Assembly (NCBI GenBank): GCA_021824175.1
Contig: JAKALP010000015.1
Coordinates: 1-64,000 of the forward strand
Length of the DNA stretch: 64,000 bases
Direction: 5' to 3'
From: Deltaproteobacteria bacterium
GTDB lineage: Bacteria > Desulfobacterota > Desulfobacteria > Desulfobacterales > Desulfosarcinaceae
Made by a program: the position numbers and the translations under genes. Positions within the stretch are counted from its first letter, which is position 1, and the number at the start of each line of letters is the position of its first letter. Under the pieces are notes generated by a model. It was not told the DNA's origin. It ran no database searches and saw nothing but the letters and a program-made list of their open reading frames with translations. Positions 1 to 64,000 of the stretch are shown here, piece after piece.

Positions 1-165
1 GACGCCGGTGCCCACACCGACCCCGACGCCAGTTCCTACACCTACTCCGACGCCGGTGCCCACACCGACCCCGACGCCAGTTCCTACGCCTACTCCGACG
101 CCGGTGCCCACACCGACCCCGACGCCAGTTCCTACGCCTACTCCGACGCCGGTGCCTACCGTTCC
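1..165 (+). repeat. 48-bp tandem repeat encoding a Pro/Thr stalk
   Basis: Three nearly perfect copies of a 48-bp unit start at 1, 49 and 97, followed by a partial copy at 145. Each unit encodes 16 residues of alternating Pro and Thr with Val insertions. The unit length is a multiple of three, so copy-number change would lengthen or shorten the stalk without breaking the frame. The array runs off the left edge of the window, so its full length is unknown. Confidence 0.95.
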
Positions 166-1240
166 CGCTACACCGACCAACGTCCAGGCCACTGGCATTT
201 CCTCCGGCCGGACCGATATTCAGGTGACCTGGAATGCTTCAGCAGGCGCCACGGATTACAACGTCTACCGAGCTGTTTGGGAAGAAAATGCCACCTATGA
301 ACTAGTGGCCAATGTCAGCACCAATTCGTTCGTATTCACGCAAGACTGGGATACCGATGTCTACTCACAAATCGGTGATACTCCGGCCATGGCGCCAACT
401 GCCACTTGTGCGGATAGAGCGACCTACGCTGCCGCGCTGAGAGCCTACCGCACGCAAGCAATCCCTGTCCTGTTCAACTTCAAGGCGCCGGCCTTCTTCA
501 AGGTCGAGGCTTGTAATGGCCAGGGTTGCAGTGATCAGAGCGCCAGTGCTGCCGGTCAGGCCGGATTTATTCACACGCAAGCATTCTCCGAAGTGGCCCA
601 GATGATCGTTCCGGGCTGGGGCATGCCGAGTCTGCTCATGCTGGCCGATTCTCCGCCGGGTGCTCAGGCACTGGGCTGGGGCGGTATGGACATCTGCGCC
701 GCCGGCGGCGGCATGGCCATGGGCCGTGTCAATGCCTCAACCATTTCAGTCGATCTGTGGTGGGAAAACTATCGTGAAGCCTGGGGCGCCGAACATCCCA
801 ACGCCATCTTCTATTCACAGGGCTGGGCAGGCGGCGATCAGAATGCACTCCAAGCTGCGCTTTACGGTGTTGTCACGGTTGCCGGTGAGTTCGACGTGAG
901 CGAGGGTGCCATGAACGCCCATATCTTCATGTATACGTATATCGGCGGATCATCGGGTAACCCCAATATGGGGTACCTGACCGTAACTTACAACGGCGTA
1001 CCCTATCAGTTCTCGCTGCCAGTACAGCCGCGTACGGGCGAAGCGGTTGCCGATCCTCCGGCGCCGGTGACCATGGTTGACGCGGATCACTACACCAAGG
1101 TGAAAAGCCCGGCTGCCTATCCGACGCCTTTCACAGCGGCGCCGGCAGGCCTGCACTGCACGCCGATTCCTTCGGATGTGGGCCAATGCAACCGCATTGC
1201 CACGCCGCAGCCGACACGGCCGGCCTGGGTTACGCCATAA
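2..1240 (+). CDS. Pro/Thr-stalk surface protein with FN3-like module, 5' end cut
   Basis: The reading frame is open to the left edge, so this is the C-terminal 412 residues of a longer protein whose start lies outside the window. Residues 1-55 are a Pro/Thr/Val stalk. Next comes a module resembling fibronectin type III (a DIQVTW strand, then YNVYR), then about 250 residues that I do not recognise, with conserved Cys in [12 protein letters not shown] and LHCTPIP. It is almost identical from the FN3-like module to the C terminus to the protein at 3771-5537, so that lipoprotein predicts what the missing N terminus looks like. The role is unknown. A surface-exposed lipoprotein with an extended stalk is an inference from the paralogue. 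Confidence 0.85.
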   Translation, partial: TPVPTPTPTPVPTPTPTPVPTPTPTPVPTPTPTPVPTPTPTPVPTPTPTPVPTVPATPTNVQATGISSGRTDIQVTWNASAGATDYNVYRAVWEENATYELVANVSTNSFVFTQDWDTDVYSQIGDTPAMAPTATCADRATYAAALRAYRTQAIPVLFNFKAPAFFKVEACNGQGCSDQSASAAGQAGFIHTQAFSEVAQMIVPGWGMPSLLMLADSPPGAQALGWGGMDICAAGGGMAMGRVNASTISVDLWWENYREAWGAEHPNAIFYSQGWAGGDQNALQAALYGVVTVAGEFDVSEGAMNAHIFMYTYIGGSSGNPNMGYLTVTYNGVPYQFSLPVQPRTGEAVADPPAPVTMVDADHYTKVKSPAAYPTPFTAAPAGLHCTPIPSDVGQCNRIATPQPTRPAWVTP

Positions 1241-1781
1241 CGCAACAGAGTCGTAGTGCCATAATATAAACCTTAAAAACCCAAGCCCCCGCCATGGGGG
1301 CTTGGGTTCAATCCCAAAGGATGATGACCGCGCAAAGCGCCTGAAATGCCGCTTGAAGAGGTTTCAAAAAGTAAACGGTTTCGAAATCGACGGTTCAGAC
1401 GCTTTGGGAGATCATCGACCATCAAATTGAAGAAGTGAAATGGTCATGCGTATGGACATTGCCCGCTCGGCCGAGCGGCCGTGCTATGGATGAAAAGTCC
1501 GCTGCGTTACCACCTCCTGCTGAAATGGCTATTTGTGAAGGCCCCCATGTCTGTAAGAAATAGATATTCTTCCTCCGGGGTGCCCACTTAATAAAGATTC
1601 GCGCTCTATGAACTGGTGAGTTGCTTTAAACGCCGGTTAATTAATTGCTATCGCACTATCTTCTTCGCTGAATCATTGCGGCGTTGGTAAGCCGTTTTCA
1701 ATGTGGGCCTGGCACATTCTTCAAACTATCCGGTGGCCCCATCGTTCATTTCATCTCACTTAAGGAGGATAGGTGGAAAGA
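1241..1781. other. Gap with duplicated 3' flank
   Basis: The first roughly 150 bp, including the hairpin at 1278-1308 and a following stretch containing CGCGCAAAGCGC, match the sequence after the third paralogue (5538-5690) with scattered changes. This shows that the gene duplication carried its 3' flank along. From about 1390 to 1760 I see no gene or clear structure. A Shine-Dalgarno AAGGAGG lies at 1762-1768. Confidence 0.6.
1278..1308 (+). terminator. Strong hairpin after first stalk protein
   Basis: A perfect 13-bp stem (AACCCAAGCCCCC and its complement) with a 5-nt loop lies 38 bp after the stop codon. No U-run follows. The same hairpin occurs after the third paralogue at 5573-5603, so it was duplicated with the gene. 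Confidence 0.75.
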
Positions 1782-3197
1782 ATGAATAATAGGCTGAAGT
1801 ATTTGTTTATGGTGGGGTGTGTGCTGGCCCTGGCTGGCTGCCTGGAAGTTACGCCGAAGACAAGTACGCTTACCTTGCAGTCCGGCCAATCCCAGGCCTT
1901 TACGGCGCAAAGTAATCTGAAAGCCGCTGAAATCATATGGAAGCTCGATGGCGCGGCCGTAGCTTCCGGCCAAGCGTACAGTTATTTCGCGGCCAACAAC
2001 GGCGCTACGCCAGTCACCCATGTGTTAGTGGTCAAGGAGCAATTGACGGGCACCATACTGCCCGGCGACAGCGCGACCTGGACCATCCAGGACCTGCCGG
2101 CGCCCACGCCCACGCCGGTTCCCGGTGTGCCCACGAGCGTACAAGCCACAGATATGGATTCGGGGCGCACCGATATCCAGGTGACTTGGGAAGCAGTCCC
2201 CGGCGCGGACTACTACAACATTTACCGCGCCGTCTGGGAAGAAGATGCCGCCTACGAGCTGGTGGGCAATGCCAGTAGCAATTCGTTCGTATTTGCACAG
2301 AACTGGGATACCGATGTCTATTCACAGATTGGTGATATGCCGGCTATGGCACCTAAAGCTGATTGCACGGCCAGGGCGGCCTTTGCCAAGGAATTGGAAT
2401 CGTACCGCGAAAGAGCGCTGCCCTACTTGTTCAATTTTAAAGCCCCGGCCTTTTTCAAGGTCCAGGCTTGTAATGCCCAGGGCTGCAGCGCGCTGAGCGC
2501 TGCCGATGCCGGCCAGGCCGAGTTTGTTCATACGTCTGATTTTTCCGAAGTGGCTCAGATAGTGATCCCTTTGTGGAGTTATCCGGCCTTGAAGGCTCTG
2601 GCGGATGTGCCTTTGGCGAACTACATAATTGTGAACTCTTGGTGTGGCGTCGATGTGTGCGGCCCCGGCGGCGGCATATTCATGGCACGGCTGAACATGC
2701 AATCGCAGAGTCCTCAAGCCGACATCTACTATGAAAATTACAATGATGCATGGGAACTGCATCCAGCAGCGAAGTTCCAGGTTCAAGGCTATATCGGGGG
2801 TATTCAAATAGTAAACGCGCTCTGCCTTTGCATTACCAGGACCCAACTCTCTGGAGAGTCGGATGTCAGCATGGGCGCACTTGACGCCCATCTTTTTACC
2901 TGGGTGCAGTTAGGCAATTGGGGGAATTATGACAACGAAGGCTACGCCACCATCACCTATAAAGGCCAAGCCTACCAATTCTCTATCCCCATGCAACCTA
3001 GAACGGGCGAAATGGCGGCCGACCCGCCGGCCCCCATCACTCCGTTTAGAGATGACGCGCAGTATACGGTCAGTCGATTAAATACGCCATATCCGATACC
3101 TTTTGCCGAGCAGCCGCCATCGTCGGGATGTCAGCATTGCCTGCCGGGTGCTCCAGCAGAGGTGATCTGCAATCGAATCCTCGGATCGCAACCATAA
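1782..3197 (+). CDS. Lipoprotein with FN3-like module, divergent paralogue
   Basis: The protein has 471 residues from ATG 1782; a GTG at 1773 would add three residues. AAGGAGG at 1762-1768 serves either start. The N terminus is a lipoprotein signal peptide with the lipobox LAGC, so the Cys near residue 20 should be lipidated. It lacks the long Pro/Thr stalk of its neighbours, with only a short PTPTPVPG linker near residue 110. It then has the same FN3-like module (DIQVTW, YNIYR) and the same roughly 250-residue C-terminal region with conserved Cys. It is clearly older than the 1/3 duplication because identity to the others is much lower. Function is unknown; envelope location is well supported. 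Confidence 0.85.
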   Translation: MNNRLKYLFMVGCVLALAGCLEVTPKTSTLTLQSGQSQAFTAQSNLKAAEIIWKLDGAAVASGQAYSYFAANNGATPVTHVLVVKEQLTGTILPGDSATWTIQDLPAPTPTPVPGVPTSVQATDMDSGRTDIQVTWEAVPGADYYNIYRAVWEEDAAYELVGNASSNSFVFAQNWDTDVYSQIGDMPAMAPKADCTARAAFAKELESYRERALPYLFNFKAPAFFKVQACNAQGCSALSAADAGQAEFVHTSDFSEVAQIVIPLWSYPALKALADVPLANYIIVNSWCGVDVCGPGGGIFMARLNMQSQSPQADIYYENYNDAWELHPAAKFQVQGYIGGIQIVNALCLCITRTQLSGESDVSMGALDAHLFTWVQLGNWGNYDNEGYATITYKGQAYQFSIPMQPRTGEMAADPPAPITPFRDDAQYTVSRLNTPYPIPFAEQPPSSGCQHCLPGAPAEVICNRILGSQP

Positions 3198-3770
3198 CTT
3201 ATTGCAGCTCAGAGGTGTTGTTTTAAGCAAGGTGGCGAGGCCTTTGGGCCTCACCACAATCAATTTAAGGGAGGTGCGCGCGGGGCACCATTGAGGATTC
3301 GATCTTTTTTAATTAATCATGTTGTTAATTTTAATTGACCCATGCAGCCAAATACGATACTGACGTGTCATTCTATCTTCTGCGGATTCAGATGTATTGC
3401 CAGGATAAGAGCTACCTTCCAAGACCTTGTACGAATCCGCGCTCTATCTTCGACCGCTTAAATTTTCAACAATAACCGCACCACGTGTAAAGGTTCTACG
3501 TCATTTTTTTGTGATTGAAGCAACCTCAATCAGTGGATTTATACATGGCCCCGGCAGCAATAGTGTGGCTGTTGTAAGCGATTCATCCGCATTAGAAGAG
3601 AATTGTTGTAAAAAGTGAAGAGACTTCCTGACTTCTCCCCCCCCTCGGCGGTTTTGAGCAGCGCGATTGCCGGTCTAACATGCATTTGAATGGCTTTAGG
3701 GCTGTCTTTTCAAGGAGTTTTTTCCTGGAAAGACTTTAACACCATAACCGCAGAACAAAAGGAGGAAGTG
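3198..3770. other. Gap before third paralogue: hairpin and inverted 12-mer
   Basis: A hairpin at 3231-3257 (GAGGCC, loop TTTG, GGCCTC, with flanking pairing) follows gene two and may terminate it, although no U-run follows. At 3359-3370 lies ACTGACGTGTCA, whose core TGAC-GT-GTCA is an inverted repeat. The same 12-mer recurs before the esterase gene at 9134-9145. The remainder shows no convincing gene; a short open frame at 3427-3618 has no recognisable features or ribosome-binding site. GGAGG lies before ATG 3771. Confidence 0.5.
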
Positions 3771-5537
3771 ATGCAACGAGTGGTTAAGTATCTATTGTTT
3801 ATGTTATTGGCATTGGTCGTATCAGGCTGTATCAATGAGTACTCACCCAAGGACCCCGTGGTTATCTTAAAACCCGGGCAGAGCCAGACTTTTACAGCCC
3901 ACAGCAATAATCCCAAGGCCCACCTGGAGTGGATTCTTGATCATGCCAAGGTGGCCCAAAATCAAGGTTCCTACACTTTTACGGCTGAACAGATCACCGA
4001 CGGAAAACCCCATATCCATTGGCTGACCGTAATAGAGATCAGAGATACAAAGCTCAAAATGGGCCTTGATGAAAAGCTCTCAGATTCAGTGAAGTGGAAG
4101 ATCGTCGTCATGCCGCCTGTAACGCCAACGCCAACGCCGACGCCACCACCGCCTACACCGACGCCAACCCCGACACCTACACCAACGCCGACGCCACCAC
4201 CGCCTACACCGACGCCAACCCCGACACCTACACCAACGCCGACGCCACCACCGCCTACACCGACGCCAACCCCGACACCTACACCAACGCCGACGCCAAC
4301 CCCAACCCCAACTCCAACACCTACACCGACGCCGACCCCAACTCCAACTCCAACACCTACACCGACGCCAACGCCTACTCCAACTCCGACGCCCACTCCG
4401 ACGCCAACGCCCACTCCGACGCCCACGCCTACACCGACGCCGACCCCGACTCCTTCTATTCCAGCAGTACCGACCAACGTCCAGGCCACAGGCATCTCTT
4501 CCGGTCGGACCGATATTCAGGTAACCTGGAATGCTTCGGCAGGTGCTACCGACTACAACGTGTACCGTGCGATCTGGGAAGAAAATGCTACCTACGAGCT
4601 GGTGGCCAATGTCAGCACCAATTCCTTTGTCTTCGCGCAAGACTGGGATACCGATGTCTATTCGCAGATCGGCGATACCCCGGCCATGGCGCCGGATGCT
4701 TCTTGTACGGATAGGGCAACCTATTCCGCTGCGCTGAGAGCCTATCGCACGCAAGTGATCCCTGTCCTGTTCAACTTCAAGGCACCGGCCTTCTTCAAGG
4801 TCGAGGCTTGTAATGGCCAGGGTTGCAGTGATCAAAGCGCCAGTGCTGCCGGTCAGGCTGGATTCATCCACACTCAGAGTTTCTCCGAAGTGGCCCAGAT
4901 GATCGTTCCGGGCTGGGGCATGCCGAGCCTGCTCATGTTGTCCGACTCGCCGCCGGGTGCTCAGGCACTGGGCTGGGGAGGCATGGACATTTGCGGCGCC
5001 GGGGGCGGTATGGCCATGGGCCGAGTCAATCCTGTAACCATTTCAGTGGATCTCTGGTGGGAAAATTACACCGAGGCCTGGGGCGCCGTACATCCCAACG
5101 CCACGTTCTATTCCCAGGGCTGGGCAGGCGGCGATCAGAATGCACTCAACGCCGCACTTTACGGGATTGTCACGGTTGCCGGCGAGTTCGACGTGAGCGA
5201 GGGTGCCATGAATGCCCATATCTTCATGTATACCTATATCGGTGGAACATCGGGCAACCCCAATTACGGGTACCTAACCGTGACCTACAATGGCGTACCT
5301 TATCAGTTCTCGCTGCCAGTGCAGCCGCGTGCGGGCGAAGCGGTTGCCGATCCTCCGGCGCCGGTGACTGAAGTTGACTCGGCTCACTATATCACTGAAG
5401 CAAATCCATCTGCCTATCCGACGCCTTTCACAGCGGCGCCGGGAGGCCTGCACTGCACGCCGATACCTGCGGATGTGGGCCAATGCAACCGCATTGCCAC
5501 GCCGCAGCCGACACGGCCAAGCTGGGTCACGCCATAA
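3771..5537 (+). CDS. Lipoprotein with 115-residue Pro/Thr stalk and FN3-like module
   Basis: The chosen start is ATG 3771, with GGAGGAAG just upstream, giving 588 residues. The frame is open further upstream, but that would put 27 non-signal residues in front. Residues 1-21 form a lipoprotein signal peptide with lipobox VSGC. Residues about 25-115 match the N-terminal domain of the protein at 1782 (GQSQ-FTA motif). Residues about 116-230 are almost pure Pro/Thr with PPPP interruptions. An FN3-like module and a roughly 250-residue Cys-containing domain follow. The C-terminal region is nearly identical to the cut gene at 2-1240. The likely product is a surface-displayed domain on an extended stalk. 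The ligand or role cannot be told from sequence. Confidence 0.87.
4116..4460 (+). repeat. Tandem repeats encoding Pro/Thr stalk
   Basis: About three copies of a 51-bp unit (containing CCACCACCGCCT) are followed by degenerate 6-bp iterations of ACNCCN. All units are multiples of three, so copy-number change keeps the frame. The array differs in unit length and sequence from the 48-bp array at 1-165, although the domains they carry are nearly identical. Confidence 0.92.
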
Positions 5538-5957
5538 CGTAACAGCGTCTTAGTGCATAATATAAACCCTAAAACCCAAGCCCCCACCCTGGGGGCTTGG
5601 GTTCTTACCCCAGACCGGATAATGATCGCGCAAAGCGCTGGAAATGTCGCTTAAAGAAATTCCCGGAAGTAAAAAGAGTCTTGGCCATTCATGGTATGGC
5701 CGTAGGCAGTTATAGAGGTAGTGTTCTGATGAAGGAAAAGGATGGAACTTGCTTAGAGGCGTTGTTGTTAGCGATCCCCAAGAGCATAGGGCCACGCTAC
5801 CTTAGAAAAGACACTTAGCCCATAAACCTGTATTGAGATGGCTTTTTAATAGTGATTCTCCCGCCATACAGCAAAAAGAATCTGCGAAGCTGAGCGAGAG
5901 GAAGCAATAATTTCTTCTCGGTTGAATAAGCCCCCCAACTCGCTCAGTCCGTTGATT
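5538..5957. other. Gap with second copy of the duplicated 3' flank
   Basis: The first 150 bp match 1241-1390. The rest, to the end of the converging DUF1573 gene, has only short open frames without ribosome-binding sites or recognisable content. Confidence 0.5.
5573..5603 (+). terminator. Strong hairpin after third stalk protein
   Basis: A 13-bp perfect stem with a 5-nt loop lies 35 bp after the stop. It is the duplicate of the hairpin at 1278-1308, with only the loop changed (ACCCT instead of GCCAT). Confidence 0.75.
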
Positions 5958-6740
5958 TTATCTATGTGGGTTTGCGACGATATTGCAATAGACAGGAACC
6001 CGGATGGCCGGGCAATCCTCAAGATCTGTTTCCAGAAAAAGAAGATCTCCCGCGCGTTCCACCTTCTGTGAATCACAGGTGACCGTCAGCACATAGCCTT
6101 TCTTGGGTTGTTTGTCTTTTCCCTGCGGCTTCAATGCCCAGTGGAACATTTCATTGCTACGGTTGGCCTTGACACTCTTGATACCAAAACGCTGTCCCTT
6201 ATACGGCGTAATGCGCACCTGCTGGGAAAGATTCTGATCTCCCTGCCGGCCGACGATTCTTACTTGTACCGGCGAAATCTCATAGAGCGGCTCGATTTGG
6301 CCGGCTACGACTAAATCGATGGCTGGGGCTTGGGGATCATTTGTTTTGACATTGAAGTGCTTGTTGAATTTTTGGCCCCATGCATGTTGAGTGTCCACCA
6401 CAACGCTGATTTTATCCTTGCCGCCGGGGGGAATCTGCCCCGGATTTGTGGCCACGGAGCAATTGCAATGGGCTTCCACGCCTTCTATAACCAGAGTGGC
6501 TTGGCCCTGATTTTCGACCACGAAATCATGCTTGATCTTGGTTCCCTCCATCACCGGGTCGAAGTTGTATTCTGGCTCAGGAAAGAACGCTCTGGGGACT
6601 TTGGCTTCGTTTGCTTCTTTTTCAGTACCGGCCCATACAGCGCTGTGAAACAGGTTAGAATTAGATGAAGGACCTAAAATAATTCCCATCGCCAACCATA
6701 GGGCAGTGAAAACAATTGCCTTAATCCTTACTTTTTGCAT
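5958..6740 (-). CDS. DUF1573-domain exported protein
   Basis: The protein has 260 residues from ATG 6740, which has AAAGGAG eight bases upstream. A longer in-frame start would add 13 residues without a ribosome-binding site. An N-terminal hydrophobic segment of about 20 residues is a likely signal peptide. The region F-DPV-EGT--KH-F-VENQG, followed by HCNCS and P-GQIPPGGK, is the DUF1573 signature, an immunoglobulin-like fold. The usual motif is CGCT, here CNCS. A second beta-rich half follows. The role of the family is unknown. The gene converges on the lipoprotein genes to its left. Confidence 0.8.
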   Translation of the reverse strand: MQKVRIKAIVFTALWLAMGIILGPSSNSNLFHSAVWAGTEKEANEAKVPRAFFPEPEYNFDPVMEGTKIKHDFVVENQGQATLVIEGVEAHCNCSVATNPGQIPPGGKDKISVVVDTQHAWGQKFNKHFNVKTNDPQAPAIDLVVAGQIEPLYEISPVQVRIVGRQGDQNLSQQVRITPYKGQRFGIKSVKANRSNEMFHWALKPQGKDKQPKKGYVLTVTCDSQKVERAGDLLFLETDLEDCPAIRVPVYCNIVANPHR

Positions 6741-6859
6741 GCACCATCTCCTTTGAAGCCTCTGTTTGTTTATCTTCATATTTAGTGCCCTTGCGGGGTA
6801 ATGTCAATAAATCGAGCGCCGCAGACAGGGAAGAAATTTGGGGGGCTTTTGGGGCTTTT

Positions 6860-6920
6860 GGGGACGCTGTTGACTATTAGCACTTATTGAGATACTCCTT
6901 TGTTTAAAAAAATAAAATGA
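6860..6920 (+). repeat. Relic left end of the RAYT element
   Basis: GGGGACGCTGTTGACTAT at 6860-6877 and the following 40 bp match the left end of the intact element at 7818-7874 with about six mismatches in 56 bases. No transposase sequence follows, so this is a solo end or decayed copy. Together with the right end at 8867-8884 it brackets the toxin-antitoxin pair. The remainder of 6741-7090 includes three degenerate copies of GGCTCCCTTTCTC at 7003-7062 and no gene. Confidence 0.8.
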
Positions 6921-7090
6921 CAATGGCCTAAGAAAAGATAGGAAGAATAGACACCGGCCAATGCCGGCTATTGAAGAAAAAAGAAGATGAAAAGAAAAAG
7001 TGGCTCCCTCTGCTCGGAAACCCCGGCTCCCTTTCTCACCGAAGAAAATGGCTCCCTTTCTCGGCGGCGCTAACATTTTACTTGATAATT

Positions 7091-7106
7091 ATATCATTCG
7101 TGATAT
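7091..7106. promoter_or_regulatory. Candidate HigA operator
   Basis: ATATCA-TTCG-TGATAT is a perfect inverted repeat ten bases before the toxin start codon. It follows TGATAAT at 7083-7089, a plausible -10 box. Antitoxins with an XRE fold usually autorepress by binding such palindromes. The assignment is an inference from position. Confidence 0.5.
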
Positions 7107-7115
7107 GTTAGCCCC

Positions 7116-7463
7116 ATGGAAAATGAAGTGATTGTGCTGGATAAAGCCGAGTCTTTCATCGAAAGATTACCCGTTAAGTTCCAAGCCAAAACTTACTGGA
7201 CGTTGCAGTTGCTTGAGAGATTCGGCTCCCAATTGAAAGAACCTTATACGAAAAGCATCAAAGGTTATAAGAAACTCAAAGAGTTAAGAGTCAAGTTCGG
7301 CAGTGACATTAACCGGTTGTTTTACTTTCAATATGATGCGCGAATATTTGTCGTGACCTCCGGCTACATCAAGAAAACCCAAAAGCTTGAGAAGCAGGAG
7401 ATCGAAAGGGCCTACAAATTAATGAGTAGGTATATTGAGGAGCGAAAGAATGAAGACACTTAA
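7116..7463 (+). CDS. higB: RelE/HigB-type mRNA interferase toxin
   Basis: The protein has 115 residues. The layout fits the phage-derived Gp49-like/HigB toxin family: an N-terminal helix pair, then KPYTKSIKGYKKLKELRVKFG-like core strands (here EPYTKSIKG, KELRVKF), IFVVTSGYIKKTQKL and a helical C terminus. Such toxins cut mRNA at ribosomes. No good ribosome-binding site precedes ATG 7116 and the leader after the candidate -10 is very short, so a leaderless-like start is possible. It overlaps the antitoxin gene by 14 bases, and toxin-first order is typical of higBA. Base composition is more AT-rich than flanking genes, consistent with transfer. Confidence 0.85.
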   Translation: MENEVIVLDKAESFIERLPVKFQAKTYWTLQLLERFGSQLKEPYTKSIKGYKKLKELRVKFGSDINRLFYFQYDARIFVVTSGYIKKTQKLEKQEIERAYKLMSRYIEERKNEDT

Positions 7464-7737
7464 AAGTATTATTGATAAAAAAATGGAGAACAGAGAGTTC
7501 CGCGAGGCCTTTGATGAATATGAAAAGGAGTTCCAAATCGCCCAGAAAATTATTCAACTGCGAAAGAAATCCGGGATGACACAGAGCGAGCTTGCTAAGA
7601 AAGCAAATACATCCCAATCCGCCATCGCCCGATTGGAGTCCGGTGAGCACCACAACATCACTTTGGCATTTCTGCACAAGGTCTGTAACGCCATGAATAT
7701 CATTCCCGAAATTCGATTCAAAAAAACAGGACTGTAG
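7450..7737 (+). CDS. higA: HigA-type antitoxin with XRE helix-turn-helix
   Basis: The protein has 95 residues from ATG 7450, inside the end of the toxin gene, with GAGGAGCG just upstream. This overlap suggests translational coupling. Residues about 33-80 form an XRE helix-turn-helix (KKSGMTQSELAKKANTSQSAI, RLESG). The acidic N-terminal helical stretch is the probable toxin-binding part. It would neutralise the upstream toxin and repress the pair from the palindrome at 7091-7106. Confidence 0.87.
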   Translation: MKTLKSIIDKKMENREFREAFDEYEKEFQIAQKIIQLRKKSGMTQSELAKKANTSQSAIARLESGEHHNITLAFLHKVCNAMNIIPEIRFKKTGL

Positions 7738-7817
7738 CTCAATGCGGTTTTGGCCTTATGTCCTTTTTGTTTTTCGTTTTGCTATGCCATCGGCAATTCT
7801 GTTTTGCGCGGGTTTTT

Positions 7818-8884
7818 GGGGACGTTGTTGACTATTTACACTTATTGAGATACTCTTCTGTTTGAAAAAATAATAAAGGAAACGACATGCCAAGACACGC
7901 CCGATTGGATGCCCCTGGGACACTGCACCATGTCATTGTTCGCGGTATCGAGAAACGAAAGATCGTCGATGATGATCAAGATCGCGGCGAGTTTATCGAA
8001 AGATTAGGGGAAATATCGCAGATCACCCAGACTGTGATTTACGCCTGGTCCTTGATGACCAATCACGCACATATCTTATTGCGCAGCGGCACCGCCGGGT
8101 TGCCGTCATTCATGCGCAAACTGTTAACGGGCTATGCCGGTTATTATAACCGGCGCCACAACCGGCATGGGCACCTGTTCCAGAACCGCTACAAATCTAT
8201 TGTCGTAGAAGAAGACGCTTATTTTAAAGAGCTGGTCCGATATATCCATTTGAATCCGCTGCGCGCAAAGATGGTTGAGTCCATTGCGTCGCTGGATCAA
8301 TACCCGTGGAGCGGCCACAGCAGCATCATGGGCCATAGTGCTCATGACTGGCATGATGCGGTTTTTGTATTGAATTGGTTTGGCAAACGGATGCGCGATG
8401 CGCGGTTGGCTTATCGAGATTTTGTTGAGAAGGGGATTGCGATGGGCCGCCAGCCGGCCTTAGTCGGCGGCGGGTTGGTAAGATCGGCAGGGGGGTGGGC
8501 GGAGGTCAAGGCATTGCGGCGCATCGGTACGAAGGAGAAAGGAGATGAGCGGATTTTAGGCGGCGGAGATTTTGTATCGCATGTCTTGAGCGAAGCCGAC
8601 TTGTCAAAGAAGTATCGGCTGGCAAACCTCGACAGAGAGAAAGCGGCGTTGGAATTAATTGAACAATGCTGTCAGGAGAATGGTATTTCTTTTCAAGCCC
8701 TGAGCGGAGGCAGCCGGGTGCGCCAGGTCTCCAAGGCCCGGCATGAGCTGTCATGGCGATTGACCGAGGAATTGGGATTATCGTTCGCTGAAATTGCAAG
8801 ACTTCTGGGCGTTTCAACATCAGCGGTGGCCAAGGTAATAATTGAGAAGAGGATAAATAAGTAATAATAGTCAACAACGTCCCC
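7818..8884 (+). mobile_element. IS200-like RAYT element with 18-bp inverted ends
   Basis: GGGGACGTTGTTGACTAT at 7818-7835 and its exact reverse complement at 8867-8884 flank a single Y1 transposase gene. Inverted ends on a single-strand (HUH) transposase gene are typical of REP-associated tyrosine transposase units rather than of classical IS200. No target-site duplication is expected or seen. The right end begins three bases after the stop codon. Confidence 0.88.
7887..8864 (+). CDS. REP-associated tyrosine transposase (Y1/HUH) with C-terminal HTH
   Basis: The protein has 325 residues. Residues 1-150 are the Y1 transposase domain: PRxARLDxPGTLHHVI start, the metal-binding HUH motif in NHAHILL (near residue 60), and the GYAGYYNRRHNRHGHLFQ block (near 90-107) that carries the candidate catalytic tyrosines. 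RYIHLNPLRA follows. The C terminus (about 275-320) is a helix-turn-helix (LSFAEIARLLGVSTSAVAKV), as in the long deltaproteobacterial members. AAAGGAAACGAC precedes the start. All catalytic landmarks are present, so the gene may be functional. It presumably acts on its own inverted ends. Confidence 0.92.
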   Translation: MPRHARLDAPGTLHHVIVRGIEKRKIVDDDQDRGEFIERLGEISQITQTVIYAWSLMTNHAHILLRSGTAGLPSFMRKLLTGYAGYYNRRHNRHGHLFQNRYKSIVVEEDAYFKELVRYIHLNPLRAKMVESIASLDQYPWSGHSSIMGHSAHDWHDAVFVLNWFGKRMRDARLAYRDFVEKGIAMGRQPALVGGGLVRSAGGWAEVKALRRIGTKEKGDERILGGGDFVSHVLSEADLSKKYRLANLDREKAALELIEQCCQENGISFQALSGGSRVRQVSKARHELSWRLTEELGLSFAEIARLLGVSTSAVAKVIIEKRINK

Positions 8885-9012
8885 TACTAAAATCTTGCCA
8901 TAGGCAAGTGATACTTTTTTTGTAAGGCGTTAGCGATTTTATGGCCAGAATATCTTTGGGCTTGTAGGAAAGTCGGGAGGCCCTTGATCGGTTTAGCGGC
9001 TACCAGCAACTG

Positions 9013-9045
9013 GCGGGGCATCGTTTGATGCCCCGCATTTTTTTT
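9013..9045 (+). terminator. Rho-independent terminator
   Basis: GCGGGGCATC, loop GTTT and the perfect complement GATGCCCCGC are followed by a run of eight T. This is one of the clearest intrinsic terminators in the window, and it has no obvious gene in front of it. Confidence 0.88.
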
Positions 9046-9134
9046 AGGGAAGACCCATACCATTGTGAGAAAGGATAGGGGGCTGAAGGTTGGATGTAAA
9101 TTTAACGTTGATTTTTAAGACCCCAAATCATAGA

Positions 9135-9146
9135 CTGACGTGTCAG
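9135..9146. promoter_or_regulatory. Inverted repeat upstream of esterase
   Basis: CTGAC-GT-GTCAG is a perfect 5-bp inverted repeat 60 bp before the esterase start. The 12-mer ACTGACGTGTCA (9134-9145) also occurs at 3359-3370. A related, wider palindrome with TGACACG/CGTGTCA arms lies before the acyl-CoA dehydrogenase gene at 45183-45198. It is a candidate operator; the regulator is unknown. Confidence 0.4.
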
Positions 9147-9206
9147 TTCCATTGGAGGGATGGATTTTGAGTGGTACGGCGCGGGCCTCAATTTGTGGGA
9201 GGAAGT

Positions 9207-11321
9207 ATGATTGGAAAGCGGATCGGAAAAGGGGCGAGGTTGGATTTTAATTCTGGGTGGAAACGCGGCTGGATTACATTGCTTTTTCTTGTGATTGGCG
9301 CCTTGTGGTTGGCCGGATGCGTGGCGCCCGACGATGGGTCTGGCGGTGGCAGCGGTTCCATCTCCGGCAAAGTCTTACTGGATGGCCGGGGCATCCGGGG
9401 CGCCGCGGTTACGCTGACGGGGGATGGCGTTCAAATGCAGGCCGCCACCAATTGGCTGGGGGCCTATGAATTCAAGGCAGTTCCCAAGGGGGCATTTAAG
9501 GTGACGCTGACGCCGCCTGCTGGTTACACGGGCAAGTCGGCCCTGAACGTGCAAAAAGCCGCGGCTGCTCAGAATGTCGGCAATGTGAATTTCGCCATGT
9601 TCAGCGATACCATCAAGAAGACCCTTTCGGGCACCATGATCGGCACGCGTGAAGAGAATGGCATCGCGGCCTGGTACGGCGTTCCCTTTGCCAAGCCGCC
9701 GGTGCGGGAGTTGCGCTGGAAGGCGCCGCAGCCTGAAGCAGCCTGGAACAACACCTATATGGCCACGACGCCATGCCAGGCCTGCACGCAGTACGCCAAT
9801 ATGCTGATGAGCGGGATCAACTATGACCCCGAGCAGGTGATTGGCGGTGAAGATTGTCTCTATCTCAATATCTGGGCGCCCAATGGCGATGGGAAATCCC
9901 TGAAGCCGGTGATGTTCTGGGTGCACGGCGGCGCCAATTCCATTGGCGAAGGGTATGTGTATAACGGCAAACTGCTGGCGGAAAAATATGAGGTCGTGGT
10001 GGTGGCCATCAATTATCGGCTGGGGCCCATGGGCTGGTTTGCCCATCCGGCCCTGCGGGGCAGAGGCACCACGCTCGAAGATCAATCCGGCAACTTCGGC
10101 ACCCTGGACATCATCCGGGCTCTGGAGTGGGTGCAGGACAATATCGGCGTCTTTGGCGGGGATCGCGGCAATGTGACTTTGTTTGGCGAGTCCGCGGGTG
10201 CTTTCAATACCCTGACCCTTCTGGCTTCGCCTCTCAGCGAGGGATTGTTCCACCGGGCCATTGCCGAGAGTCCGGTCATCGAGTGGATTGCCCAAGACAG
10301 CAATTGGCAGCCCATGAGCGTGGCGGAGAATTACATGGATGATCCGCAGCCGGGCTTTCACTACAGCTCGCGTGAAACCATCAACAATTTGCTGGTTGCC
10401 GATGGGTTGGCCGCCAACCGGGATGCGGCCAAGCGAATGCAGACCAGTATGTCCAATGGACAAATCGAAGCCTACCTGCGCTCTCAACCGCCTGAAAAGT
10501 TGATTTCGGTTTATGGCAACCAATACGGCGGCATGATCATCATGCCCACCGGCATTCAGGATGGGCTGGTGATCCCGCGCAAGGACCCACTGTCGGTGTT
10601 CCAGGCCGGCGAGTATCACCGGGTGCCGATCATCCTGGGCACCAATCGTGATGAAATGAAACTCTTCTTGATGACCGATCCGACCTACACCTTGAATCTC
10701 ATGGGCCTGGTGCCCATCGTGCGCAAGCCGGACAACTACGGGCTGGCGGCCTTGTACTACTCCCAGGCTTGGAAAGTGACGGCCGTGGATGAAATCGCCG
10801 CGGCCATCAGCCGCCATCAGCCTGACGATATTTATGTCTACCGCTATGACTGGGATGAAGAACCCAATATTCTGGGGACTGATCTCAGCTTCATCGTGGG
10901 TGCGGCCCATGGCACGGAGATTCCTTCGGTGTTCGCCGATCCCAACATGATATTGATGGATGCCATGGCGTTCACCTACACACCGGCCAACAAGCCGGGC
11001 CGGGCGGCGCTGGCGGCCAGCCTCTCCTCCTACTGGGCGGCCATGGCCTTTAATGGGTCGCCGGGCAAGGGCATGCCCCAGGCACCCCAGGCCGCGGCCT
11101 GGACCCCCTGGCGCAATGAAGCGGGCCAGGCCAATTTGATGGTTTTCGACACGCCGTCGGACGCCGGGGTGCGCATGCTCGATTTCCATCTCTATGCCGA
11201 TGATGTCCAAACCCGTCTGCAGAATGAATCCGGGTTCAGGACCCCGGCGGATAAATGCAAAGTTTATCACGATATCTTTGGCGATGATGGCTACTACCAA
11301 GCCAATTGCGCGGGGTTGTAA
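9207..11321 (+). CDS. Lipoprotein type-B carboxylesterase
   Basis: The protein has 704 residues from ATG 9207, preceded by GGGAGGAAGT. A GTG at 9171 would add 12 residues in front of the signal sequence. Residues about 20-40 form a signal peptide with lipobox LAGC. A small carboxypeptidase-regulatory-like beta domain follows (ISGKVLLDGRGIRGAAVTL). The esterase domain starts near residue 145. The catalytic triad is visible: Ser329 in GESAG, Glu483 in NRDE and His568 in AAHGTE. HGGAN is the oxyanion-hole segment and EDCLYLN a family hallmark. It should hydrolyse carboxylic esters at the cell envelope; the natural substrate is unknown. It stands alone with its own terminator. Confidence 0.92.
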   Translation: MIGKRIGKGARLDFNSGWKRGWITLLFLVIGALWLAGCVAPDDGSGGGSGSISGKVLLDGRGIRGAAVTLTGDGVQMQAATNWLGAYEFKAVPKGAFKVTLTPPAGYTGKSALNVQKAAAAQNVGNVNFAMFSDTIKKTLSGTMIGTREENGIAAWYGVPFAKPPVRELRWKAPQPEAAWNNTYMATTPCQACTQYANMLMSGINYDPEQVIGGEDCLYLNIWAPNGDGKSLKPVMFWVHGGANSIGEGYVYNGKLLAEKYEVVVVAINYRLGPMGWFAHPALRGRGTTLEDQSGNFGTLDIIRALEWVQDNIGVFGGDRGNVTLFGESAGAFNTLTLLASPLSEGLFHRAIAESPVIEWIAQDSNWQPMSVAENYMDDPQPGFHYSSRETINNLLVADGLAANRDAAKRMQTSMSNGQIEAYLRSQPPEKLISVYGNQYGGMIIMPTGIQDGLVIPRKDPLSVFQAGEYHRVPIILGTNRDEMKLFLMTDPTYTLNLMGLVPIVRKPDNYGLAALYYSQAWKVTAVDEIAAAISRHQPDDIYVYRYDWDEEPNILGTDLSFIVGAAHGTEIPSVFADPNMILMDAMAFTYTPANKPGRAALAASLSSYWAAMAFNGSPGKGMPQAPQAAAWTPWRNEAGQANLMVFDTPSDAGVRMLDFHLYADDVQTRLQNESGFRTPADKCKVYHDIFGDDGYYQANCAGL

Positions 11322-11352
11322 GGGAGGGTAATCGAGCTTCCGGAGTGTTTGT

Positions 11353-11401
11353 TCGTCATGCCCATCCAGGCTTTGCGGCGGATGGGCATGACGAGCCTTT
11401 T
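11353..11401 (+). terminator. Long hairpin after esterase
   Basis: A perfect 15-bp stem (TCGTCATGCCCATCC and complement) encloses a 12-nt loop and is followed by GCCTTTT. It lies 31 bp after the esterase stop. Confidence 0.75.
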
Positions 11402-11467
11402 GTCAGAAAGGTTGTGTTGTGCCATCAATGAATCGATCGTGCATTGTAGGAAACTTGAGGCATTATC

Positions 11468-11530
11468 ATCCGTGTGATCCGTGTCATCCGTGGTAAAAAT
11501 GGACCACGGATAGCACGGATGGCACTGATA
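11468..11530. repeat. ATCCGTG-word hairpin repeat
   Basis: The left arm iterates ATCCGTGT three times and the right arm carries the complement (ACCACGGAT-GCACGGAT), forming a long imperfect hairpin. The same word family occurs at 22423-22480 and 43611-43676. Confidence 0.85.
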
Positions 11531-11654
11531 ACAAGCCATCTTAAAACATGAAACGTAAATTGTTTGGGAATAAAAGTTGATTTTACATCCGCAGTAGTAG
11601 AGGATCGGAAAATATTATCGTGTGTTCAGAATTCTTGGTTTCAGGAGACCCCCC

Positions 11655-12803
11655 ATGACCGATCAAACCCACATCGATCAAAAATACAAATCCGCTGCCC
11701 AGGCCATCAGTATGGCGGGCGGAACGCCGTTGCCGGTCAACGACACGCTGATCAAATTGTTGCACTATTACATCGAAGAAGATGAGCTTGATTTCGTGAT
11801 CGCCTTCAAGGGCCGTAAATCCCAAACCCTGGCCCAGCTTAAGGAGAGTACCGGGCTGAGCGAGGAGCAGATCCTGGCCAAGGTCAAGGCCCTGGCCGGC
11901 CGGGGCGTGATCTTCAACCAGCCCAACAGCGCCGGGATCATGGTGTACCGCCTGCTGCCGCTGATCAACGTGGGCATGTTCGAATACACTTTCATGGGCA
12001 AGCTGGAGCAAAATGAACGCAACCGGCAGATCAGCACGCTCTTTCATCAGCTCTTTGAAGAGCTCACCGTCATGGTGCAGCAAAACTATGACAACCTGGT
12101 GCCCTTCCTGCTCAAGGGGCCGCCCGTGGATCGCACCGTGCCAGTGGTGGAGAACAAACCCACGGGCCAGCGCATCACCATCAAAGTGAATAAAACCATG
12201 GAAGCGCCGCTGGAGCGCATCGTGCCCACCCAGGAGGTCGATGCCCTCATCGACAAATTCGACGAAATCGCCGTGGGGCATTGCTTTTGCCGCCACCACA
12301 AGGATCTATTCGGCACGCCCTGCCGCCAGACAGCCGAACGCGAGAATTGCTTCACTTTCGGCAAGTCGGCCCGCTATACTTCCGAACAGGGTTTTGCGCG
12401 CATGGTGTCCAAGGAGGAAGCGCGCGTTATTTTGAAGAAAGCGGAAGAAGAAGGCCTGGTGCACAAGGCCTACCATCCCAATTTCGATATTCTCAAGGAT
12501 GAGACCAGCGTCTGCAATTGCTGCCGCTGCTGCTGCGGCAATGCCGTGGAGAACATGGTGGCGCCCATCATCAATGCCACCAACTTCTTGGCCGTGATCG
12601 ACGCCGAGCGCTGCACGGGCTGCGGCACCTGCGTGGAGAAGTGCCATACCGGCGCGGCTTTCCTCAATGATGCCGGCAAAGCGGAGAGAATTGAAGCCCA
12701 GTGCATCGGCTGCGGCGTGTGCGCCTATTTCTGCCCGGAAAACGCAGTCTCCCTGGTGGAAGGCCAGCGCATCGTGCGCATTGCGCCCCAGCGCGCCAAG
12801 TAG
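11655..12803 (+). CDS. 4Fe-4S dicluster protein with HTH-like N terminus
   Basis: The protein has 382 residues from ATG 11655 (AGGAGACC upstream). Residues about 50-100 look like a winged-helix segment (SQTLAQLKESTGLSEEQI). The middle is a domain of unknown function with CFCRHHKDLFGTPC and a striking VCNCCRCCCGN cluster near 287-297. Two typical bacterial-ferredoxin motifs follow, CTGCGTCVEKC from Cys320 and CIGCGVCAYFC from Cys350, so two [4Fe-4S] clusters are likely. Proteins of this type are common beside acyl-CoA enzymes in sulfate reducers and may pass electrons; the exact partner is unknown. It is monocistronic and ends at the hairpin 12851-12903. Confidence 0.82.
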   Translation: MTDQTHIDQKYKSAAQAISMAGGTPLPVNDTLIKLLHYYIEEDELDFVIAFKGRKSQTLAQLKESTGLSEEQILAKVKALAGRGVIFNQPNSAGIMVYRLLPLINVGMFEYTFMGKLEQNERNRQISTLFHQLFEELTVMVQQNYDNLVPFLLKGPPVDRTVPVVENKPTGQRITIKVNKTMEAPLERIVPTQEVDALIDKFDEIAVGHCFCRHHKDLFGTPCRQTAERENCFTFGKSARYTSEQGFARMVSKEEARVILKKAEEEGLVHKAYHPNFDILKDETSVCNCCRCCCGNAVENMVAPIINATNFLAVIDAERCTGCGTCVEKCHTGAAFLNDAGKAERIEAQCIGCGVCAYFCPENAVSLVEGQRIVRIAPQRAK

Positions 12804-12850
12804 GGAGTATTTGAGGGTGCCTATGCGCACCCTGCCTAATTAGATCGCAC

Positions 12851-12903
12851 AAAAACACAAAGCCACGAAGATGCAGAAGATATCTTCGTGGCTTTGTGTT
12901 TTT
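12851..12903. terminator. Bidirectional hairpin between convergent genes (CACAAAG-word)
   Basis: Perfect 21-bp arms at 12851-12871 and 12883-12903 (AAAAACACAAAGCCACGAAG and complement) flank an 11-nt loop. A-rich and T-rich ends make it usable as a terminator on either strand. It is also one of the CACAAAG-word repeats; a longer relative lies at 26213-26275. Confidence 0.85.
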
Positions 12904-12914
12904 AAAAAGTAATG

Positions 12915-13562
12915 CTATGCGCGAGCGCCTCGCAGATGGCGTACTTTTTCACGCAGGTACTCGGCCGTCACCAAGCGTGGATGGACCGTGTCGCCCACCG
13001 CCAGCTCGATGCGCGACCAGATGCGTCGCGGCCAGTGGGTCATGGCTGGTCCGCCCTTGTGGCTGAAAAAACTGCCCCACAGGCCGCGCAGCGCCAGGGG
13101 GATGACCGGTACGGCGTTGCGCCGGATGATCTCTTCGATGCCGGGCCGAAAGCGGTCCACATGGCCGCTTTTGGTCAAGTGGCCTTCGGGAAAGATGCCG
13201 ATCAGCCCGCCAGCCTGAAGCGTGGCGTCAATCTCTTTTAATGCCCGATTGAGGACGGCCGGGTTTTTACGGGCTGAATCAATGGGAATCACCCCAGCCA
13301 AGCGAAACAGCCAGCCCAAGCCTGGCAGATGGATATAGTCGGTGTGCATCACAAAGCGCATGGGGCGCGGACTGGCCGCATAAATAAACAAGGCATCCAG
13401 ATAACTGACATGATTGCATACGAGCACCGCGCCGCCTTGGGCTGGAATGCGCTCGGCGCCCGCGCAGCGCACGCGGTAGGGGAGGTGGGTCAGGAACCAG
13501 GCTATGGCTCGGAGTATTCGATGTTTGAAGGAGCCGGGATTGGGCATACAGTAGGTCGTCAT
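12915..13562 (-). CDS. plsC: 1-acyl-sn-glycerol-3-phosphate acyltransferase family protein
   Basis: The protein has 215 residues from ATG 13562, with AAGGAG eight bases upstream. A second ATG six bases earlier is too close to that site. The HX4D catalytic motif is present as NHVSYLD and the substrate-binding motif as FPEGHL. A hydrophobic N-terminal helix fits membrane association. It should acylate lysophosphatidic acid or a similar lysolipid on the inner membrane face. It is divergent from the sigma54-activator gene. The family also includes lyso-ornithine-lipid acyltransferases, so the acceptor is uncertain. Confidence 0.88.
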   Translation of the reverse strand: MTTYCMPNPGSFKHRILRAIAWFLTHLPYRVRCAGAERIPAQGGAVLVCNHVSYLDALFIYAASPRPMRFVMHTDYIHLPGLGWLFRLAGVIPIDSARKNPAVLNRALKEIDATLQAGGLIGIFPEGHLTKSGHVDRFRPGIEEIIRRNAVPVIPLALRGLWGSFFSHKGGPAMTHWPRRIWSRIELAVGDTVHPRLVTAEYLREKVRHLRGARA

Positions 13563-13808
13563 GGTCATCTCTCCTTGGTGTTGGGGTGCATTGAATTTTT
13601 CCCCTGGAAAATCAAGGGCTGTGCCAGGGTGGAAGAAGACATTTAACTGCCTGTGATCATGTGGAATGCATAATTTGGATGGCACAGCGGGGGTGGTTCC
13701 GGCGGACAGCGCTTGTGCATCTCGTGAACATCGGTTATTCATGAAATGCTGGGATGTGATGAAGTGTTTGCATGGTTCGAGGGCAACATTCAAATGTCAG
13801 GGGGCCGC

Positions 13809-15287
13809 ATGAAACAGTTAACCGCTGAGGAGCGCGCTTTTTTCGATCTGGTGGGCCGGGCCGTGCTGGCCAATCCCTTTGGCGCTGAACGGGCGGAAAT
13901 CGACGACTTAATCGCTAAGCTTTATTCGACTGAAAAAGGACAGACCAGCGTGGACCTGGCGGTCCAGGAGGTGGAGCGGCGCGTGCATCGCATGGAACAG
14001 CAGGGTCGTGCGGGGGTAGCCCAGTATCAGGGCGAAGATCGACAAAAGCTGTTCTATGCCTTGTTATTTCTTTTTTTCCATTTATACGCGCCGCGCTTGG
14101 ATGAACTCATCGTCGAGCAGCTGGCGGACGGCGACCGCGATATGCCCGTTCCTTTCGCTAAGGAGATGATCGCCTGGCTGTCAGGCCACGGGTTTACCCA
14201 TCCCGAGAGCTTGCGCTATCTGGAGATTACCTTTCAGATACGCCGGGCCTTTTTCTTCATCCGTCAGAACCTGGTGGGCCGCAGTCCGTGCATGCGGCAG
14301 TTGCGGGAAAAGCTCTGGAACAATGTGGTGACCCACAACCTTGACTGGTATGAACGCTATTTGTGGAACCGCATGGAGGACTTTTCTACTTTGCTTCTTG
14401 GCCCCACCGGCGCGGGCAAGGGCACGGCCGCGGCCGCCATCGGGCGTTCGGCCTATATCCCTTTTGATGAGAAAAAGGGGTGCTTTGTCATCAGCTTTGC
14501 CAGCTCCTTCACGGCCCTCAATCTCTCCCAATTTCCCGAAGCCTTGATCGAGTCAGAGCTGTTCGGTCATAAGAAAGGGGCTTTTACCGGCGCGGTGGAA
14601 GATTACAAGGGGGTGTTCCAGCGGTGCAGCCCCTATGGCGCCATCTTCCTGGATGAAATCGGCGAGGTGCGCCAGAATATTCAAATCAAGCTGTTGCAGG
14701 TGTTGCAGGAGAGAAGTTTTACTCCCGTGGGCAGCCACCAGCACCAGCGTTTTTCGGGACGCATCATCGCCGCCACCAACCGGCCCCTGGAAGAGTTGCG
14801 CGCCAATAAGATTTTGCGCGATGATTTCTTCTACCGGCTCAGTTCCGATGTGATTGAAATCCCCAGCCTGGCCCAGCGCATCCAGGAAGATCCGGTCGAG
14901 TTGGAAGATCTTTTGAATCACACCGTGGACCGCATTCTGGGCAACCCCACGGCCGAGCTCAAGGCGCTGTTGCTTAAGGCCATTACCAAACAGTTGGGCA
15001 CCGACTATTCCTGGCCGGGCAATGTGCGCGAATTGGAGCAGTGCGTGCGCCAGGTGCTGCTCAATCGCACTTACAAACCCTGGCTATCGGCTGCGCCGGC
15101 CACGGCCCGGGACCGCATGGCCGCCGGGATGGCGCAGGGCACCCTGGATGCGCAGGCCCTGCTGACCGGCTATTGCTTTTGTCTGTATCAGCGGTTGGGC
15201 ACCTACGAGGCTGTTTCGCGGCAGGTGCAACTCGACCGGCGCACGGTCAAGAAGTATATCGAGGAAGGCAAGGAGCGGTTCGGATGA
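13809..15287 (+). CDS. Sigma54-dependent AAA+ activator, atypical N terminus
   Basis: The protein has 492 residues from ATG 13809. The N-terminal roughly 175 residues lack a receiver, PAS or GAF signature that I can recognise. The AAA+ domain has Walker A GPTGAGKG (near residue 198), an ELFGHKKGAFTGA loop (near 257) that contacts sigma54, and Walker B with LDEIGEV. The C terminus has a weak Fis-like helix-turn-helix (GTYEAVSRQVQLDRRTV). A canonical Walker A in these proteins is GETGTGKE, so the P-loop here is divergent. It should activate sigma54 promoters. The lipoprotein gene that follows overlaps it by four bases (ATGA), so the two are coexpressed. Confidence 0.85.
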   Translation: MKQLTAEERAFFDLVGRAVLANPFGAERAEIDDLIAKLYSTEKGQTSVDLAVQEVERRVHRMEQQGRAGVAQYQGEDRQKLFYALLFLFFHLYAPRLDELIVEQLADGDRDMPVPFAKEMIAWLSGHGFTHPESLRYLEITFQIRRAFFFIRQNLVGRSPCMRQLREKLWNNVVTHNLDWYERYLWNRMEDFSTLLLGPTGAGKGTAAAAIGRSAYIPFDEKKGCFVISFASSFTALNLSQFPEALIESELFGHKKGAFTGAVEDYKGVFQRCSPYGAIFLDEIGEVRQNIQIKLLQVLQERSFTPVGSHQHQRFSGRIIAATNRPLEELRANKILRDDFFYRLSSDVIEIPSLAQRIQEDPVELEDLLNHTVDRILGNPTAELKALLLKAITKQLGTDYSWPGNVRELEQCVRQVLLNRTYKPWLSAAPATARDRMAAGMAQGTLDAQALLTGYCFCLYQRLGTYEAVSRQVQLDRRTVKKYIEEGKERFG

Positions 15288-15820
15288 AAAGAAGTAAAGT
15301 ATTCAATGCCGGGCGATATCTTTGGTTGGCGGCGGCGCTGCTGCTGCCGCTATCGCTATTGGTGGCTGCGTGCGCTAAAAAGGATGATAGCGCCGTCCTC
15401 CGCCAGAGCATCGATCGAGGCGCCCGGCTGGCCGAGGAACACCAGGTCGGCGCCTTGCTGAAATTGGCCACCCCGGATTTTCATGCTCTTCCTGGCTCCT
15501 ATGATGCCACAGGTGTCAAAGGAATCCTGTTTGCCGCTTTTCAACATTATGGCGCCATGGCCATCCACTACCCTCGGCCCTACGTGACTGTGGCGGAGGG
15601 CGCCGCATCCGCCTCGACCCTGATCCATTTCATTATCGTCAGCAAGGACAAGTCCCTGCCCGGGCTCAAGGAGCTTTATGACGATCCCCAGAGGTGGTTG
15701 GAAGCGGCCTCGGAAAAGGCCGACCTCTACCAGCTCCAGCTTGACTGGGTCAAAACCAAAGCAGGTGAATGGCGGGTCCGGCAAGCTGAACTCAAAGGTT
15801 TCAAGGGCTGGGGCTTTTAA
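15284..15820 (+). CDS. Small lipoprotein coupled to sigma54 activator
   Basis: The protein has 178 residues from ATG 15284, which overlaps the preceding stop codon as ATGA and is preceded by AAGGAG. An N-terminal hydrophobic stretch ends in lipobox VAAC, so the Cys should be lipidated. The mature part resembles small NTF2-like or SnoaL-like folds in layout (LLKLATPDFHALPGSY start, alternating strands), but I cannot prove it. Function is unknown. Translational coupling to a transcription activator is its most telling feature. Confidence 0.8.
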   Translation: MKRSKVFNAGRYLWLAAALLLPLSLLVAACAKKDDSAVLRQSIDRGARLAEEHQVGALLKLATPDFHALPGSYDATGVKGILFAAFQHYGAMAIHYPRPYVTVAEGAASASTLIHFIIVSKDKSLPGLKELYDDPQRWLEAASEKADLYQLQLDWVKTKAGEWRVRQAELKGFKGWGF

Positions 15821-16066
15821 TTGAATTTGACGCCACCATCGGTTTGCGGTATGGCTTTTTCAGCACTAGCTCAATTGTTTCCATGCACGCACGGTTCCTT
15901 CAACCTCCCGCTATTTTAGTACGTCCCCTGAATCGGCCCTTTACCCCTTCAGCACCCGCTTCGACGTTGCTGCGTCACGTGATACTGCGTGGGTCAGGTC
16001 AACCATTTCCACGGGATAGAGCTATGCTTTTATCCACAGCCAAGCATCACGAAATCGGAGGGCAAC

Positions 16067-17587
16067 GTGAACTTACTTTATCAGGAGGCCCAGGCTGTAC
16101 TCGAAGCGATTCCTGATTGCATCACCCTGCACACGCCTGACTTGAAAATAGTGTGGGCCAACCGAGAGGCCGGCCTGTGCATGGGCACCACCCAGGAAAA
16201 ACTCCTTTCCCACTCGTGTTGTGAAGTATTTACAGATTGTAACGCGCCGGCCCAAGATTGCCCCGTGGCCAAGACCTTTAAAGATCAACGGGGCATTCAT
16301 CAAGCCGATATGTTGATCCTGGATCGCTACTGGGATATCCGCACGGTGTACATTGCGGCCAGCAACGGTGAGCTGCCCAAGGTCATTCGTGTGGCCCGGG
16401 ATATCACTCAGACCCGCCATCTGGAGCAGCAGTTGCGTCAGAGTCAGAAAATGGAGGCCATTGGCACCCTTGCCGGTGGCATTGCCCATGATTTTAATAA
16501 TATTTTGGCCGCCATTCTAGGGTTTGACGAGTTATCCTTGCAGCACCCCCGCCTGGACCCGGATATTCGTCCTAACCTTCAAGAAATTTTCAAGGCCAGC
16601 CTGCGGGCCAAGGCCCTGGTCCAGCAAATTATGGATTTCAGCCACCAGGGCAAGCCGCATGTGCTGCCGCTCAAGCTGGAGTCGGTTGTGACCGAGGCCA
16701 TGAAACTGTTACGGCCCGCATTGCCTTCCACCATCGTCATTGAGACCCGTTTAACCAGCCGTTGCATTGTTGAAGCTGATCCCGACCAGATGCAGCAGGT
16801 GGTCGTCAATCTATGCACCAATGCAGCCCAAGCCATGTCTTCCAAAGGAGGCACCTTGGCCATCTCACTGGAGGATATCCATCTGGACCCGGCTGGGGCA
16901 CTGTCACCCTATCATCTAAAACCCGGTGACTATGTGTGCCTCAAGGTCCAGGACAGTGGCGCCGGCATGACGCCGGAAGTTATAGAGCGCATCTTTGAGC
17001 CCTATTTCACTACACGGGAGGTGGGCCGGGGCTCTGGTCTGGGGTTGGCCGTGGCGCACGGCATCGTAAAGGGGCACAATGGCGCCATTGCCGTGGAGAG
17101 CATGCCGGACAAGGGAAGCACTTTCACGGTTTGCCTGCCGGCGGTGGTGCAAAATGAGGAGCGCGGCAGCCGATCCGCTATGGTGGGCGATTGCCCAGGT
17201 GGGGCGGAAACCATCCTATTTGTGGATGATGAACAGATTCTGGCCGGGCTGGGGGAGCAGATTTTGAGGCGCTTGGGATACAGCGTCAAGACCTGTACCA
17301 ATCCCGAATACGCCTTGGCCCTGATCCAGGCCGACCCCCAGGCGTTTGATCTGCTGATGTCCGATTTGACCATGCCCGAGATGAGCGGCTTGGAACTGGC
17401 CGAAGCATGCAAAGAAATCCGGCCAGATTTGCCGGTGGTGATTTGCACGGGGCATGCGGACCTGCTGGCCAACGATCAAAACAAGGCTGACCAACTGGGG
17501 ATCCACAACTTCATCCTTAAGCCGGCCAGATTGCAGGATATGGCGGCGACCATCCGGAGGGTGCTGGATGGTGTGGCTGCCCGTTAG
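16067..17587 (+). CDS. PAS hybrid sensor histidine kinase with receiver
   Basis: The protein has 506 residues from GTG 16067, with GGAGGG just upstream. An earlier in-frame GTG at 15989 is possible but adds no domain. The order is a PAS domain (residues about 8-120) with clustered cysteines (SHSCCEVFTDC, QDCPV), a HisKA box with His141 (GIAHDFNN), an HATPase with DSGAGM and GSGLGL, and a C-terminal receiver with phospho-acceptor Asp433. No membrane segment is seen, so it is cytoplasmic. The Cys-rich PAS suggests a redox or metal-cluster sensor, which is inference. Its stop codon lies inside a repeat of the GCCCGTTG word. Confidence 0.9.
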   Translation: MNLLYQEAQAVLEAIPDCITLHTPDLKIVWANREAGLCMGTTQEKLLSHSCCEVFTDCNAPAQDCPVAKTFKDQRGIHQADMLILDRYWDIRTVYIAASNGELPKVIRVARDITQTRHLEQQLRQSQKMEAIGTLAGGIAHDFNNILAAILGFDELSLQHPRLDPDIRPNLQEIFKASLRAKALVQQIMDFSHQGKPHVLPLKLESVVTEAMKLLRPALPSTIVIETRLTSRCIVEADPDQMQQVVVNLCTNAAQAMSSKGGTLAISLEDIHLDPAGALSPYHLKPGDYVCLKVQDSGAGMTPEVIERIFEPYFTTREVGRGSGLGLAVAHGIVKGHNGAIAVESMPDKGSTFTVCLPAVVQNEERGSRSAMVGDCPGGAETILFVDDEQILAGLGEQILRRLGYSVKTCTNPEYALALIQADPQAFDLLMSDLTMPEMSGLELAEACKEIRPDLPVVICTGHADLLANDQNKADQLGIHNFILKPARLQDMAATIRRVLDGVAAR

Positions 17588-17815
17588 CCCGTTGGCCCGT
17601 GAGCCCGTTGGCTTGTTTGATGTTGCCTATATTTTAGGCTACGGCGGGCAACCGGCGTGGTAAGGGCCTAAAAACCTGGATTCCCGCCGGCGCGGGAATG
17701 ACGGGCTATTGAACGAAATACTCCCCTGCTCTTGAAATATTTCAATTAAAATTCAGCCAAACGGGCTTGCTGGCCAACGGCCTCACGGGCAAACGGGCCA
17801 CGGGCAAACGGCCAC
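17587..17815. repeat. GGCCCGTTG-word inverted repeat around a dRS3-like core
   Basis: The left arm (17587-17619) iterates GCCCGTTGG and starts within the stop codon of the kinase gene. The right arm (17757-17815) iterates the complement CCAACGGGC / CACGGGCAAACGG. Between them, 17680-17699 is a palindrome, ATTCCC-N8-GGGAAT, the same formula as the dRS3 repeat of Neisseria. A related word tract lies at 45230-45262. Confidence 0.8.
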
Positions 17816-17819
17816 CAGA

Positions 17820-18878
17820 CTACGACTTATCCGCCGGATAACTCCCCAACCGCTTAACGGCGATGCCCATGGCGTCGAGTTGCTCAAAGACGCGAGCCAC
17901 ATGGGGATCTTGCATGTCGCCTTCAAAATCAAGGAAGAAGCTGTAGTTGCCGGGATCGGAGCGCAACGGCATGCTGGCGATGCGGGTCAGGTTGATGTCG
18001 GCTTCGGCAAAGAGACGCAGGACATTGAACAACCGCCCGGCCTGGTGGGCCGTTGAGAAGATGATGGAAGTCTTATCGCCGCGGCCGGGGTAGGCGTCGC
18101 GGGAGAGAAGCAGAAAGCGGGTGGAGTTGGAAGCGCCGTCGGCGATGCCCTGGGCCACGATCTCCATATCGTAGAGCTCGGCGCACAGAGCACTGGCAAT
18201 GGCGGCCGCGCCCCTGGGATTTTCACGAGCCAGCATTTTGGCGGCGCCGGCCGTATCATAGTAAGGTCGGGGCTCCAATTTATTCTTTAACAAAAAGCGC
18301 TGGCACTGGGCCAGGGCCTGGGGGTGGGAGTAAACCATGCGCACTTCACTCAGGGGCACGGCCTCGGTGGCCAGCAGGCAGTGGTTGACCGCCACCCTGG
18401 CTTCTCCGATCACTTTTAATTCGGTGGTGGTGAGCAGATCGTTGACCTGGGTGACCGCGCCTTCCAGGGAATTTTCCACCGGCACTACGCCCAGGTCCAG
18501 ATAACCTTCCTGTACTCCCTGAAACACATCCACGAATTCCATGCAGGGAATAAACGCCCCGCCGGGCACCAGTTTGCGGCAGGCCACTTCGCTGTAAGCC
18601 CCGGACTCGCCCTGGAAGGCCACCAGCTTGCGGTCTTCCATCTGCAGACGCTTGCTTTCGGCGATGATCGTGCCCAGCAACTGGCGCGCAAAGGAGCGTT
18701 GCACCAGGGCCAGGTTCATGCGTTCGGCCCTGGCCAGCACCATCTCTTCGCGTTTGGAGTCGGTCACCTGGGTTTTGAACTTCTTGGACCGGATGGCCAG
18801 GCTCATGCGCTCCTGGAGAAGCACCAGCAATTCACGATCGATCTTGTCGATTTTTTGTCGGATTTCATCCAAATTCAT
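17820..18878 (-). CDS. pheA: Bifunctional chorismate mutase / prephenate dehydratase
   Basis: The protein has 352 residues. An AroQ-type chorismate mutase lies at about 1-80 (IRQKIDKIDRELLVLLQERM). The prephenate dehydratase domain (about 85-265) carries FQGESGAYSE, VVPVENSLEGAV and the catalytic STRFLLL. A C-terminal ACT domain starts with GDKTSIIFS. It converts chorismate to phenylpyruvate for phenylalanine synthesis in the cytoplasm. In the ACT domain the two phenylalanine-binding motifs deviate: GAL is GRL and ESRP is ASMP, which predicts weak feedback inhibition. The length is typical. Confidence 0.95.
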   Translation of the reverse strand: MNLDEIRQKIDKIDRELLVLLQERMSLAIRSKKFKTQVTDSKREEMVLARAERMNLALVQRSFARQLLGTIIAESKRLQMEDRKLVAFQGESGAYSEVACRKLVPGGAFIPCMEFVDVFQGVQEGYLDLGVVPVENSLEGAVTQVNDLLTTTELKVIGEARVAVNHCLLATEAVPLSEVRMVYSHPQALAQCQRFLLKNKLEPRPYYDTAGAAKMLARENPRGAAAIASALCAELYDMEIVAQGIADGASNSTRFLLLSRDAYPGRGDKTSIIFSTAHQAGRLFNVLRLFAEADINLTRIASMPLRSDPGNYSFFLDFEGDMQDPHVARVFEQLDAMGIAVKRLGSYPADKS

Positions 18879-19279
18879 GGTTGGGTTCCTTGGTGGTGAT
18901 TTTGGCCGATTGCGTCAATCAAGGTTGTGTAAAGTCCTATACAAGAACCGACCCATGGAATCAATGGACGATGCAATGGATAGGCAAGTCACAGGCCATT
19001 GCATCGCCACACAGTTCTAAAAAAGCGTTGCGCCGTTGCATCGTTGCGTGAGACCTTTTTTAAAAGTGTGCAACTGTTCCAGTACCCAGCAGGGCAAGGG
19101 CAATTATGAAAAAGCAGATGCGGAAATATTGGCCTCGCGCAACGACGCAACGGCGCAACGCAAAAAATTGATGCATTTAACCGTGATACTCACTATCATA
19201 GGCTTTACCCATAGGTTGCCAATGTCACTGGATTTGCAGTAAAAAGACAAAGAATGCACCTGCCTTGAGCTGAGACCCG
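18879..19279. repeat. GTTGC-word long inverted repeat in gap
   Basis: The gap between the divergent pheA and ydbH genes holds arms at 19025-19052 and 19134-19161 that are inverted complements with 26 of 28 bases matching. Each arm is built from iterated GTTGCATCG/GTTGCGCC words. A smaller inverted pair built on ATGCAATGG lies at 18970-19010. No gene is seen. Confidence 0.75.
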
Positions 19280-21730
19280 ATGAGCCTTTCCCGACGTCAA
19301 AAGTGGATGTTAATCGCAGCCGCGCTCTGTTTTACCGCCCTGGTGGCTGCGGCGGTGCTGGTCCACTATGTTCCGGTGTATGTGGAAACCCGGCTCTTGC
19401 CCCGCTTGGCGGCCCAGGCCGGTTTTGATCTCCAGACCTTAAATATTAGGCGTGTCGGCTGGCGCGCCCTGGATGGCGGGCCGATCCGTCTGACCCTGGG
19501 CGGCCGGCCGTTTTTGGTTATCGACGCGGTTCAAATCGACTATTCACCTTTGTCCCTGGCCCGCAAGCAGATTCGAAGCGTGGTCCTCAGCGGCCTGCGT
19601 CTGGAAATTTCCCTCAATGACCAAGGCACGGCCATTGAGGGCTTCACCGGCGGCGTTCCCGCTTCTGCCGCGTCCAAGGCGCCAGTGACCCTGGCGGATT
19701 TGGAAACGGTCATGGCCATCGGGTTGGAGCATCTGGCCCTGCGCCATGCGGCCGTCATCCTCCATTGGCGCAGCCGGACCTTTTATTTTCCCATGAACTT
19801 GGAGTTCACGACCCAGCGGCCCGCGTCCGGGCAAATGGATCTTAAGGCCCAATGGGTCCTGCGGCGCAACCCCATCGATTTTAGCTGCCATCTGGACACT
19901 CGCGCCAACACCTGGGCGCTGTATGCCACGGGCCCAGGGTTGCGCCTCGAAACATGGGCGGATCTGCTGGCCCTGGCCGGCCCGGTCAGCGCTGCCGGCC
20001 AGGTGGATCTGGAGGCCGAACTGCAAGGGGCGATGCTTCCCGTGGCCATAGGATCTCTTTCCAGCCAAATCCGCTTGAGCCGGACCCAAATCGGCGTGCC
20101 CCAGGCTATGGTGAAAAATGGACTTCACGCCGATCAAAATGATCAAGCGCTCATTGTTACCATCACCAAAACCCAGGATAAGCCATGGCTTTGGTCGGCC
20201 GGACCGCTGTGGATCGATGGGCCGCTGCCGGTGCAGATCCCCCAGTTGGAGGGGCAGGTGGCCCAAGCCCCCCAGGGATGGACGGCCGACGCTACGGTGC
20301 AGACCCAATTCCCCCAAGGGCTGATCCAATGCCCGCGGGTGACGCTCCACGCGGAGTGGAGTTCGGCTGAGGGCGGACAGGTCCAGGCCCGGGTGGAATT
20401 TCCAGAGGCCAAGATTACTCACGACCAGGTACTGGTGGTATTGCCCCAAAACCGGATCGACGCACGCTTGCATCGTAATGGCGATGCGGCCTGGGCTTTG
20501 AGCGCGGCTCTGATTTCGCAAAATGGCCATCTTACCAGCAAGGCTCATGGGATCGAGGCGCGCGGCCTCTATCTGCACCTGCCGCTGGAATGGCCGCAAG
20601 TGCCGGCGCCACCCGCAGGTGAGGTCCGCGCGGCCAATATCTTATGGGACAATAATGATATCGGCGGATTGCAGGGGCGCATAGGGCTGGCCGGTCAAAC
20701 GGTGTGGGCCAAGGCGCGCCATCACAGTAAACTTTTCCAAGGCTTGACCGTCCAACTGGATGCGCAGGCCGGAGCGGACGGCATCCAGGCGCGCGCCCAG
20801 ATTCCGCCCCACAAGATCAGCGGGGCCATGGACCTGGGGCGGATTGTGCCGGCCGCCGCGGGGTATGTGGTGAGCGGCGGGCTGCAGGCTCAGGCCGAAG
20901 TTGAATATAAGGGCTGCGGCATTACTTCCGGGGCTCGGGTTCAGATCCAACAAGGCACGCTGCGCCAGGACCGTAGCCGCTTGGCCGTCGAAGGCATTGT
21001 CTGCGATCTGCGCCTCGTCGATTTGATGAGCCTGCGCAGCGCGCCCCAACAGAAGCTGAAGGTGGACGCCATGACTATGGGCAACCTGGCGGTCAATGAT
21101 CTGGATGTGGATTTTCAGATCGAAACCGGTCCGACTCTGTTTATCGAACGGGCGGGCTTGCGCTGGTGCCACGGCGCGGTTCAGACCCATGCCCTGCGCT
21201 TCAACCCGGAGCATAAGGAGATTGAGGCCACGCTCTACTGCGACCGTCTCAACCTGGCCATGCTACTGGGGCAATTGGGCGTGGCCCAGGGCAGCGGCGA
21301 GGGCCAGGTCAACGGCCGCATTCCGCTACGCTGGCATGAGGGGCAACTCAGTTTTGAAAACGGCTTTCTCTACTCCACACCCGGCCAGGGCGGCACCATC
21401 AAGCTGAGCGCCACTCAGGATCTTATGAAAAATCTGCCGCCGGACAGCCCCCAGTTTTCCCAATTGGATATTGCCTCCGAGGCCTTGCAAGATTATAGCT
21501 ACAATTGGGCCAGGTTGAAGTTGAACTCCGAGGATGAAATACTGCGACTTCAACTGCAGTTCGACGGCAAGCCCAATCGGCCCCTGCCTTTTGGCTATAA
21601 TCCGGTCACCGGCAATCTTCAGCGCATTCAAACCACGGGCGAAGCCACTTTTCTCGGCATCGCCATTGATTTGAATTTCAACATCCCGTTAAAGAAGATA
21701 TTGCAATACAAAAACCTGTGGCCCCAATGA
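19280..21730 (+). CDS. ydbH: YdbH-like intermembrane lipid-transport protein
   Basis: The protein has 816 residues. One N-terminal membrane segment (about 10-32) anchors a long periplasmic beta-rich AsmA-like domain. The C terminus (PLPFGYNPVTGNLQ, then FLGIAIDLNFNIPLKKILQYK) is the conserved YdbH end. In Escherichia coli, YdbH forms a bridge with the lipoprotein YnbE for phospholipid movement to the outer membrane. Here the next two genes are the matching YnbE-like and YdbL-like proteins, so the whole three-gene operon is preserved. ATG 19280 has only a weak Shine-Dalgarno. Confidence 0.88.
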   Translation: MSLSRRQKWMLIAAALCFTALVAAAVLVHYVPVYVETRLLPRLAAQAGFDLQTLNIRRVGWRALDGGPIRLTLGGRPFLVIDAVQIDYSPLSLARKQIRSVVLSGLRLEISLNDQGTAIEGFTGGVPASAASKAPVTLADLETVMAIGLEHLALRHAAVILHWRSRTFYFPMNLEFTTQRPASGQMDLKAQWVLRRNPIDFSCHLDTRANTWALYATGPGLRLETWADLLALAGPVSAAGQVDLEAELQGAMLPVAIGSLSSQIRLSRTQIGVPQAMVKNGLHADQNDQALIVTITKTQDKPWLWSAGPLWIDGPLPVQIPQLEGQVAQAPQGWTADATVQTQFPQGLIQCPRVTLHAEWSSAEGGQVQARVEFPEAKITHDQVLVVLPQNRIDARLHRNGDAAWALSAALISQNGHLTSKAHGIEARGLYLHLPLEWPQVPAPPAGEVRAANILWDNNDIGGLQGRIGLAGQTVWAKARHHSKLFQGLTVQLDAQAGADGIQARAQIPPHKISGAMDLGRIVPAAAGYVVSGGLQAQAEVEYKGCGITSGARVQIQQGTLRQDRSRLAVEGIVCDLRLVDLMSLRSAPQQKLKVDAMTMGNLAVNDLDVDFQIETGPTLFIERAGLRWCHGAVQTHALRFNPEHKEIEATLYCDRLNLAMLLGQLGVAQGSGEGQVNGRIPLRWHEGQLSFENGFLYSTPGQGGTIKLSATQDLMKNLPPDSPQFSQLDIASEALQDYSYNWARLKLNSEDEILRLQLQFDGKPNRPLPFGYNPVTGNLQRIQTTGEATFLGIAIDLNFNIPLKKILQYKNLWPQ

Positions 21731-21743
21731 AAGGAGTTTTTTC

Positions 21744-21959
21744 ATGAAACAAACAATGTGTTGGCTCGCAGCGTTGGTTTTGGTCGCCATATGGAGCACG
21801 GGCTGCCAAACTCAGCACAAGGTGGAGACCGTGCATAAGATCGAGGTGGCCCCCATGCACATCACCATCGATGTCAATGTCAAGGTGGACAAGGCACTGG
21901 ATGACTTCTTCGGCGATCTGGACAAGAAGGAAGAGAAGATCCAGCCGGCGGGGAAGTAG
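21744..21959 (+). CDS. ynbE: YnbE-like outer-membrane lipoprotein
   Basis: The protein has 71 residues. It has a signal peptide with lipobox STGC, then the conserved HKIEVAPMHITIDVNVKVDK segment of the YnbE family. AAAGGAG precedes ATG 21744, 13 bases after ydbH ends. YnbE is thought to line up by beta-strand addition with the YdbH C terminus and anchor it at the outer membrane. Confidence 0.88.
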   Translation: MKQTMCWLAALVLVAIWSTGCQTQHKVETVHKIEVAPMHITIDVNVKVDKALDDFFGDLDKKEEKIQPAGK

Positions 21960-21964
21960 TTGGT

Positions 21965-22012
21965 GAGGTAGAAGGTGGAGAGTGAAAGGTTGAAGGTAGA
22001 AGGTGGAAGAGA
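21965..22012. repeat. GAAGGTAGAAGG-word repeat
   Basis: Iterated GGTAGAAGGTGGA / GGTTGAAGGTAGA units fill the gap between ynbE and ydbL, starting six bases after the ynbE stop. The same word family recurs at 50968-51029. Confidence 0.8.
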
Positions 22013-22046
22013 AAGTATTCGCTTAGATAAACAAGGAGCAAAAATT

Positions 22047-22415
22047 ATGCATAGCAGAACAAAACTGTGGGTGATATTGGCGATGGTCGGCGTGTTCCTC
22101 TTTGTGGGCACCACCTGGGCTCAGGATCTCAAGGCCCGCATGGAGGCCAGACTGCCCGTGATCAAGGATCTCAAAGTCCGGGGCGTGGTGGGCGAAAACA
22201 ACCAGGGGTTTCTGGAGTTGCGTCCAGGCCAGACCGAAAAGCAAGATGTGGTGAATGCCGAAAACCAGGATCGGCAGGCGGTCTATGGCCAAATCGCCAA
22301 GCAGGCCGGCACGGACCCCAAGCTGGTGGGCCAGCGCCGGGCGGCCCAGATCGCTGAAAAGGCCGCTCCTGGTGAATGGATTCAGGATGCCGGGGGCCAG
22401 TGGCACCAGAAGTAA
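22047..22415 (+). CDS. ydbL: YdbL-like DUF1318 periplasmic protein
   Basis: The protein has 122 residues from ATG 22047, with AAGGAG ten bases upstream. A signal peptide ends near TTWAQ. The mature part has the DUF1318 pattern: RLPVIKDLKVRGVVGENNQGFLE (split here by Lys/Arg), then ENQDRQAVY and a C-terminal PGEWIQ-GGQW. YdbL is the third member of the E. coli ydbH-ynbE-ydbL operon and is proposed to modulate bridge assembly. Confidence 0.87.
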   Translation: MHSRTKLWVILAMVGVFLFVGTTWAQDLKARMEARLPVIKDLKVRGVVGENNQGFLELRPGQTEKQDVVNAENQDRQAVYGQIAKQAGTDPKLVGQRRAAQIAEKAAPGEWIQDAGGQWHQK

Positions 22416-22422
22416 TCAGTGC

Positions 22423-22480
22423 CATCCGTGTAATCCGTGGTCCATATTTTACCACGGATTACGCGAATTTCACGGATGGT
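22423..22480. repeat. ATCCGTG-word hairpin repeat
   Basis: CCATCCGTGTAATCCGTGG and its imperfect complement (ACCACGGATTACGCGAATTT then CACGGATGG) form a hairpin eight bases after the ydbL stop. It may act as the operon terminator. It is the same family as 11468-11530 and 43611-43676. Confidence 0.83.
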
Positions 22481-22500
22481 TGGCTTAAAGTGACAGCTTG

Positions 22501-23955
22501 ATGTCGTTAGGAAGCCCAAAAAATCAGATTACCGACCCCCTGGTGGCCCAGACTATGGAAACCATCGAACGCCACGCCATGCTGGCGCGGGGTGACTGTG
22601 TGCTGGTGGGGGTGTCGGGCGGGCCGGATTCGGTGGCCTTGTTGCATCTGCTGCATACCCTGGCGCCGCGCTACGCCTTACGGCTGGGCGTGGCCCATCT
22701 GGACCACGGCCTGCGGCCCGAAGCCGCGGCCCAGGAATTGGCGCTGGTGCGGGGTTTAGCCGAACAGCTTCAGGTGCCTTGTCATAATGGCAAGCTCCAG
22801 CGCTCGCCCCACAAAGGTTCTCTCGAAGAGCATTTGCGCGACCGGCGCTATGCTTTCTTTGAGCAATTGCGGGTCGAACATGGCTACACCAAAATCGCTT
22901 TGGGCCACCAGGCCGAGGACAACGCCGAGGGGGTGCTGCTGCACCTGTTGCGCGGCAGTGGCATCCGGGGGCTGGCTGGTATTCCGCCGGTGCGCGACGG
23001 CTATATTATTCGCCCGTTGATCGAGGCCCGGCGGGAGCAGATCCTGGCTTATCTTCAGCGCCACGATTTGCGCTACGCCCACGATCCTTCCAACGAAGAC
23101 CCGCGTTTTGAGCGCAACCAGATCCGGCATCTATTACTTCCTTTGCTGGTCGAGCAGTACAATCCCAATGTCGTGGCCGTGCTCAACCGTCTGGCCACCC
23201 TGTGCCGCGAGGAAGAGCAGTGGTTTGCGGATTATTTGGCGCCGATGCTGGAAGGAATCAATTCTTCCACTGACGCCAACTTACTGGAGTTGCATCTGCA
23301 AGAGCTCATTCATCTTCCCGGCCCGCTGCAGCGCCGCCTGTTACGGGCAGCCCTGGCCCAGTGGCAAGGCCATTTGCGCCGCCTGGGCGCGGCCCAGGTT
23401 GAAGCGCTGCGGGATTTGGCCCTGGGTCGCGCCGGACGCCGTCTAAACCTGCCGGGGGGCGTGCGGGGAGAGCGCACCGCAAACCTGCTGCGGTTCACGC
23501 GCCAAACTTCGCCCCGGTCCAAAGCCGACCATGGTTTTGGCCAACCCTATGAGTACACCATCGAGTCAGCCCAACAACTGCCGATCGTCTTGGCTATTCC
23601 CGAAGCAGGGTGCCGCTTGGAGTTTGACACTCTCGGGACCATCGATCCCCGGCAGTGGCATGGGGATGATCGGAGCGCCATCCTGATAGACTTGGATCAG
23701 GTACACTTCCCTCTGAAGATCCGCAACCGGCGACCCGGCGACCGCTTTCAGCCATTTGGGCCCCAGGGAAGCAAGAAAATTAAAACATTCATGATCGATG
23801 AAAAAATTCCCGTGCCTGAAAGGGATCAGATCCCTCTGCTGCTGAGCGGGGACACCATTATGTGGATAGTGGGCATCCGTCGGGGTCAGATGGCCCCCCT
23901 CTCCAGCCAGACGCGGCAGGTGCTGCGGGTGTGCGTTGATTCGTTGATGGGTTGA
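22501..23955 (+). CDS. tilS: tRNA(Ile)-lysidine synthetase
   Basis: The protein has 484 residues from ATG 22501; no strong ribosome-binding site is visible and a TTG directly before it is also possible. The N-terminal ATP-pyrophosphatase P-loop is VSGGPDSVALL, followed by HLDHGLR, LGHQAEDNAEG and RPLIEARREQI. The C-terminal TilS domain carries RNRRPGDRFQPFGPQGSKKIK. It places lysidine at C34 of tRNA(Ile2), so it is essential for AUA decoding. Its last codons and stop lie within a GTTGATTCG-word repeat (23934-23968). Confidence 0.95.
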   Translation: MSLGSPKNQITDPLVAQTMETIERHAMLARGDCVLVGVSGGPDSVALLHLLHTLAPRYALRLGVAHLDHGLRPEAAAQELALVRGLAEQLQVPCHNGKLQRSPHKGSLEEHLRDRRYAFFEQLRVEHGYTKIALGHQAEDNAEGVLLHLLRGSGIRGLAGIPPVRDGYIIRPLIEARREQILAYLQRHDLRYAHDPSNEDPRFERNQIRHLLLPLLVEQYNPNVVAVLNRLATLCREEEQWFADYLAPMLEGINSSTDANLLELHLQELIHLPGPLQRRLLRAALAQWQGHLRRLGAAQVEALRDLALGRAGRRLNLPGGVRGERTANLLRFTRQTSPRSKADHGFGQPYEYTIESAQQLPIVLAIPEAGCRLEFDTLGTIDPRQWHGDDRSAILIDLDQVHFPLKIRNRRPGDRFQPFGPQGSKKIKTFMIDEKIPVPERDQIPLLLSGDTIMWIVGIRRGQMAPLSSQTRQVLRVCVDSLMG

Positions 23956-24205
23956 TTCGTTGATTGGGTATATCCTTCTACAATTATAGCAAGCATATTC
24001 GCGTGCATTTTCCTGGCTTTCCGGCGTGGGAACCAAAACCTCTGTCAATGCCTCTCGAACAGACGCGGCCACGCAGAGCATGGGAGCGAGGACGATAGTG
24101 CACTTAGTCCCTTTCTTTGTGCCTTTGTGCCTTTGTCCCTCAGTCCCTTAGTCCCTTTGTCCCTTAGTCCCTGAGTCCCTTTGCCCCTCAGTCCCTCTCC
24201 CCCTA
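23934..24205. repeat. GTTGATTCG-word tract and composite repeat, copy 1
   Basis: GTTGATTCGTTGATGG words run from 23934 to 23968 across the tilS stop codon. From about 23989 to 24140 lies a segment containing GGCGTGGGAACCAAAACC, CCTCTCGAACAG and GGGAGCGAGGACGATAG. The same segment occurs inverted at 29735-29882. It continues into a tract of CCTTTGTGC and CCCTTAGTC words (24104-24205). The two copies bracket ftsH-folP-coaX-MFS. The rest of the gap to 24306 carries only the ftsH leader. Confidence 0.82.
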
Positions 24206-24306
24206 ACCAACCCCGGATAATAGTTGCGAAAACGGCCAAACGGCATTATGGTTATGCTCGCTCTGGCCGTCCACGGCAGTGCCACATTCCACAGGAGGTA
24301 CCGTTT

Positions 24307-26154
24307 TTGAATCCCTTTTACAAAAATCTGGCGCTCTGGTGCTTGATCACCCTGATGATGATCATGCTCTACAAGATGATCAGCGGTCAAAATCTGACTG
24401 AATCTCCCAAAGGTTACTCCGAATTCTTAGCCATGGTGGACCAAAATCAGATCCAAGAGGTCGTTATCCAAGGACAGGAGCTGTCCGCGGTCGACAACAG
24501 CGGCCACAAATACCGCGTCTATACGCCGGACGATCCCGACCTGATCAAAACCCTGCGGCAAAAAAATGTCGACATCAAGGCCAAACCTCCGGCTGACTCG
24601 CCCTGGTATCACATCCTGCTCAACTGGTTCCCCATGCTGGTGCTCATCGGCATTTGGGTCTTTTTCATGCGCCAGATGCAAGCGGGCGGCGGCAAGGCCC
24701 TCTCCTTTGGCAAGAGCCGCGCCCGGCTCATGTCCGACACCCAGGAAAAGGTCACTTTCGAGGATGTGGCCGGTATCGACGAAGCCAAGGAAGAGCTGAG
24801 CGAAGTGGTGGAGTTTTTGCGCGATCCTAAAAAATTCACCCGCCTGGGCGGCCGCATCCCCAAAGGCGTGCTGCTCATGGGCCCACCGGGCACCGGCAAA
24901 ACCTTGCTGGCCAGGGCTATCGCCGGTGAAGCGGGCGTGCCCTTTTTCACCATTTCCGGCTCCGACTTCGTGGAGATGTTCGTGGGCGTGGGCGCCTCGC
25001 GCGTGCGCGATCTTTTCTTGCAGGGCAAAAAACACGCGCCCTGCATCATCTTCATCGATGAGATCGACGCCGTGGGCCGTCATCGCGGCGCTGGCCTGGG
25101 CGGCGGCCATGATGAGCGCGAGCAGACCCTCAACCAGCTGCTGGTGGAGATGGATGGCTTTGAGTCCAACGAGGGCGTCATCCTGATCTCGGCCACCAAC
25201 CGGCCCGACGTGCTTGATCCGGCCCTGTTGCGGCCCGGTCGTTTCGACCGCCAGGTGGTGGTCAGCCTGCCCGATATCCGGGGCCGCGAGAAGATCCTGA
25301 ATGTGCACATGAAGAAAACCCCCACGGGCAAGGATGTCAACGTGCTGGCCCTGGCCAAGGGTACACCCGGCTTTTCAGGTGCTGACCTGGAAAACGTGGT
25401 CAATGAAGCGGCCCTGCTGGCGGCCAAGCGCGGCAAGGAAAAGCTGGAGATGGTGGACTTTGAGGATGCCAAGGACAAAGTCTACATGGGCTTGGAACGC
25501 AAATCCAAGGTGATCAAGGAAGAAGACAAGAAGATCACGGCTTACCACGAGGCCGGCCACGCCCTGGTGGCGCGTTTCCTGCCCGAGTCCGACACCGTCA
25601 ACAAAATTACGATCATCCCCCGCGGCCGCGCCCTGGGGGTCACCTGGTATCTGCCCGAAGAAAAAGACCACATGTTCAAGGATCAACTGGAGACCCGCCT
25701 GGCCGTGGCCTTTGGCGGGCGCGCGGCCGAAGAGATAGTCTTCAACCGCATTACTACCGGCGCCTCCAACGACATTAAGCAGGCCACCGAAATCGCCCAC
25801 AAGATGGTGCGCGCCTGGGGCATGAGCGATGCCTTGGGGCCGCTCAACTATGCCCAGGGCGAAGAGCATGTCTTCCTGGGCCGCGAAATCGCCCAGCCGC
25901 GCGATTACTCCGAGGCCACGGCCCAGAAGATCGACGCCGAAGTGTCTCAGCTGATCAGTCGCGCCTACGATCAATCCAAGGTGGTCCTCAAAGGGCACAT
26001 GCAGACCCTGCACGCCCTGTCCGATCTGCTGCTGGAAAAAGAGACCGTCATGGGCAAAGAACTCGATGAGCTGATTTTCAAGGTCGAGCCGGGCATTCAG
26101 TTGCCGCCGCGCCCGGAAGATACGGAGAAAGAGGAAACCGCGGCGGCGCGGTGA
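24307..26154 (+). CDS. ftsH: ATP-dependent zinc metalloprotease FtsH
   Basis: The protein has 615 residues from TTG 24307, chosen because AGGAGG at 24293-24298 sits eight bases upstream and the first residues ([10 protein letters not shown]) match the family start. It has two transmembrane segments (about 6-24 and 102-122), a periplasmic domain between them, AAA+ Walker A GPPGTGKT, Walker [12 protein letters not shown], the second-region-of-homology arginines RPGRFDR, and the zinc site HEAGH. It degrades membrane and regulatory proteins at the inner membrane. It lies between tilS and folP, a common order in this class. Confidence 0.97.
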
Positions 26155-26212
26155 GGGGGACCGCAAGCCATTTCAATTTTTAGATGACTTGCAGGTTGTT
26201 AGTGTACTTTTC

Positions 26213-26275
26213 GCACAAAGCCACAAAGCACACAAAGAATTATCAGGCTTCTTTGTGTGCTTTGTGGCTTTGTGC
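26213..26275. terminator. 27-bp hairpin (CACAAAG-word) after ftsH
   Basis: Perfect 27-bp inverted arms at 26213-26239 and 26249-26275 enclose a 9-nt loop. Each arm is made of iterated CACAAAG words. It can act as a terminator for ftsH and belongs to the same word family as 12851-12903. Confidence 0.85.
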
Positions 26276-26436
26276 AAGAATTTCTTTGCGCTTTTCCGGT
26301 TTTCTTGCTCCAGATGGGAATGAAATTCTCTTCTATTTGGTGATTCCCGCCAGCTTTTCTGCTCAATGAGGGAAGGCCAATTTGGGGGGCATTTGGCGGG
26401 ATTGCGTGTTAAACTTACGGATTAAACCACGTAAAA

Positions 26437-27309
26437 ATGTTTATGCAACACTTCTCTTTGCGTTGGAAGAATTTCGAACTTGACCTTGGCTTACGCACGG
26501 CCGTCATGGGGATCGTCAACATCACGCCCGATTCCTTTTCCGACGGCGGTTTGTTTTACTCCACCGCGGCGGCCGTGGCCCAGGCCCAACGCTTAGTAGC
26601 GGCCGGCGCGGACATCATCGATATCGGCGGTGAATCGAGCCGTCCTTTTGCGGCCGAAGTGACGGCCGAAGAAGAGTTGCGGCGGGTCGTGCCGGTCATT
26701 GAGCAATTGGCGCCGAACATTGGCGTACCCATCTCCATCGATACCACCAAGGCGCTCGTGGCCGAGGCCGCCATCCGCGCCGGGGCCGCCATGATCAACG
26801 ACATCAGCGCCCTGCACCTGGATGCCGCCATCGCGGACGTAGCGGCCCGCCACGGCGTGCCCCTGATTCTGATGCACATGAAGGGCACGCCGCGTACCAT
26901 GCAGGTCGATCCGGTCTATGATGATCTGCTGGGCGAAGTGCGGGCCTATCTGCAATCCGCCATGGCGCGCGCCGTGCAAGCCGGGGTGCCCCGGCATCTG
27001 TTAATCGTCGATCCCGGCATCGGCTTCGGCAAAACCCTGACCCATAATTTACTTCTGCTGAAGCACCTGCACCAGCTCGCGGATCTGGGCGCGCCCATCC
27101 TAATCGGGCCTTCGCGCAAAGCCTTCATCCGCAAACTGCTCTCCGATGCCCTGCAAGAAGAAGTCAAGGCCGATCGGCCGGAAGTGGAAACCGGCACCCA
27201 GGCCACCCTGGCCGCGGCTATTTTAAACGGCGCTCATATTGTGCGGGTGCATGATGTGGCGAACACGCGGGCCATGGTGACGGTGTTGGATGCGATCAGA
27301 AAAGTTTAA
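26437..27309 (+). CDS. folP: Dihydropteroate synthase
   Basis: The protein has 290 residues from ATG 26437; a second ATG at 26443 is equally possible and no good ribosome-binding site is seen. Signature 1 is VMGIVNITPDSFSDGG and signature 2 is DIGGESSRP. LMHMKGTPRTMQ and DPGIGFGKT are the substrate loops. It condenses pterin pyrophosphate with p-aminobenzoate in folate synthesis. Its stop codon lies inside an AAAGTTTGAAG-word repeat. Confidence 0.96.
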   Translation: MFMQHFSLRWKNFELDLGLRTAVMGIVNITPDSFSDGGLFYSTAAAVAQAQRLVAAGADIIDIGGESSRPFAAEVTAEEELRRVVPVIEQLAPNIGVPISIDTTKALVAEAAIRAGAAMINDISALHLDAAIADVAARHGVPLILMHMKGTPRTMQVDPVYDDLLGEVRAYLQSAMARAVQAGVPRHLLIVDPGIGFGKTLTHNLLLLKHLHQLADLGAPILIGPSRKAFIRKLLSDALQEEVKADRPEVETGTQATLAAAILNGAHIVRVHDVANTRAMVTVLDAIRKV

Positions 27310-27455
27310 AGTTTGAAGTATGAAAGTTTTAAGTTAAGGATTTATGCCATTGGATAGATGCAGAAGTTGGCGGCGCTTGCGGAAAAAGTTCATCTAATTG
27401 ATAGAATACATTAGCTTCAAACTTTTCTACTTTACCCTTAAAACTATAAGTTATT
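27303..27455. repeat. AAAGTTTGAAG-word inverted repeat
   Basis: Left words at 27301-27339 (AAAGTTTAAAGTTTGAAG) include the folP stop codon. Right words at 27414-27450 (CTTCAAACTTTTCTACTTT) are an imperfect complement. The hairpin fills the gap between folP and coaX. A similar word occurs near 63940. Confidence 0.7.
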
Positions 27456-27514
27456 TTGTATTCACTCCAAAATTTTTCTTCAGCCAATTTAACTCTGATG
27501 AAAGGTCTCCCACC

Positions 27515-28279
27515 ATGCTTCTGGTCATCGACGTCGGCAATACCAACATCGTCATGGGTGTCTATGATGGAAGTAAACTGATCGCCCATTGGCGCGTGCG
27601 CACCGAACGCGACACCACCGAAGACGAATTCAACGTCCTGGCCGCCGGCCTCTTTGCCCGCAGCAAACTGGATTTCAAGCAAATTAAGAAGACCGCTATC
27701 TCCAGCGTGGTGCCGCCCATGGTGAACATCCTGGATGCCTTTGTGCGCAAATACCTGGGCCATGCGCCGCTGTGGGTGGATGCCAAGTCTTATCCCGGCA
27801 TGCCCATCTTGTACAGCAACCCCAACGAAGTGGGCGCCGACCGCATCGTCAACGCCGTGGCCGCTTACCAGCGCTACAAATGCGAACTGATCGTCATTGA
27901 CTTCGGCACCGCCACCACCTTCGATGTCATCACGGCCAAGGGAGAGTATTTGGGCGGCGCCATCACCCCTGGTATCGGCATCTCCGCCGAAGCGCTTTTC
28001 GCCCGGGCCTCCAAACTGCCCCGGGTGGAGATCTTCAGGCCGCCGGCCAGCGTCATCGGCAAAGACACCATCGGCAGCATGCAATCGGGTATCATCGTCG
28101 GTTACGCCTGCCTGGTGGACGGCATGGTGCAGCGCATCCGCGCCGAACGCCAGGCCCAATCCAAAGTGATCGCCACCGGCGGCCTGGCACCGCTGATTCG
28201 GAATGTCTCCACCACCATCGAGGCCGTGGAACCGGATCTGACCCTGGAGGGATTGAAGATTATCGCGGATAGCTTGTAG
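27515..28279 (+). CDS. coaX: Type III pantothenate kinase
   Basis: The protein has 254 residues from ATG 27515, where the conserved MLLVIDVGNTN phosphate loop begins; 39 upstream codons are open but lack family sequence. Further motifs are GADRIVNA and DFGTATTFD, the hallmarks of CoaX. It phosphorylates pantothenate, the first step of coenzyme A synthesis, in the cytoplasm. In many Deltaproteobacteria the folP gene is followed by the cyclic-di-AMP synthase locus; here coaX takes that place. Confidence 0.95.
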   Translation: MLLVIDVGNTNIVMGVYDGSKLIAHWRVRTERDTTEDEFNVLAAGLFARSKLDFKQIKKTAISSVVPPMVNILDAFVRKYLGHAPLWVDAKSYPGMPILYSNPNEVGADRIVNAVAAYQRYKCELIVIDFGTATTFDVITAKGEYLGGAITPGIGISAEALFARASKLPRVEIFRPPASVIGKDTIGSMQSGIIVGYACLVDGMVQRIRAERQAQSKVIATGGLAPLIRNVSTTIEAVEPDLTLEGLKIIADSL

Positions 28280-28322
28280 TCGTCTTCCTCATTGTTATCC
28301 AAAAGAATAAGGAGAAAGATCG

Positions 28323-29636
28323 GTGAAGGCAATCAGCGGCTGGTTGAATTGGCGCACGCCCAGCGGTTACCGCTGGTATATCTTTTTGGTGTTGAGTTTC
28401 GTCTATTTTCTGGCCTGTTTGCACCGTATCGCGCCCACCATCATCGCCCGCGACCTGGTGCGGGAATTCAGCGCCGGTGCCACGGCCCTGGGGTTTATGG
28501 CCTCTGCCTATTTCTACCTCTACGCGGCCGTGCAGCCCCCGGTGGGGGTGTTGTCCGACACCTGGGGCCCGCGCCTCGTCACCACGCTCTTTGCCGTGAT
28601 TGCCTGCGCGGGGGCCTTGCTGTTCGGGCTGGCGCCCAATATGACCGTGGCCACCCTGGGCCGGGCTCTCATCGGTGCCGGCGTGGGGGGCGTCTTTGTG
28701 CCGGCCCTCAAAGTGTTCAGCAAGTGGTTTCACGCCCAGACCTTTGCCGCCATGACCGGCATCTTTCTGGCCATGGGCAATGCCGGCAATCTGGCCGCCT
28801 CGCTGCCCTTGACCTATCTGGTGATTCAGATGGGCTGGCGCATGTCCTTTGCCGCTATTGGTGCGCTCTCTCTCATGATGGCCCTGGTCTGTTGGATTGT
28901 GGTGCGGGATCAACCCAAGGATAAAGGCTGGCCGGATGTCGCGGTCCCGGCGCCCGCCCATGGTCCATTATTGGATGCCACCCCCGCCGGCATGACTACT
29001 CTCAAGCGTTTGGGCATGGTGTTGGGACGACCGGAGTTCTGGATGGTCACGGGCTCGTACTTCTTCTTCGGTGGCCCCACTTTAGGCTTTCAGGGCCTCT
29101 GGACCGTGCCTTACTTGATCGATGTGCACGGACTGACGCGCGTGCAGGCCGGCGGCATTTTGATGTTGATGCCCCTGGGCTTTGTCTTCGGCTCGCCGCT
29201 TTTTGGCATCCTGGCCGACCGGCTGCCCGTGGGCCGCAAAACGGTAGTAATTGCGGCCCTGATCATCGTCATGTTCTGCTGGGGGGTATTCATTGTCTTC
29301 GGCGGCCATCCGCCCATCACCCTCGTCCCTTTTTTGTTCTTCCTGATCGGTTTTTGCGGTGGCGGCGCCCTATCACTGTTCATGACCATGAATAAAGAGC
29401 TTTTCCCGGTGTGGCTGACCGGCACGGCCATGGGTCTGATGAACCCGGCCGCTTTTTTGAGCACGGCCCTGTTTCAGCCCTTTTCCGGGTACCTCATGGA
29501 CACCGTGGGCCGTTCCGGCGAAACCTACCCCCTGGCCGCCTATTACAAAGTGCTGCTGGCTATCTTCATCACTGCCGTGCTTTCCCTGATCATGATCATG
29601 CCGGTGAGTTCTTCAAAGAAGGGACTAAGGGACTGA
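28323..29636 (+). CDS. MFS transporter
   Basis: The protein has 437 residues from GTG 28323 (AAGGAG upstream). Twelve hydrophobic segments and the cytoplasmic loop GVLSDTWGPR after segment 2 mark the major facilitator superfamily. It resembles hexuronate/glycerol-3-phosphate type or oxalate:formate-like carriers (HRIAPTIIARDL in the first loop), but the substrate is not evident. Its last five codons (GLRD stop) are encoded by the start of the GGGACTGAGG repeat, so the repeat has entered or shaped the reading-frame end. Confidence 0.88.
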   Translation: MKAISGWLNWRTPSGYRWYIFLVLSFVYFLACLHRIAPTIIARDLVREFSAGATALGFMASAYFYLYAAVQPPVGVLSDTWGPRLVTTLFAVIACAGALLFGLAPNMTVATLGRALIGAGVGGVFVPALKVFSKWFHAQTFAAMTGIFLAMGNAGNLAASLPLTYLVIQMGWRMSFAAIGALSLMMALVCWIVVRDQPKDKGWPDVAVPAPAHGPLLDATPAGMTTLKRLGMVLGRPEFWMVTGSYFFFGGPTLGFQGLWTVPYLIDVHGLTRVQAGGILMLMPLGFVFGSPLFGILADRLPVGRKTVVIAALIIVMFCWGVFIVFGGHPPITLVPFLFFLIGFCGGGALSLFMTMNKELFPVWLTGTAMGLMNPAAFLSTALFQPFSGYLMDTVGRSGETYPLAAYYKVLLAIFITAVLSLIMIMPVSSSKKGLRD

Positions 29637-30088
29637 GGGACTGAGGGACTAAGGCGCTAAGGCACAGAGGCACAGAGGTGAAGGGGCGCAAATGGACTGA
29701 GGGACTGAGGGACAAAGGGATTGAGGGATATAGGCACAAAGGCACAAAGAAAGGGACTAAGTGCTCTATCGTCCTCGCTCCCCTGCGTGGGAGCGCCTGT
29801 TCGAGAGGCCCTGGCAGAAGTTTTAGTTCCCGCGCCGGAGCGTGGGAACCAGGAAAATGTCCGCGAATATGCTTTGCAGAATGTCTGATAGAAGTAGATC
29901 TATTATTATAGAAGTCGTATCAAAATTGTTCTCACCCAAAAGCACAAAGAGTACTTCTTTACCCCTTAATCCTCAGCCCCTCAGCTCCTTTGTGCCTCTG
30001 TGACTCTGTCCCTTTGCCTCTAACCGAGAATTCTCTGATTACGACATTTAGTACGCACTAGAGCCAGGCCGACTTCGCCGGCCGGCAT
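29620..30088. repeat. GGGACTGAGG/GGCACAAAGG-word inverted repeat and composite copy 2
   Basis: The left arm (29620-29760) iterates GGGACTGAGG and AGGCACAAAGG. The right arm (29975-30022) carries the complement words CCTTTGTGCCTCTG. Between them, 29735-29882 is the inverted second copy of the composite element at 23989-24140, including CGTGGGAACC and GAGCGAGG parts. No gene is seen in this 450-bp gap. Confidence 0.82.
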
Positions 30089-30576
30089 TCAAGTCGGGAA
30101 CCGGCCCTTTTGGAGCAAAGACTTAAATGGAGCATCGTGCTCTTCCGCGAAACAATCCTCAAACCCTTTGCCATGATTGCCCATAAGATATTGCTTCAAA
30201 GTAAACAAAGTGGGGTCTGGCGCTTGACCAATCTGTGCGGCAAGTATTTTGGCGCGTTCCAATACAGATTGGTTTGTAACGATTTCATTGACCAGCCCGA
30301 TGCGATGGGCCTCCTTGGCGTCGATGGTTGCTCCCGTCAAACAAAGATAGCGGGCATGGCCGTCTCCAACGATCCAGCGCAGCGGGGTAAAGAGGGGCGG
30401 TGCACCGAATTTGATTTCTGGATGTCCGAAAGCGGCCGCCCCGGAACAGATTCGGATAGCGCACAAGGCGGCCAGATCAAAGGCGCCTCCCAAGGCCGGT
30501 CCATGCGCTTTTCCGGGCGGTTCAACACAATGATCCCGGCTTTTGCTTCGACGCTGATTTTGATGGTTTCGGGCAT
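30089..30576 (-). pseudogene. Enoyl-CoA hydratase/isomerase, internally deleted and frameshifted
   Basis: The 5' end from ATG 30576 encodes a normal crotonase start (MPETIKISVEAKAGIIVLN-RPEK). Directly after this, the crotonase core continues in another frame with GPALGGAFDLAALCAIRIC, then FGHPEIKFG and GLVNEIV. About 70-80 residues, including the first oxyanion-hole segment, are missing at the junction near 30505, and the frame shifts there. The second frame then runs intact to the stop at 30089. It follows a response-regulator gene on the same strand. It is unlikely to give an active enzyme. Confidence 0.82.
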
Positions 30577-30588
30577 CGTGGCAACGCC

Positions 30589-30969
30589 TCATCCCTGTGA
30601 GGGCGTTTCGTGCAGCAGTCTCTGGACGCAAGCTTTGAGATCGCTGATTTTAACGGGTTTTGCGAAGAAGTCATTGGCGTTGCGGCGGAAGGCTTCCACG
30701 GCCGCGTCCAGGCTGGCAAAGGCCGTGATCATGATCACCTTGATTTCTGGCGATTCATCCTTGATCGTTTTCAGCACCCCCATGCCATCCATGTCTTTCA
30801 TCTTCAAATCCGTGATCACCACGTGGAACTTCTCCTCTTTGAGCCTGGCCAGAGCGGGCTTCGGGTTCAGAAATGTTTCCACAATGTAGCCATCGTGCTC
30901 GAAAGCCGTTTTGATCATTTTGCCCACGATATTCTCGTCATCAATGACCATGATCCGGTAAGCAGCCAT
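30589..30969 (-). CDS. Single-domain response regulator
   Basis: The protein has 126 residues and is only a receiver domain: acidic pocket DDE (residues 10-12), phospho-acceptor Asp54 in VVITDLKM, the Thr of MITAF and Lys of AKPV. There is no output domain, so it may act by protein contact or as a phosphate shuttle. Its start lies two bases after the stop of the sensor kinase, and the kinase's GAGGAGAT end serves as its ribosome-binding site. The pair is therefore cotranscribed and coupled. Confidence 0.92.
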   Translation of the reverse strand: MAAYRIMVIDDENIVGKMIKTAFEHDGYIVETFLNPKPALARLKEEKFHVVITDLKMKDMDGMGVLKTIKDESPEIKVIMITAFASLDAAVEAFRRNANDFFAKPVKISDLKACVQRLLHETPSQG

Positions 30970-30970
30970 G

Positions 30971-32377
30971 TTAGATCTCCTCCTGTCGATGGGCGGGTAA
31001 TTGAATGGTAAAAGTCGTGCCTTTCCCGATCTGGCTTTTTACATCGATTTTACCGTTGTGGTTTTTGATGATTCCGTAGCTGATGGATAAGCCCAGCCCG
31101 GTGCCTTCGGTTCCTTTGGTGCTGAAAAAGGGATCGAAAATATGGGGCAGAAACTCCGCTGAAATGCCTTCGCCCGTATCTTCGACTTCAATGACCACAG
31201 AGTCGCCCTTTTCTTCGAGCCTCGTTCGGATGTAGACCGCGCCGCCGCAGGTGGACATGGCGTGGACGGCATTGGTCAGGAGGTTGACGAATACTTCTTC
31301 GATCTTGTGCCGGTCGATGAAGACGGGGGGAAGCGTCGGCTCGAGTTCCAATTTGCTTTCAATGCAGGTGACATCGAACATGTTTTGAACCAGCTTGAGC
31401 GACTCTTTGGCCAACTGATTCATATCGACCATTTGGAAATCGGTCTTTTTGGGCTTCGAGAAATCGAGCAGGTTTTGGACCACTCTTCTGATTCTTTCGG
31501 TTTGATCCAACACCGTCTGCATGTAATCAAGCCGGTCTTCTGGGCTCAGATCGTCGTAGAGCGCAAGATAGTTTTGCGCCACCATGGATATGTTATTCAG
31601 CGGATTGCCAAGCTCATGGGCCACTCCGGCCGTAAGCACGCCCATGGAGGCCAGCTTGCGGCTTTGAATCAACTGCTCCAGGCGCGAGCCGAGTTCTTCG
31701 GACATGGAGTTGATGGCCGTCATGACCGATCCCAGCTCATCGTTGGGTATTTTGCCTCCGATCTTGTTGAAGTTTCCTTTGGAAATGGCCGTGGCGACCT
31801 TTTCGATCCGGCGCAGGGACCTGAACATTTTCGAAAAAAAGAGATAACTGGTGGTGGCGGCAATGGCGAGCACGAAGCAAAAAAAGGAGAACAAGGCCCT
31901 CCGGGACGCCACGATGATCCGATTGACGGCCTCTCTTTCGAGTTGGATCAGGCTGGCCGATTGTTCGCGCAGTTGGCGCCCGGTTTCGCGCAGCGATTCC
32001 GCCATCTCTTTTGTAAATTCGCCAGATTTTTCCAGGGCCGCGACTTCCTGCTCGTACTTTTTAAGATTCGACTCGAGCTGGGCGAGCTTTTCCTTGCCGA
32101 TGGCCCGCTTGAGATTCTCCCTTTCGTCATCGATGGCCTGGGCGCTTTTGTTCAGGTCTTCGTGGATGAGCGGCAGATCGGATTTGTCCTTGTACAAGAA
32201 GTAATTCTTCTCTGAAAGCCGCATTTTAAGAAGATTGGCGTTGAGGCCTTCGGCAATTTCGACGAAGTTCAGCTTGTTGAGCAGTAAATCGAGTTTCTGA
32301 TAAGAAAAGGCATAGACGACCGCGATGAACATGATGGCGAGCACATTGCCGAGAATGATTTTATGCACGAGTTTCAT
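30971..32377 (-). CDS. Membrane sensor histidine kinase
   Basis: The protein has 468 residues. It has a membrane segment at about 7-24, a helical periplasmic sensor (25-160) with long coiled-coil character, a second membrane segment at about 161-181, a HAMP domain, HisKA with His254 in GVAHELGNPL, and an HATPase with DTGEGIS and GTGLGLSI. The helical four-bundle sensor is of the type with a conserved KNYFLYKD segment. It is the cognate kinase of the following single-domain regulator. A hairpin at 32427-32484 separates it from the upstream operon. Confidence 0.93.
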   Translation of the reverse strand: MKLVHKIILGNVLAIMFIAVVYAFSYQKLDLLLNKLNFVEIAEGLNANLLKMRLSEKNYFLYKDKSDLPLIHEDLNKSAQAIDDERENLKRAIGKEKLAQLESNLKKYEQEVAALEKSGEFTKEMAESLRETGRQLREQSASLIQLEREAVNRIIVASRRALFSFFCFVLAIAATTSYLFFSKMFRSLRRIEKVATAISKGNFNKIGGKIPNDELGSVMTAINSMSEELGSRLEQLIQSRKLASMGVLTAGVAHELGNPLNNISMVAQNYLALYDDLSPEDRLDYMQTVLDQTERIRRVVQNLLDFSKPKKTDFQMVDMNQLAKESLKLVQNMFDVTCIESKLELEPTLPPVFIDRHKIEEVFVNLLTNAVHAMSTCGGAVYIRTRLEEKGDSVVIEVEDTGEGISAEFLPHIFDPFFSTKGTEGTGLGLSISYGIIKNHNGKIDVKSQIGKGTTFTIQLPAHRQEEI

Positions 32378-32426
32378 GGGCGGCGGCCTCTTTGCTTCCT
32401 CGTGGGCGGGTGGGGCGTGCGCGTTT

Positions 32427-32484
32427 TACAAGCTATCTCAAAATAATCTTTTGGCCCAAAATCTTTATTTTGAGATAGCTTGTA
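32427..32484 (-). terminator. 20-bp hairpin between operons
   Basis: Perfect 20-bp arms (TACAAGCTATCTCAAAATAA and complement) enclose an 18-nt spacer between the end of the DUF202-repeat gene and the kinase gene. A-rich arms make it a plausible terminator or attenuator. Confidence 0.75.
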
Positions 32485-32498
32485 GCATCTTCAATGCT

Positions 32499-33752
32499 TC
32501 ACGGCATTTCGGCTTCAGTAATCAACAGTTCTTTGGCCGGCCGCAGAATATAGTCTGGAATTTCGGCTTGTTCTTTTTGGGCCGGCAGATACCAGACGGC
32601 TCCGTCAATGATCAACCCAACGGCGCCTATGATGATAAACATATCGAAAACAGTCAAAAAGCTCAACCCGAAGTAGCGCGTCAGGCCAACGCCCAGCGAT
32701 AAGAAGGAGACTCCCGTGCGGATGAATGAAAGGCCGGTGCGGGCGCGGGCGTAGACCGTTCGGTAGCAGGCCGCGACGGTGCGCTGGGCCGACAGCAGAT
32801 TGCGTTCATGCGCCAGGTAGGAACGCTTTTTATTGTCCATGGATTGATCCATTACAATATCGTGCCGCAAGGGCAGCTCCGCCACCCGGGCCAGCATGGT
32901 CTTGCGGGCGGGACGGTTTTGCTCTTGGCGCTCAATGAACCGGTAGTTTTCCAAAAAGTATAAGGTCGCCGACGTAACTTCCACTATGGTCTGGTGCCTG
33001 GGCGGCCGCAGGACATGGCGCTTGATGCGCACGTAGTGGTACAGCCCCAGGAGAATCAGCCCCAGGCCCATGGCGATCAGGGACCAGTAGAAATATTGAT
33101 AATAGGCCGGATACGAACCGCGCAGATGCAGCAGGGACCGACCGATGGCAATCAATCCCATGCCGCCGCCCAGCAGTCCCAGATTGGTTCGGACCTTGGC
33201 GAAATCGGTGCGGTAGCACGCCAGTATGGTTCGCCAGCGCGCCATGGTGTTGCGCCACAGGGCCAGACTGGTTCTTTCATTGCCGATCAAGTGCCTGGGA
33301 TCGCTGTTGAGGAAGTCTTCTTTGAAAGCCTGAATATCTTCGGGCAGCGCCACGCGGAATTCGTATTTGGCGGCCTGGATGTACTCCTTCACCAGGCCGG
33401 GCAGGGCCGGATCTTTGGGGTTGGTGGCGGCAATGATCGCCATCTGCCCATCCTGGGCCACGGGAAACCAGTGGTAGCCACAGATGCCTTTGTCAGCCAG
33501 GGCCACTAATAATTCAAAGGGAATCGGCAGACGCTCGTCGTACTCCGCCCAGGCGCACTCATAGTGGGCGGATAACGCCGTCAACAGCTTGCGTCGCGTG
33601 ACATGGTATTCATGCCGCAGTACTTTTTCGACCTCCACGCCCCGGTTGGCGGCCCCGGCCGCGGCCTCGCGCAGTTTGGCTTCGGACAGAACACCCGTCT
33701 CGACCAGGTGCCGAAATCGGTCTAAGGTTTCATTGATGATTTCAGAGGTCAT
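32499..33752 (-). CDS. GspE/MshE-N-like domain with two DUF202-like membrane units
   Basis: The protein has 417 residues from ATG 33752, which overlaps the end of the upstream gene by 11 bases; 45 further upstream codons are open but overlap that gene and lack family sequence. Residues about 5-145 resemble the N-terminal domain of GspE/MshE-type ATPases (LETGVLSEAKL, then FPVAQDGQMAIIAATNPKD). Two units follow (about 157-245 and 312-390). Each has Arg-Thr steps every seven residues (ERTSLALWRNTMARWRT; ERNLLSAQRTVAACYRT) and then two membrane helices, as in DUF202/YidH. No ATPase domain is present. It is paralogous to the upstream neighbour. Function is unknown. Confidence 0.8.
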   Translation of the reverse strand: MTSEIINETLDRFRHLVETGVLSEAKLREAAAGAANRGVEVEKVLRHEYHVTRRKLLTALSAHYECAWAEYDERLPIPFELLVALADKGICGYHWFPVAQDGQMAIIAATNPKDPALPGLVKEYIQAAKYEFRVALPEDIQAFKEDFLNSDPRHLIGNERTSLALWRNTMARWRTILACYRTDFAKVRTNLGLLGGGMGLIAIGRSLLHLRGSYPAYYQYFYWSLIAMGLGLILLGLYHYVRIKRHVLRPPRHQTIVEVTSATLYFLENYRFIERQEQNRPARKTMLARVAELPLRHDIVMDQSMDNKKRSYLAHERNLLSAQRTVAACYRTVYARARTGLSFIRTGVSFLSLGVGLTRYFGLSFLTVFDMFIIIGAVGLIIDGAVWYLPAQKEQAEIPDYILRPAKELLITEAEMP

Positions 33753-35433
33753 AGCGACTGAAAACGACTTTCTTCCATGAAAGGGTCGGTTGGGCGTAAT
33801 CGGGGAACTGAATCTCCATATCCCAGGAACAGTAAGGGAATGACTCCTTGATTCTTTCGGCTGGAAGATGCCAGCGGAAGCCATCAATGATGAAAATCAA
33901 CCCCATCACCATCAGACAAGCATAGCAAGTCATCCAGGTTATGTTGGACAGGCCGAAGTAGACCAGCAGCCCCATCCCTACGGAGAAGATTTTTACCCCG
34001 GTGCGGATAAAGGCCATGCCGGTCCGGGAGCGCGCTAGAATGGTGCGCAGCCTGGCTTTGACATTGCGCCGTTCAGCGATGAGGGTGCGCTCCAGGGCCA
34101 GTCCGGTGGTGCCCCAGATGCCTGGCGAATGGGACTCCTTGATGAACAGGGCCGTGGGCAGTTCCCCGGCGCTGATGGGGTCGCGCCAGGCCGAGAACAT
34201 GAAATCCCAGATGGAGCGCCGCTGATGTTTTTTGCGGATCAGTTTCAGTCCTTCATTGCCGGCCCGCCGTCCGGGGACATACCAGTGCAGACCCTCCAGG
34301 GTCATGGTCGCGCCCAATAGAATAAAGGTCACATAGCTGATGACCCATCCGCTGGTGGGAAATTGCCGCACCAGGGCGATGCCCAAACCGATCAGGGCGA
34401 TTCCGGTGCGCATAAAAGCCAGACCAGTGCGGGCTTTGGCCATGGCCGAGCGGTAGGATGCCAGGGCCGTGCGCTCTTCGGCATGATCGGTGCGATCAAT
34501 GGCCAGAAACCGCCGCTTCATGATCGGCGAGAGCCGATTCCAGCCGATCCGCAGCGTGTCGGCCCCCTCAATAGGGTCATGGCGCGCGTAGAGCATTTTT
34601 CCATCCACAATACCATGCTCAAGAAAAGAGCTGCCGAAGGTGGATTCGGTCGGATTGTAGGAGGGCATTTGGCGGGCCACCGGCCGGATGGGCAGATACC
34701 AGCGCAACCCCTCCACGGTCAGGGCGAGGCCGACCACCAGAAGCAAGGCATCGGGGATCAGGGCAAAGCCGATCCCGAAAACCTGAAGCAGAACCAGGGC
34801 GATGGCGCTGAAGGAGAGTCCGGTCCGCATCATGGCCAGGCCGGTTCGGCCCTTGGCCAGGGAAGTTCTGTGAAAGGCCAGCAAGGTGCGCATTTTGGCC
34901 AGCGCATTGCGCACCCGCGCCAAAGCCGTGCGGCCAGCCGAGGCCGGATAGTGCGGATTGGCATCCTGATTGTGTTCGATGATGCGCGTGATATCGGGAG
35001 GCAGAGCGATGCATTTGTTGAGTTTTTCTACTTGGAGAGCTGTTTTGATCTCAGCGTCAAGCGCTGCGTCTTCGGGAAAGCCGACCACCACATCGGCCTG
35101 GCGATCCACGACCCGCAAGGGGAACCACAAGCGCTGTTTTAGCCGTTCCAGGTCCAGCCGGGACGCCAGCGTCTCTGTCAGGAGAAAACTTTCGCTGAAC
35201 TCGACGAAGGGCAGATGGTAGCGGTCGGACAGGCAGCGAAGAATCGCGTGTTTGGGCACCCCCATTTCAATCAAGAGCGCTTCCGGGAAGATATCGGCCG
35301 CCTCGGCTTCGTTGAGGATGGCGTGCAGTTTGCCTTCGACAATGACGCCGTTTGCGATCAAACCATCAAATCTTGAATGCGAGCCTGGGCCGAAAATCGG
35401 AGGGGATTGCCCCCAAGGATTAGGATGGTTCAT
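33742..35433 (-). CDS. GspE/MshE-N-like domain with three DUF202-like membrane units
   Basis: The protein has 563 residues. Residues about 20-150 resemble the GspE/MshE N-terminal domain (EMGVPKHAILRCLSDRYHLPF, WFPLRVVDRQADVVVGFPED). Three repeats follow at about 165-250, 308-388 and 445-525. Each starts with a helix in which Arg-Thr recurs every seventh residue (ALARVRNALAKMRT; RTALASYRSAMAKART; RRNVKARLRT), then RTGL/RTGI and two membrane helices ending in a WYLP or WHLP motif. MshE-type N domains can bind cyclic-di-GMP, so a second-messenger-responsive membrane protein is a reasonable inference. The gene lies in an operon with a methyltransferase upstream (12-bp gap) and a shorter paralogue downstream (overlap). 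Confidence 0.8.
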   Translation of the reverse strand: MNHPNPWGQSPPIFGPGSHSRFDGLIANGVIVEGKLHAILNEAEAADIFPEALLIEMGVPKHAILRCLSDRYHLPFVEFSESFLLTETLASRLDLERLKQRLWFPLRVVDRQADVVVGFPEDAALDAEIKTALQVEKLNKCIALPPDITRIIEHNQDANPHYPASAGRTALARVRNALAKMRTLLAFHRTSLAKGRTGLAMMRTGLSFSAIALVLLQVFGIGFALIPDALLLVVGLALTVEGLRWYLPIRPVARQMPSYNPTESTFGSSFLEHGIVDGKMLYARHDPIEGADTLRIGWNRLSPIMKRRFLAIDRTDHAEERTALASYRSAMAKARTGLAFMRTGIALIGLGIALVRQFPTSGWVISYVTFILLGATMTLEGLHWYVPGRRAGNEGLKLIRKKHQRRSIWDFMFSAWRDPISAGELPTALFIKESHSPGIWGTTGLALERTLIAERRNVKARLRTILARSRTGMAFIRTGVKIFSVGMGLLVYFGLSNITWMTCYACLMVMGLIFIIDGFRWHLPAERIKESFPYCSWDMEIQFPDYAQPTLSWKKVVFSRYDL

Positions 35434-35445
35434 GCACGGCCCGCC

Positions 35446-36078
35446 TTATTTCCTTCGGGCCGTCAAGAGAAAGAGCATGAACCGCCGCATCTCTCCATTG
35501 GCCCCAGGTTTGATGACTTCCGCAGCGTCGGTCAGCGCAACGTCCTCAAAACCAGCTTTCTCAAAAGCATTGCGCAACCCCTCGCGATCAAATCCGAAAT
35601 GAAACACCCCGGTATTGTCCTCATGGAACTTGCCTTCATCCGGGTCCAGGTCGGAGATGGCCACCTGACCGCCGGGGACAAGCACATTATAAAGTTGAAG
35701 CAAAAACGGTTCGATCCGCTGGATGTGATGCAGGGTCATATTGCTGATAATCAGGTCATATTTCCCCGGCAGGGCCTGCTCCTGCTCCAGATCCAGCCGT
35801 ACCGTCTTCACCCGGTCCAGCTTTAGTTGCGCGATTTTCCGGTTGAACTGATCCAGCATGCCCTGGGAGCTGTCCACACCGGTAATCGACCCTACCCGCG
35901 GCAGGATCTGAAGGCTTAACAAGCCAGTCCCGCAGCCGAAGTCCAGAACATCCATATCCGGCCGCAACGCCACCGTCTTCGCGATGGCCTGGCTCACATC
36001 TTTGACCATTTTGGACCTCACCGGATTTTCATCCCAGGAGGCTGCCTCTTTGTCGAAATTGCGTTTTTCTGATTGCAT
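35446..36078 (-). CDS. Class I SAM-dependent methyltransferase
   Basis: The protein has 210 residues. Motif I is VLDFGCGTGLLS (near 41-52); GVDSSQGML and DLIISNMTLHHI follow, the layout of ubiquinone/menaquinone-type or small-molecule methyltransferases. The substrate is unknown. It is the first gene of the operon with the two DUF202-repeat proteins. ATG 36078 is preceded by AAGGATCAGG. Confidence 0.9.
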   Translation of the reverse strand: MQSEKRNFDKEAASWDENPVRSKMVKDVSQAIAKTVALRPDMDVLDFGCGTGLLSLQILPRVGSITGVDSSQGMLDQFNRKIAQLKLDRVKTVRLDLEQEQALPGKYDLIISNMTLHHIQRIEPFLLQLYNVLVPGGQVAISDLDPDEGKFHEDNTGVFHFGFDREGLRNAFEKAGFEDVALTDAAEVIKPGANGEMRRFMLFLLTARRK

Positions 36079-36128
36079 AGCCTGATCCTTACCATATCAA
36101 TGCCTTATTCCAAAGACGATCTTGGGCG

Positions 36129-36392
36129 TCAACTCGTCATGGGAGTCTTTGCCATGACGTTTCGTTTCTCCAGCTTGGCCACCCTTGGGTTCGGCCGCAT
36201 CCAGTAAAGGGCGCTCGCTTTTTCCCTGGGTGGTTCTTCTTCGAGCGCCACGATCTCGCCTTGCGTCTCGCTCGCTTTGCATAGAAAGGCCCGCGTTTTC
36301 GCCCCAGTGACCAAGCCCCCTATCAGCAGCCCGACCCCGCAGAGCAAGAACACCGTCGGAATCACATATGAAAGGATAACTTCTTCACCCAT
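36129..36392 (-). CDS. Small membrane protein, possibly truncated DUF3592-like
   Basis: The protein has 87 residues. An N-terminal hydrophobic helix (about 7-30) is followed by AKTRAFLCKASETQGEIVALEEEP, a spacing seen at the start of DUF3592-type proteins. The usual beta-rich remainder is missing and the C terminus looks like out-of-frame sequence, so a 3' truncation or frameshift is possible. There is no clear ribosome-binding site. Confidence 0.5.
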   Translation of the reverse strand: MGEEVILSYVIPTVFLLCGVGLLIGGLVTGAKTRAFLCKASETQGEIVALEEEPPREKASALYWMRPNPRVAKLEKRNVMAKTPMTS

Positions 36393-36415
36393 TATTGGAG
36401 ATCATTTGAGATCTG

Positions 36416-36883
36416 TTATTTTATGATGGAGTAAAACCGACCATTAGTTAATGACTTCAAATCTCCGGCAGAAAGCTCGATTTCCAGACCCCGGCGGCCG
36501 GCGCTGACAAAAATGGTATCAAATGATTTAGCTGAATCGTCAATCACGGTAATCAGCTTTTTCTTCTGAGCAAGGGGGCTCACACCGCCAAGTACATAGC
36601 CAGTTACCCGTTCCACTTCCGATTTGTCGGCCATCGTAACTTTTTTTGCTGCCAGTGCTTTGGCCATTCGTTTTAAATCCAATTGGTGCGAAACGGGCAA
36701 TACCGCGACGGAAAGTCCTTCACTGTCGGAGAAGACAACAAGCGTTTTAAACACTCTATTGCCATCGATCCCCAACTTCAATGCAGCTTCTTCACCATAG
36801 GACTCTGAGGCCGGATCATGGTCGTATTCGTGGATATGAAAATTAATCTTGGCTTTCTTCGCTATATTGATCGCTGGCGTCAT
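36416..36883 (-). CDS. ybaK: Cys-tRNA(Pro) deacylase YbaK family
   Basis: The protein has 155 residues, the usual family length. Family landmarks are HEYDHDP near the start, KTLVV, LPVSHQLDLKRMAKAL, GYVLGGVSPLAQKK and VSAGRRGLEIELSAGDL. It hydrolyses Cys mischarged on tRNA(Pro) in the cytoplasm. It stands alone on the minus strand. Confidence 0.93.
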   Translation of the reverse strand: MTPAINIAKKAKINFHIHEYDHDPASESYGEEAALKLGIDGNRVFKTLVVFSDSEGLSVAVLPVSHQLDLKRMAKALAAKKVTMADKSEVERVTGYVLGGVSPLAQKKKLITVIDDSAKSFDTIFVSAGRRGLEIELSAGDLKSLTNGRFYSIIK

Positions 36884-36967
36884 TGCAGCAGTTGATCTCG
36901 CTTGTTTTGTCTAATACCTGTTGGCAGGCGCAGGTCAGCAAATGCTGCGCCGTCGAGTAGCTCGATG

Positions 36968-37420
36968 TTAGACCGCCAAGGCGAACGGCACTTCATTAAT
37001 AAATCTTCCGAACTGGTCGGCCGCCGCGGCTGTGGAGAGGTCGGTCGTCTCTAACAAGGTTTCTAGGCCCTCAAGTTTAGCGTAGGCCGTTTGTGCTTTT
37101 GTCACTTTGTTGGTTAGATCTTGGATCTTGTGAACGGCAAGCGCGGTGGTGGCGATGAAGGAAAGGATTGTTGCCACGGCGCAGAGAAGCCGCCAGCTCG
37201 GCGAGGTCGTTCCAATTGCTTGGGTGATCGCTTGTGTGAAAGACGGTCCGCCGGCCGCCGGGCCGGCGGTGAGCAGACCCGCAAGACCGGCGCAGACGAT
37301 GCTTGCGATGGTAAGGTGATCGCTTCGGGGTTGGGTCTTGCGCAAAAACTCTTCGATTTGGCCTTTCTTCTCACGAATCCGTTGCTGAAGCTTCTCACGC
37401 GCATCAAGCGTTTCGCTCAT
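36968..37420 (-). CDS. Hypothetical two-helix membrane protein
   Basis: The protein has 150 residues from ATG 37420, with GGGAGGTG upstream; a GTG six bases earlier overlaps that site. It has an N-terminal charged helix (AREKLQQRIREKKGQIEEFL), two hydrophobic segments (about 38-58 and 80-100), and a C-terminal helix. The layout resembles SLATT-like small membrane proteins that accompany defence or signalling genes, but I cannot confirm this. Function is unknown. Confidence 0.65.
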   Translation of the reverse strand: MSETLDAREKLQQRIREKKGQIEEFLRKTQPRSDHLTIASIVCAGLAGLLTAGPAAGGPSFTQAITQAIGTTSPSWRLLCAVATILSFIATTALAVHKIQDLTNKVTKAQTAYAKLEGLETLLETTDLSTAAAADQFGRFINEVPFALAV

Positions 37421-37503
37421 AGTCACCTCCCATGGGTAATGTGCAGCCGAAGGACGCGCCCCTGTTGGTGCGCCCTTCCCAATAAACGGCTGGCATTGTT
37501 TTT

Positions 37504-38193
37504 TTATTCCTTCTTACCGCCGATAAAGCGATAGACAGTCGCCCCAAGCATGCCGCCAATGATCGGGGCTACCCAGAAGAGCCATAGCTGCGACAACGCC
37601 CAGTCTCCCACAAACACGGCGACCCCTGTGCTGCGAGCGGGATTCACAGAGGTGTTGGTCACGGGTATGCTGATCAAGTGGATCAGGGTCAGACACAAGC
37701 CGATCGCAATGGGCGCGAGACCGTTAGGCGCACGTTTATCAGTGGCACCCATAATCACCAGAAGAAACATCATGGTCATAACCACTTCGGTTATGAGCGC
37801 GGAGAAGAGACTATATCCGCCGGGAGAATGGGCCCCGTAACCGTTTGAGGCAAAACCGGCCGAAAGATCAAAGCCCGCTTTACCGCTGGCGATGAGATAC
37901 AAAACACCACCAGCCACGATACCGCCCAAAACCTGGGCAACAATATAAGGCGCCAGCTCTTTGGCCGGAAATCGGCCACCGGCCCAAAGCCCCAGAGATA
38001 CCGCCGGGTTCAGGTGGCACCCCGAAATGTGTCCGATGGCAAAGGCCATTGTAAGCACGGTAAGGCCAAATGCCAACGCCACGCCCAATAGGCCAATGCC
38101 AACATTGGGAAACGCAGCAGCTAAAACAGCGCTGCCGCAACCACCAAGAACCAACCAAAAAGTCCCGAAGAATTCCGCGGCATACTTTTTCAT
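37504..38193 (-). CDS. aqpZ: Aquaporin Z
   Basis: The protein has 229 residues from ATG 38193, with CGGAGG upstream. Six membrane helices and both NPA boxes are present ([16 protein letters not shown]), with [19 protein letters not shown] at the start, the AqpZ signature. It conducts water through the inner membrane. The aromatic/arginine filter Arg is in NPARS. Confidence 0.96.
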
Positions 38194-38225
38194 AATTTCC
38201 TCCGTTACTCCGGCCATGGCCGAAG

Positions 38226-39184
38226 TCATGTAGAATTGTTGTCCAGGCTCGTCGTTTTATTATTCAAATCCAAAAGCCTGGTAGTCTCTTTTGCTACAAC
38301 CTGATTTTTTTGGGCTTTTCCCATCATTGCATCACAAAACAATATTGTTTCTTTGGCTTGCGAATGATGATGGACTTCGGGGTTTATAAATATCTTATGC
38401 TCAATTCTTCTTATCCAGGCAAACACCTTTAGCCATGGTATTTTATTCCCCACCGATGGTGTTCGATGCTTACAATGGATGTGAAGCCCCTTTACCGATT
38501 CATGTGGAATATGACTTAGCTGTTTTAGGAATCCTTCTTTGTAACGGTAAAAAGCTGCTGAATGTCGAGAACGACTCCAACATTTTGCCTTAACTCTCGA
38601 TTTTCAGATAACAATGTTTGCCAAAAATCATTTATCTGCTCACCATTAGAAACAAATTGGCCGGTACGATTTTCAAGGACTATAAATGGGTTGACTCGAA
38701 AACTCCTTTCAAATTTATCACGAATAGTGGTGATTGAACGGACTAGATCTTTACATGTATTGTGTTTTCCACCGGGGTGAATTTCAATACCTGCAGGAGG
38801 GATACCAAACCTTTTCGAAATCGCAAGAACCATATTTACAAAGTCGTGAACCCACTTTTCATCATGCCATTGGAGCTGTGGAGTGTGGGAGGACTCTTTC
38901 CCATTGCGACGTGAAAGTTGAGGTTCTGTGTGCAGAATATATTTTACGTTTTCCGATGGCGCACCCGATTCATATATTTCTTTTACATCATGTGCGCTAA
39001 GAATGCTTCCAAGTTCTTTTCCTGTTAATTGAACTTCTGTTTTATTTTTTATAAAATCCGCGGGCACTTCGACAAAGTTACAGCCATGCGTTTTTGCTAT
39101 TTCATGTCGTTTATGCAGACCGCCACGACCGTTTCGGTTAAATGTTGAAATATTAGGAAAGACATATGCGATATTTTGTTTCAT
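38226..39184 (-). pseudogene. Endonuclease-IV-like TIM-barrel protein with one frameshift
   Basis: From ATG 39184 the frame runs to a stop at 38525 and encodes a TIM-barrel of the AP-endonuclease/xylose-isomerase-like type: NRNGRGGLHKRHEIA, YILHTEPQLS, IEIHPG, VLENRTG, VVLDIQQLF. The next frame continues directly from about 38535 with FLKQLSHIPHESVKGLHIHC and ends at 38226 after INPEVHHHSQAKE. Together they make an about 320-residue protein of the normal length with metal-ligand His and Glu on both sides of the shift. The break is at ACAAAGAAGGATTCC. It could be a natural pseudogene, a sequencing error or, less likely, programmed shifting. The region is AT-rich. Confidence 0.72.
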
Positions 39185-39255
39185 TTTCCTGAAACCCAAC
39201 ACCGCTTGCCGGGAACGGCATTCTCTGCACCATCCCGCAGGCAAGCTTTTTCTTT

Positions 39256-40017
39256 TTATATTATGTCAGGTGAATACTTGCTTAATAGTTTTTTGGTTTT
39301 TGGATTTCTTGAAGTAATCATTTCATGTAGATAAGGCCAATATTCCGATACTAATAAATTTCCTTGCATGTTTCTTCTTACGAAGAAAGATGTTTTAAGA
39401 ACTTTATGATTCCTTAAATCATCAAGAAATATCGGGCTGTCAAGATTGCAAATACGTTCTATACAACCAAAATAGCATTTTCCGTCCCGCCACTCTGCAT
39501 CCCCTACTCCAAGTTCGCCAGTGAACTTAAAGATTTCCGAGATGCTTTTTTCAGGAACACATCTGTACATAAGCAGGAGATCGCCGGGAGTGATCCTTTT
39601 TGACAATGCCCAATTTAACTTATTTGCTCCATCAAGATGAAACCACTGGTTTTTTACTACTGGTTGAATCCAGATCTTTACTCCGACACCGAAATGTCTT
39701 TTAAGTTCGATTATTTCAAGATGTTTCGGTGCTCCAGGCCAATCGTGGTGCCAGCATACGATACAATCACAATTATTTGGATTATGCTTGTGCGATCTGA
39801 AATTGGAAGATTTATATTCGAATTCAATTCTCATGCGTTTTTCATGATTACCAATTTTCCTGTATGCAATACAATCCGGATATTGAGCTCGAATTTGTTC
39901 GACTCTAAATTGGAGCTTCTTTGCAACGTTGGAAAAAAGGAACACAACGCCCAATTCATTTTCCGGGGCATATTGCAATGGACCAGTCTGCAATTGTATC
40001 GATCGTATATTCTTCAT
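39256..40017 (-). CDS. Nuclease-like domain fused to EVE/PUA-like domain
   Basis: The protein has 253 residues from ATG 40017; a start at 40110 is possible but adds no recognisable sequence. The N-terminal part has RIEFEYKSSNF, CDCIVCWHHDWP and HLEIIELK, a pattern I associate with PD-(D/E)XK-like nuclease folds. The C-terminal part (ITPGDLLLMYRC, then SPIFLDDLRNHKVL and FFVRRN) looks like an EVE domain, a fold that reads modified bases. The gene sits 72 bp before the endonuclease-IV-like gene on the same strand. A role in recognising and cutting modified or foreign DNA is inferred. AT-rich composition suggests transfer. Confidence 0.65.
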   Translation of the reverse strand: MKNIRSIQLQTGPLQYAPENELGVVFLFSNVAKKLQFRVEQIRAQYPDCIAYRKIGNHEKRMRIEFEYKSSNFRSHKHNPNNCDCIVCWHHDWPGAPKHLEIIELKRHFGVGVKIWIQPVVKNQWFHLDGANKLNWALSKRITPGDLLLMYRCVPEKSISEIFKFTGELGVGDAEWRDGKCYFGCIERICNLDSPIFLDDLRNHKVLKTSFFVRRNMQGNLLVSEYWPYLHEMITSRNPKTKKLLSKYSPDII

Positions 40018-40514
40018 AGGCGATTCATTATATTTATATGGATAGTGGTTTTTAGCGGCCGGCTGTTGCCAAGCAAAATCTGTGTTAAGCCCCCCAACAT
40101 TTGCTAACAAATTGGTGGTGCCTCTAATAAGCTTTGAAACGTCTGCCTGGTTAGTTCATAAGGCACTTGGAGCTAGTTCGGCTGAAGGGCTGTGGATCAT
40201 CGGCCTACAGAATTTAATACACTTATATTTCTTAATAAATCAAGTAGTTTTAGAATTGGTGGGATAACCGCCACTGGCGGCGGTGCTTGATCGATCTTCA
40301 AATGGGTGATGGCTTTTGTGGTTTTCAGGGCGTATATAACTGGACTGCCGTTTGATGCCTGAAGTGCCCTCTCACCTCGGCCCTCTCCCCGTGGTGAAAA
40401 GGCGCCCTTTCCCCAGGGTTTCAATAGGCACAACCTCGCTGTCAGCCAAGTAATCGTTGCAGATGACTTGAACTTATTTTGATGTGTTTCGGTTTAGAGC
40501 CGGCTTTCCGCCGC
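40018..40514. other. Gap of about 500 bp with no clear gene
   Basis: The AT-rich left part (40018-40300) has no credible frame beyond the possible 31-codon extension of the nuclease gene. From about 40350 to 40410 the GC-rich fragment with CTCACCTCGGCCCTCTCCCC resembles a widespread proteobacterial intergenic repeat. Nothing else stands out. Confidence 0.4.
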
Positions 40515-41450
40515 TCATGGCGATGGGGGCACGGCCTGGTTGGCACTACCTTCGCCCATCGCTGTGTGACGTTGGCCGGCATTTCCATCGATCCATTGGA
40601 TCACCGGTTTTTTGCGCGAGGAAGTGTAGCGGTGGCGAAAAGCGGGGTAGCCCATGACCAGACAGGCGTATACTTTTCTTCCTTTGGGGGTTTGAACCAG
40701 TTGGCGCAGCGGCCGGGAGAATTTGAGGGCGATGCCCAAAAAGCCGATGTAGCAGGTGCCCAGGCCCATGGCGTGGGCGTAGTTCATAATGTTGGCGGCG
40801 GCGATGTTGCAGTTTTCGCCGTGAAATGATCCTTTGCGCGGGCCGTGAGCCAGAATGAGCAGGGGCGCGCGATGCAGGATATAGTCCCGGCCTTTTTGGG
40901 TCTGGTCCAGGTAATACTCCATGACGGTGAGGTAACGCTCCAGGTCATTGGCCGGGGAGAGTTTCTTGAAGAGCAAGTAGATCCACTTGCCGGGAAAGGT
41001 GCGGGTGCGGGCGTAGATCCAGCGGGCGATGCCGAAGACCGTCCGGGAGATTTTATCCAGCAGCCGGGGGTCGGTAATAATGGTGTAGCCGACATTTTGC
41101 TTGTTGCTGGCCGTGGGCGAATGGCTGGCCAGGGCCAGGATGGCTTCGATGGTTTCAACCGGAACCGCCTGGGGCCGGTAGTGCCGGATGCTGCGGCGGC
41201 CGCGCACAATCTCTTTGTAGATCTCCGGGGCCAGCAGGGCGCGGTCCGTGCGGCGGATCTGATCTTGATCCAGGGCATTGTGAACGATGGCGCGCCGGGG
41301 GCAGACCGCCACGCAGTGGCCGCAGCGGTTGCACACTTCCGGGGCCGCCATGACCGGGCGGCCGTTGTCTTCTCTCCAGGCGCCGGCCGCGCAATCACGC
41401 ACGCACAGCAGGCAGGGTTTGCAGCGTTCTTCAAGCAGTCGAATCATCAT
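40515..41450 (-). CDS. Ferredoxin-nitroreductase fusion
   Basis: The protein has 311 residues; ATG codons at 41450 and 41447 are both possible. Two 4Fe-4S motifs lie at the N terminus (Cys10-13-16-20 and Cys40-43-46-50). A nitroreductase domain follows (RRSIRHYRPQAVP, SPTASNKQNVGY, GLGTCYIGFLG, VMGYP), which binds FMN. Such clostridial-type fusions take electrons from the clusters to reduce an organic substrate. It is the last of three overlapping minus-strand genes (43448 to 40515) and starts 20 bases inside the metallo-hydrolase gene. The substrate is unknown. Confidence 0.9.
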   Translation of the reverse strand: MMIRLLEERCKPCLLCVRDCAAGAWREDNGRPVMAAPEVCNRCGHCVAVCPRRAIVHNALDQDQIRRTDRALLAPEIYKEIVRGRRSIRHYRPQAVPVETIEAILALASHSPTASNKQNVGYTIITDPRLLDKISRTVFGIARWIYARTRTFPGKWIYLLFKKLSPANDLERYLTVMEYYLDQTQKGRDYILHRAPLLILAHGPRKGSFHGENCNIAAANIMNYAHAMGLGTCYIGFLGIALKFSRPLRQLVQTPKGRKVYACLVMGYPAFRHRYTSSRKKPVIQWIDGNAGQRHTAMGEGSANQAVPPSP

Positions 41451-42438
41451 GGCAGATTTTCAGGATTCCTTTTTCTTCTTCCAACCGCGCGCGGCCTTCG
41501 GCTTCAAGAATCTGCAAATGGGTGAAGATTTCAGACAGGGCCAAGAAGAGATTGAGCACAAAGGCTCTGCCCTTGATTTCCGGGAACAGCTCGCGGGCGA
41601 TGTCGTAAATGCTCTGCCTGGGCCGCTGCTGGATGACTCCTAGAATGGCGCTTTGGCGCTGGTCAAAACAGCGGCGGTAGATGCGGTGCAGGACCTCGAA
41701 ATCCCGGATTTCCGCGCCGTGGGCCGGGTAGATGATTTGGGGATCGAGCCTGGCAATGGTCTCCAGGGAATTGAAATACTCCTTTTGGCTTTGCCGGACG
41801 GGCACAAGCGGGTTTCTCTCCAGCATGGGCAGCGCATTGGGCGTGATGTGGCCCAGAATATGATCGCCGGAAAAAAGCAAACCTTCTTTTTCGATGAACA
41901 GGCTGATGGAGCCGCGGGTATGGCCCGGCGTGGCCACCACCTTGGCTTCGTAATCGCCCAAAATTAGTTTGTCGCCGTCTTCGAGGCTGTGGTTGACGCG
42001 GCAGGCGCGGGTCAGGTGCCGGTTCCAGAAGAACATGTTCTGGATGGCCAGGCGATAGGCGATGGGAGTGCCGGTGCGCACCAGAAAGCGGCGGTAGGCC
42101 CGCAAGGGGGCGTCGTTGCCGGCTTCGATGGAGGCGATTTCGTCGCGATGGGCGCACACGGTGAGCAGGTTGCGGCTGTGCCGGGCGATGGTGCGGACAG
42201 CCCCCTGGTGATCCAGGTGGCCGTGGGTCAAGACAATGCGCTCGATATCGGCAAACCGTACTTCCAACCGCGCCAGGGCTGCTTTGAGCACCCACGAACC
42301 CCAGAAGGTGCCGGTGTCGATCAGGGCGACGTTGTCCCGGCCCTTGAAGAGATAGACATTTACCGGTCCGGGCTTTTTGCCGAACATGGGCAGCCGGATG
42401 CGCGTAATTCCCGGATGTATCTGGGTGATAGTCTTCAC
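41431..42438 (-). CDS. Metallo-beta-lactamase-fold hydrolase
   Basis: The protein has 335 residues. The zinc motif HGHLDHQGA is at about 73-81, with further ligands in ATPGHTRGS and YPAHG. NVYLFKGRDNVALIDTG starts the fold. The C-terminal helical part (IYDIARELFPEIKG) is that of the LACTB2-like group, which may act on thioesters or nucleic acids. It overlaps the upstream alpha/beta hydrolase by four bases (ATGA) and the downstream fusion by 20 bases. Confidence 0.9.
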   Translation of the reverse strand: MKTITQIHPGITRIRLPMFGKKPGPVNVYLFKGRDNVALIDTGTFWGSWVLKAALARLEVRFADIERIVLTHGHLDHQGAVRTIARHSRNLLTVCAHRDEIASIEAGNDAPLRAYRRFLVRTGTPIAYRLAIQNMFFWNRHLTRACRVNHSLEDGDKLILGDYEAKVVATPGHTRGSISLFIEKEGLLFSGDHILGHITPNALPMLERNPLVPVRQSQKEYFNSLETIARLDPQIIYPAHGAEIRDFEVLHRIYRRCFDQRQSAILGVIQQRPRQSIYDIARELFPEIKGRAFVLNLFLALSEIFTHLQILEAEGRARLEEEKGILKICHDDSTA

Positions 42439-43448
42439 GCCGTCGGCTCCACCATCTCCTGAAGCCAGGCGGCGATTTCGGGAGTGACCTCCTGTACCCG
42501 ATTGATCATCACCAGATGCTCGCGATTTTTGAGAAGAAGAAAGTGCTTGCGGCAGGTGAGCCGCTGGTAGATCTCTTCCACGTAGGATTGGGGAAAGATA
42601 TGGTCCTTGCCCGAATGCACCACCATGATGGGCACTTTGATGGCTTCCACGGGTTTGGCCAGGGGTGTCTTGAGCAGCGAGTTAAGGGCGCGCCAGGTGA
42701 TCCAGGTGACGCACAGGGGATCTTGTTGGATGTAATCGGCGGCGCTGAGGCCGTTTTCCAAATACTCTTCTTTCAGATCGAGGTACAGCGCGATGGGTAT
42801 GACAAAACGTCGGTAGATGCCCATTGTCAGTTGGGCCAGGGGCGTCATCCAGTAAGGCACGCGGATTTTGGAGAGTACCTGGTTTTCCCGGCCGTTGAGG
42901 TCGGCCAGGTTGTGGCACACGGCGGCGGCCAGGGAATCGTCCTGGGCCGCGGCGTAGAAAGCAGCGATGCCGCCCTGGCTGCTGCCTACCAAAGCCACTT
43001 TGCCGCCAAAGCGTTGGCGGGCATAGGCGGCCACGGCCAGGGCGTCGGCCGCGATTTCGCCGATGGTGTAGTCGCCCCTGGGTCCGCTGCTGCGGCCATG
43101 GCCCCTGGGATCAAAGGCCACCACATTGAAGCCGGTCATGCTGAGGGCATGCAGGAAATTCATATAGGTCTGGGCGTAGACCGAGGTGCCGGGGATGAAC
43201 ACCACCGTGGGCAAGCCCCTGCCATTGGCCAGGATATCCAGATGCAGCCGCACCCCGTTGGCCTCAAGGCTGTTCTCTTCCAGCAGTCCCATGACCGCCT
43301 TGAGGTTGAGCATGTCCTGGTTGTCGGCCCGGAATTGCTCGATGATGGTTTCATCGGGAACCGCGTGGTGGGTTTTATAAAAGCTGAAGACGTACCAGGC
43401 CAGGTGGAAGAGCAGCAGCACGATGACGAGGAAGAGAAGAAGTGACAT
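42435..43448 (-). CDS. Alpha/beta hydrolase with N-terminal membrane anchor
   Basis: The protein has 337 residues from ATG 43448, preceded by AGAAGGTG; the open frame upstream consists of repeat sequence. A hydrophobic helix (about 2-20) anchors it. The hydrolase fold shows FIPGTSVY, FDPRGHGRSSG, the nucleophile elbow GSSQGG, an acidic residue in HSGKDHIF and the His of REHLVM. The lid is helical. It is the first gene of the three-gene overlapping operon, which may process an ester or thioester. Confidence 0.9.
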   Translation of the reverse strand: MSLLLFLVIVLLLFHLAWYVFSFYKTHHAVPDETIIEQFRADNQDMLNLKAVMGLLEENSLEANGVRLHLDILANGRGLPTVVFIPGTSVYAQTYMNFLHALSMTGFNVVAFDPRGHGRSSGPRGDYTIGEIAADALAVAAYARQRFGGKVALVGSSQGGIAAFYAAAQDDSLAAAVCHNLADLNGRENQVLSKIRVPYWMTPLAQLTMGIYRRFVIPIALYLDLKEEYLENGLSAADYIQQDPLCVTWITWRALNSLLKTPLAKPVEAIKVPIMVVHSGKDHIFPQSYVEEIYQRLTCRKHFLLLKNREHLVMINRVQEVTPEIAAWLQEMVEPTA

Positions 43449-43469
43449 TTGAGAACACCTTCTATCAGG

Positions 43470-43797
43470 GCGTTGATTGGTGAATTGGTTGATTCGTTGA
43501 CTATGCGGCGGTACGCGACGGCATACCGCGTCGCATTGGTGCAGCCTCATCGCGACCTACGCGTTATCGCGCCACGGCTGCAATCATTACTTCTTTCCAC
43601 CATCAGCGCTATCCGTGTGATCCGTGTCATCCGTGGTCAATTTTTTACCACGGATTGCACGGATTGCACGGATAGAATTGATAAACCGTTGGATGCCCGC
43701 CGCAGTGTATCCCGTATTCATGCGGGGCGGGGAATACGTGAACGCATCAACGCATCAACCAATCAACGAATAACGACTCAACTAATCAACGCATCCA
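43470..43797. repeat. GTTGATTCG-word arms around an ATCCGTG hairpin
   Basis: Left words CGTTGATTGGTGAATTGG (43470-43503) and right words CGCATCAACCAATCAACG (43741-43797) are inverted complements. The right arm contains the stop codon of the acyl-CoA dehydrogenase. Nested between them at 43611-43676 is an ATCCGTG-word hairpin. Two unrelated word families are thus nested in one 330-bp gap. Confidence 0.82.
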
Positions 43798-45028
43798 AAA
43801 ACTTGATCTTCTTCACCGGCGCGATGCCCATCAAGGCCTGGATATGCTTGGCGTCGCGGAAGCGTTTTTCCTGGCCGAAGTCTTTCATGTAGCCCACGCC
43901 GCCCAGCACCTGGATGCCATCGGTGGTCAGGTCGCAGGCCATCTCCTGGATGTGCAGGGCCGCGGCCCGGGTGCGCGACTCCCATTTGGGCGCCTGGTTG
44001 TCGGCCGCCTGGCAGGCCTGGGCCACAATCATTTCGGCATTGTTGATTTTAAGGGCCATGTTGGCCAGGATCATCTTGACTTCGGACCAGTGGATAATGG
44101 TCTGGCCGCCCTGCTCGCGCCGGCGGGCATAATCCAGGGCTTCCTGGAACGAGCCTTTCATGATGCCCAGGGACATGGCCGCGGCCGCGGCATGCATGCG
44201 GTCCGCCATCTGGTTGAAATAGAGGCTGCCCTGGCCGGCCTGGCCGATCAGTTTGGCCGGCGTGCGGTTGAACTCCATGTCCACGGCCGGGCAGGCATGC
44301 AGTCCGAGGCTGAGGACCGGCTCGCTTTTCTTGAGTCCGGCGGTCTCCAGGCCCACCAGAAAGTAGGAGAAATCCTTGGCGCCGGGGGTCCGGGCCGGAA
44401 TCAAGGCTTGCTTGGCCATGCTGCCCAGCACTACATATTCAATGGTGCCGGAAAGGGTATATCCGCCCTCGGCCGGCTGGGCCTGGGCCAGGTGTTTGAC
44501 TTCGGCGGGGTTGTTAAAAACCGGCAGGGCGATGAGAAAATCGTGCAGGCGCTTGGCGCTGCAAATGGTTTTCAGGGGCTCGGCGGCGCCGGCATGGCGC
44601 AGGATCTCCTGGCCCGCTAGGGTGGTAAAGATGATGCCGCCCAGGCTGGCATCCTCACGGCAGATGTTTTCCAACACCACCCCCAGGGCGTTGAGGCCCA
44701 GGCTCATGCCCTGCAGGGCCTCGGGCAGCAGGATGTGGAAGAAATCCAGGCCAAAGGCCTTTTCAACCACATCGGTGAACAGCGGGCCAAAGGGGTACTT
44801 GTCGCTCTCTTCCCGGTTGGGCGCGAGCTGTTTGGCGGCAAACTCCTTGGCCGCCTTGGCCATCATGGCCAGCTCTTTGTCCAGACCGGAATCGTCCGCG
44901 GCGCTTTTGGATCTCTGCGCGGGGCGGGCTTGGCCGCTCTTGGCCGAGGCAGTGGCGATGGCAATGGGTTCAATTGATTGGGGCGATTTTTTTTCGACAA
45001 CGGCGACCTCTTGATCCTGCTTTTCCAT
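43778..45028 (-). CDS. Acyl-CoA dehydrogenase family protein with acidic/Ala-rich tail
   Basis: The protein has 416 residues. The first 50 residues are low-complexity (Ser, Ala, Lys, Gln-rich) and precede a normal acyl-CoA dehydrogenase fold: an N-terminal helical part (FAAKQLAPNREESDKYPFG), a middle beta domain (LSGTIEYVVLGSMA) and a C-terminal four-helix part ending GIQVLGGVGYMKDF. The flavin-binding TDGIQVLGG motif is intact. The middle domain is atypical, so the substrate is uncertain. The stop codon lies in a GTTGATTAG-word repeat. A palindrome 155 bp upstream of its start (45183-45198) may regulate it. Confidence 0.88.
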   Translation of the reverse strand: MEKQDQEVAVVEKKSPQSIEPIAIATASAKSGQARPAQRSKSAADDSGLDKELAMMAKAAKEFAAKQLAPNREESDKYPFGPLFTDVVEKAFGLDFFHILLPEALQGMSLGLNALGVVLENICREDASLGGIIFTTLAGQEILRHAGAAEPLKTICSAKRLHDFLIALPVFNNPAEVKHLAQAQPAEGGYTLSGTIEYVVLGSMAKQALIPARTPGAKDFSYFLVGLETAGLKKSEPVLSLGLHACPAVDMEFNRTPAKLIGQAGQGSLYFNQMADRMHAAAAAMSLGIMKGSFQEALDYARRREQGGQTIIHWSEVKMILANMALKINNAEMIVAQACQAADNQAPKWESRTRAAALHIQEMACDLTTDGIQVLGGVGYMKDFGQEKRFRDAKHIQALMGIAPVKKIKFLDALIS

Positions 45029-45182
45029 CTTAAATATCCCCCTTTATTTGTTTTCTCTTGCTCCGCCGCTCGGCGGCGGGCCCAGATACGCCCATTTGGT
45101 ATTCCCCCCTTGGCAGGTAAATGGGAAACCCGTCGGACGGGTGAATGATTACGGAAAGGCCACCTAATAGATATACACACTT

Positions 45183-45222
45183 CTGACACGCGTGTCAGTT
45201 AAAAAATGAACATGGGTGTCAG
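45183..45222. promoter_or_regulatory. Candidate operator of the acyl-CoA dehydrogenase gene
   Basis: CTGACACG-CGTGTCAG at 45183-45198 is a perfect 16-bp palindrome, and a further half-site GTGTCAG lies at 45216-45222. Such symmetric sites are typical of TetR-family regulators of acyl-CoA genes. It lies in the 334-bp gap 45029-45362, which otherwise holds only a GGCCCGT-word tract at 45230-45262 and no gene. Confidence 0.6.
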
Positions 45223-45362
45223 TTTTTTGGGTGGCCCGTGGCCCGTTAGTTCGTTTGCTCGTCTGCATAGGCGCCTGTTTTTATTTGGCAATGCCGTTCC
45301 GTGGGTGTCGCCCCACCCGATGAGCGTCGGTATCGGAACCGGGACCAAAATTAAGTTAGCAC

Positions 45363-47528
45363 TTATGCGCCTTCCCCCCTCCCATCATAGGTATCCGCTG
45401 TCACCCCCTCCTGGGCCAGAGCCTGCTTGATGACCCGGTGGGTGCTGGTTTTGGGAAAATCGGCCACGATGCGGACGTATCGCGGCACCGCGAATTTGGC
45501 CAGCTTGTCGCTGAGGAAGCGCCGCAAATCCGCCGCTTCGATGGTCTTGCCCTCCACCGGCTTGACGGCCGCCATGATCTCATCCTCGCCCAGCTCCGAG
45601 GGCACGGCGTACACGGCTGCATCCTCCACGGCTGGATGCTGCATGATCACGTGTTCCACCTCATAGGCCGAGACGTTTTCACCGCCCTTGCGCATGGACT
45701 CGGTGTTGCGGCCCACGAAGTAGAGATAACCCTTGGCGTCGCGCTTGACGATATCGCCGGTGCGCAGCCAGCCGTCGCTGGATTTCTTCTCCGTGGCCTG
45801 GGGGTTCTTGTAGTACTCCACCAGGCTGCGGCGGGTGGAGATTTTGAAAAGCAGTTCGCCCGGCATGCCGTCGGGAACATCACGGTCGTTTTCATCCACA
45901 ATACGGATGGAGCTGCGGCGCGTGGGTTTGCCCAGAGACCCCGGCGGCGCGGTGCCCAGGTTCATGATGCCTTTGCCGCCGCCGTCCACGGCGCCGTAGC
46001 CCTCGTAAAGCTCCACGCCGAAGCGTTTTTCAAAAGGTTCCCACATCTCCAGGGGACAGGCCGCTGAAAAGACGATGCGCACCCGGTGCTGGCGGTCAGC
46101 GGGCGTGGGTGGCTGCTTCATCAGAATGGGGATGATGGTGCCGATGGTGTTGAACACCGTGGCGTCGTACTGGCGCACCGTCTCCCAGAACCGACTGGCC
46201 GAGAACTTGCGCGAAAGAGCAATCGTGCATTGGACGGCCAGGGACATGGTGACGGTGATGAAAAGGGCGTTGCCGTGGCACAGGGAAAGATAGGTGTAGT
46301 AAATGTCATTGGAATTGAAAAAGACATTGCCGCCCAGGGCCAGGAGCTGCACGCCGGTGGTATTATAGCGATAGACCACGCCCTTGGGCCGGCCGGTGGT
46401 GCCGGAAGTATAGATGATCAGGCTGATCTCTTCGGGATGATATCCGCCGGTGGGCTTGAAAGCAGGGTACTGATACGCCTGGCTCAGACGCGGCATTTCC
46501 GGCGGCAGCGGGATGCCCTGGGCTTCGATCTCCAGATCATTGACCAGAATGTCTTGGGCTTTGAGGCGCTCAAACAGGCCCAAGGACTCCTGGGCCTGCT
46601 CCAACAGCTCGACGTCCACCACCAGGGTGGCGATGTCGCTGTGGTTGACGATATAGACCAGCCCGTCGCCTCTGAGTTCCGGGTTGATGGGCACCAGATA
46701 CATGCCCACCTTCTGGGCGCCAAAGAAAAGATCCAGAAAACGCGGCGAATTGCGCAGAAGCAAACCCACACCTTTGCCTTTGACGGCCCGGCCGAGGAAG
46801 TAATTGCCCATGCGATTGGCGTTTTCATCCATCTGCCGGTAGCTAAATACTTCCTGATTGTAGAGCAGGCATTTTTTCTCCGGAACCTGCCGGGCGCTTT
46901 CTTCCAGCAGTTGGGCCCAGGAGATGTCGAAGGGCGTTCCAAAGGCGAATTTCTTCAGTGTGCGCCAGCCGCGGCCGAGCTGGATTTGGTGGATCGCAAA
47001 GGCGGTGGCGCCGCGGAGCATGCGGCCGGTCAGTTTCAGGCGGTTGATGATCTGGCGCAGGGCGCGGCCCTTGGGCAGCGGCGGCGCGGCCGGGGTGCCG
47101 CCGATTTTCTGGGCAGGCAGCGCGGCTGGGGTGCTGCTGGGCCGGGGTGGCGGCGTTGCGCTGGGGGCATCCGAGGGTCGGTAGCATCTGGGGCGCACCA
47201 GCTCCGAGGTTTGCGTCAGTCGTTGGTAGAAATGGCCGGCGTTGAAATTGCGCACAATGGAGATGGCCGCGACCGGACAGGCGGCCAGGCAGCAGCCGCA
47301 GGCAATGCAATCGGTCAGGCCGGGAATCATGGATTTAAGATAGGGAAAGCCGTTGTTCCAGGCGCCGGTTTCGCTGTCGCGGGCAATGGAGCGCGCCGGG
47401 CAAATGAAGGTGCAGATATCGCATTTTTTGCATTTGGAGTGATCAAAGGCCAATACGGCCGTGCTCATCTCCTGGGAAGAGAAGTAATCGGGTATTTTGG
47501 TCCAGGGTTTTACGGGTATTGATCGCAT
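45363..47528 (-). CDS. Ferredoxin-acyl-CoA synthetase fusion
   Basis: The protein has 721 residues. Two 4Fe-4S motifs lie at residues 33-43 (Cys33-36-39-43) and 74-84 (Cys74-77-80-84). A Pro/Ala-rich linker (about 118-158) leads into a full AMP-dependent acyl-CoA synthetase from about 195: YTSGTTGRPKG at 373-383, GYGAVDGGG, and GWLRTGDIVKRD. The catalytic Lys region is STHRVIKQAL at the C terminus. It should activate a carboxylate to its CoA thioester. The attached clusters are unusual for this family and may couple activation to a reductase. It starts one base after the stop of the nitroreductase gene, so the two are one operon. Confidence 0.9.
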   Translation of the reverse strand: MRSIPVKPWTKIPDYFSSQEMSTAVLAFDHSKCKKCDICTFICPARSIARDSETGAWNNGFPYLKSMIPGLTDCIACGCCLAACPVAAISIVRNFNAGHFYQRLTQTSELVRPRCYRPSDAPSATPPPRPSSTPAALPAQKIGGTPAAPPLPKGRALRQIINRLKLTGRMLRGATAFAIHQIQLGRGWRTLKKFAFGTPFDISWAQLLEESARQVPEKKCLLYNQEVFSYRQMDENANRMGNYFLGRAVKGKGVGLLLRNSPRFLDLFFGAQKVGMYLVPINPELRGDGLVYIVNHSDIATLVVDVELLEQAQESLGLFERLKAQDILVNDLEIEAQGIPLPPEMPRLSQAYQYPAFKPTGGYHPEEISLIIYTSGTTGRPKGVVYRYNTTGVQLLALGGNVFFNSNDIYYTYLSLCHGNALFITVTMSLAVQCTIALSRKFSASRFWETVRQYDATVFNTIGTIIPILMKQPPTPADRQHRVRIVFSAACPLEMWEPFEKRFGVELYEGYGAVDGGGKGIMNLGTAPPGSLGKPTRRSSIRIVDENDRDVPDGMPGELLFKISTRRSLVEYYKNPQATEKKSSDGWLRTGDIVKRDAKGYLYFVGRNTESMRKGGENVSAYEVEHVIMQHPAVEDAAVYAVPSELGEDEIMAAVKPVEGKTIEAADLRRFLSDKLAKFAVPRYVRIVADFPKTSTHRVIKQALAQEGVTADTYDGRGEGA

Positions 47529-47529
47529 C

Positions 47530-48381
47530 TCACACCCCCAGTTTTTCTACGCGCGGTGCGCTGTTCAGGCCGCCTTCATACCAATCCACCAACTGTGCTT
47601 CGCGCGGCACCTGGCCGTCGGATTTAACTTTGGGCCAACCCACGGCAATGAGGTTTTCGAGCTTGTAGGGGTACTTTACATTGAAGAATTTGCGCCAGCG
47701 GGGCAGATACATCAACAGCTTGACCAGGCCGATCCAGCAACTGCCGGCCCCCATGCTGTGGGCCGTGAGCACCATGTTCTGGCCGCACACGCCGATGTCC
47801 GTGGCCGGGCACGACACCCCGCGCCGGTCTTCATAAAGCAAAATCAAGGTGGGCGCACCGTGAAAGACCGGGGCCCGGCCGGCGGCGATTTGGCGCAACA
47901 GGCCAAAGGGCACGGGATGCAGTTGATTGCACTGCATGCGGATGATCAGCTTGCTGAAGGGTTTGAGGAAGATGCGGCGGAAGGTGGAGCGGCTGTAATC
48001 GAGCATCCACATAAAGAGTTTGGCCATTTTGACCGCATCGGTCTCCATGGCCGCAATGATTTCCGGGCTGTTGACCACGGCGAACTTCCAGGGCTGGGCA
48101 TTGCCGGCCGAGGGCGCGAAGCGGCCGGCCTCCAGAATGCGGCGGATCATGAAACCGGGCAACGGCGTGGGCTTGAAGGCCCGGATGCTGCGGCGCTTGA
48201 AAATTACTTCTTCCACCGGCGTCCACTCTTCCAGCGAGTCTAACTTGGATTGTTTTGGCATCGCTTCGCCTTTTCTGGATTTCTTCATGGCCTGGGCGCT
48301 GCGGTCGACGATGTCGGTCATGCTGCTGTCCCATGAGCTGTCGGCAAAGGCGCTGTTGATTTGGATATTCTTCTCTTCCAT
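47530..48381 (-). CDS. Nitroreductase family protein
   Basis: The protein has 283 residues. A roughly 50-residue N-terminal extension precedes the nitroreductase core: RRSIRAFKPTPLP, APSAGNAQPWKF, and GAGSCWIGL. It binds FMN by family. In this member the N-terminal iron-sulfur motifs of the fusion at 40515 are absent, but the neighbouring acyl-CoA synthetase carries them. It lies between thiolase and the synthetase fusion on the same strand. Confidence 0.88.
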   Translation of the reverse strand: MEEKNIQINSAFADSSWDSSMTDIVDRSAQAMKKSRKGEAMPKQSKLDSLEEWTPVEEVIFKRRSIRAFKPTPLPGFMIRRILEAGRFAPSAGNAQPWKFAVVNSPEIIAAMETDAVKMAKLFMWMLDYSRSTFRRIFLKPFSKLIIRMQCNQLHPVPFGLLRQIAAGRAPVFHGAPTLILLYEDRRGVSCPATDIGVCGQNMVLTAHSMGAGSCWIGLVKLLMYLPRWRKFFNVKYPYKLENLIAVGWPKVKSDGQVPREAQLVDWYEGGLNSAPRVEKLGV

Positions 48382-48420
48382 CGTTTGATTTCCTCATATC
48401 TTCGTATGATAGAAGTCGGT

Positions 48421-48486
48421 ATCGTACTCGTACTCGTACTCGTACGCGATATTTTTTTCGAGTACGCGTACGCGTACGAGTACGAA
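48421..48486. repeat. GTACTC-word hairpin repeat
   Basis: Left TCGTACTCGTACTCGTACTC and right complementary GAGTACGCGTACGCGTACGA arms are separated by a T-run. The word GTACTC/GAGTAC is iterated. The same family is at 52197-52264 and, as a short piece, at 59516-59529. Confidence 0.85.
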
Positions 48487-48518
48487 AACCAGCAAATCCG
48501 CGACCAAGGGCTTAAACC

Positions 48519-49931
48519 TTATCCCTTCCTCCCCGGCGCCTCCAAAATATGCATCCCCATAGCCGCCTCTTCGTTGCCCAGGGCGCCGCCGCCGTTTTCG
48601 CCAATGGCCAGTCGCGCCCTGGCCACTTGGCGTTTGCCGGCCTCGCCGCGCAATTGGGTGGTCAGTTCATGCACCTGGGCCAGCCCGGAAGCGCCGATGG
48701 GATGGCCGCGGGAGGTCAAGCCCCCGCTGGTGTTGATGGGGATCTGGCCCTCCAGCCGCGTGGCGCCCGAGGCAGCAAAGCGGCCGCCCTCGCCCCGGGG
48801 ACAAAAACCCAAGTTCTCGGCCTGGTGCAGCTCGCCAAAGGCCGTGGCATCGTGGACCTCGGCCAGGTCCATCTCCGCCGGCCCCACGCCGGCCTTTTCA
48901 TAAGCCTGGCGCGCCAGACGCTCGCCGATATCTGGCACCGACTCATTTTCGCCATAGGCTTTGCCTGATCCCAGCACCGAGGCGCGGATGCGCACGGCGC
49001 GTGAGGAAACCCCCAGCCGCCGGACCACTTTTTCAGAGCAGACAATGACCGAGGCCGCGCCGTCGCCAATGGGCGCGCACATGGCCCTAGTCAATGGGAA
49101 ACTGACGATGCGGTCGCTGAGCACCTTGGCCGCCGGCACCTCAAAACGGTACTGGGCATTGGGATTGAGCGTGCTGTTGAAATGATTCTTGGAGGCAATC
49201 GCGGCCAAATGCTCCACCGTGCTGCCATATTTACGCATGTGCTTGCGGGCTGCATAGCTGTAAATGTCCATAAACGGCGAGTGGTCCGAGGCGCCCAGCA
49301 GTTTGCTAAGTTCGCGCACGGTCGAGTACCCCAATTTCTCCCCCAGGTTGATGGCCACCACGAGCTGGTCCCGGATCTCCTTGGCACTGGCTTTCAGGCT
49401 CTTGCGGCTTTTGGTGCGCTTGCCGCCGCCATTGGGCGGATAGCGTTTGAAAAACTCTTCCATAATTTTACGGTCTTCGGCATCAAGGGAAAAGACCGAC
49501 AGGCCGCGGCCGATTTCAATGACATTGCCGATGTCGATGCCGCCCAGAAATCCCGCGAATATGGCCGTCTTATTGGGACTATAAAGCTTTTCAACCCCCA
49601 CGGCCAGAGCGATGTCATAGAGGCCGCTGGCCACGCCCATCCAGGCGTGGTGCAGGGCAGTGGAGCCACTGGCGCAGGCGTTTTCCACGTTGGTGATGGG
49701 AATGGTGTCAATGCCCAGGGGCCGCAGGGCCACCTGGCCTCGGATGCAGGTTTGCCCTTGCTGATCGCCCCAGCCGGAATTGGAGAACCAGACCGCCTGG
49801 ACGGCCTCTTGGCCGATCCCGGCATCCGCCAGCACGCCCTTTACAGTCATGGCGGTCAGGTCCTTGATGCTCAGGTCCAAGTGCTTGCCGAAGGGCGTGG
49901 TGTGCGCTCCTATTATATATACCTCTTCCAT
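48519..49931 (-). CDS. Thiolase-family acyl-CoA acyltransferase
   Basis: The protein has 470 residues. The nucleophile Cys is in NACASGS; HDAT (VHDATAFGELH) and GHPIGASG hold the other catalytic residues. The C-terminal catalytic Cys of degradative thiolases appears replaced, since the end reads NGGGALGNEEA. This is the layout of SCP2/thiolase-like members rather than a classical FadA. It may cleave or form beta-keto acyl-CoA. It is transcribed away from the GntR-type regulator with a palindrome between them. Confidence 0.9.
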   Translation of the reverse strand: MEEVYIIGAHTTPFGKHLDLSIKDLTAMTVKGVLADAGIGQEAVQAVWFSNSGWGDQQGQTCIRGQVALRPLGIDTIPITNVENACASGSTALHHAWMGVASGLYDIALAVGVEKLYSPNKTAIFAGFLGGIDIGNVIEIGRGLSVFSLDAEDRKIMEEFFKRYPPNGGGKRTKSRKSLKASAKEIRDQLVVAINLGEKLGYSTVRELSKLLGASDHSPFMDIYSYAARKHMRKYGSTVEHLAAIASKNHFNSTLNPNAQYRFEVPAAKVLSDRIVSFPLTRAMCAPIGDGAASVIVCSEKVVRRLGVSSRAVRIRASVLGSGKAYGENESVPDIGERLARQAYEKAGVGPAEMDLAEVHDATAFGELHQAENLGFCPRGEGGRFAASGATRLEGQIPINTSGGLTSRGHPIGASGLAQVHELTTQLRGEAGKRQVARARLAIGENGGGALGNEEAAMGMHILEAPGRKG

Positions 49932-50021
49932 TTGAAATCACCTCTGGGTTGTAGCGGCTGATTTGGGAGCAGCGCCGCCGGGCTGAATCATTGATAGCGC
50001 CGGCAAAAATTTTTATGTTGC

Positions 50022-50036
50022 ATTGGTTAAACCAAT
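50022..50036. promoter_or_regulatory. Candidate FadR-like operator in divergent promoter
   Basis: ATTGGTT-A-AACCAAT is a perfect 15-bp palindrome between the thiolase and GntR-family genes, 91 bp from the thiolase start. The core GGT-N3-ACC fits sites bound by FadR-subfamily GntR regulators. It is the natural site for the product of 50196-50972, which is an inference. Confidence 0.65.
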
Positions 50037-50195
50037 TTGGCATAATTGATTTAAACATGCAAGGGAAAAAACTAAACGATATCCAGAAAGCGAACCGATA
50101 TTGCAGCCACAGCCATTAGTGTGTAAGTGAAGTTCTGAGATCGGTGCGTCGGGTGCCGGTCGATCCGGTAGATCAATTCACGCAAAAGGTGCTCC

Positions 50196-50972
50196 ATGCA
50201 GAAACATGAGATCGTCGTCAAAAAGCTGGTTTCCGATATCTTCAACCACAAGCTGCAGGCCGGTGAAAAGCTGCCCACTGAGCGCAGGCTCTCGGTGCAA
50301 ATGGGGGTGGATCGCACCTCGCTGCGAGTCGCGCTCAAACAGCTGGAAGCCATGCAATTGCTTGAAATCCACCAGGGCGACGGCATTTATGTGCGGGATT
50401 ACAAGAAATTCGCGGGCATCGATTTCCTGCGCATGATGCTTTCTTTGGAAGAGAGCGATCTGGATCATTTCGTGGGTGAATATCTTATCGAAGAGATCTG
50501 GCACTTCTGGATGGAATTCATGCCGCTGATGATCCGCATGGCCATGGCGCGCGCCACGCCTATGGCCATGAAGCAATTTGTCGATGTATTTGATGCGGAG
50601 CTGGAAAACTTGGACAATCCAGAGAAGATCGTCGAGCTGGAGGTGTTGAGCCAGGAGATGATCGCCCAGAACACGGGCAACCTGCTCGTGCTGCTGCTGT
50701 CCAACTCTACGCGCCAGATGCGGCAGCAGATCGTGCGACGTTTCATCGGGGCCATGGGCCGCGAAGAGATCAAGGCCCACGTGGAGTACAAGCGGGCCTT
50801 GTTGCGCGGGTATATGGCCGGCACGATTCAGGACATCAACCTGTTGGCCGAAGGTCAGCGCAATCTGCTCCAGAAGCATTGGGAAAACATCAAGGGGAGC
50901 TGGCAAATTTCCAGCGAGGATCAGGCAATTGTCCAGCAAATGCTGTCTGCGTCGGGTCCAGAGAGAAGCTGA
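50196..50972 (+). CDS. GntR-family transcription regulator, FadR-like
   Basis: The protein has 258 residues. The N-terminal winged helix is typical GntR (KLVSDIFNHKLQAGEKLPTERRL, then VDRTSLRVALKQLEAMQLL). The C-terminal helical domain is of the FadR type. It probably controls the surrounding acyl-CoA genes in response to an acyl-CoA. It is divergent from thiolase with the palindrome 50022-50036 between them. Its stop is followed directly by a GAAGG-word repeat. Confidence 0.92.
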   Translation: MQKHEIVVKKLVSDIFNHKLQAGEKLPTERRLSVQMGVDRTSLRVALKQLEAMQLLEIHQGDGIYVRDYKKFAGIDFLRMMLSLEESDLDHFVGEYLIEEIWHFWMEFMPLMIRMAMARATPMAMKQFVDVFDAELENLDNPEKIVELEVLSQEMIAQNTGNLLVLLLSNSTRQMRQQIVRRFIGAMGREEIKAHVEYKRALLRGYMAGTIQDINLLAEGQRNLLQKHWENIKGSWQISSEDQAIVQQMLSASGPERS

Positions 50973-51217
50973 AAGGAAGGTAAAAGGCGGAAGGTATAAG
51001 GTAGAAGGTAGAAGGTAGAAGGTAAAAGTTGCCTTTCGTTCCACAGGGTTTGTGGGAGCAAAGAAGGAAGTATTTTAACGCAGAGGTCGCAAAGGGCGCG
51101 GAGAAACGCAGAGGAAAAACATAGTAGACTAGATCATTCCGGCTCCGTGAGGCGATAAAATATTGAAAGACTCTGCGGTCCTCCGCGCCCTCTGCGCCTC
51201 TGCGTTGAGTAAAATAC
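50968..51217. repeat. AAGGTAGAAGG tract and CGCAGAGG-word hairpin
   Basis: GAAGG words fill 50968-51029 from the regulator's stop codon onward. A different hairpin follows: the left arm at 51071-51114 (TTTAACGCAGAGGTCGCAAA and on) and the right arm at 51171-51216 (CTCCGCGCCCTCTGCGCCTC) are complements. CGCAGAGG / CCTCTGCG words are found in many bacteria as dispersed repeats. Confidence 0.82.
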
Positions 51218-51234
51218 TTATTAAGGAGTAAAAG

Positions 51235-52074
51235 ATGAAACGGTTTCCCAAAAAGCGGGTTGTCATCACCGGCGCCGGTTCGGGGCTGGGGCGCGCCATG
51301 TCGCTGGAATTTGCCAAACTGGGCTGGAATGTCTGCGTGTCGGACATCAACGCGGAGCGCGCCAAAGAGACGGAGCGGCTGGTGACGTTGCAGGGCGGAA
51401 CACCCTTGGTCATCGGCTGCGATGTGACCCGGCCGGAGCAACTGGAGTCCCTGGCCGCCGAGTTGAAGAAGAAGTGGGGAGGGGTAGACATCGTGATCAA
51501 CAATGCCGGCGTGGCCGCGGCCGGATTCATGGAGAAGATTCGCCTCGAGACCTGGGACTGGATTATCACGCTCAATCTGAAAAGCGTGATCTACGGCTGC
51601 CGGGCCTTCATCCCGCTGCTGGAAGCCCAGGGCGGCGGCCACATCGTCAACGTGGCCTCCAATGCGGGCATTGCCTCGCTGCCGGAGATGGCCTGTTACA
51701 ATGTGACCAAGGCGGGCGTGATCTCTTTGTCCGAAACGCTGCGCGCCGAGTTGACCCCCAAAAAGATCGGAGTATCGGTGGTGGCGCCGACCTTTTTCAA
51801 GACCAACCTGATGGATCAATTTACTTCGCCCGATCCCCGGCAGCGCCAAATGGCCAATGCCTTTTTCAACAAATCCAGCGTCACTTCAGAAGATGTGGCC
51901 CGACACGTGATCCGGGCGGTGAAGAAAAACCAGCTTTATGTGATCACCCAATGGGACGGCAAGCTCGCCTGGTTCTGCAAGCGCCTGACGCCGGAGATTT
52001 ACTTCAAGGTGTTGGGTTGGATTTATAAAAAGGGGTTGGGGGACCGCTATCTGGGGATGCCCAAGGCGGCGTGA
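51235..52074 (+). CDS. Short-chain dehydrogenase/reductase
   Basis: The protein has 279 residues. NAD(P)-binding TGAGSGLG, NNAG and the catalytic S and YNVTK (Tyr/Lys) are present. The C terminus extends beyond the usual 250 residues. AAGGAG precedes ATG 51235. In this gene cluster it may act on a beta-hydroxyacyl or steroid-like substrate, but the sequence does not settle that. Confidence 0.92.
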   Translation: MKRFPKKRVVITGAGSGLGRAMSLEFAKLGWNVCVSDINAERAKETERLVTLQGGTPLVIGCDVTRPEQLESLAAELKKKWGGVDIVINNAGVAAAGFMEKIRLETWDWIITLNLKSVIYGCRAFIPLLEAQGGGHIVNVASNAGIASLPEMACYNVTKAGVISLSETLRAELTPKKIGVSVVAPTFFKTNLMDQFTSPDPRQRQMANAFFNKSSVTSEDVARHVIRAVKKNQLYVITQWDGKLAWFCKRLTPEIYFKVLGWIYKKGLGDRYLGMPKAA

Positions 52075-52196
52075 GCATGCAATGAGGCGACCATTCAATT
52101 TGTCAATGCTTCGATGCGGTGTGGCTAAAATCAGATCGATTGGGAGATAAAGGCGGAGTGGCCAACACTGCTATTAGTCAAAGGCATTGGCACAGG

Positions 52197-52264
52197 TCGT
52201 ACTCGTACTCGAAAATCTTTTTAAAATCCGTCGAGTACGAGTACGCGTATGAGTACGAGTACGA
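52197..52264. repeat. GTACTC-word hairpin repeat
   Basis: The left arm is GTCGTACTCGTACTCG and the right arm CGAGTACGAGTACGCG, continuing with GAGTACGAGTACG. It is the same word family as 48421-48486 and separates the SDR from the acyl-CoA dehydrogenase gene. Confidence 0.85.
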
Positions 52265-52346
52265 AATTGGCCGGCAAATCTATCGCTTCGGGTAACATGC
52301 CGCCTACGGTTTTTGCCTACAAATGTATCAATGCATAGGAGGATCC

Positions 52347-53858
52347 ATGCTTTCAAAATCCGAGATCCGCTCATTTCTGGATAAACAGCCGGCGTTTGAT
52401 GATTTCTCCAACACCCTGCGGGGCGCGGCCAAATTCGCCAATAAGAGCATTCTCAAAGAAGTACGCGAGATTGTGGCCCTGGCGCGCAAATTCAACCAGC
52501 AAGTAGTGATTCCTTACAATTTGGAGCTGGACCGCAAACGGCAGGCCGATCACGACTTCCTGCCGTGGGAGTTTGTGCAGCAGGCCAACCAGTGGGGATT
52601 TTACACCATGTGGATTCCGCGCTTCTTTGGCGGAAAAGGCTACAGCTACCACTCCCTGTTCTACTTTCTGGAAGAGATCGCTTCCGAATGCCTAGGCATG
52701 GCCAACCTCATCGGCGTGCACTATCTGGGGGCCTGCGCCTTGTTCTGCGTCTGGAACATCCGGGTCTGCAACATGATTTTTCGCGAAGTGGCCCAGGGAG
52801 AGAAAATCGGCAAACCCTGTCTGATCACGGCCTGCACCACCGAACCCGGCGCCGGCACGGACTGCGAAGAGCCCAAGCTGCTCAACCGAAGTAAAATGAT
52901 CACCCATGCCAAAAAGGTGGACGGCGGCTATCTGCTCAACGGCACCAAGATCTTCATCTCCAACGGGCATCTCTCCCAATGGCACGCCGTCGTGACTTAC
53001 GAAGACTTGTCCCAGTGCAACGAAACCGCCATGATCTGTCTGGTGAAGACCGGCTCCAAAGGCTTTTCCTTCGGCCGCCAGGAGAACAAAATGGGCCAAC
53101 TGGGGTGCCCGGCCAGCGAGTTGATCTTCAAAGATTGCTTCGTGCCTGATCACCTTGTGGCCCTAAACAAAGCCCAGGTGGACAAGCTCAACAGCGGCGG
53201 AAAGGGCAAGACCCACGAAGTATTGAGCCACTTCTTTTCCACCTCGCGCATCGGCGTCGCCTCTTTTGGCGTGGGCGCAGCCCGGGGGGCGTTTCAAAAA
53301 GCGTTGAAGTTCGCATTGGAAACCGAGGTGGACGGCAAGTTGCTGATCAATCACCAATGGGCCCAATGCCTGCTGGCCGAAATGCATAAGAACGTGCTCT
53401 CGTCGCGTCTGGCCTATGTGGAAGCCACGGCCACCAATGCCTTGGACGGCATGACCCGGCCACTGAACATCAAGCCGCTCTACTACTACTTCAAATACGC
53501 GCCTTTCCAGGGCATGGAGAAAATCGTCACCTGGGCCATGAGCCATCCGGCCACCACCTGGCTCTTTCGCAAGATACAATTGGATTGGCAGTCCCAGGAC
53601 AAATTGTTCCGCACCACCGGCTGGGGCGCCCTGGCCAAGTTCATGGCCACGGACGCCGGCATCAAAAACAGCCACCTGGCCCTGGAACTCATGGGGCAGG
53701 CGGGTTTGCGCCATGATCGTTGCGCCGAGAAGATCTTGCGGGACGCCAAACTGCTGCAGGTCTACGAAGGCACCAACCAGCTCAACCGCCTGAACATGTT
53801 CGAATCGTTCATCAGCCGGCATCACACCCAGGTGGCGGTCTATGAGCATGAACAGTGA
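52347..53858 (+). CDS. Acyl-CoA dehydrogenase family protein
   Basis: The protein has 503 residues from ATG 52347, with TAGGAGGATCC upstream. The dehydrogenase fold is clear: PWEFVQQANQWGFYTMWIP helical start, TACTTEPGAGTDCEEP flavin-facing segment, LNGTKIFISNG, and QVYEGTNQLNRLNMF at the C terminus (the EGTNQ region). It is longer than the usual 380-residue members. It may share substrates with the acyl-CoA dehydrogenase at 43778. Confidence 0.92.
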   Translation: MLSKSEIRSFLDKQPAFDDFSNTLRGAAKFANKSILKEVREIVALARKFNQQVVIPYNLELDRKRQADHDFLPWEFVQQANQWGFYTMWIPRFFGGKGYSYHSLFYFLEEIASECLGMANLIGVHYLGACALFCVWNIRVCNMIFREVAQGEKIGKPCLITACTTEPGAGTDCEEPKLLNRSKMITHAKKVDGGYLLNGTKIFISNGHLSQWHAVVTYEDLSQCNETAMICLVKTGSKGFSFGRQENKMGQLGCPASELIFKDCFVPDHLVALNKAQVDKLNSGGKGKTHEVLSHFFSTSRIGVASFGVGAARGAFQKALKFALETEVDGKLLINHQWAQCLLAEMHKNVLSSRLAYVEATATNALDGMTRPLNIKPLYYYFKYAPFQGMEKIVTWAMSHPATTWLFRKIQLDWQSQDKLFRTTGWGALAKFMATDAGIKNSHLALELMGQAGLRHDRCAEKILRDAKLLQVYEGTNQLNRLNMFESFISRHHTQVAVYEHEQ

Positions 53859-53911
53859 TGGCTTTTTAGTATCTAAGGCGAGACCATCAAACACAAGGAA
53901 GGTGAACACCC

Positions 53912-55030
53912 ATGACTGCCAAAATCGTCCTGTTCGGTGCCACGGGCTATACCGGTCATCTGGTGGCCGAAGCATTGGTGAAGCGAGGGTTGCGCCCGGT
54001 CCTGTGCGGCCGCAATAAGGAGAAATTGGATCGCCTGGCCGCTGAGCTGGGCGGTCTGCAGATAGCCGTGGCGGATATCCGCGATGAAACGGCGTTGGCC
54101 GCGCAGTTGTCCAGGGGAGACATTTTGATCTCGACCGTGGGGCCATTTGCCAAATACGGCCGCACCGCGGTCTTGGCGGCTGTCCGCAAAGGGGCGCTCT
54201 ACATCGACTCCACGGGTGAGCCTGCTTTTATCGAAGCGGTTTTTGAAAATTTTGGCCCTCAATCCCTGGCCAACGGCGCCACGCTGATGCCGGCCTGCGG
54301 TTACGATTATGTGCCCGGCAATTGCGCGGCCGGTCTGCTTTTGGAAGCCGCCGGAGCAAAGGGGGCGCGGGTCGACATCGGCTATTACTCCAAATTCAAC
54401 GGCCGCATCGGGTCCCTGCAAACCAGCCAGGGGACCCAATCGTCCCTGCGCCTGGCCATGGTGGTGCCCATCAAGGTGTGGCGTTCCGGGAAGCTGGTCC
54501 AGGAGACCGGCGGCATCCGCGTGCGGCGCTTCGAGGTCGACGGCATGGACCATCCCGGTCTGACCATCTCCGGCACCGAACATTTCTCCCTGCCGCGAAT
54601 CTATCCCGATCTGGAAGATATCAACACCTACCTGGGCTGGTTTGCCAAACGAACCTACTTCATGCAGCGGGCCGCCCAGATGCAGTCCTGGTTGCTCAAA
54701 ATCCCCGGCTACCGCGCCGTGGCAACTTTGGTCCTCTCGGTGTTACCGGAGAGCAAAGGCCGGGGGCCCAACGCCGAGCAGCGTGAAATGAATACTTCCC
54801 ATATCATCGGCGAAGCCTTTGGTGCCGGTGGAGAAATGTTGTCGCGGGTGGAGTTGGTGGGCGTGGATGGCTATACTTTTACAGCCCGATTTATCGCCTG
54901 GGCAGCTGAGATGGCCGTCAGCGGGAAGATATCCAAAACCGGCGCCATCGGCCCCGTTGAAGCCTTTGGGTTGGATGCCCTGCGCGGCGGATGCGAACAA
55001 AGCGGCTTAACGGTCGCCATACCGAAGTAA
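53912..55030 (+). CDS. Saccharopine-dehydrogenase-like NAD(P) enzyme
   Basis: The protein has 372 residues. A Rossmann start (KIVLFGATGYTGHLVAEALV) is followed by STVGPFAKYG and ACGYDYVPGN, the pattern of the saccharopine dehydrogenase-like / trans-acting enoyl reductase family. Family members in mycobacteria reduce double bonds in lipid precursors. ATG 53912 is preceded by AAGGAAGG. Its place beside acyl-CoA dehydrogenase is consistent with acyl reduction but not proof. Confidence 0.85.
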   Translation: MTAKIVLFGATGYTGHLVAEALVKRGLRPVLCGRNKEKLDRLAAELGGLQIAVADIRDETALAAQLSRGDILISTVGPFAKYGRTAVLAAVRKGALYIDSTGEPAFIEAVFENFGPQSLANGATLMPACGYDYVPGNCAAGLLLEAAGAKGARVDIGYYSKFNGRIGSLQTSQGTQSSLRLAMVVPIKVWRSGKLVQETGGIRVRRFEVDGMDHPGLTISGTEHFSLPRIYPDLEDINTYLGWFAKRTYFMQRAAQMQSWLLKIPGYRAVATLVLSVLPESKGRGPNAEQREMNTSHIIGEAFGAGGEMLSRVELVGVDGYTFTARFIAWAAEMAVSGKISKTGAIGPVEAFGLDALRGGCEQSGLTVAIPK

Positions 55031-55101
55031 TCCATTCCTCTTTGTTCTCTGTGCCCTCAGTGGTGAAATAATGCGTCATCGTAATTGCGACATCGTGTGG
55101 G

Positions 55102-56577
55102 CTAAGCCTTGGATTCCCGCGCTGCTTCTTCCGGCCGGATGCGGCCGGTAATGAGGGGTGAAATCAGGTAGAGCAGCAAACAGGCCAGACAGAGATATCC
55201 GAAAATTGGAGTGAAAACCCCGACGATCAGAAGCGCGAAAAGAGTGCGTCCCAGCCAGCGGTTGCGGCTCATGGCCCGGCCGATGTGAAGGTAATGGACC
55301 GGGTACAGATTCATGAGGATGGACGTAAATACCATGGCCAGTACGGAAATGCTGCTCCATAGAGCCAGCCATTGCGGGTAATGGTCCTGGGCCTGATCCA
55401 GAATCACCAGGGGCGACAGGACGAACAGGGCCGCCGCCGGCGTGGGCAGCCCCTTGAAAAAACCTGGAATGGGGTTTTTGTCGACCGTGAAGTAAACCAG
55501 ACGCGTCAGACCCATGACCGCATAGAGCAGCGCGATCCATTTTACCGGAAAATGGTGGTAGAGGGCCGGATCCACCTGGCGCATGGCGATGTAGAAGATC
55601 CAGGCCGGTACAATGCAAAAACTGACCCCGTCGGCAAAATCGTCCATCAGATTGCCCAGATTGATTTTCTTCCTGGGCGGCATGTCCGGCAACGGTTCAG
55701 TGAGGCCCAGGCGGCGCGCCACGGCGCCGTCCAATTTATCGAAGGTGGCGGCACCGGTCATCATGAAATAGCTTTCGCGCATCCGGCCCTGATAGGCGAA
55801 AAATACCGCCATCAATCCCATCATGGCATTCATGACGGTCAGGGCATTGGGCAGCACGGAAAGAATTTTGCGCCGCAGGATTTGGTCGCCGAAGCACAGC
55901 TCGTCCAGACAGGCCGTGCCGTACTTGCGGCAATAGGCCGCAATCGAGCCGAAATTGATCACGAGGAGCAGGATTTCGAAGAAGAAAAGATAGCGCAGCG
56001 GCAGCGATCCCATCCAGGCCACGCCGAAGTAAAGCCAGGAGGAGGGGCCTTCGGGCACATAGAAGGCGTGGGCATACAGCAGGGCGCTGACCGGGGCGGC
56101 CACGATGGTGCGCAGGCGGTTATACTCCACGGATTCGGGTTCCACGCCCTGGCGCTGGGCAAAGCCGCGCAGGAACCCCGCGAAATTATCCCGCAACAAA
56201 ACAGTGACGCACAAGAGCATGACGAAGATGGCGTGCAGCAATTGGCCGCGGGTGGGATCCACCGTCGATCCCATCAGGCGCCAGGTGGTGCCCACGGCAA
56301 TGACCGGGAAGATAATGGAGAAGACCAGTTTGTCCATAATGCGGTCGGCCAGGGGCGCCAGCGGGGCGTTGGGCCGATAGCGCGCCGCGAACCAGCCGTC
56401 CACCAGATCAAAAGTCATGGACACCAGCAATAAGGTGACCCCCAAGGTATAGACGTCTGGGTCTTTGCGCCACATGACGGCAATGGCGCACACCATGCCC
56501 CCGAAGACCAGCACGGGACGGCTGTATACCAGTATGGCTGCCAGCTTGGATGGAAGTTGCAGGGTGGAGTTTTTCAT
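55102..56577 (-). CDS. Double-domain CDP-alcohol phosphatidyltransferase family protein
   Basis: The protein has 491 residues from ATG 56577, preceded by AAGGAAG. A longer open frame to 56994 overlaps nadA and is discarded. The first half has DLVDGWFAARYRPNAPLAPL and DRIMDKL, a CDP-alcohol-transferase-like motif. The second half has DKLDGAVARRLG, then NLGNLMDDFADGVSF, which matches the D-x2-D-G-x2-A-R and D-x3-D signature. Many hydrophobic helices show it is integral to the inner membrane. It should transfer a phospho-alcohol head group, perhaps phosphatidylserine-type, but two such domains in one chain are unusual. Confidence 0.85.
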   Translation of the reverse strand: MKNSTLQLPSKLAAILVYSRPVLVFGGMVCAIAVMWRKDPDVYTLGVTLLLVSMTFDLVDGWFAARYRPNAPLAPLADRIMDKLVFSIIFPVIAVGTTWRLMGSTVDPTRGQLLHAIFVMLLCVTVLLRDNFAGFLRGFAQRQGVEPESVEYNRLRTIVAAPVSALLYAHAFYVPEGPSSWLYFGVAWMGSLPLRYLFFFEILLLVINFGSIAAYCRKYGTACLDELCFGDQILRRKILSVLPNALTVMNAMMGLMAVFFAYQGRMRESYFMMTGAATFDKLDGAVARRLGLTEPLPDMPPRKKINLGNLMDDFADGVSFCIVPAWIFYIAMRQVDPALYHHFPVKWIALLYAVMGLTRLVYFTVDKNPIPGFFKGLPTPAAALFVLSPLVILDQAQDHYPQWLALWSSISVLAMVFTSILMNLYPVHYLHIGRAMSRNRWLGRTLFALLIVGVFTPIFGYLCLACLLLYLISPLITGRIRPEEAARESKA

Positions 56578-56609
56578 GGCGTTCTTCCTTATCTCCATCG
56601 TTGCGGGGT

Positions 56610-57524
56610 TCAGACGATCGCGATCATCTTCTCCACGGCCCGCAGCGCCGGCACGCGGATTTCCTCGGATACTTTGACTTCGCCGCTCATGGTCTCCAGG
56701 CTGCGCAGCACATCGGCCAGCTTGATCTTCTTCATGTTCTTGCAGGTCATCTTGGCGGCGGCCGGGTAGAACTGTTTGTCGGGGTTGGCCCTGCGCAGAG
56801 GGTAGAGTAAACCGGTTTCGGTGCCGATGATAAATTCCCGCTCCTTGGCCTGGGCCGCATGGCGCAACATGCCCGAGGTGCTGGCCACGACATCGGCCAG
56901 GGACACAATTTCGGGCCGGCACTCGGGATGGGCGATGAAGACCGCCTTGGGGTGTTCGGCCCGGGCCTGCTGGACATCTTCCACGGTCAGCCACTCATGG
57001 GTAGGGCAGTAGCCGTCCCAGTAGTGAATCTTCTTGCCGGTGCGGGCCGCGGCATACTGGGCCAGATTGCGGTCCGGGGTCAGCAGCATTTCATCGGCCG
57101 CCAGGCTGTTGACGACCTTGACCACATTGGCCGAAGTACAACACACAGTGGACAGGGCCTTCACGTCGGCCGTGGAATTCACATAGGTCACCACCGGCAT
57201 GGGCGGCAGGGAGTCAATCTTGAGCTGGAGCGCTTCGGCCGTGATCATGTCGGCCATGAGGCAGCCGGCTTTAGGGTTGGGCAGCAGCACGACTTTGTCC
57301 GGCGAGAGGATGGAGGCGGTTTCGGCCATGAAGTGCACGCCGCAGAAGACGATCACGTCGGCATCGGTCTGGGCCGCCTTGCGGCTGAGTTCCAGCGAAT
57401 CGCCGCACAGATCAGCCAGATCCTGAATTTCCGGGGGTTGGTAGTTGTGGGCCAGAATGATGGCGTTGCGGGCTTTGGCCAGCGCCTTGATTTTGGACTG
57501 CATTTCAAAGAGCGGGGTATCCAT
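56610..57524 (-). CDS. nadA: Quinolinate synthase A
   Basis: The protein has 304 residues. It contains LAHNYQPPEIQDLADLCGDS, YVNSTADVKA, CCTSANVVKVV, HPECRPE, and ETGLLYPLRR with KMTCKNMK, which together carry the [4Fe-4S] Cys ligands and the dihydroxyacetone-phosphate pocket. It makes quinolinate for NAD in the cytoplasm. The gene ends 32 bp before the phosphatidyltransferase gene on the same strand. Confidence 0.97.
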   Translation of the reverse strand: MDTPLFEMQSKIKALAKARNAIILAHNYQPPEIQDLADLCGDSLELSRKAAQTDADVIVFCGVHFMAETASILSPDKVVLLPNPKAGCLMADMITAEALQLKIDSLPPMPVVTYVNSTADVKALSTVCCTSANVVKVVNSLAADEMLLTPDRNLAQYAAARTGKKIHYWDGYCPTHEWLTVEDVQQARAEHPKAVFIAHPECRPEIVSLADVVASTSGMLRHAAQAKEREFIIGTETGLLYPLRRANPDKQFYPAAAKMTCKNMKKIKLADVLRSLETMSGEVKVSEEIRVPALRAVEKMIAIV

Positions 57525-57596
57525 GGGACTCTACTTTCTGGCTTAGTGCTCTATGGTATAAATTCGGTGACGTATCGCTGATCAGTTTATTTATTG

Positions 57597-57807
57597 CCAC
57601 AAGGCACAAAGGCACAAAGGCACAAAGGGACTGAGGGACAAAGTAGAAGCGATTTTTCATGGCATGTTGCAATCAGAAATATCATCGAATCCAAACCTCG
57701 GCCACCCGTAAACAAAAAAGAGTGAATTGCATTGCCTTTGCTTCTCCATACCTTTGCGTCTTCGCAACTCTGCCCCTTTGCAACTTTGTGCCTTTGTGCC
57801 TGTGGTG
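57597..57807. repeat. GGCACAAAGG-word inverted repeat in gap
   Basis: The left arm (57597-57645) iterates AGGCACAAAGG and GGGACTGAGGG. The right arm (57731-57807) iterates the complement with CCTTTGTGCC. The gap 57525-57842 between nadA and lolA has no gene. Confidence 0.8.
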
Positions 57808-57842
57808 AAACAATAGGTCATCGTAATTTCGACCGTGTGTAC

Positions 57843-58529
57843 TTAGAAATGGTCCATTTTGACCACATCCACGCCCTCGGGAATGGTGAAGGTGAACAGG
57901 GCATCATCGGGATCGATGTTGAACTGGTACTGGCTCAAAACGAAGCGGGTCTCATCGCCATAGCTGTTGTGGGTGATCACCTGGTCGATCTGGTAGGAGT
58001 CCACGGCCACCGAGATAATGACATCGGCCAGATCGGGCGTGGGTTTGTGGGGCAGCAGTTTGACCCGATAATACTTGGGGCTTTCAGCCGGCAATGATTC
58101 CAGATTGAAGCTTTTGCGGATCTGGCGCACATCGGAGAGGAAGCCGGCGCCTTTACCGCTGCTGAAAAGCTCGGGCGCCTTGCCCACCGTCACCTGTTTG
58201 TCCTTGGGCCGGTACATCCACATGGTGGTGCCGTCGGTGATGATGGTTTGGGGGTCGGGCACTACATATTCCCAGCGCATTTTGCCCGGCCGTTTGACGG
58301 TCAAGCGGCCTTCGGCGGTATCGGTCATCTGCATGGCTTTGAGGATTGACTCCTGGAAAAAGGTCGCTGTAAACCCCTTGCCCGAATAGCGTTGTTCAAT
58401 GCCGTTGAGAATGCGCTCCATATCGGGTGTTTTGGCGTCCTCTTTGGGTGTGCTTTCCGCCCTGCCCTGCGGGACCCAGAAGGCCAGGATAGAGATCAGA
58501 AAAAAAATTGCTGCCGTAGTACGCGTCAT
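57843..58529 (-). CDS. lolA: Outer-membrane lipoprotein carrier protein LolA
   Basis: The protein has 228 residues from ATG 58529, with GGGAGG seven bases upstream. A signal peptide ends near PQGRA. The mature LolA fold has FTATFFQES, GRLTVKRPGKMRWEYV and the C-terminal strand FTIPEGVDVVKM. It carries lipoproteins across the periplasm. This suits a genome with many lipoproteins in this window. Confidence 0.93.
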   Translation of the reverse strand: MTRTTAAIFFLISILAFWVPQGRAESTPKEDAKTPDMERILNGIEQRYSGKGFTATFFQESILKAMQMTDTAEGRLTVKRPGKMRWEYVVPDPQTIITDGTTMWMYRPKDKQVTVGKAPELFSSGKGAGFLSDVRQIRKSFNLESLPAESPKYYRVKLLPHKPTPDLADVIISVAVDSYQIDQVITHNSYGDETRFVLSQYQFNIDPDDALFTFTIPEGVDVVKMDHF

Positions 58530-58612
58530 ATGCTTGCCTCCCATTCGTGCGGTGAGGGTTTGATTCTACAATAATCGCATCTTTTATGGAACTTGCGATA
58601 CTTTGTAAATAG

Positions 58613-59464
58613 TCATTCATGCTGCTGGACCAGGGGCTGTTGGAAAAAGCGCGTCTGGCCGAACAAGGTTTGGCAGATCCGGTCCACCCGCCGCATGAGT
58701 TGCCGCCACTCGGCCATGTTGCCATGGGCGGCGCGCTCTCCTTGCAGGATCAGGATCTCAATGCTGGTGCGCTGGCGCCGGCGTTCAAATGCTTCGGCTC
58801 CGCATAACGATTGAAAATAGAAAAGTTTTTTTTCCACGAGAAATTCAAACAGGTTGGCCTCGGGGGCCAGAGTATCGGCAATGGACAGCAAAAACTGAAG
58901 ACAGGCAGCGAAATCTTCATCCGCGGTCGCGAATTTGTGGAGGTACAGGTCGAGCAAGGCCAATTGATTGGCGTGCCAGGGCAGGCGCGCCCGGCGCAAA
59001 TAGGAGCGGACCAACGGGCGGTGCGGCTCCGCCACCCGGGCTTGAACCATTTGATGCAGCGAATCGGGGGCCAGCCAAGCCATATTCAGGCGCTGAAGAA
59101 ATACTGCCAAGACTTCTTCAGAAAGGCTTAACCTGAGTGGCTGGCTTGGGTTGGAGAGATGAAGGGTGGTGGTCAGCGGCGGGTATTGCAGGGCTTCCAA
59201 AGCAGCTGCAACCGTCTCCTCGGAGATGGTCAGATGGCCCCAGCGGGTTTCAAAGGCCAGACGGGTATCATCACCGGGGGAAAACAGCAGATCCAAAAAA
59301 GAAGCCGCTTGGCTGGTGTGGGTTCCCGCCAGCAGGTCGTCGAGCTGGCAAATACCGAAGCAGGCCTCCATCATCTCCATTTGGGCCGGCCCGATTTGAA
59401 AGCCGGTTTCAAAGATCTGCCGGACCCATTGGGCGATCTCGAGGTGGATGGGGCGGGATTCCAT
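58613..59464 (-). CDS. Hypothetical all-helical protein
   Basis: The protein has 283 residues from ATG 59464; an ATG at 59500 is possible. There is no clear ribosome-binding site at either. It is rich in Leu, Gln and Glu helices with no membrane segment or known motif that I recognise. Its high-GC codon use matches neighbours. It is followed by lolA on the same strand. A short GTACGAG-word piece lies just upstream at 59516-59529. Confidence 0.7.
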   Translation of the reverse strand: MESRPIHLEIAQWVRQIFETGFQIGPAQMEMMEACFGICQLDDLLAGTHTSQAASFLDLLFSPGDDTRLAFETRWGHLTISEETVAAALEALQYPPLTTTLHLSNPSQPLRLSLSEEVLAVFLQRLNMAWLAPDSLHQMVQARVAEPHRPLVRSYLRRARLPWHANQLALLDLYLHKFATADEDFAACLQFLLSIADTLAPEANLFEFLVEKKLFYFQSLCGAEAFERRRQRTSIEILILQGERAAHGNMAEWRQLMRRVDRICQTLFGQTRFFQQPLVQQHE

Positions 59465-59577
59465 GGGGGCAATATAGCATATGTCTTGGGAGTGAACCAA
59501 GGGGACGTGCTGTCAAGTACGAGTACGATTTGGGCAAACATCGATGTATTGCATGACCCTATACGACATCCAGGCTT

Positions 59578-60981
59578 TCACGACCCAATGGCATGCTTCT
59601 TTAACAACTCATAAAGGCGCGAACGCGATACCCCTGACAGGGTGCAGGCTTTGTGGATGTTGCCGCGGGCCGCGGACATGAGTGCGCCCAGGTAGTCGGC
59701 TTCGGCCTTTTCCATGATTTGTTCGCGAAAGGCCTGTAAAGGCGGCAGCTGCCCATTCACCGCGATCTCCCCCAACACGGGCATGGCCTTAGGAACAGGA
59801 TGGGTGAGCCGGTTACGGGCGGCCCGGGCCCGCAGATAGGCGGGCAGGTGGTGATCGTACAGAATGGTTTCATGGGGTGCGGCGGCCATGGCGTGCTCCA
59901 TGGCGTTGACCAATTCGCGGACATTGCCGGGCCAATCATGGGCTCGGAGCAGATTTAGAAAATCGGGTGAAAGCTCTTTGGCTCTTCGGCCGTAAAGGGT
60001 GCATAGCCGCTTGAGATGGTGTTGGGCTAAATCCGCTATGTCTTCGCAACGTTGGCGCAGGGCCGGCAATATGAGATGGAAGGTGCGCAACCGGTGCAGC
60101 AGGTCGGCGCGGAAGGCGCCATTGCGGGCCATTTCATCCAGATCCTGGTTGGTGGAGGCGATGACGCGGAAATTGCTGCTCTGCTCGTGCTTGCCCCCAA
60201 TGGGGCGGAAGCTCCGCGACTCCAGCACCCGTAGGAAGGATTTTTGCACATCCAAGGGCATTTCGCCCACTTCATCCAGAAACAGCGTGCCGCCGTCAGC
60301 TTGTGACACCAGCCCCTCGCGCGGAGAATCGGCACCGGTAAAGGCCCCCTTGATGTGCCCAAATAGAATGCTTTCCACCAGGCTTTTGGGCAAAGCCGCA
60401 CAGTCCACTACCACAAAATTGTGCTCTTTGCGGGAACTGTTGCGATGAACGGCCAAAGCAAAGAGCTCTTTGCCTGTGCCGGTCTCGCCGGTAATCAGGA
60501 CCCCGGCCTCACTATTGGCGGCCCGGGCCATCTGGTCCAAAGCCCGTTGCAGTGGCTGGCTATTACCGACAATCCCTTTGCGGTCGATGGCCAAGGCCGG
60601 TTGGGACGCGCACTTGACCGCCCGGTGCTCCAGAATGCGCTGAATGCGCAGGGTTACGGTTTTGGGAGAGGCCGATTTTTCGATATAGTCCCAGGCGCCG
60701 CTGCGGATGGCCAGTTCGGCGCCATCCGGGTCCCCCTGGGCGGTCATGATGATGATGTCCGGCTTGGATGACGCCTGGGCAAACTGATCGATCTGTTCCA
60801 GGCCATTGCCATCCGGCAGGTTCACATCCAGGAGCACCAGATCAATAGTGCCGGCGCCCATTTCCTTCAGGCCCTGGCCAATGCTCTGCGCACTGATGAC
60901 CTCGTGGCCCTGCTGACGGATCAGGGTCGCCAATGTCCGGCATACCGCGTGGTCATCATCGACAATCAGCACTTTGGGCAT
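59578..60981 (-). CDS. NtrC-family sigma54-dependent response regulator
   Basis: The protein has 467 residues. A receiver with Asp52 (VLLDVNLPD) is followed by a sigma54 AAA+ domain with Walker A GETGTGKE (about 168-175), GAFTGA and Walker B LDEVGEM. A Fis-type helix-turn-helix closes the chain (NIHKACTLSGVSRSRLYELL). It is divergent from the hybrid kinase at 61298, its likely partner. Confidence 0.94.
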   Translation of the reverse strand: MPKVLIVDDDHAVCRTLATLIRQQGHEVISAQSIGQGLKEMGAGTIDLVLLDVNLPDGNGLEQIDQFAQASSKPDIIIMTAQGDPDGAELAIRSGAWDYIEKSASPKTVTLRIQRILEHRAVKCASQPALAIDRKGIVGNSQPLQRALDQMARAANSEAGVLITGETGTGKELFALAVHRNSSRKEHNFVVVDCAALPKSLVESILFGHIKGAFTGADSPREGLVSQADGGTLFLDEVGEMPLDVQKSFLRVLESRSFRPIGGKHEQSSNFRVIASTNQDLDEMARNGAFRADLLHRLRTFHLILPALRQRCEDIADLAQHHLKRLCTLYGRRAKELSPDFLNLLRAHDWPGNVRELVNAMEHAMAAAPHETILYDHHLPAYLRARAARNRLTHPVPKAMPVLGEIAVNGQLPPLQAFREQIMEKAEADYLGALMSAARGNIHKACTLSGVSRSRLYELLKKHAIGS

Positions 60982-61297
60982 AGTATCGATTCTCGCAATA
61001 GGTAAGGGCCGTCCTGTTTCGCGGCCGCATGGTGCATTCTGTGAATGGTTTAATTATTGGCTGAATTTCATAAATCTTTAGGGGGAAAGGGCGATATCCA
61101 TATGACATACTAAATAATTGCGTCATAGGCGGCTCTCATGTTAGCTTTATTGATATTCCGGATCGTCTCCAACCACAGTTCCTTTTCTGCCTTTTTTGCC
61201 GGATCTCCTGCCTATTTTATGGGGTCAAAAGACCATTTAATGATCCGGAATCACTAATGATCAGACAAATTTCACATTAACCGATCGTGGGGCGGTC
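60982..61297. promoter_or_regulatory. Divergent promoter region with a spaced inverted repeat
   Basis: The 316-bp gap between the regulator and hybrid kinase contains ATTCCGGATC at 61155-61164 and its exact inverted complement at 61242-61251, 77 bases apart. This fits paired enhancer-like sites for an NtrC-type activator, which is inference. I see no convincing sigma54 promoter. Confidence 0.45.
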
Positions 61298-63745
61298 ATG
61301 GCCTGCGGGCAACCGGGAACAGGAAATATGGAGGATCATCCCATCCAACACCAGTTGGTGCAACAAATCGAAGATCTTAAGAAGGAGATCACCACCCTCC
61401 GGCAGGGTCGCCGAAAGGTCGAAACCCATCTCAATGACAGCCTGGCTGAACTTTCCGCCATCTATCTGAATGCGCCGGTGATTATGTTGTTGATTGACGC
61501 CGACCGGCGGGTGCGCAAGGTCAACCATCTGGCCATGAATTTCACCGGCCGGTTTGGCGATGAAATGATCGGCCTGCGGGGCGGTGAAGCCCTGCGTTGC
61601 CTCAATGCATTGGATGACGCACGTGGTTGTGGGTTCGGGCCGAATTGCGCCCAATGTATGGTGCGCCAGTGCGTCGTGGATACATTGACCAGCGGGACCA
61701 TCCATAGCGGCGTGGAGGCCGCTTTGCCCATTCAGCTCGGCGACGACGGGAAAGAGCTTTATTTTTTGTTGTTTACATCACCCCTGAAAGTTCACGATGA
61801 AACCATGGCCCTGGTCACCATCATGGACATCAATGAACGCAAGCAGGCCGAAGTGGCGCTGCGGGAGAGCGAAGAGCGGTTTAAAGCCCTGTTTGCCAAT
61901 GTCCCTGCCCCTTATCAGGCCTTGGATGAGGACGGCGATATTATCGATGTCAATCCAGCGTGGTTGCAAGCGCTGGGTTACCAACGCGAAGAGGTGATCG
62001 GCAAGAACTTCACCGATCTGCTCCCCGAATCGTGGCACGATCATTTTAAAACCGGTTATCCCATTTTCAAAGCCTTGGGAGACGTGACCGGCGCCGAATT
62101 CGAAATCCGGAAGAAAGACGGCACGACCATCCTGGCTACCTTTACCGGCAAGGTAAATCGCGATACCGAGGGCCGCTTTTTACAATCCCACTATATTTTC
62201 CAGGACATCACCGCCCAGCGGCTCGCGGATAATGACCTGCGCCGTCTGGCCGAAGCAGTGCGCCAGGCCTCCGACGGCGTGGTGATCACGAAACTGGATG
62301 GGGCCATCGTTTACGCCAACCCGGCCTTTGAACAGATGTGCGGTTATCCGCTGAAAGAGATCATCGGCCAGACTCCGCGCTTTCTCAAAAGCGGCCGGCA
62401 GGAAGCCTCATTTTATGACGAACTCTGGAAGACCATTACTTCGGGCCGCCGCTGGAGCGGGCGCATGGTCAATCGGCGCAAGGACGGCCGGTTTTACACC
62501 GCCGATAGCTCCATCACCCCCGTTACCGATTCCAAGGGCCGTCTGGTTCATTTTGCATGGCTTTCCCGCGACATTACGGAGGCCATCAAGAACGAAGAAC
62601 GCTTGAGGCGATCTCAAAAGATCGAGGCCATCGGCACACTGGCGGGCGGCATTGCCCACGACTTCAACAATATTCTCTTTCCCCTGATGGGCTTTGCCGA
62701 GATGATCAAGGAGGATCTGCCGGTGGACAGCCCGTTGCAAGAAAAGGTGGATGAAATTCTTTTTGCCGCCGTGCGCTCCCGGGAGCTGGTGCAGCAAATC
62801 CTGGCCTTCAGCCGCAAGGGGGAAAGCAAAGCCCGCCCCATGCGGATTCAATCCATTGTCCGGGAAGCCATCAAACTCATGCGTTCCGCGATTCCCGCCA
62901 CCATTGCCGTTGAACAAAATATCTCCACGGGTTGCGGAGCGGTCATCGCCGATCCCACTCAAATCCATCAAATTATCATCAATCTGGCCACCAATGCCTA
63001 TCAGGCCATGGAAGAAACCGGCGGCAAACTAAAAATCACGCTGGAAGAAATTGAGGTGATCAAGGCGGAAGATTACTTTCCTGGCAGCAAACCTGGTCGC
63101 TATGCCCATCTGCGCGTTTCCGATACGGGCGTAGGCATGACCCAGGAGATTTTGGAAAAAGCCTTTGATCCTTATTTTACTACTAAGGAAGAGGGCCGGG
63201 GCACGGGCCTAGGGCTGTCGGTGGTGCGTGGCATCGTGCAGCAAGCCGGCGGCGAAATCCAGATGGAGAGCACTCCGGCAAAGGGCACGAGCTGTCATGT
63301 TTTTCTACCGATAGCGGATACCCCCATGGCGCTTGAGCCGGCCAATGAAAAAGAACCAATGCCGGGCGGCACTGAGAGAATACTGCTGGTCGATGACGAG
63401 GAAGCCATCGTGCGCATGATGGGCTCCGTACTGACGCGGCTGGGATACCGGATCACGGCTTGCACGTCGAGCACCGAGGCGCTGGAGAAGATCAGCGCCG
63501 ATGCCGCTCGATTTGATTTACTGCTTACCGACATGTTTATGCCCGGCCTGACCGGCATCAAGCTGGCCAGGGAAGCCAAAAGAATCATGCCTCGGATGCC
63601 GGTCATCATCTGCACCGGTTTCAGCGACAAGCTGGAGGCCGCCGGCTGCAAGGCCCTGGGCATGGATGGCTACATCATGAAGCCGGTGACCAGCCGTGAA
63701 ATCGCCAAAATCGTAAGGCGGGCGTTGGATGGGACTGAGGGGTAA
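61298..63745 (+). CDS. Multi-PAS hybrid sensor histidine kinase with receiver
   Basis: The protein has 815 residues from ATG 61298; ATG 61328 is an alternative with CAGGAA upstream. After a short coiled coil there are three PAS domains; the first has clustered Cys (LRCLNALDDARGCGFG, CAQCMVRQC). HisKA follows with His454 in GIAHDFNN, then an HATPase with DTGVGM and GTGLGLS, and a C-terminal receiver with Asp745. No membrane segment is present. Cys-rich PAS domains like this one are frequent in sulfate reducers and may hold a redox or metal group. The stop codon sits in a GGGACTGAGG repeat. Confidence 0.92.
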   Translation: MACGQPGTGNMEDHPIQHQLVQQIEDLKKEITTLRQGRRKVETHLNDSLAELSAIYLNAPVIMLLIDADRRVRKVNHLAMNFTGRFGDEMIGLRGGEALRCLNALDDARGCGFGPNCAQCMVRQCVVDTLTSGTIHSGVEAALPIQLGDDGKELYFLLFTSPLKVHDETMALVTIMDINERKQAEVALRESEERFKALFANVPAPYQALDEDGDIIDVNPAWLQALGYQREEVIGKNFTDLLPESWHDHFKTGYPIFKALGDVTGAEFEIRKKDGTTILATFTGKVNRDTEGRFLQSHYIFQDITAQRLADNDLRRLAEAVRQASDGVVITKLDGAIVYANPAFEQMCGYPLKEIIGQTPRFLKSGRQEASFYDELWKTITSGRRWSGRMVNRRKDGRFYTADSSITPVTDSKGRLVHFAWLSRDITEAIKNEERLRRSQKIEAIGTLAGGIAHDFNNILFPLMGFAEMIKEDLPVDSPLQEKVDEILFAAVRSRELVQQILAFSRKGESKARPMRIQSIVREAIKLMRSAIPATIAVEQNISTGCGAVIADPTQIHQIIINLATNAYQAMEETGGKLKITLEEIEVIKAEDYFPGSKPGRYAHLRVSDTGVGMTQEILEKAFDPYFTTKEEGRGTGLGLSVVRGIVQQAGGEIQMESTPAKGTSCHVFLPIADTPMALEPANEKEPMPGGTERILLVDDEEAIVRMMGSVLTRLGYRITACTSSTEALEKISADAARFDLLLTDMFMPGLTGIKLAREAKRIMPRMPVIICTGFSDKLEAAGCKALGMDGYIMKPVTSREIAKIVRRALDGTEG

Positions 63746-63917
63746 GGGGACTGAGGGACTGAGGGACAAAGGGACTAAGGGACAAAGGGACTAAGGGACT
63801 GAGGGACTGAGGCATAAAGGCACAGAGGGACTGAGGGACTGAGGGACAAAGGGACAAAGGGACTGAGGGACTGAGGGACTGAGGCACAAAGGCACAGAGG
63901 GACTGAGGGAGAAAGGT
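63731..63917. repeat. GGGACTGAGG tandem-word tract
   Basis: About 18 degenerate copies of a ten-base word (GGGACTGAGG, GGGACAAAGG, GGCACAGAGG) run from the stop codon of the hybrid kinase for about 180 bp. It is the longest tract of this family in the window. The rest to 64000 shows no gene. Confidence 0.85.
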
Positions 63918-64000
63918 AATCTGAGCGTGTAGCGTGTCAAGTTTGAAGTTAAGGAGCACTGCCGATTAGATCAGTAGAAATTTCTTGGCTTATTAAGAAT

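Follow-up and report, generated by a model that had tools for sequence, protein, structure and literature searches.

What function could be served by two adjacent genes whose products join an MshEN domain, as found in GspE and MshE ATPases, to several DUF202 membrane units? In bacteria, the widespread Pfam domain DUF202 has no known function, and its sole characterised members form the polyphosphate channel of yeast. Two such genes, referred to here as B and C, are located on the minus strand of the window (the whole stretch of DNA analysed, 64,000 nucleotides) and belong to a conserved operon whose 3 + 2 units, 25 invariant arginines across phyla, and coupling to a phosphorelay offer a testable handle on the role of bacterial DUF202 proteins. 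A literature search retrieved no paper combining DUF202 and MshEN and no published description of the B-C system, in agreement with the original prediction that the combination is undescribed.

Domain architecture of B and C

Gene B (33742..35433, minus strand) codes for a protein of 563 amino acids, which consists of an MshEN (GspE/MshE-N) domain, three DUF202 units with arginine heptads, and a conserved C-terminal tail. The MshEN domain spans residues ~21–157 (34963..35373), of which residues 73–157 match PF05157 (28.7 bits, cut-off 23.1), and PF02656 (DUF202) is matched in three stretches (46.7 bits, E = 4.5e-12, cut-off 23.4). Each unit comprises an arginine-heptad helix and the membrane helices TM1 and TM2: unit 1 (34690..34932) with R168, R175, R182, R189, R196 and R203, unit 2 (34258..34536) with seven arginines from R300 to R342 and an exit arginine at R356, and unit 3 (33841..34089) with R449, R456, R463, R470 and R477. 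Gene C (32499..33752, minus strand; 417 amino acids) has the same layout with two units, located at 33012..33275 (conserved arginines 160, 167, 174, 181 and 188) and 32565..32825 (arginines 310, 317, 324, 331 and 338 invariant, 345 conserved at 89%). The favoured start of C is an ATG, giving an 11-bp overlap with the end of B; the TTG of a longer listed open reading frame is an unlikely start. PF02656 matches C in two stretches (31.6 bits, E = 2.3e-7, cut-off 23.4). The MshEN domain of C (residues ~2–150; 33303..33749) scored 21.5 bits in the whole-protein search, slightly below the cut-off of 23.1, and 24.4 bits in a whole-genome search; the DUF202 matches are thus above cut-off in both proteins, and the MshEN match is clear in B and borderline in C. 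No NCBIfam family covers B, and for C this database yielded MshEN matches below cut-off and nothing else.

Structures predicted with AF2 (pLDDT 81.5 and pTM 0.77 for B; pLDDT 80.3 for C) display the MshEN fold in both proteins, with MshE (5htl) as top match (VIA Z 13.0 for B and 12.6 for C). Every unit was modelled as a single unbroken helix of ~52–55 residues, containing the arginine part and TM1, followed by a second helix. Profile matches and predicted structures together confirm that B and C are adjacent MshEN and DUF202-repeat proteins. Pfam matched no ATPase family in either protein, also as predicted, and membrane units stand where the ATPase domain would be. A PADLOC scan of B and C for anti-phage defence systems gave no credible match.

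Conservation of unit number and arginine heptads

The B-C fusion pair recurs at 59 loci of Desulfobacterota, Nitrospirota, Acidithiobacillus, and two actinobacterial MAGs, which provided 43 complete B (alignment A4) and 45 complete C sequences (alignment A5). The number of DUF202 units, three in B and two in C as originally proposed, has no exception among these sequences. The expected arginine at every seventh residue heads each unit, in runs of 6, 7, and 5 in the units of B and 6 and 6 in those of C; among 5000 shuffled versions of B a run of six arose once and a run of seven never. In total, 25 heptad arginines of B and C are conserved at 100% (43–45 homologues), and units 1 and 2 of B carry an exit-side arginine two heptads further on that is conserved at 91–98%. 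In a unit tree, which is weak (~60 columns), B1, B3, C2 and the single units of other proteins formed one clade each, C1 formed a clade with one extra member, and B2 was unresolved.

The heptad arginines are better conserved than the MshEN motif. The c-di-GMP receptor of MshEN domains is formed by two motifs of the type RLGxx...LxxxLxxQ, with Gly11, Gly40, Gln32 and Gln61 as characteristic residues (PMC5013675). This motif is degenerate in B and C: in the alignment columns for RLG and Gln of both 24-residue motifs the residues are lost, none of the columns shows conservation of Gly or Gln in the 43–45 homologues, and part of the family has a deletion of the motif subdomain. Binding of c-di-GMP by the heads of B and C, as the original prediction had considered, was rejected on these motif residues.

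Genomic context

C follows B in 54 of 54 loci, a histidine kinase gene follows C in 45 of 50, and a receiver gene follows the kinase gene in all 45 of 45. In the window, this kinase (30971..32377, minus strand; 468 amino acids) contains a short sensor region with a weak Pfam match to HBM/four-helix-bundle domains, HAMP, HisKA, and HATPase, and the response regulator (30589..30969, minus strand; 126 amino acids) consists of the receiver only (Response_reg, E = 2.6e-28). The predicted kinase and output-less receiver downstream on the same strand are thus conserved partners of B and C. A PPDK_N/PEP-utiliser protein is encoded next in 24 of 39 loci. Exceptions to this synteny are the loci of Acidithiobacillus, with B-C lacking both kinase and receiver, and locus L100, where B-C and a receiver occur without a kinase.

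A methyltransferase gene (35446-36078) does precede B on the same strand of the window, but its suggested membership in the system was rejected, as a single one of 60 loci has it ahead of B and even a relative from the same genus lacks it there. Located between C and the kinase gene is a dispersed inverted repeat with 18-bp arms (32429..32482), which is not part of the system; its arms have about 95 matches genome-wide vs. 0 for a reversed-pattern control. The hairpin of this repeat (z = -5.8) means that a single transcript of all five genes is not assured.

Single-unit relatives and receiver fusions

At loci L170, L171, L172, and L178, the kinase-receiver pair is instead located after a single-unit DUF202 protein with 22–38 perfect RTxLAxx heptads. 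Such Arg-Thr heptad arrays, with up to 38 perfect repeats, would in themselves be an unusual protein architecture. The period of exactly seven residues fits a supercoiled bundle better than a helix lying on the membrane, for which a period of 11 residues would be expected, and the membrane-remodelling amphipathic helix of the original prediction is thus disfavoured. Other genomes encode fusions of DUF202 with a receiver, which tie the receiver directly to DUF202. Within its genome the receiver of the window is the closest to the DUF202-fused receiver (E = 1.3e-26 to the fusion profile A6), and the receivers of B-C loci in general rank among its closest free relatives.

Proposed function and alternative explanations

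As a tentative reading, drawn by analogy, we suggest that B and C may be the membrane effector of the two-component system, their three and two units making up a covalently tied, five-unit, arginine-lined gate for anions or polyanions under control of the receiver. A five-unit ring is proposed because DUF202 is the membrane domain of the pentameric VTC complex of yeast and the unit count of B and C is always 3 + 2 = 5. The kinase would sense a signal via its small extracytoplasmic domain, presumably of the four-helix type, and phosphorylate the stand-alone receiver encoded adjacently, which in turn could act on B and C, either at their cytoplasmic heads or at their arginine-heptad helices. All five units, three from B and two from C, would form one ring like the DUF202 domains of VTC, with the long helices extending TM1 into the cytoplasm and stacked arginine rings facing a shared lumen; this lumen would bind a (poly)anion, for instance polyphosphate or a different phosphorylated compound, and would probably let it pass through the inner membrane. 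The MshEN heads may serve for docking or regulation instead of sensing c-di-GMP. Besides the constant unit count, points in favour of this reading are the full conservation of the heptad arginines, the long helix modelled for each unit, the synteny with kinase and receiver, the DUF202-receiver fusions and the kinship of the B-C receivers to the fused one, and the single-unit long-heptad proteins ahead of the same kinase-receiver pair. The absence of kinase and receiver in Acidithiobacillus counts against it, as do the two membrane helices per unit where VTC has three, the non-significant direct comparison with Vtc1, and the lack of a VTC-like polymerase domain in B and C.

An alternative that we regard as rather unlikely is a scaffold: as a coiled-coil rod or bundle, the Arg-Thr heptads would bring kinase, receiver, and PPDK-like protein together at the membrane, with the DUF202 hairpins as mere anchors and no transport. 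Heptad arrays ranging from 5 to 38 in one gene context would suit a spacer or rod, and the strict RTxLAxx periodicity resembles a coiled coil, but an absolutely conserved arginine at each core 'a' position would be odd for a simple rod, an anchor would not need a fixed number of 3 + 2 units, and the sole characterised DUF202 relative is a channel (PMC9911596). Improbable in our view is an arrangement in which B and C act upstream of the kinase, a DUF202 ring binding an anion or sensing the state of the membrane and modulating the kinase, and in which the receiver has its target elsewhere, for example in the adjacent PPDK_N/PEP-utiliser protein. The order of genes, with B-C ahead of the kinase and PPDK_N after the receiver, agrees with such a role, and in the phosphate Pst/PhoU-PhoR system a transporter likewise informs a kinase; the DUF202-receiver fusions, however, link the receiver straight to DUF202, and B-C occurs without a kinase in Acidithiobacillus and, together with a receiver, in L100. 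The originally envisaged system, in which a methyltransferase takes part and membranes are remodelled in response to c-di-GMP, is very improbable: the MshEN fold is genuine, with Z 13 to c-di-GMP-bound MshE, but the degenerate motif, the missing methyltransferase in all loci except one, and the heptad instead of 11-residue periodicity count against it.

The gate reading may also be extended, although this wider version is rather doubtful, to a class of bacterial DUF202 conduits controlled by two-component systems. Their cytoplasmic part would be an alpha-helical barrel lined by arginine rings at intervals of 10.5 angstroms, with five rings in the covalent 3 + 2 pseudo-pentamer and as many as 38, over a length of about 40 nm, in single-unit relatives. 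Storage, measurement, or translocation of polyphosphate or a different polyanion might be their task, frequently with a PPDK-like ATP-to-His phosphotransferase as partner.

Comparison with known systems

Among bacterial proteins, the Arg-Thr-heptad DUF202 proteins of loci L046, L047, L170-L172 and L175-L178, of which the literature search found no description, share the RTxLAxx heptads and the kinase-receiver or PPDK_N neighbours with B and C, but have one unit per chain and 12–38 heptads and are in some cases fused to a receiver. Single-unit DUF202 proteins of the YidH/YidG type presumably have the same hairpin unit and ERT/RT motif, whereas B and C are multi-unit, MshEN-headed, and linked to a kinase and receiver. 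YidH itself appears in the literature merely as a candidate D-alanine exporter that failed a transport assay. The heads share the fold of the MshEN/GSPII domains of GspE, PilB, and MshE ATPases (PF05157; PDB 5htl, 2d28, 8pdk) over ~140 residues with Z 11-13; B and C differ from these ATPases by the lack of an ATPase domain, the loss of the c-di-GMP motif residues, and the fused membrane units.

For the membrane part, a search of solved structures retrieved helical bundles of a generic kind and helices of ABC exporters, and VTC was absent from the matches listed. A direct hhalign comparison of single units with one Vtc1 sequence was not significant (probability under 1%), so that the link to VTC is made by the shared Pfam profile alone: Vtc1 matches PF02656 at E = 1.9e-17, and B and C match it too. 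VTC is a 3:1:1 pentamer with a polyphosphate channel lined by five TM1 helices; among the basic residues of the channel are K24/R31 in Vtc1 and K622/R629 in Vtc4, both pairs with a spacing of one heptad (PMC9911596). In contrast to VTC, the units of B and C are tandem-fused (3 + 2), with five to seven arginine heptads vs. two and, according to the AF2 models, two membrane helices per unit (the long helix and one more) instead of three. The TTM polymerase and SPX domains of VTC are replaced by the MshEN head and the two-component system, and Pfam searches for TTM/CYTH polymerase and SPX domains gave no match in B, C, or the scanned PPDK_N neighbours. What B and C have in common with yeast VTC (Vtc1/3/4; PDB 7ytj, 8i6v, 9umg) is the DUF202 membrane unit, the location of R331 and R338 of C at PF02656 positions 1 and 8, where Vtc1 has K24 and R31, and, if B and C pair 1:1, five units per complex.

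Domain architecture of the B and C proteins

The genes B (33742–35433) and C (32499–33752) lie on the minus strand, with an 11-bp overlap between the end of B and the start of C, and encode proteins of 563 and 417 amino acids, respectively. As originally predicted, each protein carries an N-terminal GspE/MshE-N-like domain (MshEN) followed by DUF202 units, three in B and two in C, and has no ATPase; no other DUF202 matches were found in the 6.07-Mb genome. The MshEN assignment is backed by a Pfam profile match, by the PilF, PilB and MshE chains found in a PDB sequence search, and by the fold match to MshE (5htl; VIA Z 13.0 for B and 12.6 for C). Arginines recur at an exact spacing of seven residues in runs of 6, 7 and 5 in B and of 6 and 6 in C, and 5,000 shuffles of B produced a run of 6 once and a run of 7 never. 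In the AlphaFold2 models of B (pLDDT 81.5, pTM 0.77) and C (pLDDT 80.3, pTM 0.61), every unit consists of one unbroken helix of 52–55 residues, comprising the Arg-heptad part and the first transmembrane helix (TM1), plus a second helix. A structure search with the membrane part against solved structures retrieved generic bundles only.

Reception of c-di-GMP by the MshEN heads, a possibility raised earlier, appears unlikely from the sequences, because the motif residues Gly11, Gly40, Gln32 and Gln61 (PMC5013675) are substituted in both B and C, none of them is conserved among the homologues, and the motif subdomain is absent from some of the latter. The 54-bp inverted repeat between C and the following kinase gene (32429–32482; perfect 18-bp arms, CAAGCTATCTCAAAATAA...) is a REP/MITE-like dispersed element, with about 95 arm copies genome-wide and an arm spacing of 36 or 124 bases.

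Distribution and conservation

Searching 84,980 species genomes yielded 59 loci, a lower bound because exact peptide seeds were used. They belong mostly to Desulfobacterota and Nitrospirota MAGs; the remainder come from two actinobacterial MAGs and from Acidithiobacillus, among them A. montserratensis and A. marinus, both in culture. The full protein occurs in 4 of about 193 other genomes of the order, and of the named relatives with B, the nearest (67% identity) is a MAG of an uncultured Desulfatitalea. The literature search found no paper combining DUF202 with MshEN, no paper that names DUF202 appears, judging from titles and abstracts, to describe the multi-unit system that had been proposed as new, and no NCBIfam family covers B. 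The B-C system is best filed as known domains in a new arrangement, forming a predicted membrane system.

The unit number is three in all 43 complete B and two in all 45 complete C proteins. Altogether 25 heptad arginines are invariant (6, 5 and 5 in units 1–3 of B; 4 and 5 in units 1 and 2 of C); R188 of C (Arg in 44 of 45) and R342 of B and R345 of C (88–89%) are nearly so. Basic enrichment in the other heptad registers was below that of the Arg register in the alignments of 43–45 homologues. Two heptads beyond, at the far end of TM1, an Arg is retained in B unit 1 (Arg/Lys in 91%) and B unit 2 (98%). In the actinobacterial versions (L096, L097), the MshEN head is missing from B, and C retains only its second half; both loci still have all five Arg-heptad units (3+2), along with the kinase, the receiver and the PPDK_N protein.

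Gene neighborhood

Neighbors were counted only at loci whose contig reaches far enough. C follows B in 54/54 loci, and the downstream kinase (30971–32377 in the window) and receiver-only protein (30589–30969) noted in the original prediction recur widely: the gene after C encodes a homologous histidine kinase in 45 of 50 loci, and the one after the kinase a receiver-only protein in 45/45. The loci without the kinase are four of Acidithiobacillus type and L100, in which the receiver comes directly after C. The former (L088, L091, L104, L105) have B-C without kinase or receiver, near a secreted-looking DsrE-like protein (match below the cut-off) and an unassigned 440-aa protein. After the receiver, the next protein is a PPDK_N/PEP-utiliser (about 850 aa) in 24 of 39 loci. 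TauE, Alph_Pro_TM and UspA genes are frequent upstream, the first two together at 17 loci. The methyltransferase, included in the system earlier, precedes B in the window only among the loci surveyed and is not retained as a member.

The window's genome also has, away from B-C, a separate TauE–Alph_Pro_TM–PPDK_N–receiver–kinase cluster (L135, C29), an order conserved at L056, L178 and others. The PPDK_N proteins might act as phosphotransferases, since their ATP-grasp motif (LAVRSSa..EDg..SFAGQF) is retained, as is a conserved His of the swivelling domain; their C-terminal region of about 300 residues has no Pfam match.

Receiver fusions and long Arg-heptad relatives

At five loci (L046, L047, L175–L177), a single protein joins a receiver domain to a DUF202 unit with 12 Arg heptads, and a PPDK_N protein comes next. 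When a profile built from this fusion was searched in 297 genomes, its best receiver-only matches included receivers of B-C loci (G292, G244, G445, G194, G096 and the window), the window receiver being the top receiver in its own genome (E = 1.3e-26).

At four further loci, the same kinase-receiver pair comes instead after a DUF202 protein with a single unit, whose membrane hairpin is preceded by 22 (L170), 29 (L171), 38 (L172; 3269–4390, plus strand) or 30 (L178) perfect Arg-Thr heptads. Within the arrays, the heptad positions have frequencies of a = R 1.00, b = T 0.95, d = L 0.86 and e = A 0.87. The fixed seven-residue period through 38 repeats implies supercoiling; as a helix, 38 heptads would span about 40 nm (1.5 Å per residue). 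These long-array proteins are more striking than B and C of the window. Further DUF202 proteins with 11–17 Arg heptads have no adjoining kinase (L048, L173, L174, L179, L180, L181); that of L181 (10166–10891) adjoins a complete B-C-kinase-receiver operon. Since the kinase-receiver pair follows either B-C or the single-unit protein, B and C together probably fill the slot of the latter, which would be expected if five units are required, supplied by five copies or as 3+2.

Proposed function and comparison with the VTC complex

We propose that B and C might form a receiver-controlled, five-unit, Arg-lined gate for anions or polyanions, with a putative pentamer and presumed conduction and substrate. 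This proposal draws on the yeast polyphosphate complex VTC. The membrane domain of Vtc1 is likewise DUF202 (PF02656; E = 1.9e-17), and VTC is a 3:1:1 pentamer whose polyphosphate channel is lined by five TM1 helices and carries the basic residues K24/R31 (Vtc1) and K622/R629 (Vtc4; PMC9911596). K24/R31 of Vtc1 fall on positions 1 and 8 of the profile, as do R331/R338 of C.

Follow-up and report, generated by a model that had tools for sequence, protein, structure and literature searches.

An AT-rich islet in a Desulfosarcinaceae genome with a putative EVE-type modification-dependent endonuclease gene and a frameshifted, cassette-like barrel gene

An AT-rich islet in the genome of a deltaproteobacterium of the Desulfosarcinaceae (assembly GCA_021824175.1) is fairly likely to consist of two separately acquired genes, a type IV-like gene (gene 1) and a broken cassette gene (gene 2), which became neighbours through capture and not through selection for a pair. 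The islet occupies positions 38226-40017 of the window, by which we mean the whole 64,000-nucleotide stretch of contig JAKALP010000015.1 that was analysed, and it is filled by two minus-strand reading frames. We base this reading on domains, folds (as predicted), cassette edges, a frameshift and an integron integrase in the same genome, all of which the analysis shows. Both parts belong to known kinds, as new members or variants, and fusions of EVE with PD-(D/E)XK domains have already been described (PMC7641849). Two protein families that appear to be uncatalogued would add to the pool of genes with a likely defence role: one is a compact PD-(D/E)XK-like domain, which occurs in about 5% of the sampled genomes of the phylum and is fused to EVE in either order, the other a barrel gene that seems to travel as an integron cassette.

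Composition and surroundings of the islet

The G+C content of the islet (38230-40340) is 39.6%, compared with 55.9% in the flank at 34000-38200 and 59.4% in the flank at 40450-44500. On one side the islet adjoins an aquaporin gene (37504-38229; MIP, E 1.3e-52) and on the other a nitroreductase/ferredoxin gene (40515-41450; E 2e-27). The initial annotation had described the islet as more AT-rich than its surroundings and as lying between unrelated housekeeping-type genes, and our data agree with it in both respects; its view of the islet as transferred DNA is likewise supported, by the composition and by the cassette edges described below. It had also named flanking direct repeats as a check, and at the islet edges no direct repeats marking an insertion stood out. 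A second copy of the islet was not found in its own genome, nor was an empty site found by way of the aquaporin and nitroreductase genes of relatives; two relatives that have both genes (G402 and G404) carry them on different contigs.

Upstream of gene 1, the AT-rich stretch 40020-40450 holds just one short, unassigned frame (40197-40433) and has no second copy in the genome. On the other side of the islet, two minus-strand frames were noted: one, located 3' of the aquaporin gene (36968-37426), encodes a protein of 152 aa that belongs to no Pfam family and has what are likely two membrane segments, and the other (33742-35433) a 563-aa protein with an odd combination of repeated DUF202 domains and a MshEN domain.

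Gene 1, a putative EVE-type endonuclease

Gene 1 and its two domains are placed as follows:

39256-40017, minus strand: gene 1, for a putative modification-dependent endonuclease of the EVE type; 253 aa, counted from the ATG at 40017
39688-39981, minus strand: N-terminal PD-(D/E)XK-like nuclease domain of gene 1, residues ~13-110
39307-39678, minus strand: C-terminal EVE domain (PUA superfamily) of gene 1, residues ~114-237

A longer frame of gene 1 with a TTG start extends to 40110. The protein encoded in the window showed no sequence match in Pfam, NCBIfam, PADLOC, PHROGs or PDB. Its C terminus had been called EVE-type in the initial annotation, and this assignment holds up at the level of sequence profiles: compared with the canonical EVE domain by hhalign, the C-terminal part reached an E of 1.9e-7, and the Pfam EVE model was matched by four of five family members (best E 0.004, below the curated cut-off), the window's copy alone giving no Pfam EVE match. 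A PDB profile search with gene 1 returned weak, chance-like rows only, including 2gbs, which we take to be EVE-type, at E 0.31 for the C-terminal part. Profile comparisons of the window's EVE part gave no support either with the EVE part of a relative with swapped domain order (L017; E 0.079) or with the N terminus of an EVE-HNH protein encoded next to a gene-2 relative (L063; E 0.073), two proteins that owe their EVE labels to Pfam alone, at L063 below the cut-off. We also considered gene 1 as a resident EVE gene and dropped this explanation, because a canonical EVE gene is present in just 2 of 21 close relatives.

The N-terminal domain of gene 1 is predicted to adopt a PD-(D/E)XK-type fold. 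A model built from seven sequences is confident over residues 21-110 and becomes poor after them; with this model Foldseek gave no match at E 0.001 or better, and VIA-align placed EndoMS/NucS on top (Z 7.2, 84 residues, rmsd 2.6), followed by BsmI (5.8), VRR-NUC (5.7), FokI (5.4), MspJI (5.1) and AspBHI (5.0), a list that is coherent, although a Z near 7 is weak taken alone. All of these are presumably PD-(D/E)XK enzymes, and MspJI and AspBHI are modification-dependent. The confident model of this domain and the VIA-align list argue for the restriction-nuclease-like core that had been proposed earlier, and the motifs on which that proposal was built (FEYKS, CDCIVCW and EIIELK) are present in gene 1. 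Among 24 sequences, E21, D48 and E67 are invariant, E65 varies only in one copy with a stop, and C88 and W89 are invariant or nearly so; the position two after E67 is variable, and gene 1 is therefore without a fixed lysine. The E...D...E-x-E arrangement presumably resembles the site of BamHI.

Matches to gene 1 at E 0.01 occur in 20 of 395 genomes of the phylum (~5%), a count that takes in the window's own genome as well as weak and partial rows (L018, L019, L021 and L022 are partial), one copy with a stop (L011) and one match that we do not believe (L020, E 0.006). Full-length proteins are encoded in two other genomes of the phylum (G197 at 60% and G140 at 39%), and at L017 the two domains stand in swapped order, the EVE domain there being over the Pfam cut-off; the remaining matches cover the N-terminal domain only, some of them weak or partial. 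Frames with this domain are often ~140-180 aa long, or the domain is joined to other parts, e.g., to homing-endonuclease-associated repeats at L009.

Such a fusion would suit an alternative in which the endonuclease of gene 1 is mobile or carried by phages (homing-like or inter-phage), arrived with phage DNA and does not serve host defence. Two further loci, both from a pattern scan of IMG/VR, point the same way: on a phage contig, a terminase and a portal gene flank a full-length gene-1 relative (L049:1483-2238), and another has an integrase/recombinase gene near it (L048). These are, however, the only two full-length relatives from the IMG/VR pattern scan; five further viral contigs carry the N-terminal domain only (L050, L051 and L065-L067), and tblastn detected no relative of gene 1 among 50,697 phage records and 72,556 plasmids. 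The location at L049 is not decisive for the role of gene 1, because phages carry modification-dependent enzymes too (PMC10101028). Since the nuclease domain is moreover fused, in either order, to a domain that reads modified bases, we regard a phage-borne origin outside host defence as unlikely.

Gene 1 is instead best read, by analogy, as a small modification-dependent (type IV) restriction endonuclease. Bell, Wolf and Koonin 2020 (PMC7641849) treat EVE-PD(D/E)XK fusions, in which EVE may stand at either end, as putative type IV enzymes, and PMC7897488 describes binding of 5mC/5hmC by base flipping in VcaM4I, an EVE-HNH enzyme, and protection of E. coli against T4gt phage by TspA15I, which is related to VcaM4I. 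Because of these fusions and the VcaM4I/TspA15I precedent, we infer that gene 1 works likewise, and its enzyme activity, base specificity and defence role are putative: the EVE domain would bind to a modified base of DNA entering the cell, and the N-terminal PD-(D/E)XK-like domain (E21, D48, E65-x-E67) would cut nearby. With the EVE-PD(D/E)XK type IV enzymes gene 1 shares the fusion of an EVE reader to a PD-(D/E)XK-type nuclease; it differs from them in a nuclease domain that has no Pfam, NCBIfam, PADLOC or PHROGs model, shows E/D/E-x-E with no fixed lysine, and often stands alone. VcaM4I-like EVE-HNH enzymes also use EVE as a modified-base sensor in a small one-gene enzyme, but an HNH domain is absent from gene 1, in which EVE is C-terminal. 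The nuclease branch of gene 1 is likely uncatalogued in the four collections just named, and PMC7641849 may already count it.

Gene 2: fold, cassette edges and truncation

Gene 2 comprises the following features:

39194-39200, minus strand: GTTGGGT, left edge of the gene-2 cassette with the crossover between G and TT; the similarity of four loci starts here
38525-39184, minus strand: 5' part of gene 2, endonuclease-IV-like TIM barrel, 219 aa, ending at a premature TAA
~38528-38533, minus strand: one-base deletion in gene 2, in a run of T that is longer by one in relatives
38226-38543, minus strand: 3' part of gene 2, displaced into a different frame; relatives are similar as far as ~38322
38308-38314, minus strand: GCCCAAA, probable decayed R'' box and right edge of the cassette; ACCCAAC/T in intact relatives

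A pattern scan of 84,980 species gave three intact relatives of gene 2, in Candidatus Desulfaltia bathyphila (L062), Desulfobacteraceae Eth-SRB1 (L063) and Desulfobacteraceae PIR-30 (L064). When 389 genomes from the order of the window were searched with a profile, the window, one false hit and G370, G615 and G406 came out, the last three being, to judge by their contig coordinates, presumably the same loci again. Two weak matches were discarded, one in the window's own genome (G000:C32, L025; E 0.0057) with stops inside, and one (G653, L081; E 5e-4) that by eye is a RelA/SpoT-type protein. Viral scans with the gene-2 alignments gave no relative.

The product of gene 2 is predicted to be a xylose-isomerase-like TIM barrel. 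Its model is weak (pLDDT 51.9) and gave 42 Foldseek matches at E 0.001 or better, with AsfvAP and Nfo of T. maritima on top; AP endonucleases and xylose isomerases both score well, and ketose epimerases fit too. Like endonuclease IV, represented by the genome's own Nfo, gene 2 has the barrel fold, and the HPG, ENxxGQ, LD and LH motifs align. The third metal site of endonuclease IV consists of His182, Asp229 and His231. In all three intact relatives of gene 2, in what is a remote alignment, the CH histidine of the genome's own Nfo is replaced by Q and its DRH loop falls in a gap. The profile comparison of gene 2 with Nfo was not significant (E 0.034, probability 1.5), the Pfam AP-endonuclease model matched none of the four gene-2 members, and a PDB profile search gave no match. 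For the window's protein there was no NCBIfam match, and nothing usable came from Pfam, PADLOC and PHROGs scans or from a PDB sequence search. Because the third-metal-site residues are absent and the profile comparison is not significant, we call gene 2 endonuclease-IV-like and not an AP endonuclease; the models suggest an uncatalogued, endonuclease-IV-like family. The AP-endonuclease-like TIM barrel of the initial annotation thus stands as a fold, whereas neither a family-model match nor the third metal site goes with it, and the cutting of base-free sites that had been ascribed to this protein is doubtful, because the residues aligned with that site in endonuclease IV are missing.

On the evidence of its edges, gene 2 appears to move as an integron gene cassette, because similarity begins at TTGGGT and the matching reverse complement follows the stop. 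The four loci become similar in DNA sequence exactly at TTGGGT, which lies 15 bases ahead of the ATG, and in each of the six locus pairs the ten bases inside this edge are identical (10/10), compared with at most 5 of 10 in the ten bases outside. ACCCAAC or ACCCAAT, the reverse complement of (G/A)TTGGGT, is located at or just after the stop in the three intact copies, which therefore start at (G/A)TTGGGT and end at its reverse complement in the manner of integron cassettes. The copies of Desulfaltia and Eth-SRB1 share the gene-2 unit, including an attC-like hairpin, up to the point between G and T and then diverge, and the cassette upstream in Desulfaltia obeys the same edge rule (GTTATAT to ATATAAC). 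Unlike typical integron cassettes, gene 2 of the window lies outside a recognisable array and its attC is decayed: no attC hairpin was discernible at its right end, where the fold test gave z -0.93, compared with z -3.08 in Desulfaltia (1 of 200 shuffles as good). The window's genome (G000) encodes an integron integrase (474.8 bits, cut-off 265), an integrase over the family cut-off is also present in G370, and the G+C content of the cassette array of G000, 39.6%, equals that of the islet.

The chromosomal integron of G000 (G000:C9:35713-41823; L034 and L035) comprises the integrase followed by about seven AT-rich cassettes with clear attC-like sites, and its array is cut off where the contig stops. 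A weak resemblance to nucleoside deoxyribosyltransferases (Pfam E 2.3e-4, below cut-off) was seen for one cassette protein (L035:1823-2746), and the other six cassette proteins tested belong to no Pfam family.

Gene 1 might have its own cassette edges, for which two candidates were found:

40334-40340, minus strand: GTTATAT, possible left edge of a gene-1 cassette, equal to a cassette start at L024; weak and could be chance
39204-39246, minus strand: inverted repeat GCTTGCC...GGCAAGC, which might be the attC of a gene-1 cassette; z -2.17 in the fold test, in which 9 of 200 shuffles did as well

When the hairpin between the genes was scored, 69 of 93 background sites were as good, true sites thus not being separable from background, and in a fold-based attC scan the true sites came out together with many false ones. 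In plus-strand orientation, the inverted repeat is followed by a T-rich tract (39204-39260) and is terminator-like; no plus-strand gene is evident.

The initial annotation had let the pair begin at 38226, which is the end of the displaced tail; the frame of gene 2 itself stops at 38525, and the gene is not intact. With 219 of ~290 residues, the relatives running ~70 residues further, gene 2 of the window probably makes no full protein any more, judged from its frames. The displaced 3' part shows no further stop as far as 38226, and its dN/dS (0.06-0.15) compares with 0.11-0.17 in the 5' part; because this part is conserved to the same degree as the remainder, the base was lost recently or is missing through an assembly error. 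A sequencing or assembly error, with the gene intact and working, would agree with this conservation, with the stop-free tail and with the position of the deletion in a short T run, but the right end of the cassette has decayed as well, which fits an ageing copy, and we consider such an error less probable than a real loss.

The two genes as neighbours

The initial annotation had joined both genes in one defence system and had held that their failure to co-occur elsewhere would speak against it. Gene 2 was found near none of four full-length gene-1 relatives (5 to 19 kb of DNA each), and gene 1 near none of three gene-2 relatives (9 to 17 kb each), so that, in a small sample of 4 + 3 loci, the result went against the pair. 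Because of these counts and of the gene-2 frameshift, a conserved two-gene module is disfavoured.

If such a system existed, the EVE nuclease would recognise modified phage DNA and the endonuclease-IV-like partner would cut or process the site, e.g., a base-free or nicked one. The two genes are adjacent and on the same strand, and in Eth-SRB1 gene 2 is again located directly behind a gene for an EVE-type nuclease, here of the HNH type (Pfam HNH 7e-4 and EVE 0.0054, both below cut-off; PADLOC type IV 1.1e-5; McrA-type PDB chain 0.0012); with gene 1 of the window, two of the four gene-2 copies therefore stand directly behind an EVE nuclease, a count made after the fact on loci too few to decide. 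The surroundings of gene 2 are defence-like in Eth-SRB1 and in PIR-30, where two PADLOC candidate families are present. The genes upstream of gene 2 differ, however, a DUF3467-like/toxin-antitoxin-like cassette being found in Desulfaltia and a TatD-like gene in PIR-30, and gene 2 is truncated in the window and lacks the third metal site. AP endonucleases promote restriction by R.PabI (PMC10273834) but were dispensable for Brig1 (PMC11078745). We regard a two-gene system as quite improbable.

Similarly improbable, in our estimate, is a mix-and-match type IV defence, in which a barrel without the third metal site would be a mobile integron-cassette partner, captured repeatedly behind EVE nucleases (PD-(D/E)XK-like here, HNH in Eth-SRB1), one protein reading and cutting modified DNA and the other processing the site. 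If the barrel gene did partner EVE nucleases, integrons would supply accessory parts to restriction enzymes. We favour separate acquisition of the two genes: gene 2, a rare barrel gene, may have spread among bacteria of the window's order as an integron cassette, been captured just downstream of gene 1 and later lost one base, and the two genes would be adjacent through this capture and not through selection for the pair.

Two neighbourhoods of gene-2 relatives were noted in their own right. Upstream of the relative in Desulfaltia (L036:1362-3196, minus strand) lie DUF3467-like and PIN-like cassettes and a toxin-antitoxin-like pair, labels that were given partly by eye and with weak Pfam support. 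In Eth-SRB1, a defence-like cluster (L063:7062-13502) comprises the EVE-HNH gene, the gene-2 relative, an HNH-like zinc protein (by eye), a BsuBI/PstI-type methylase and restriction enzyme, and RhuM.
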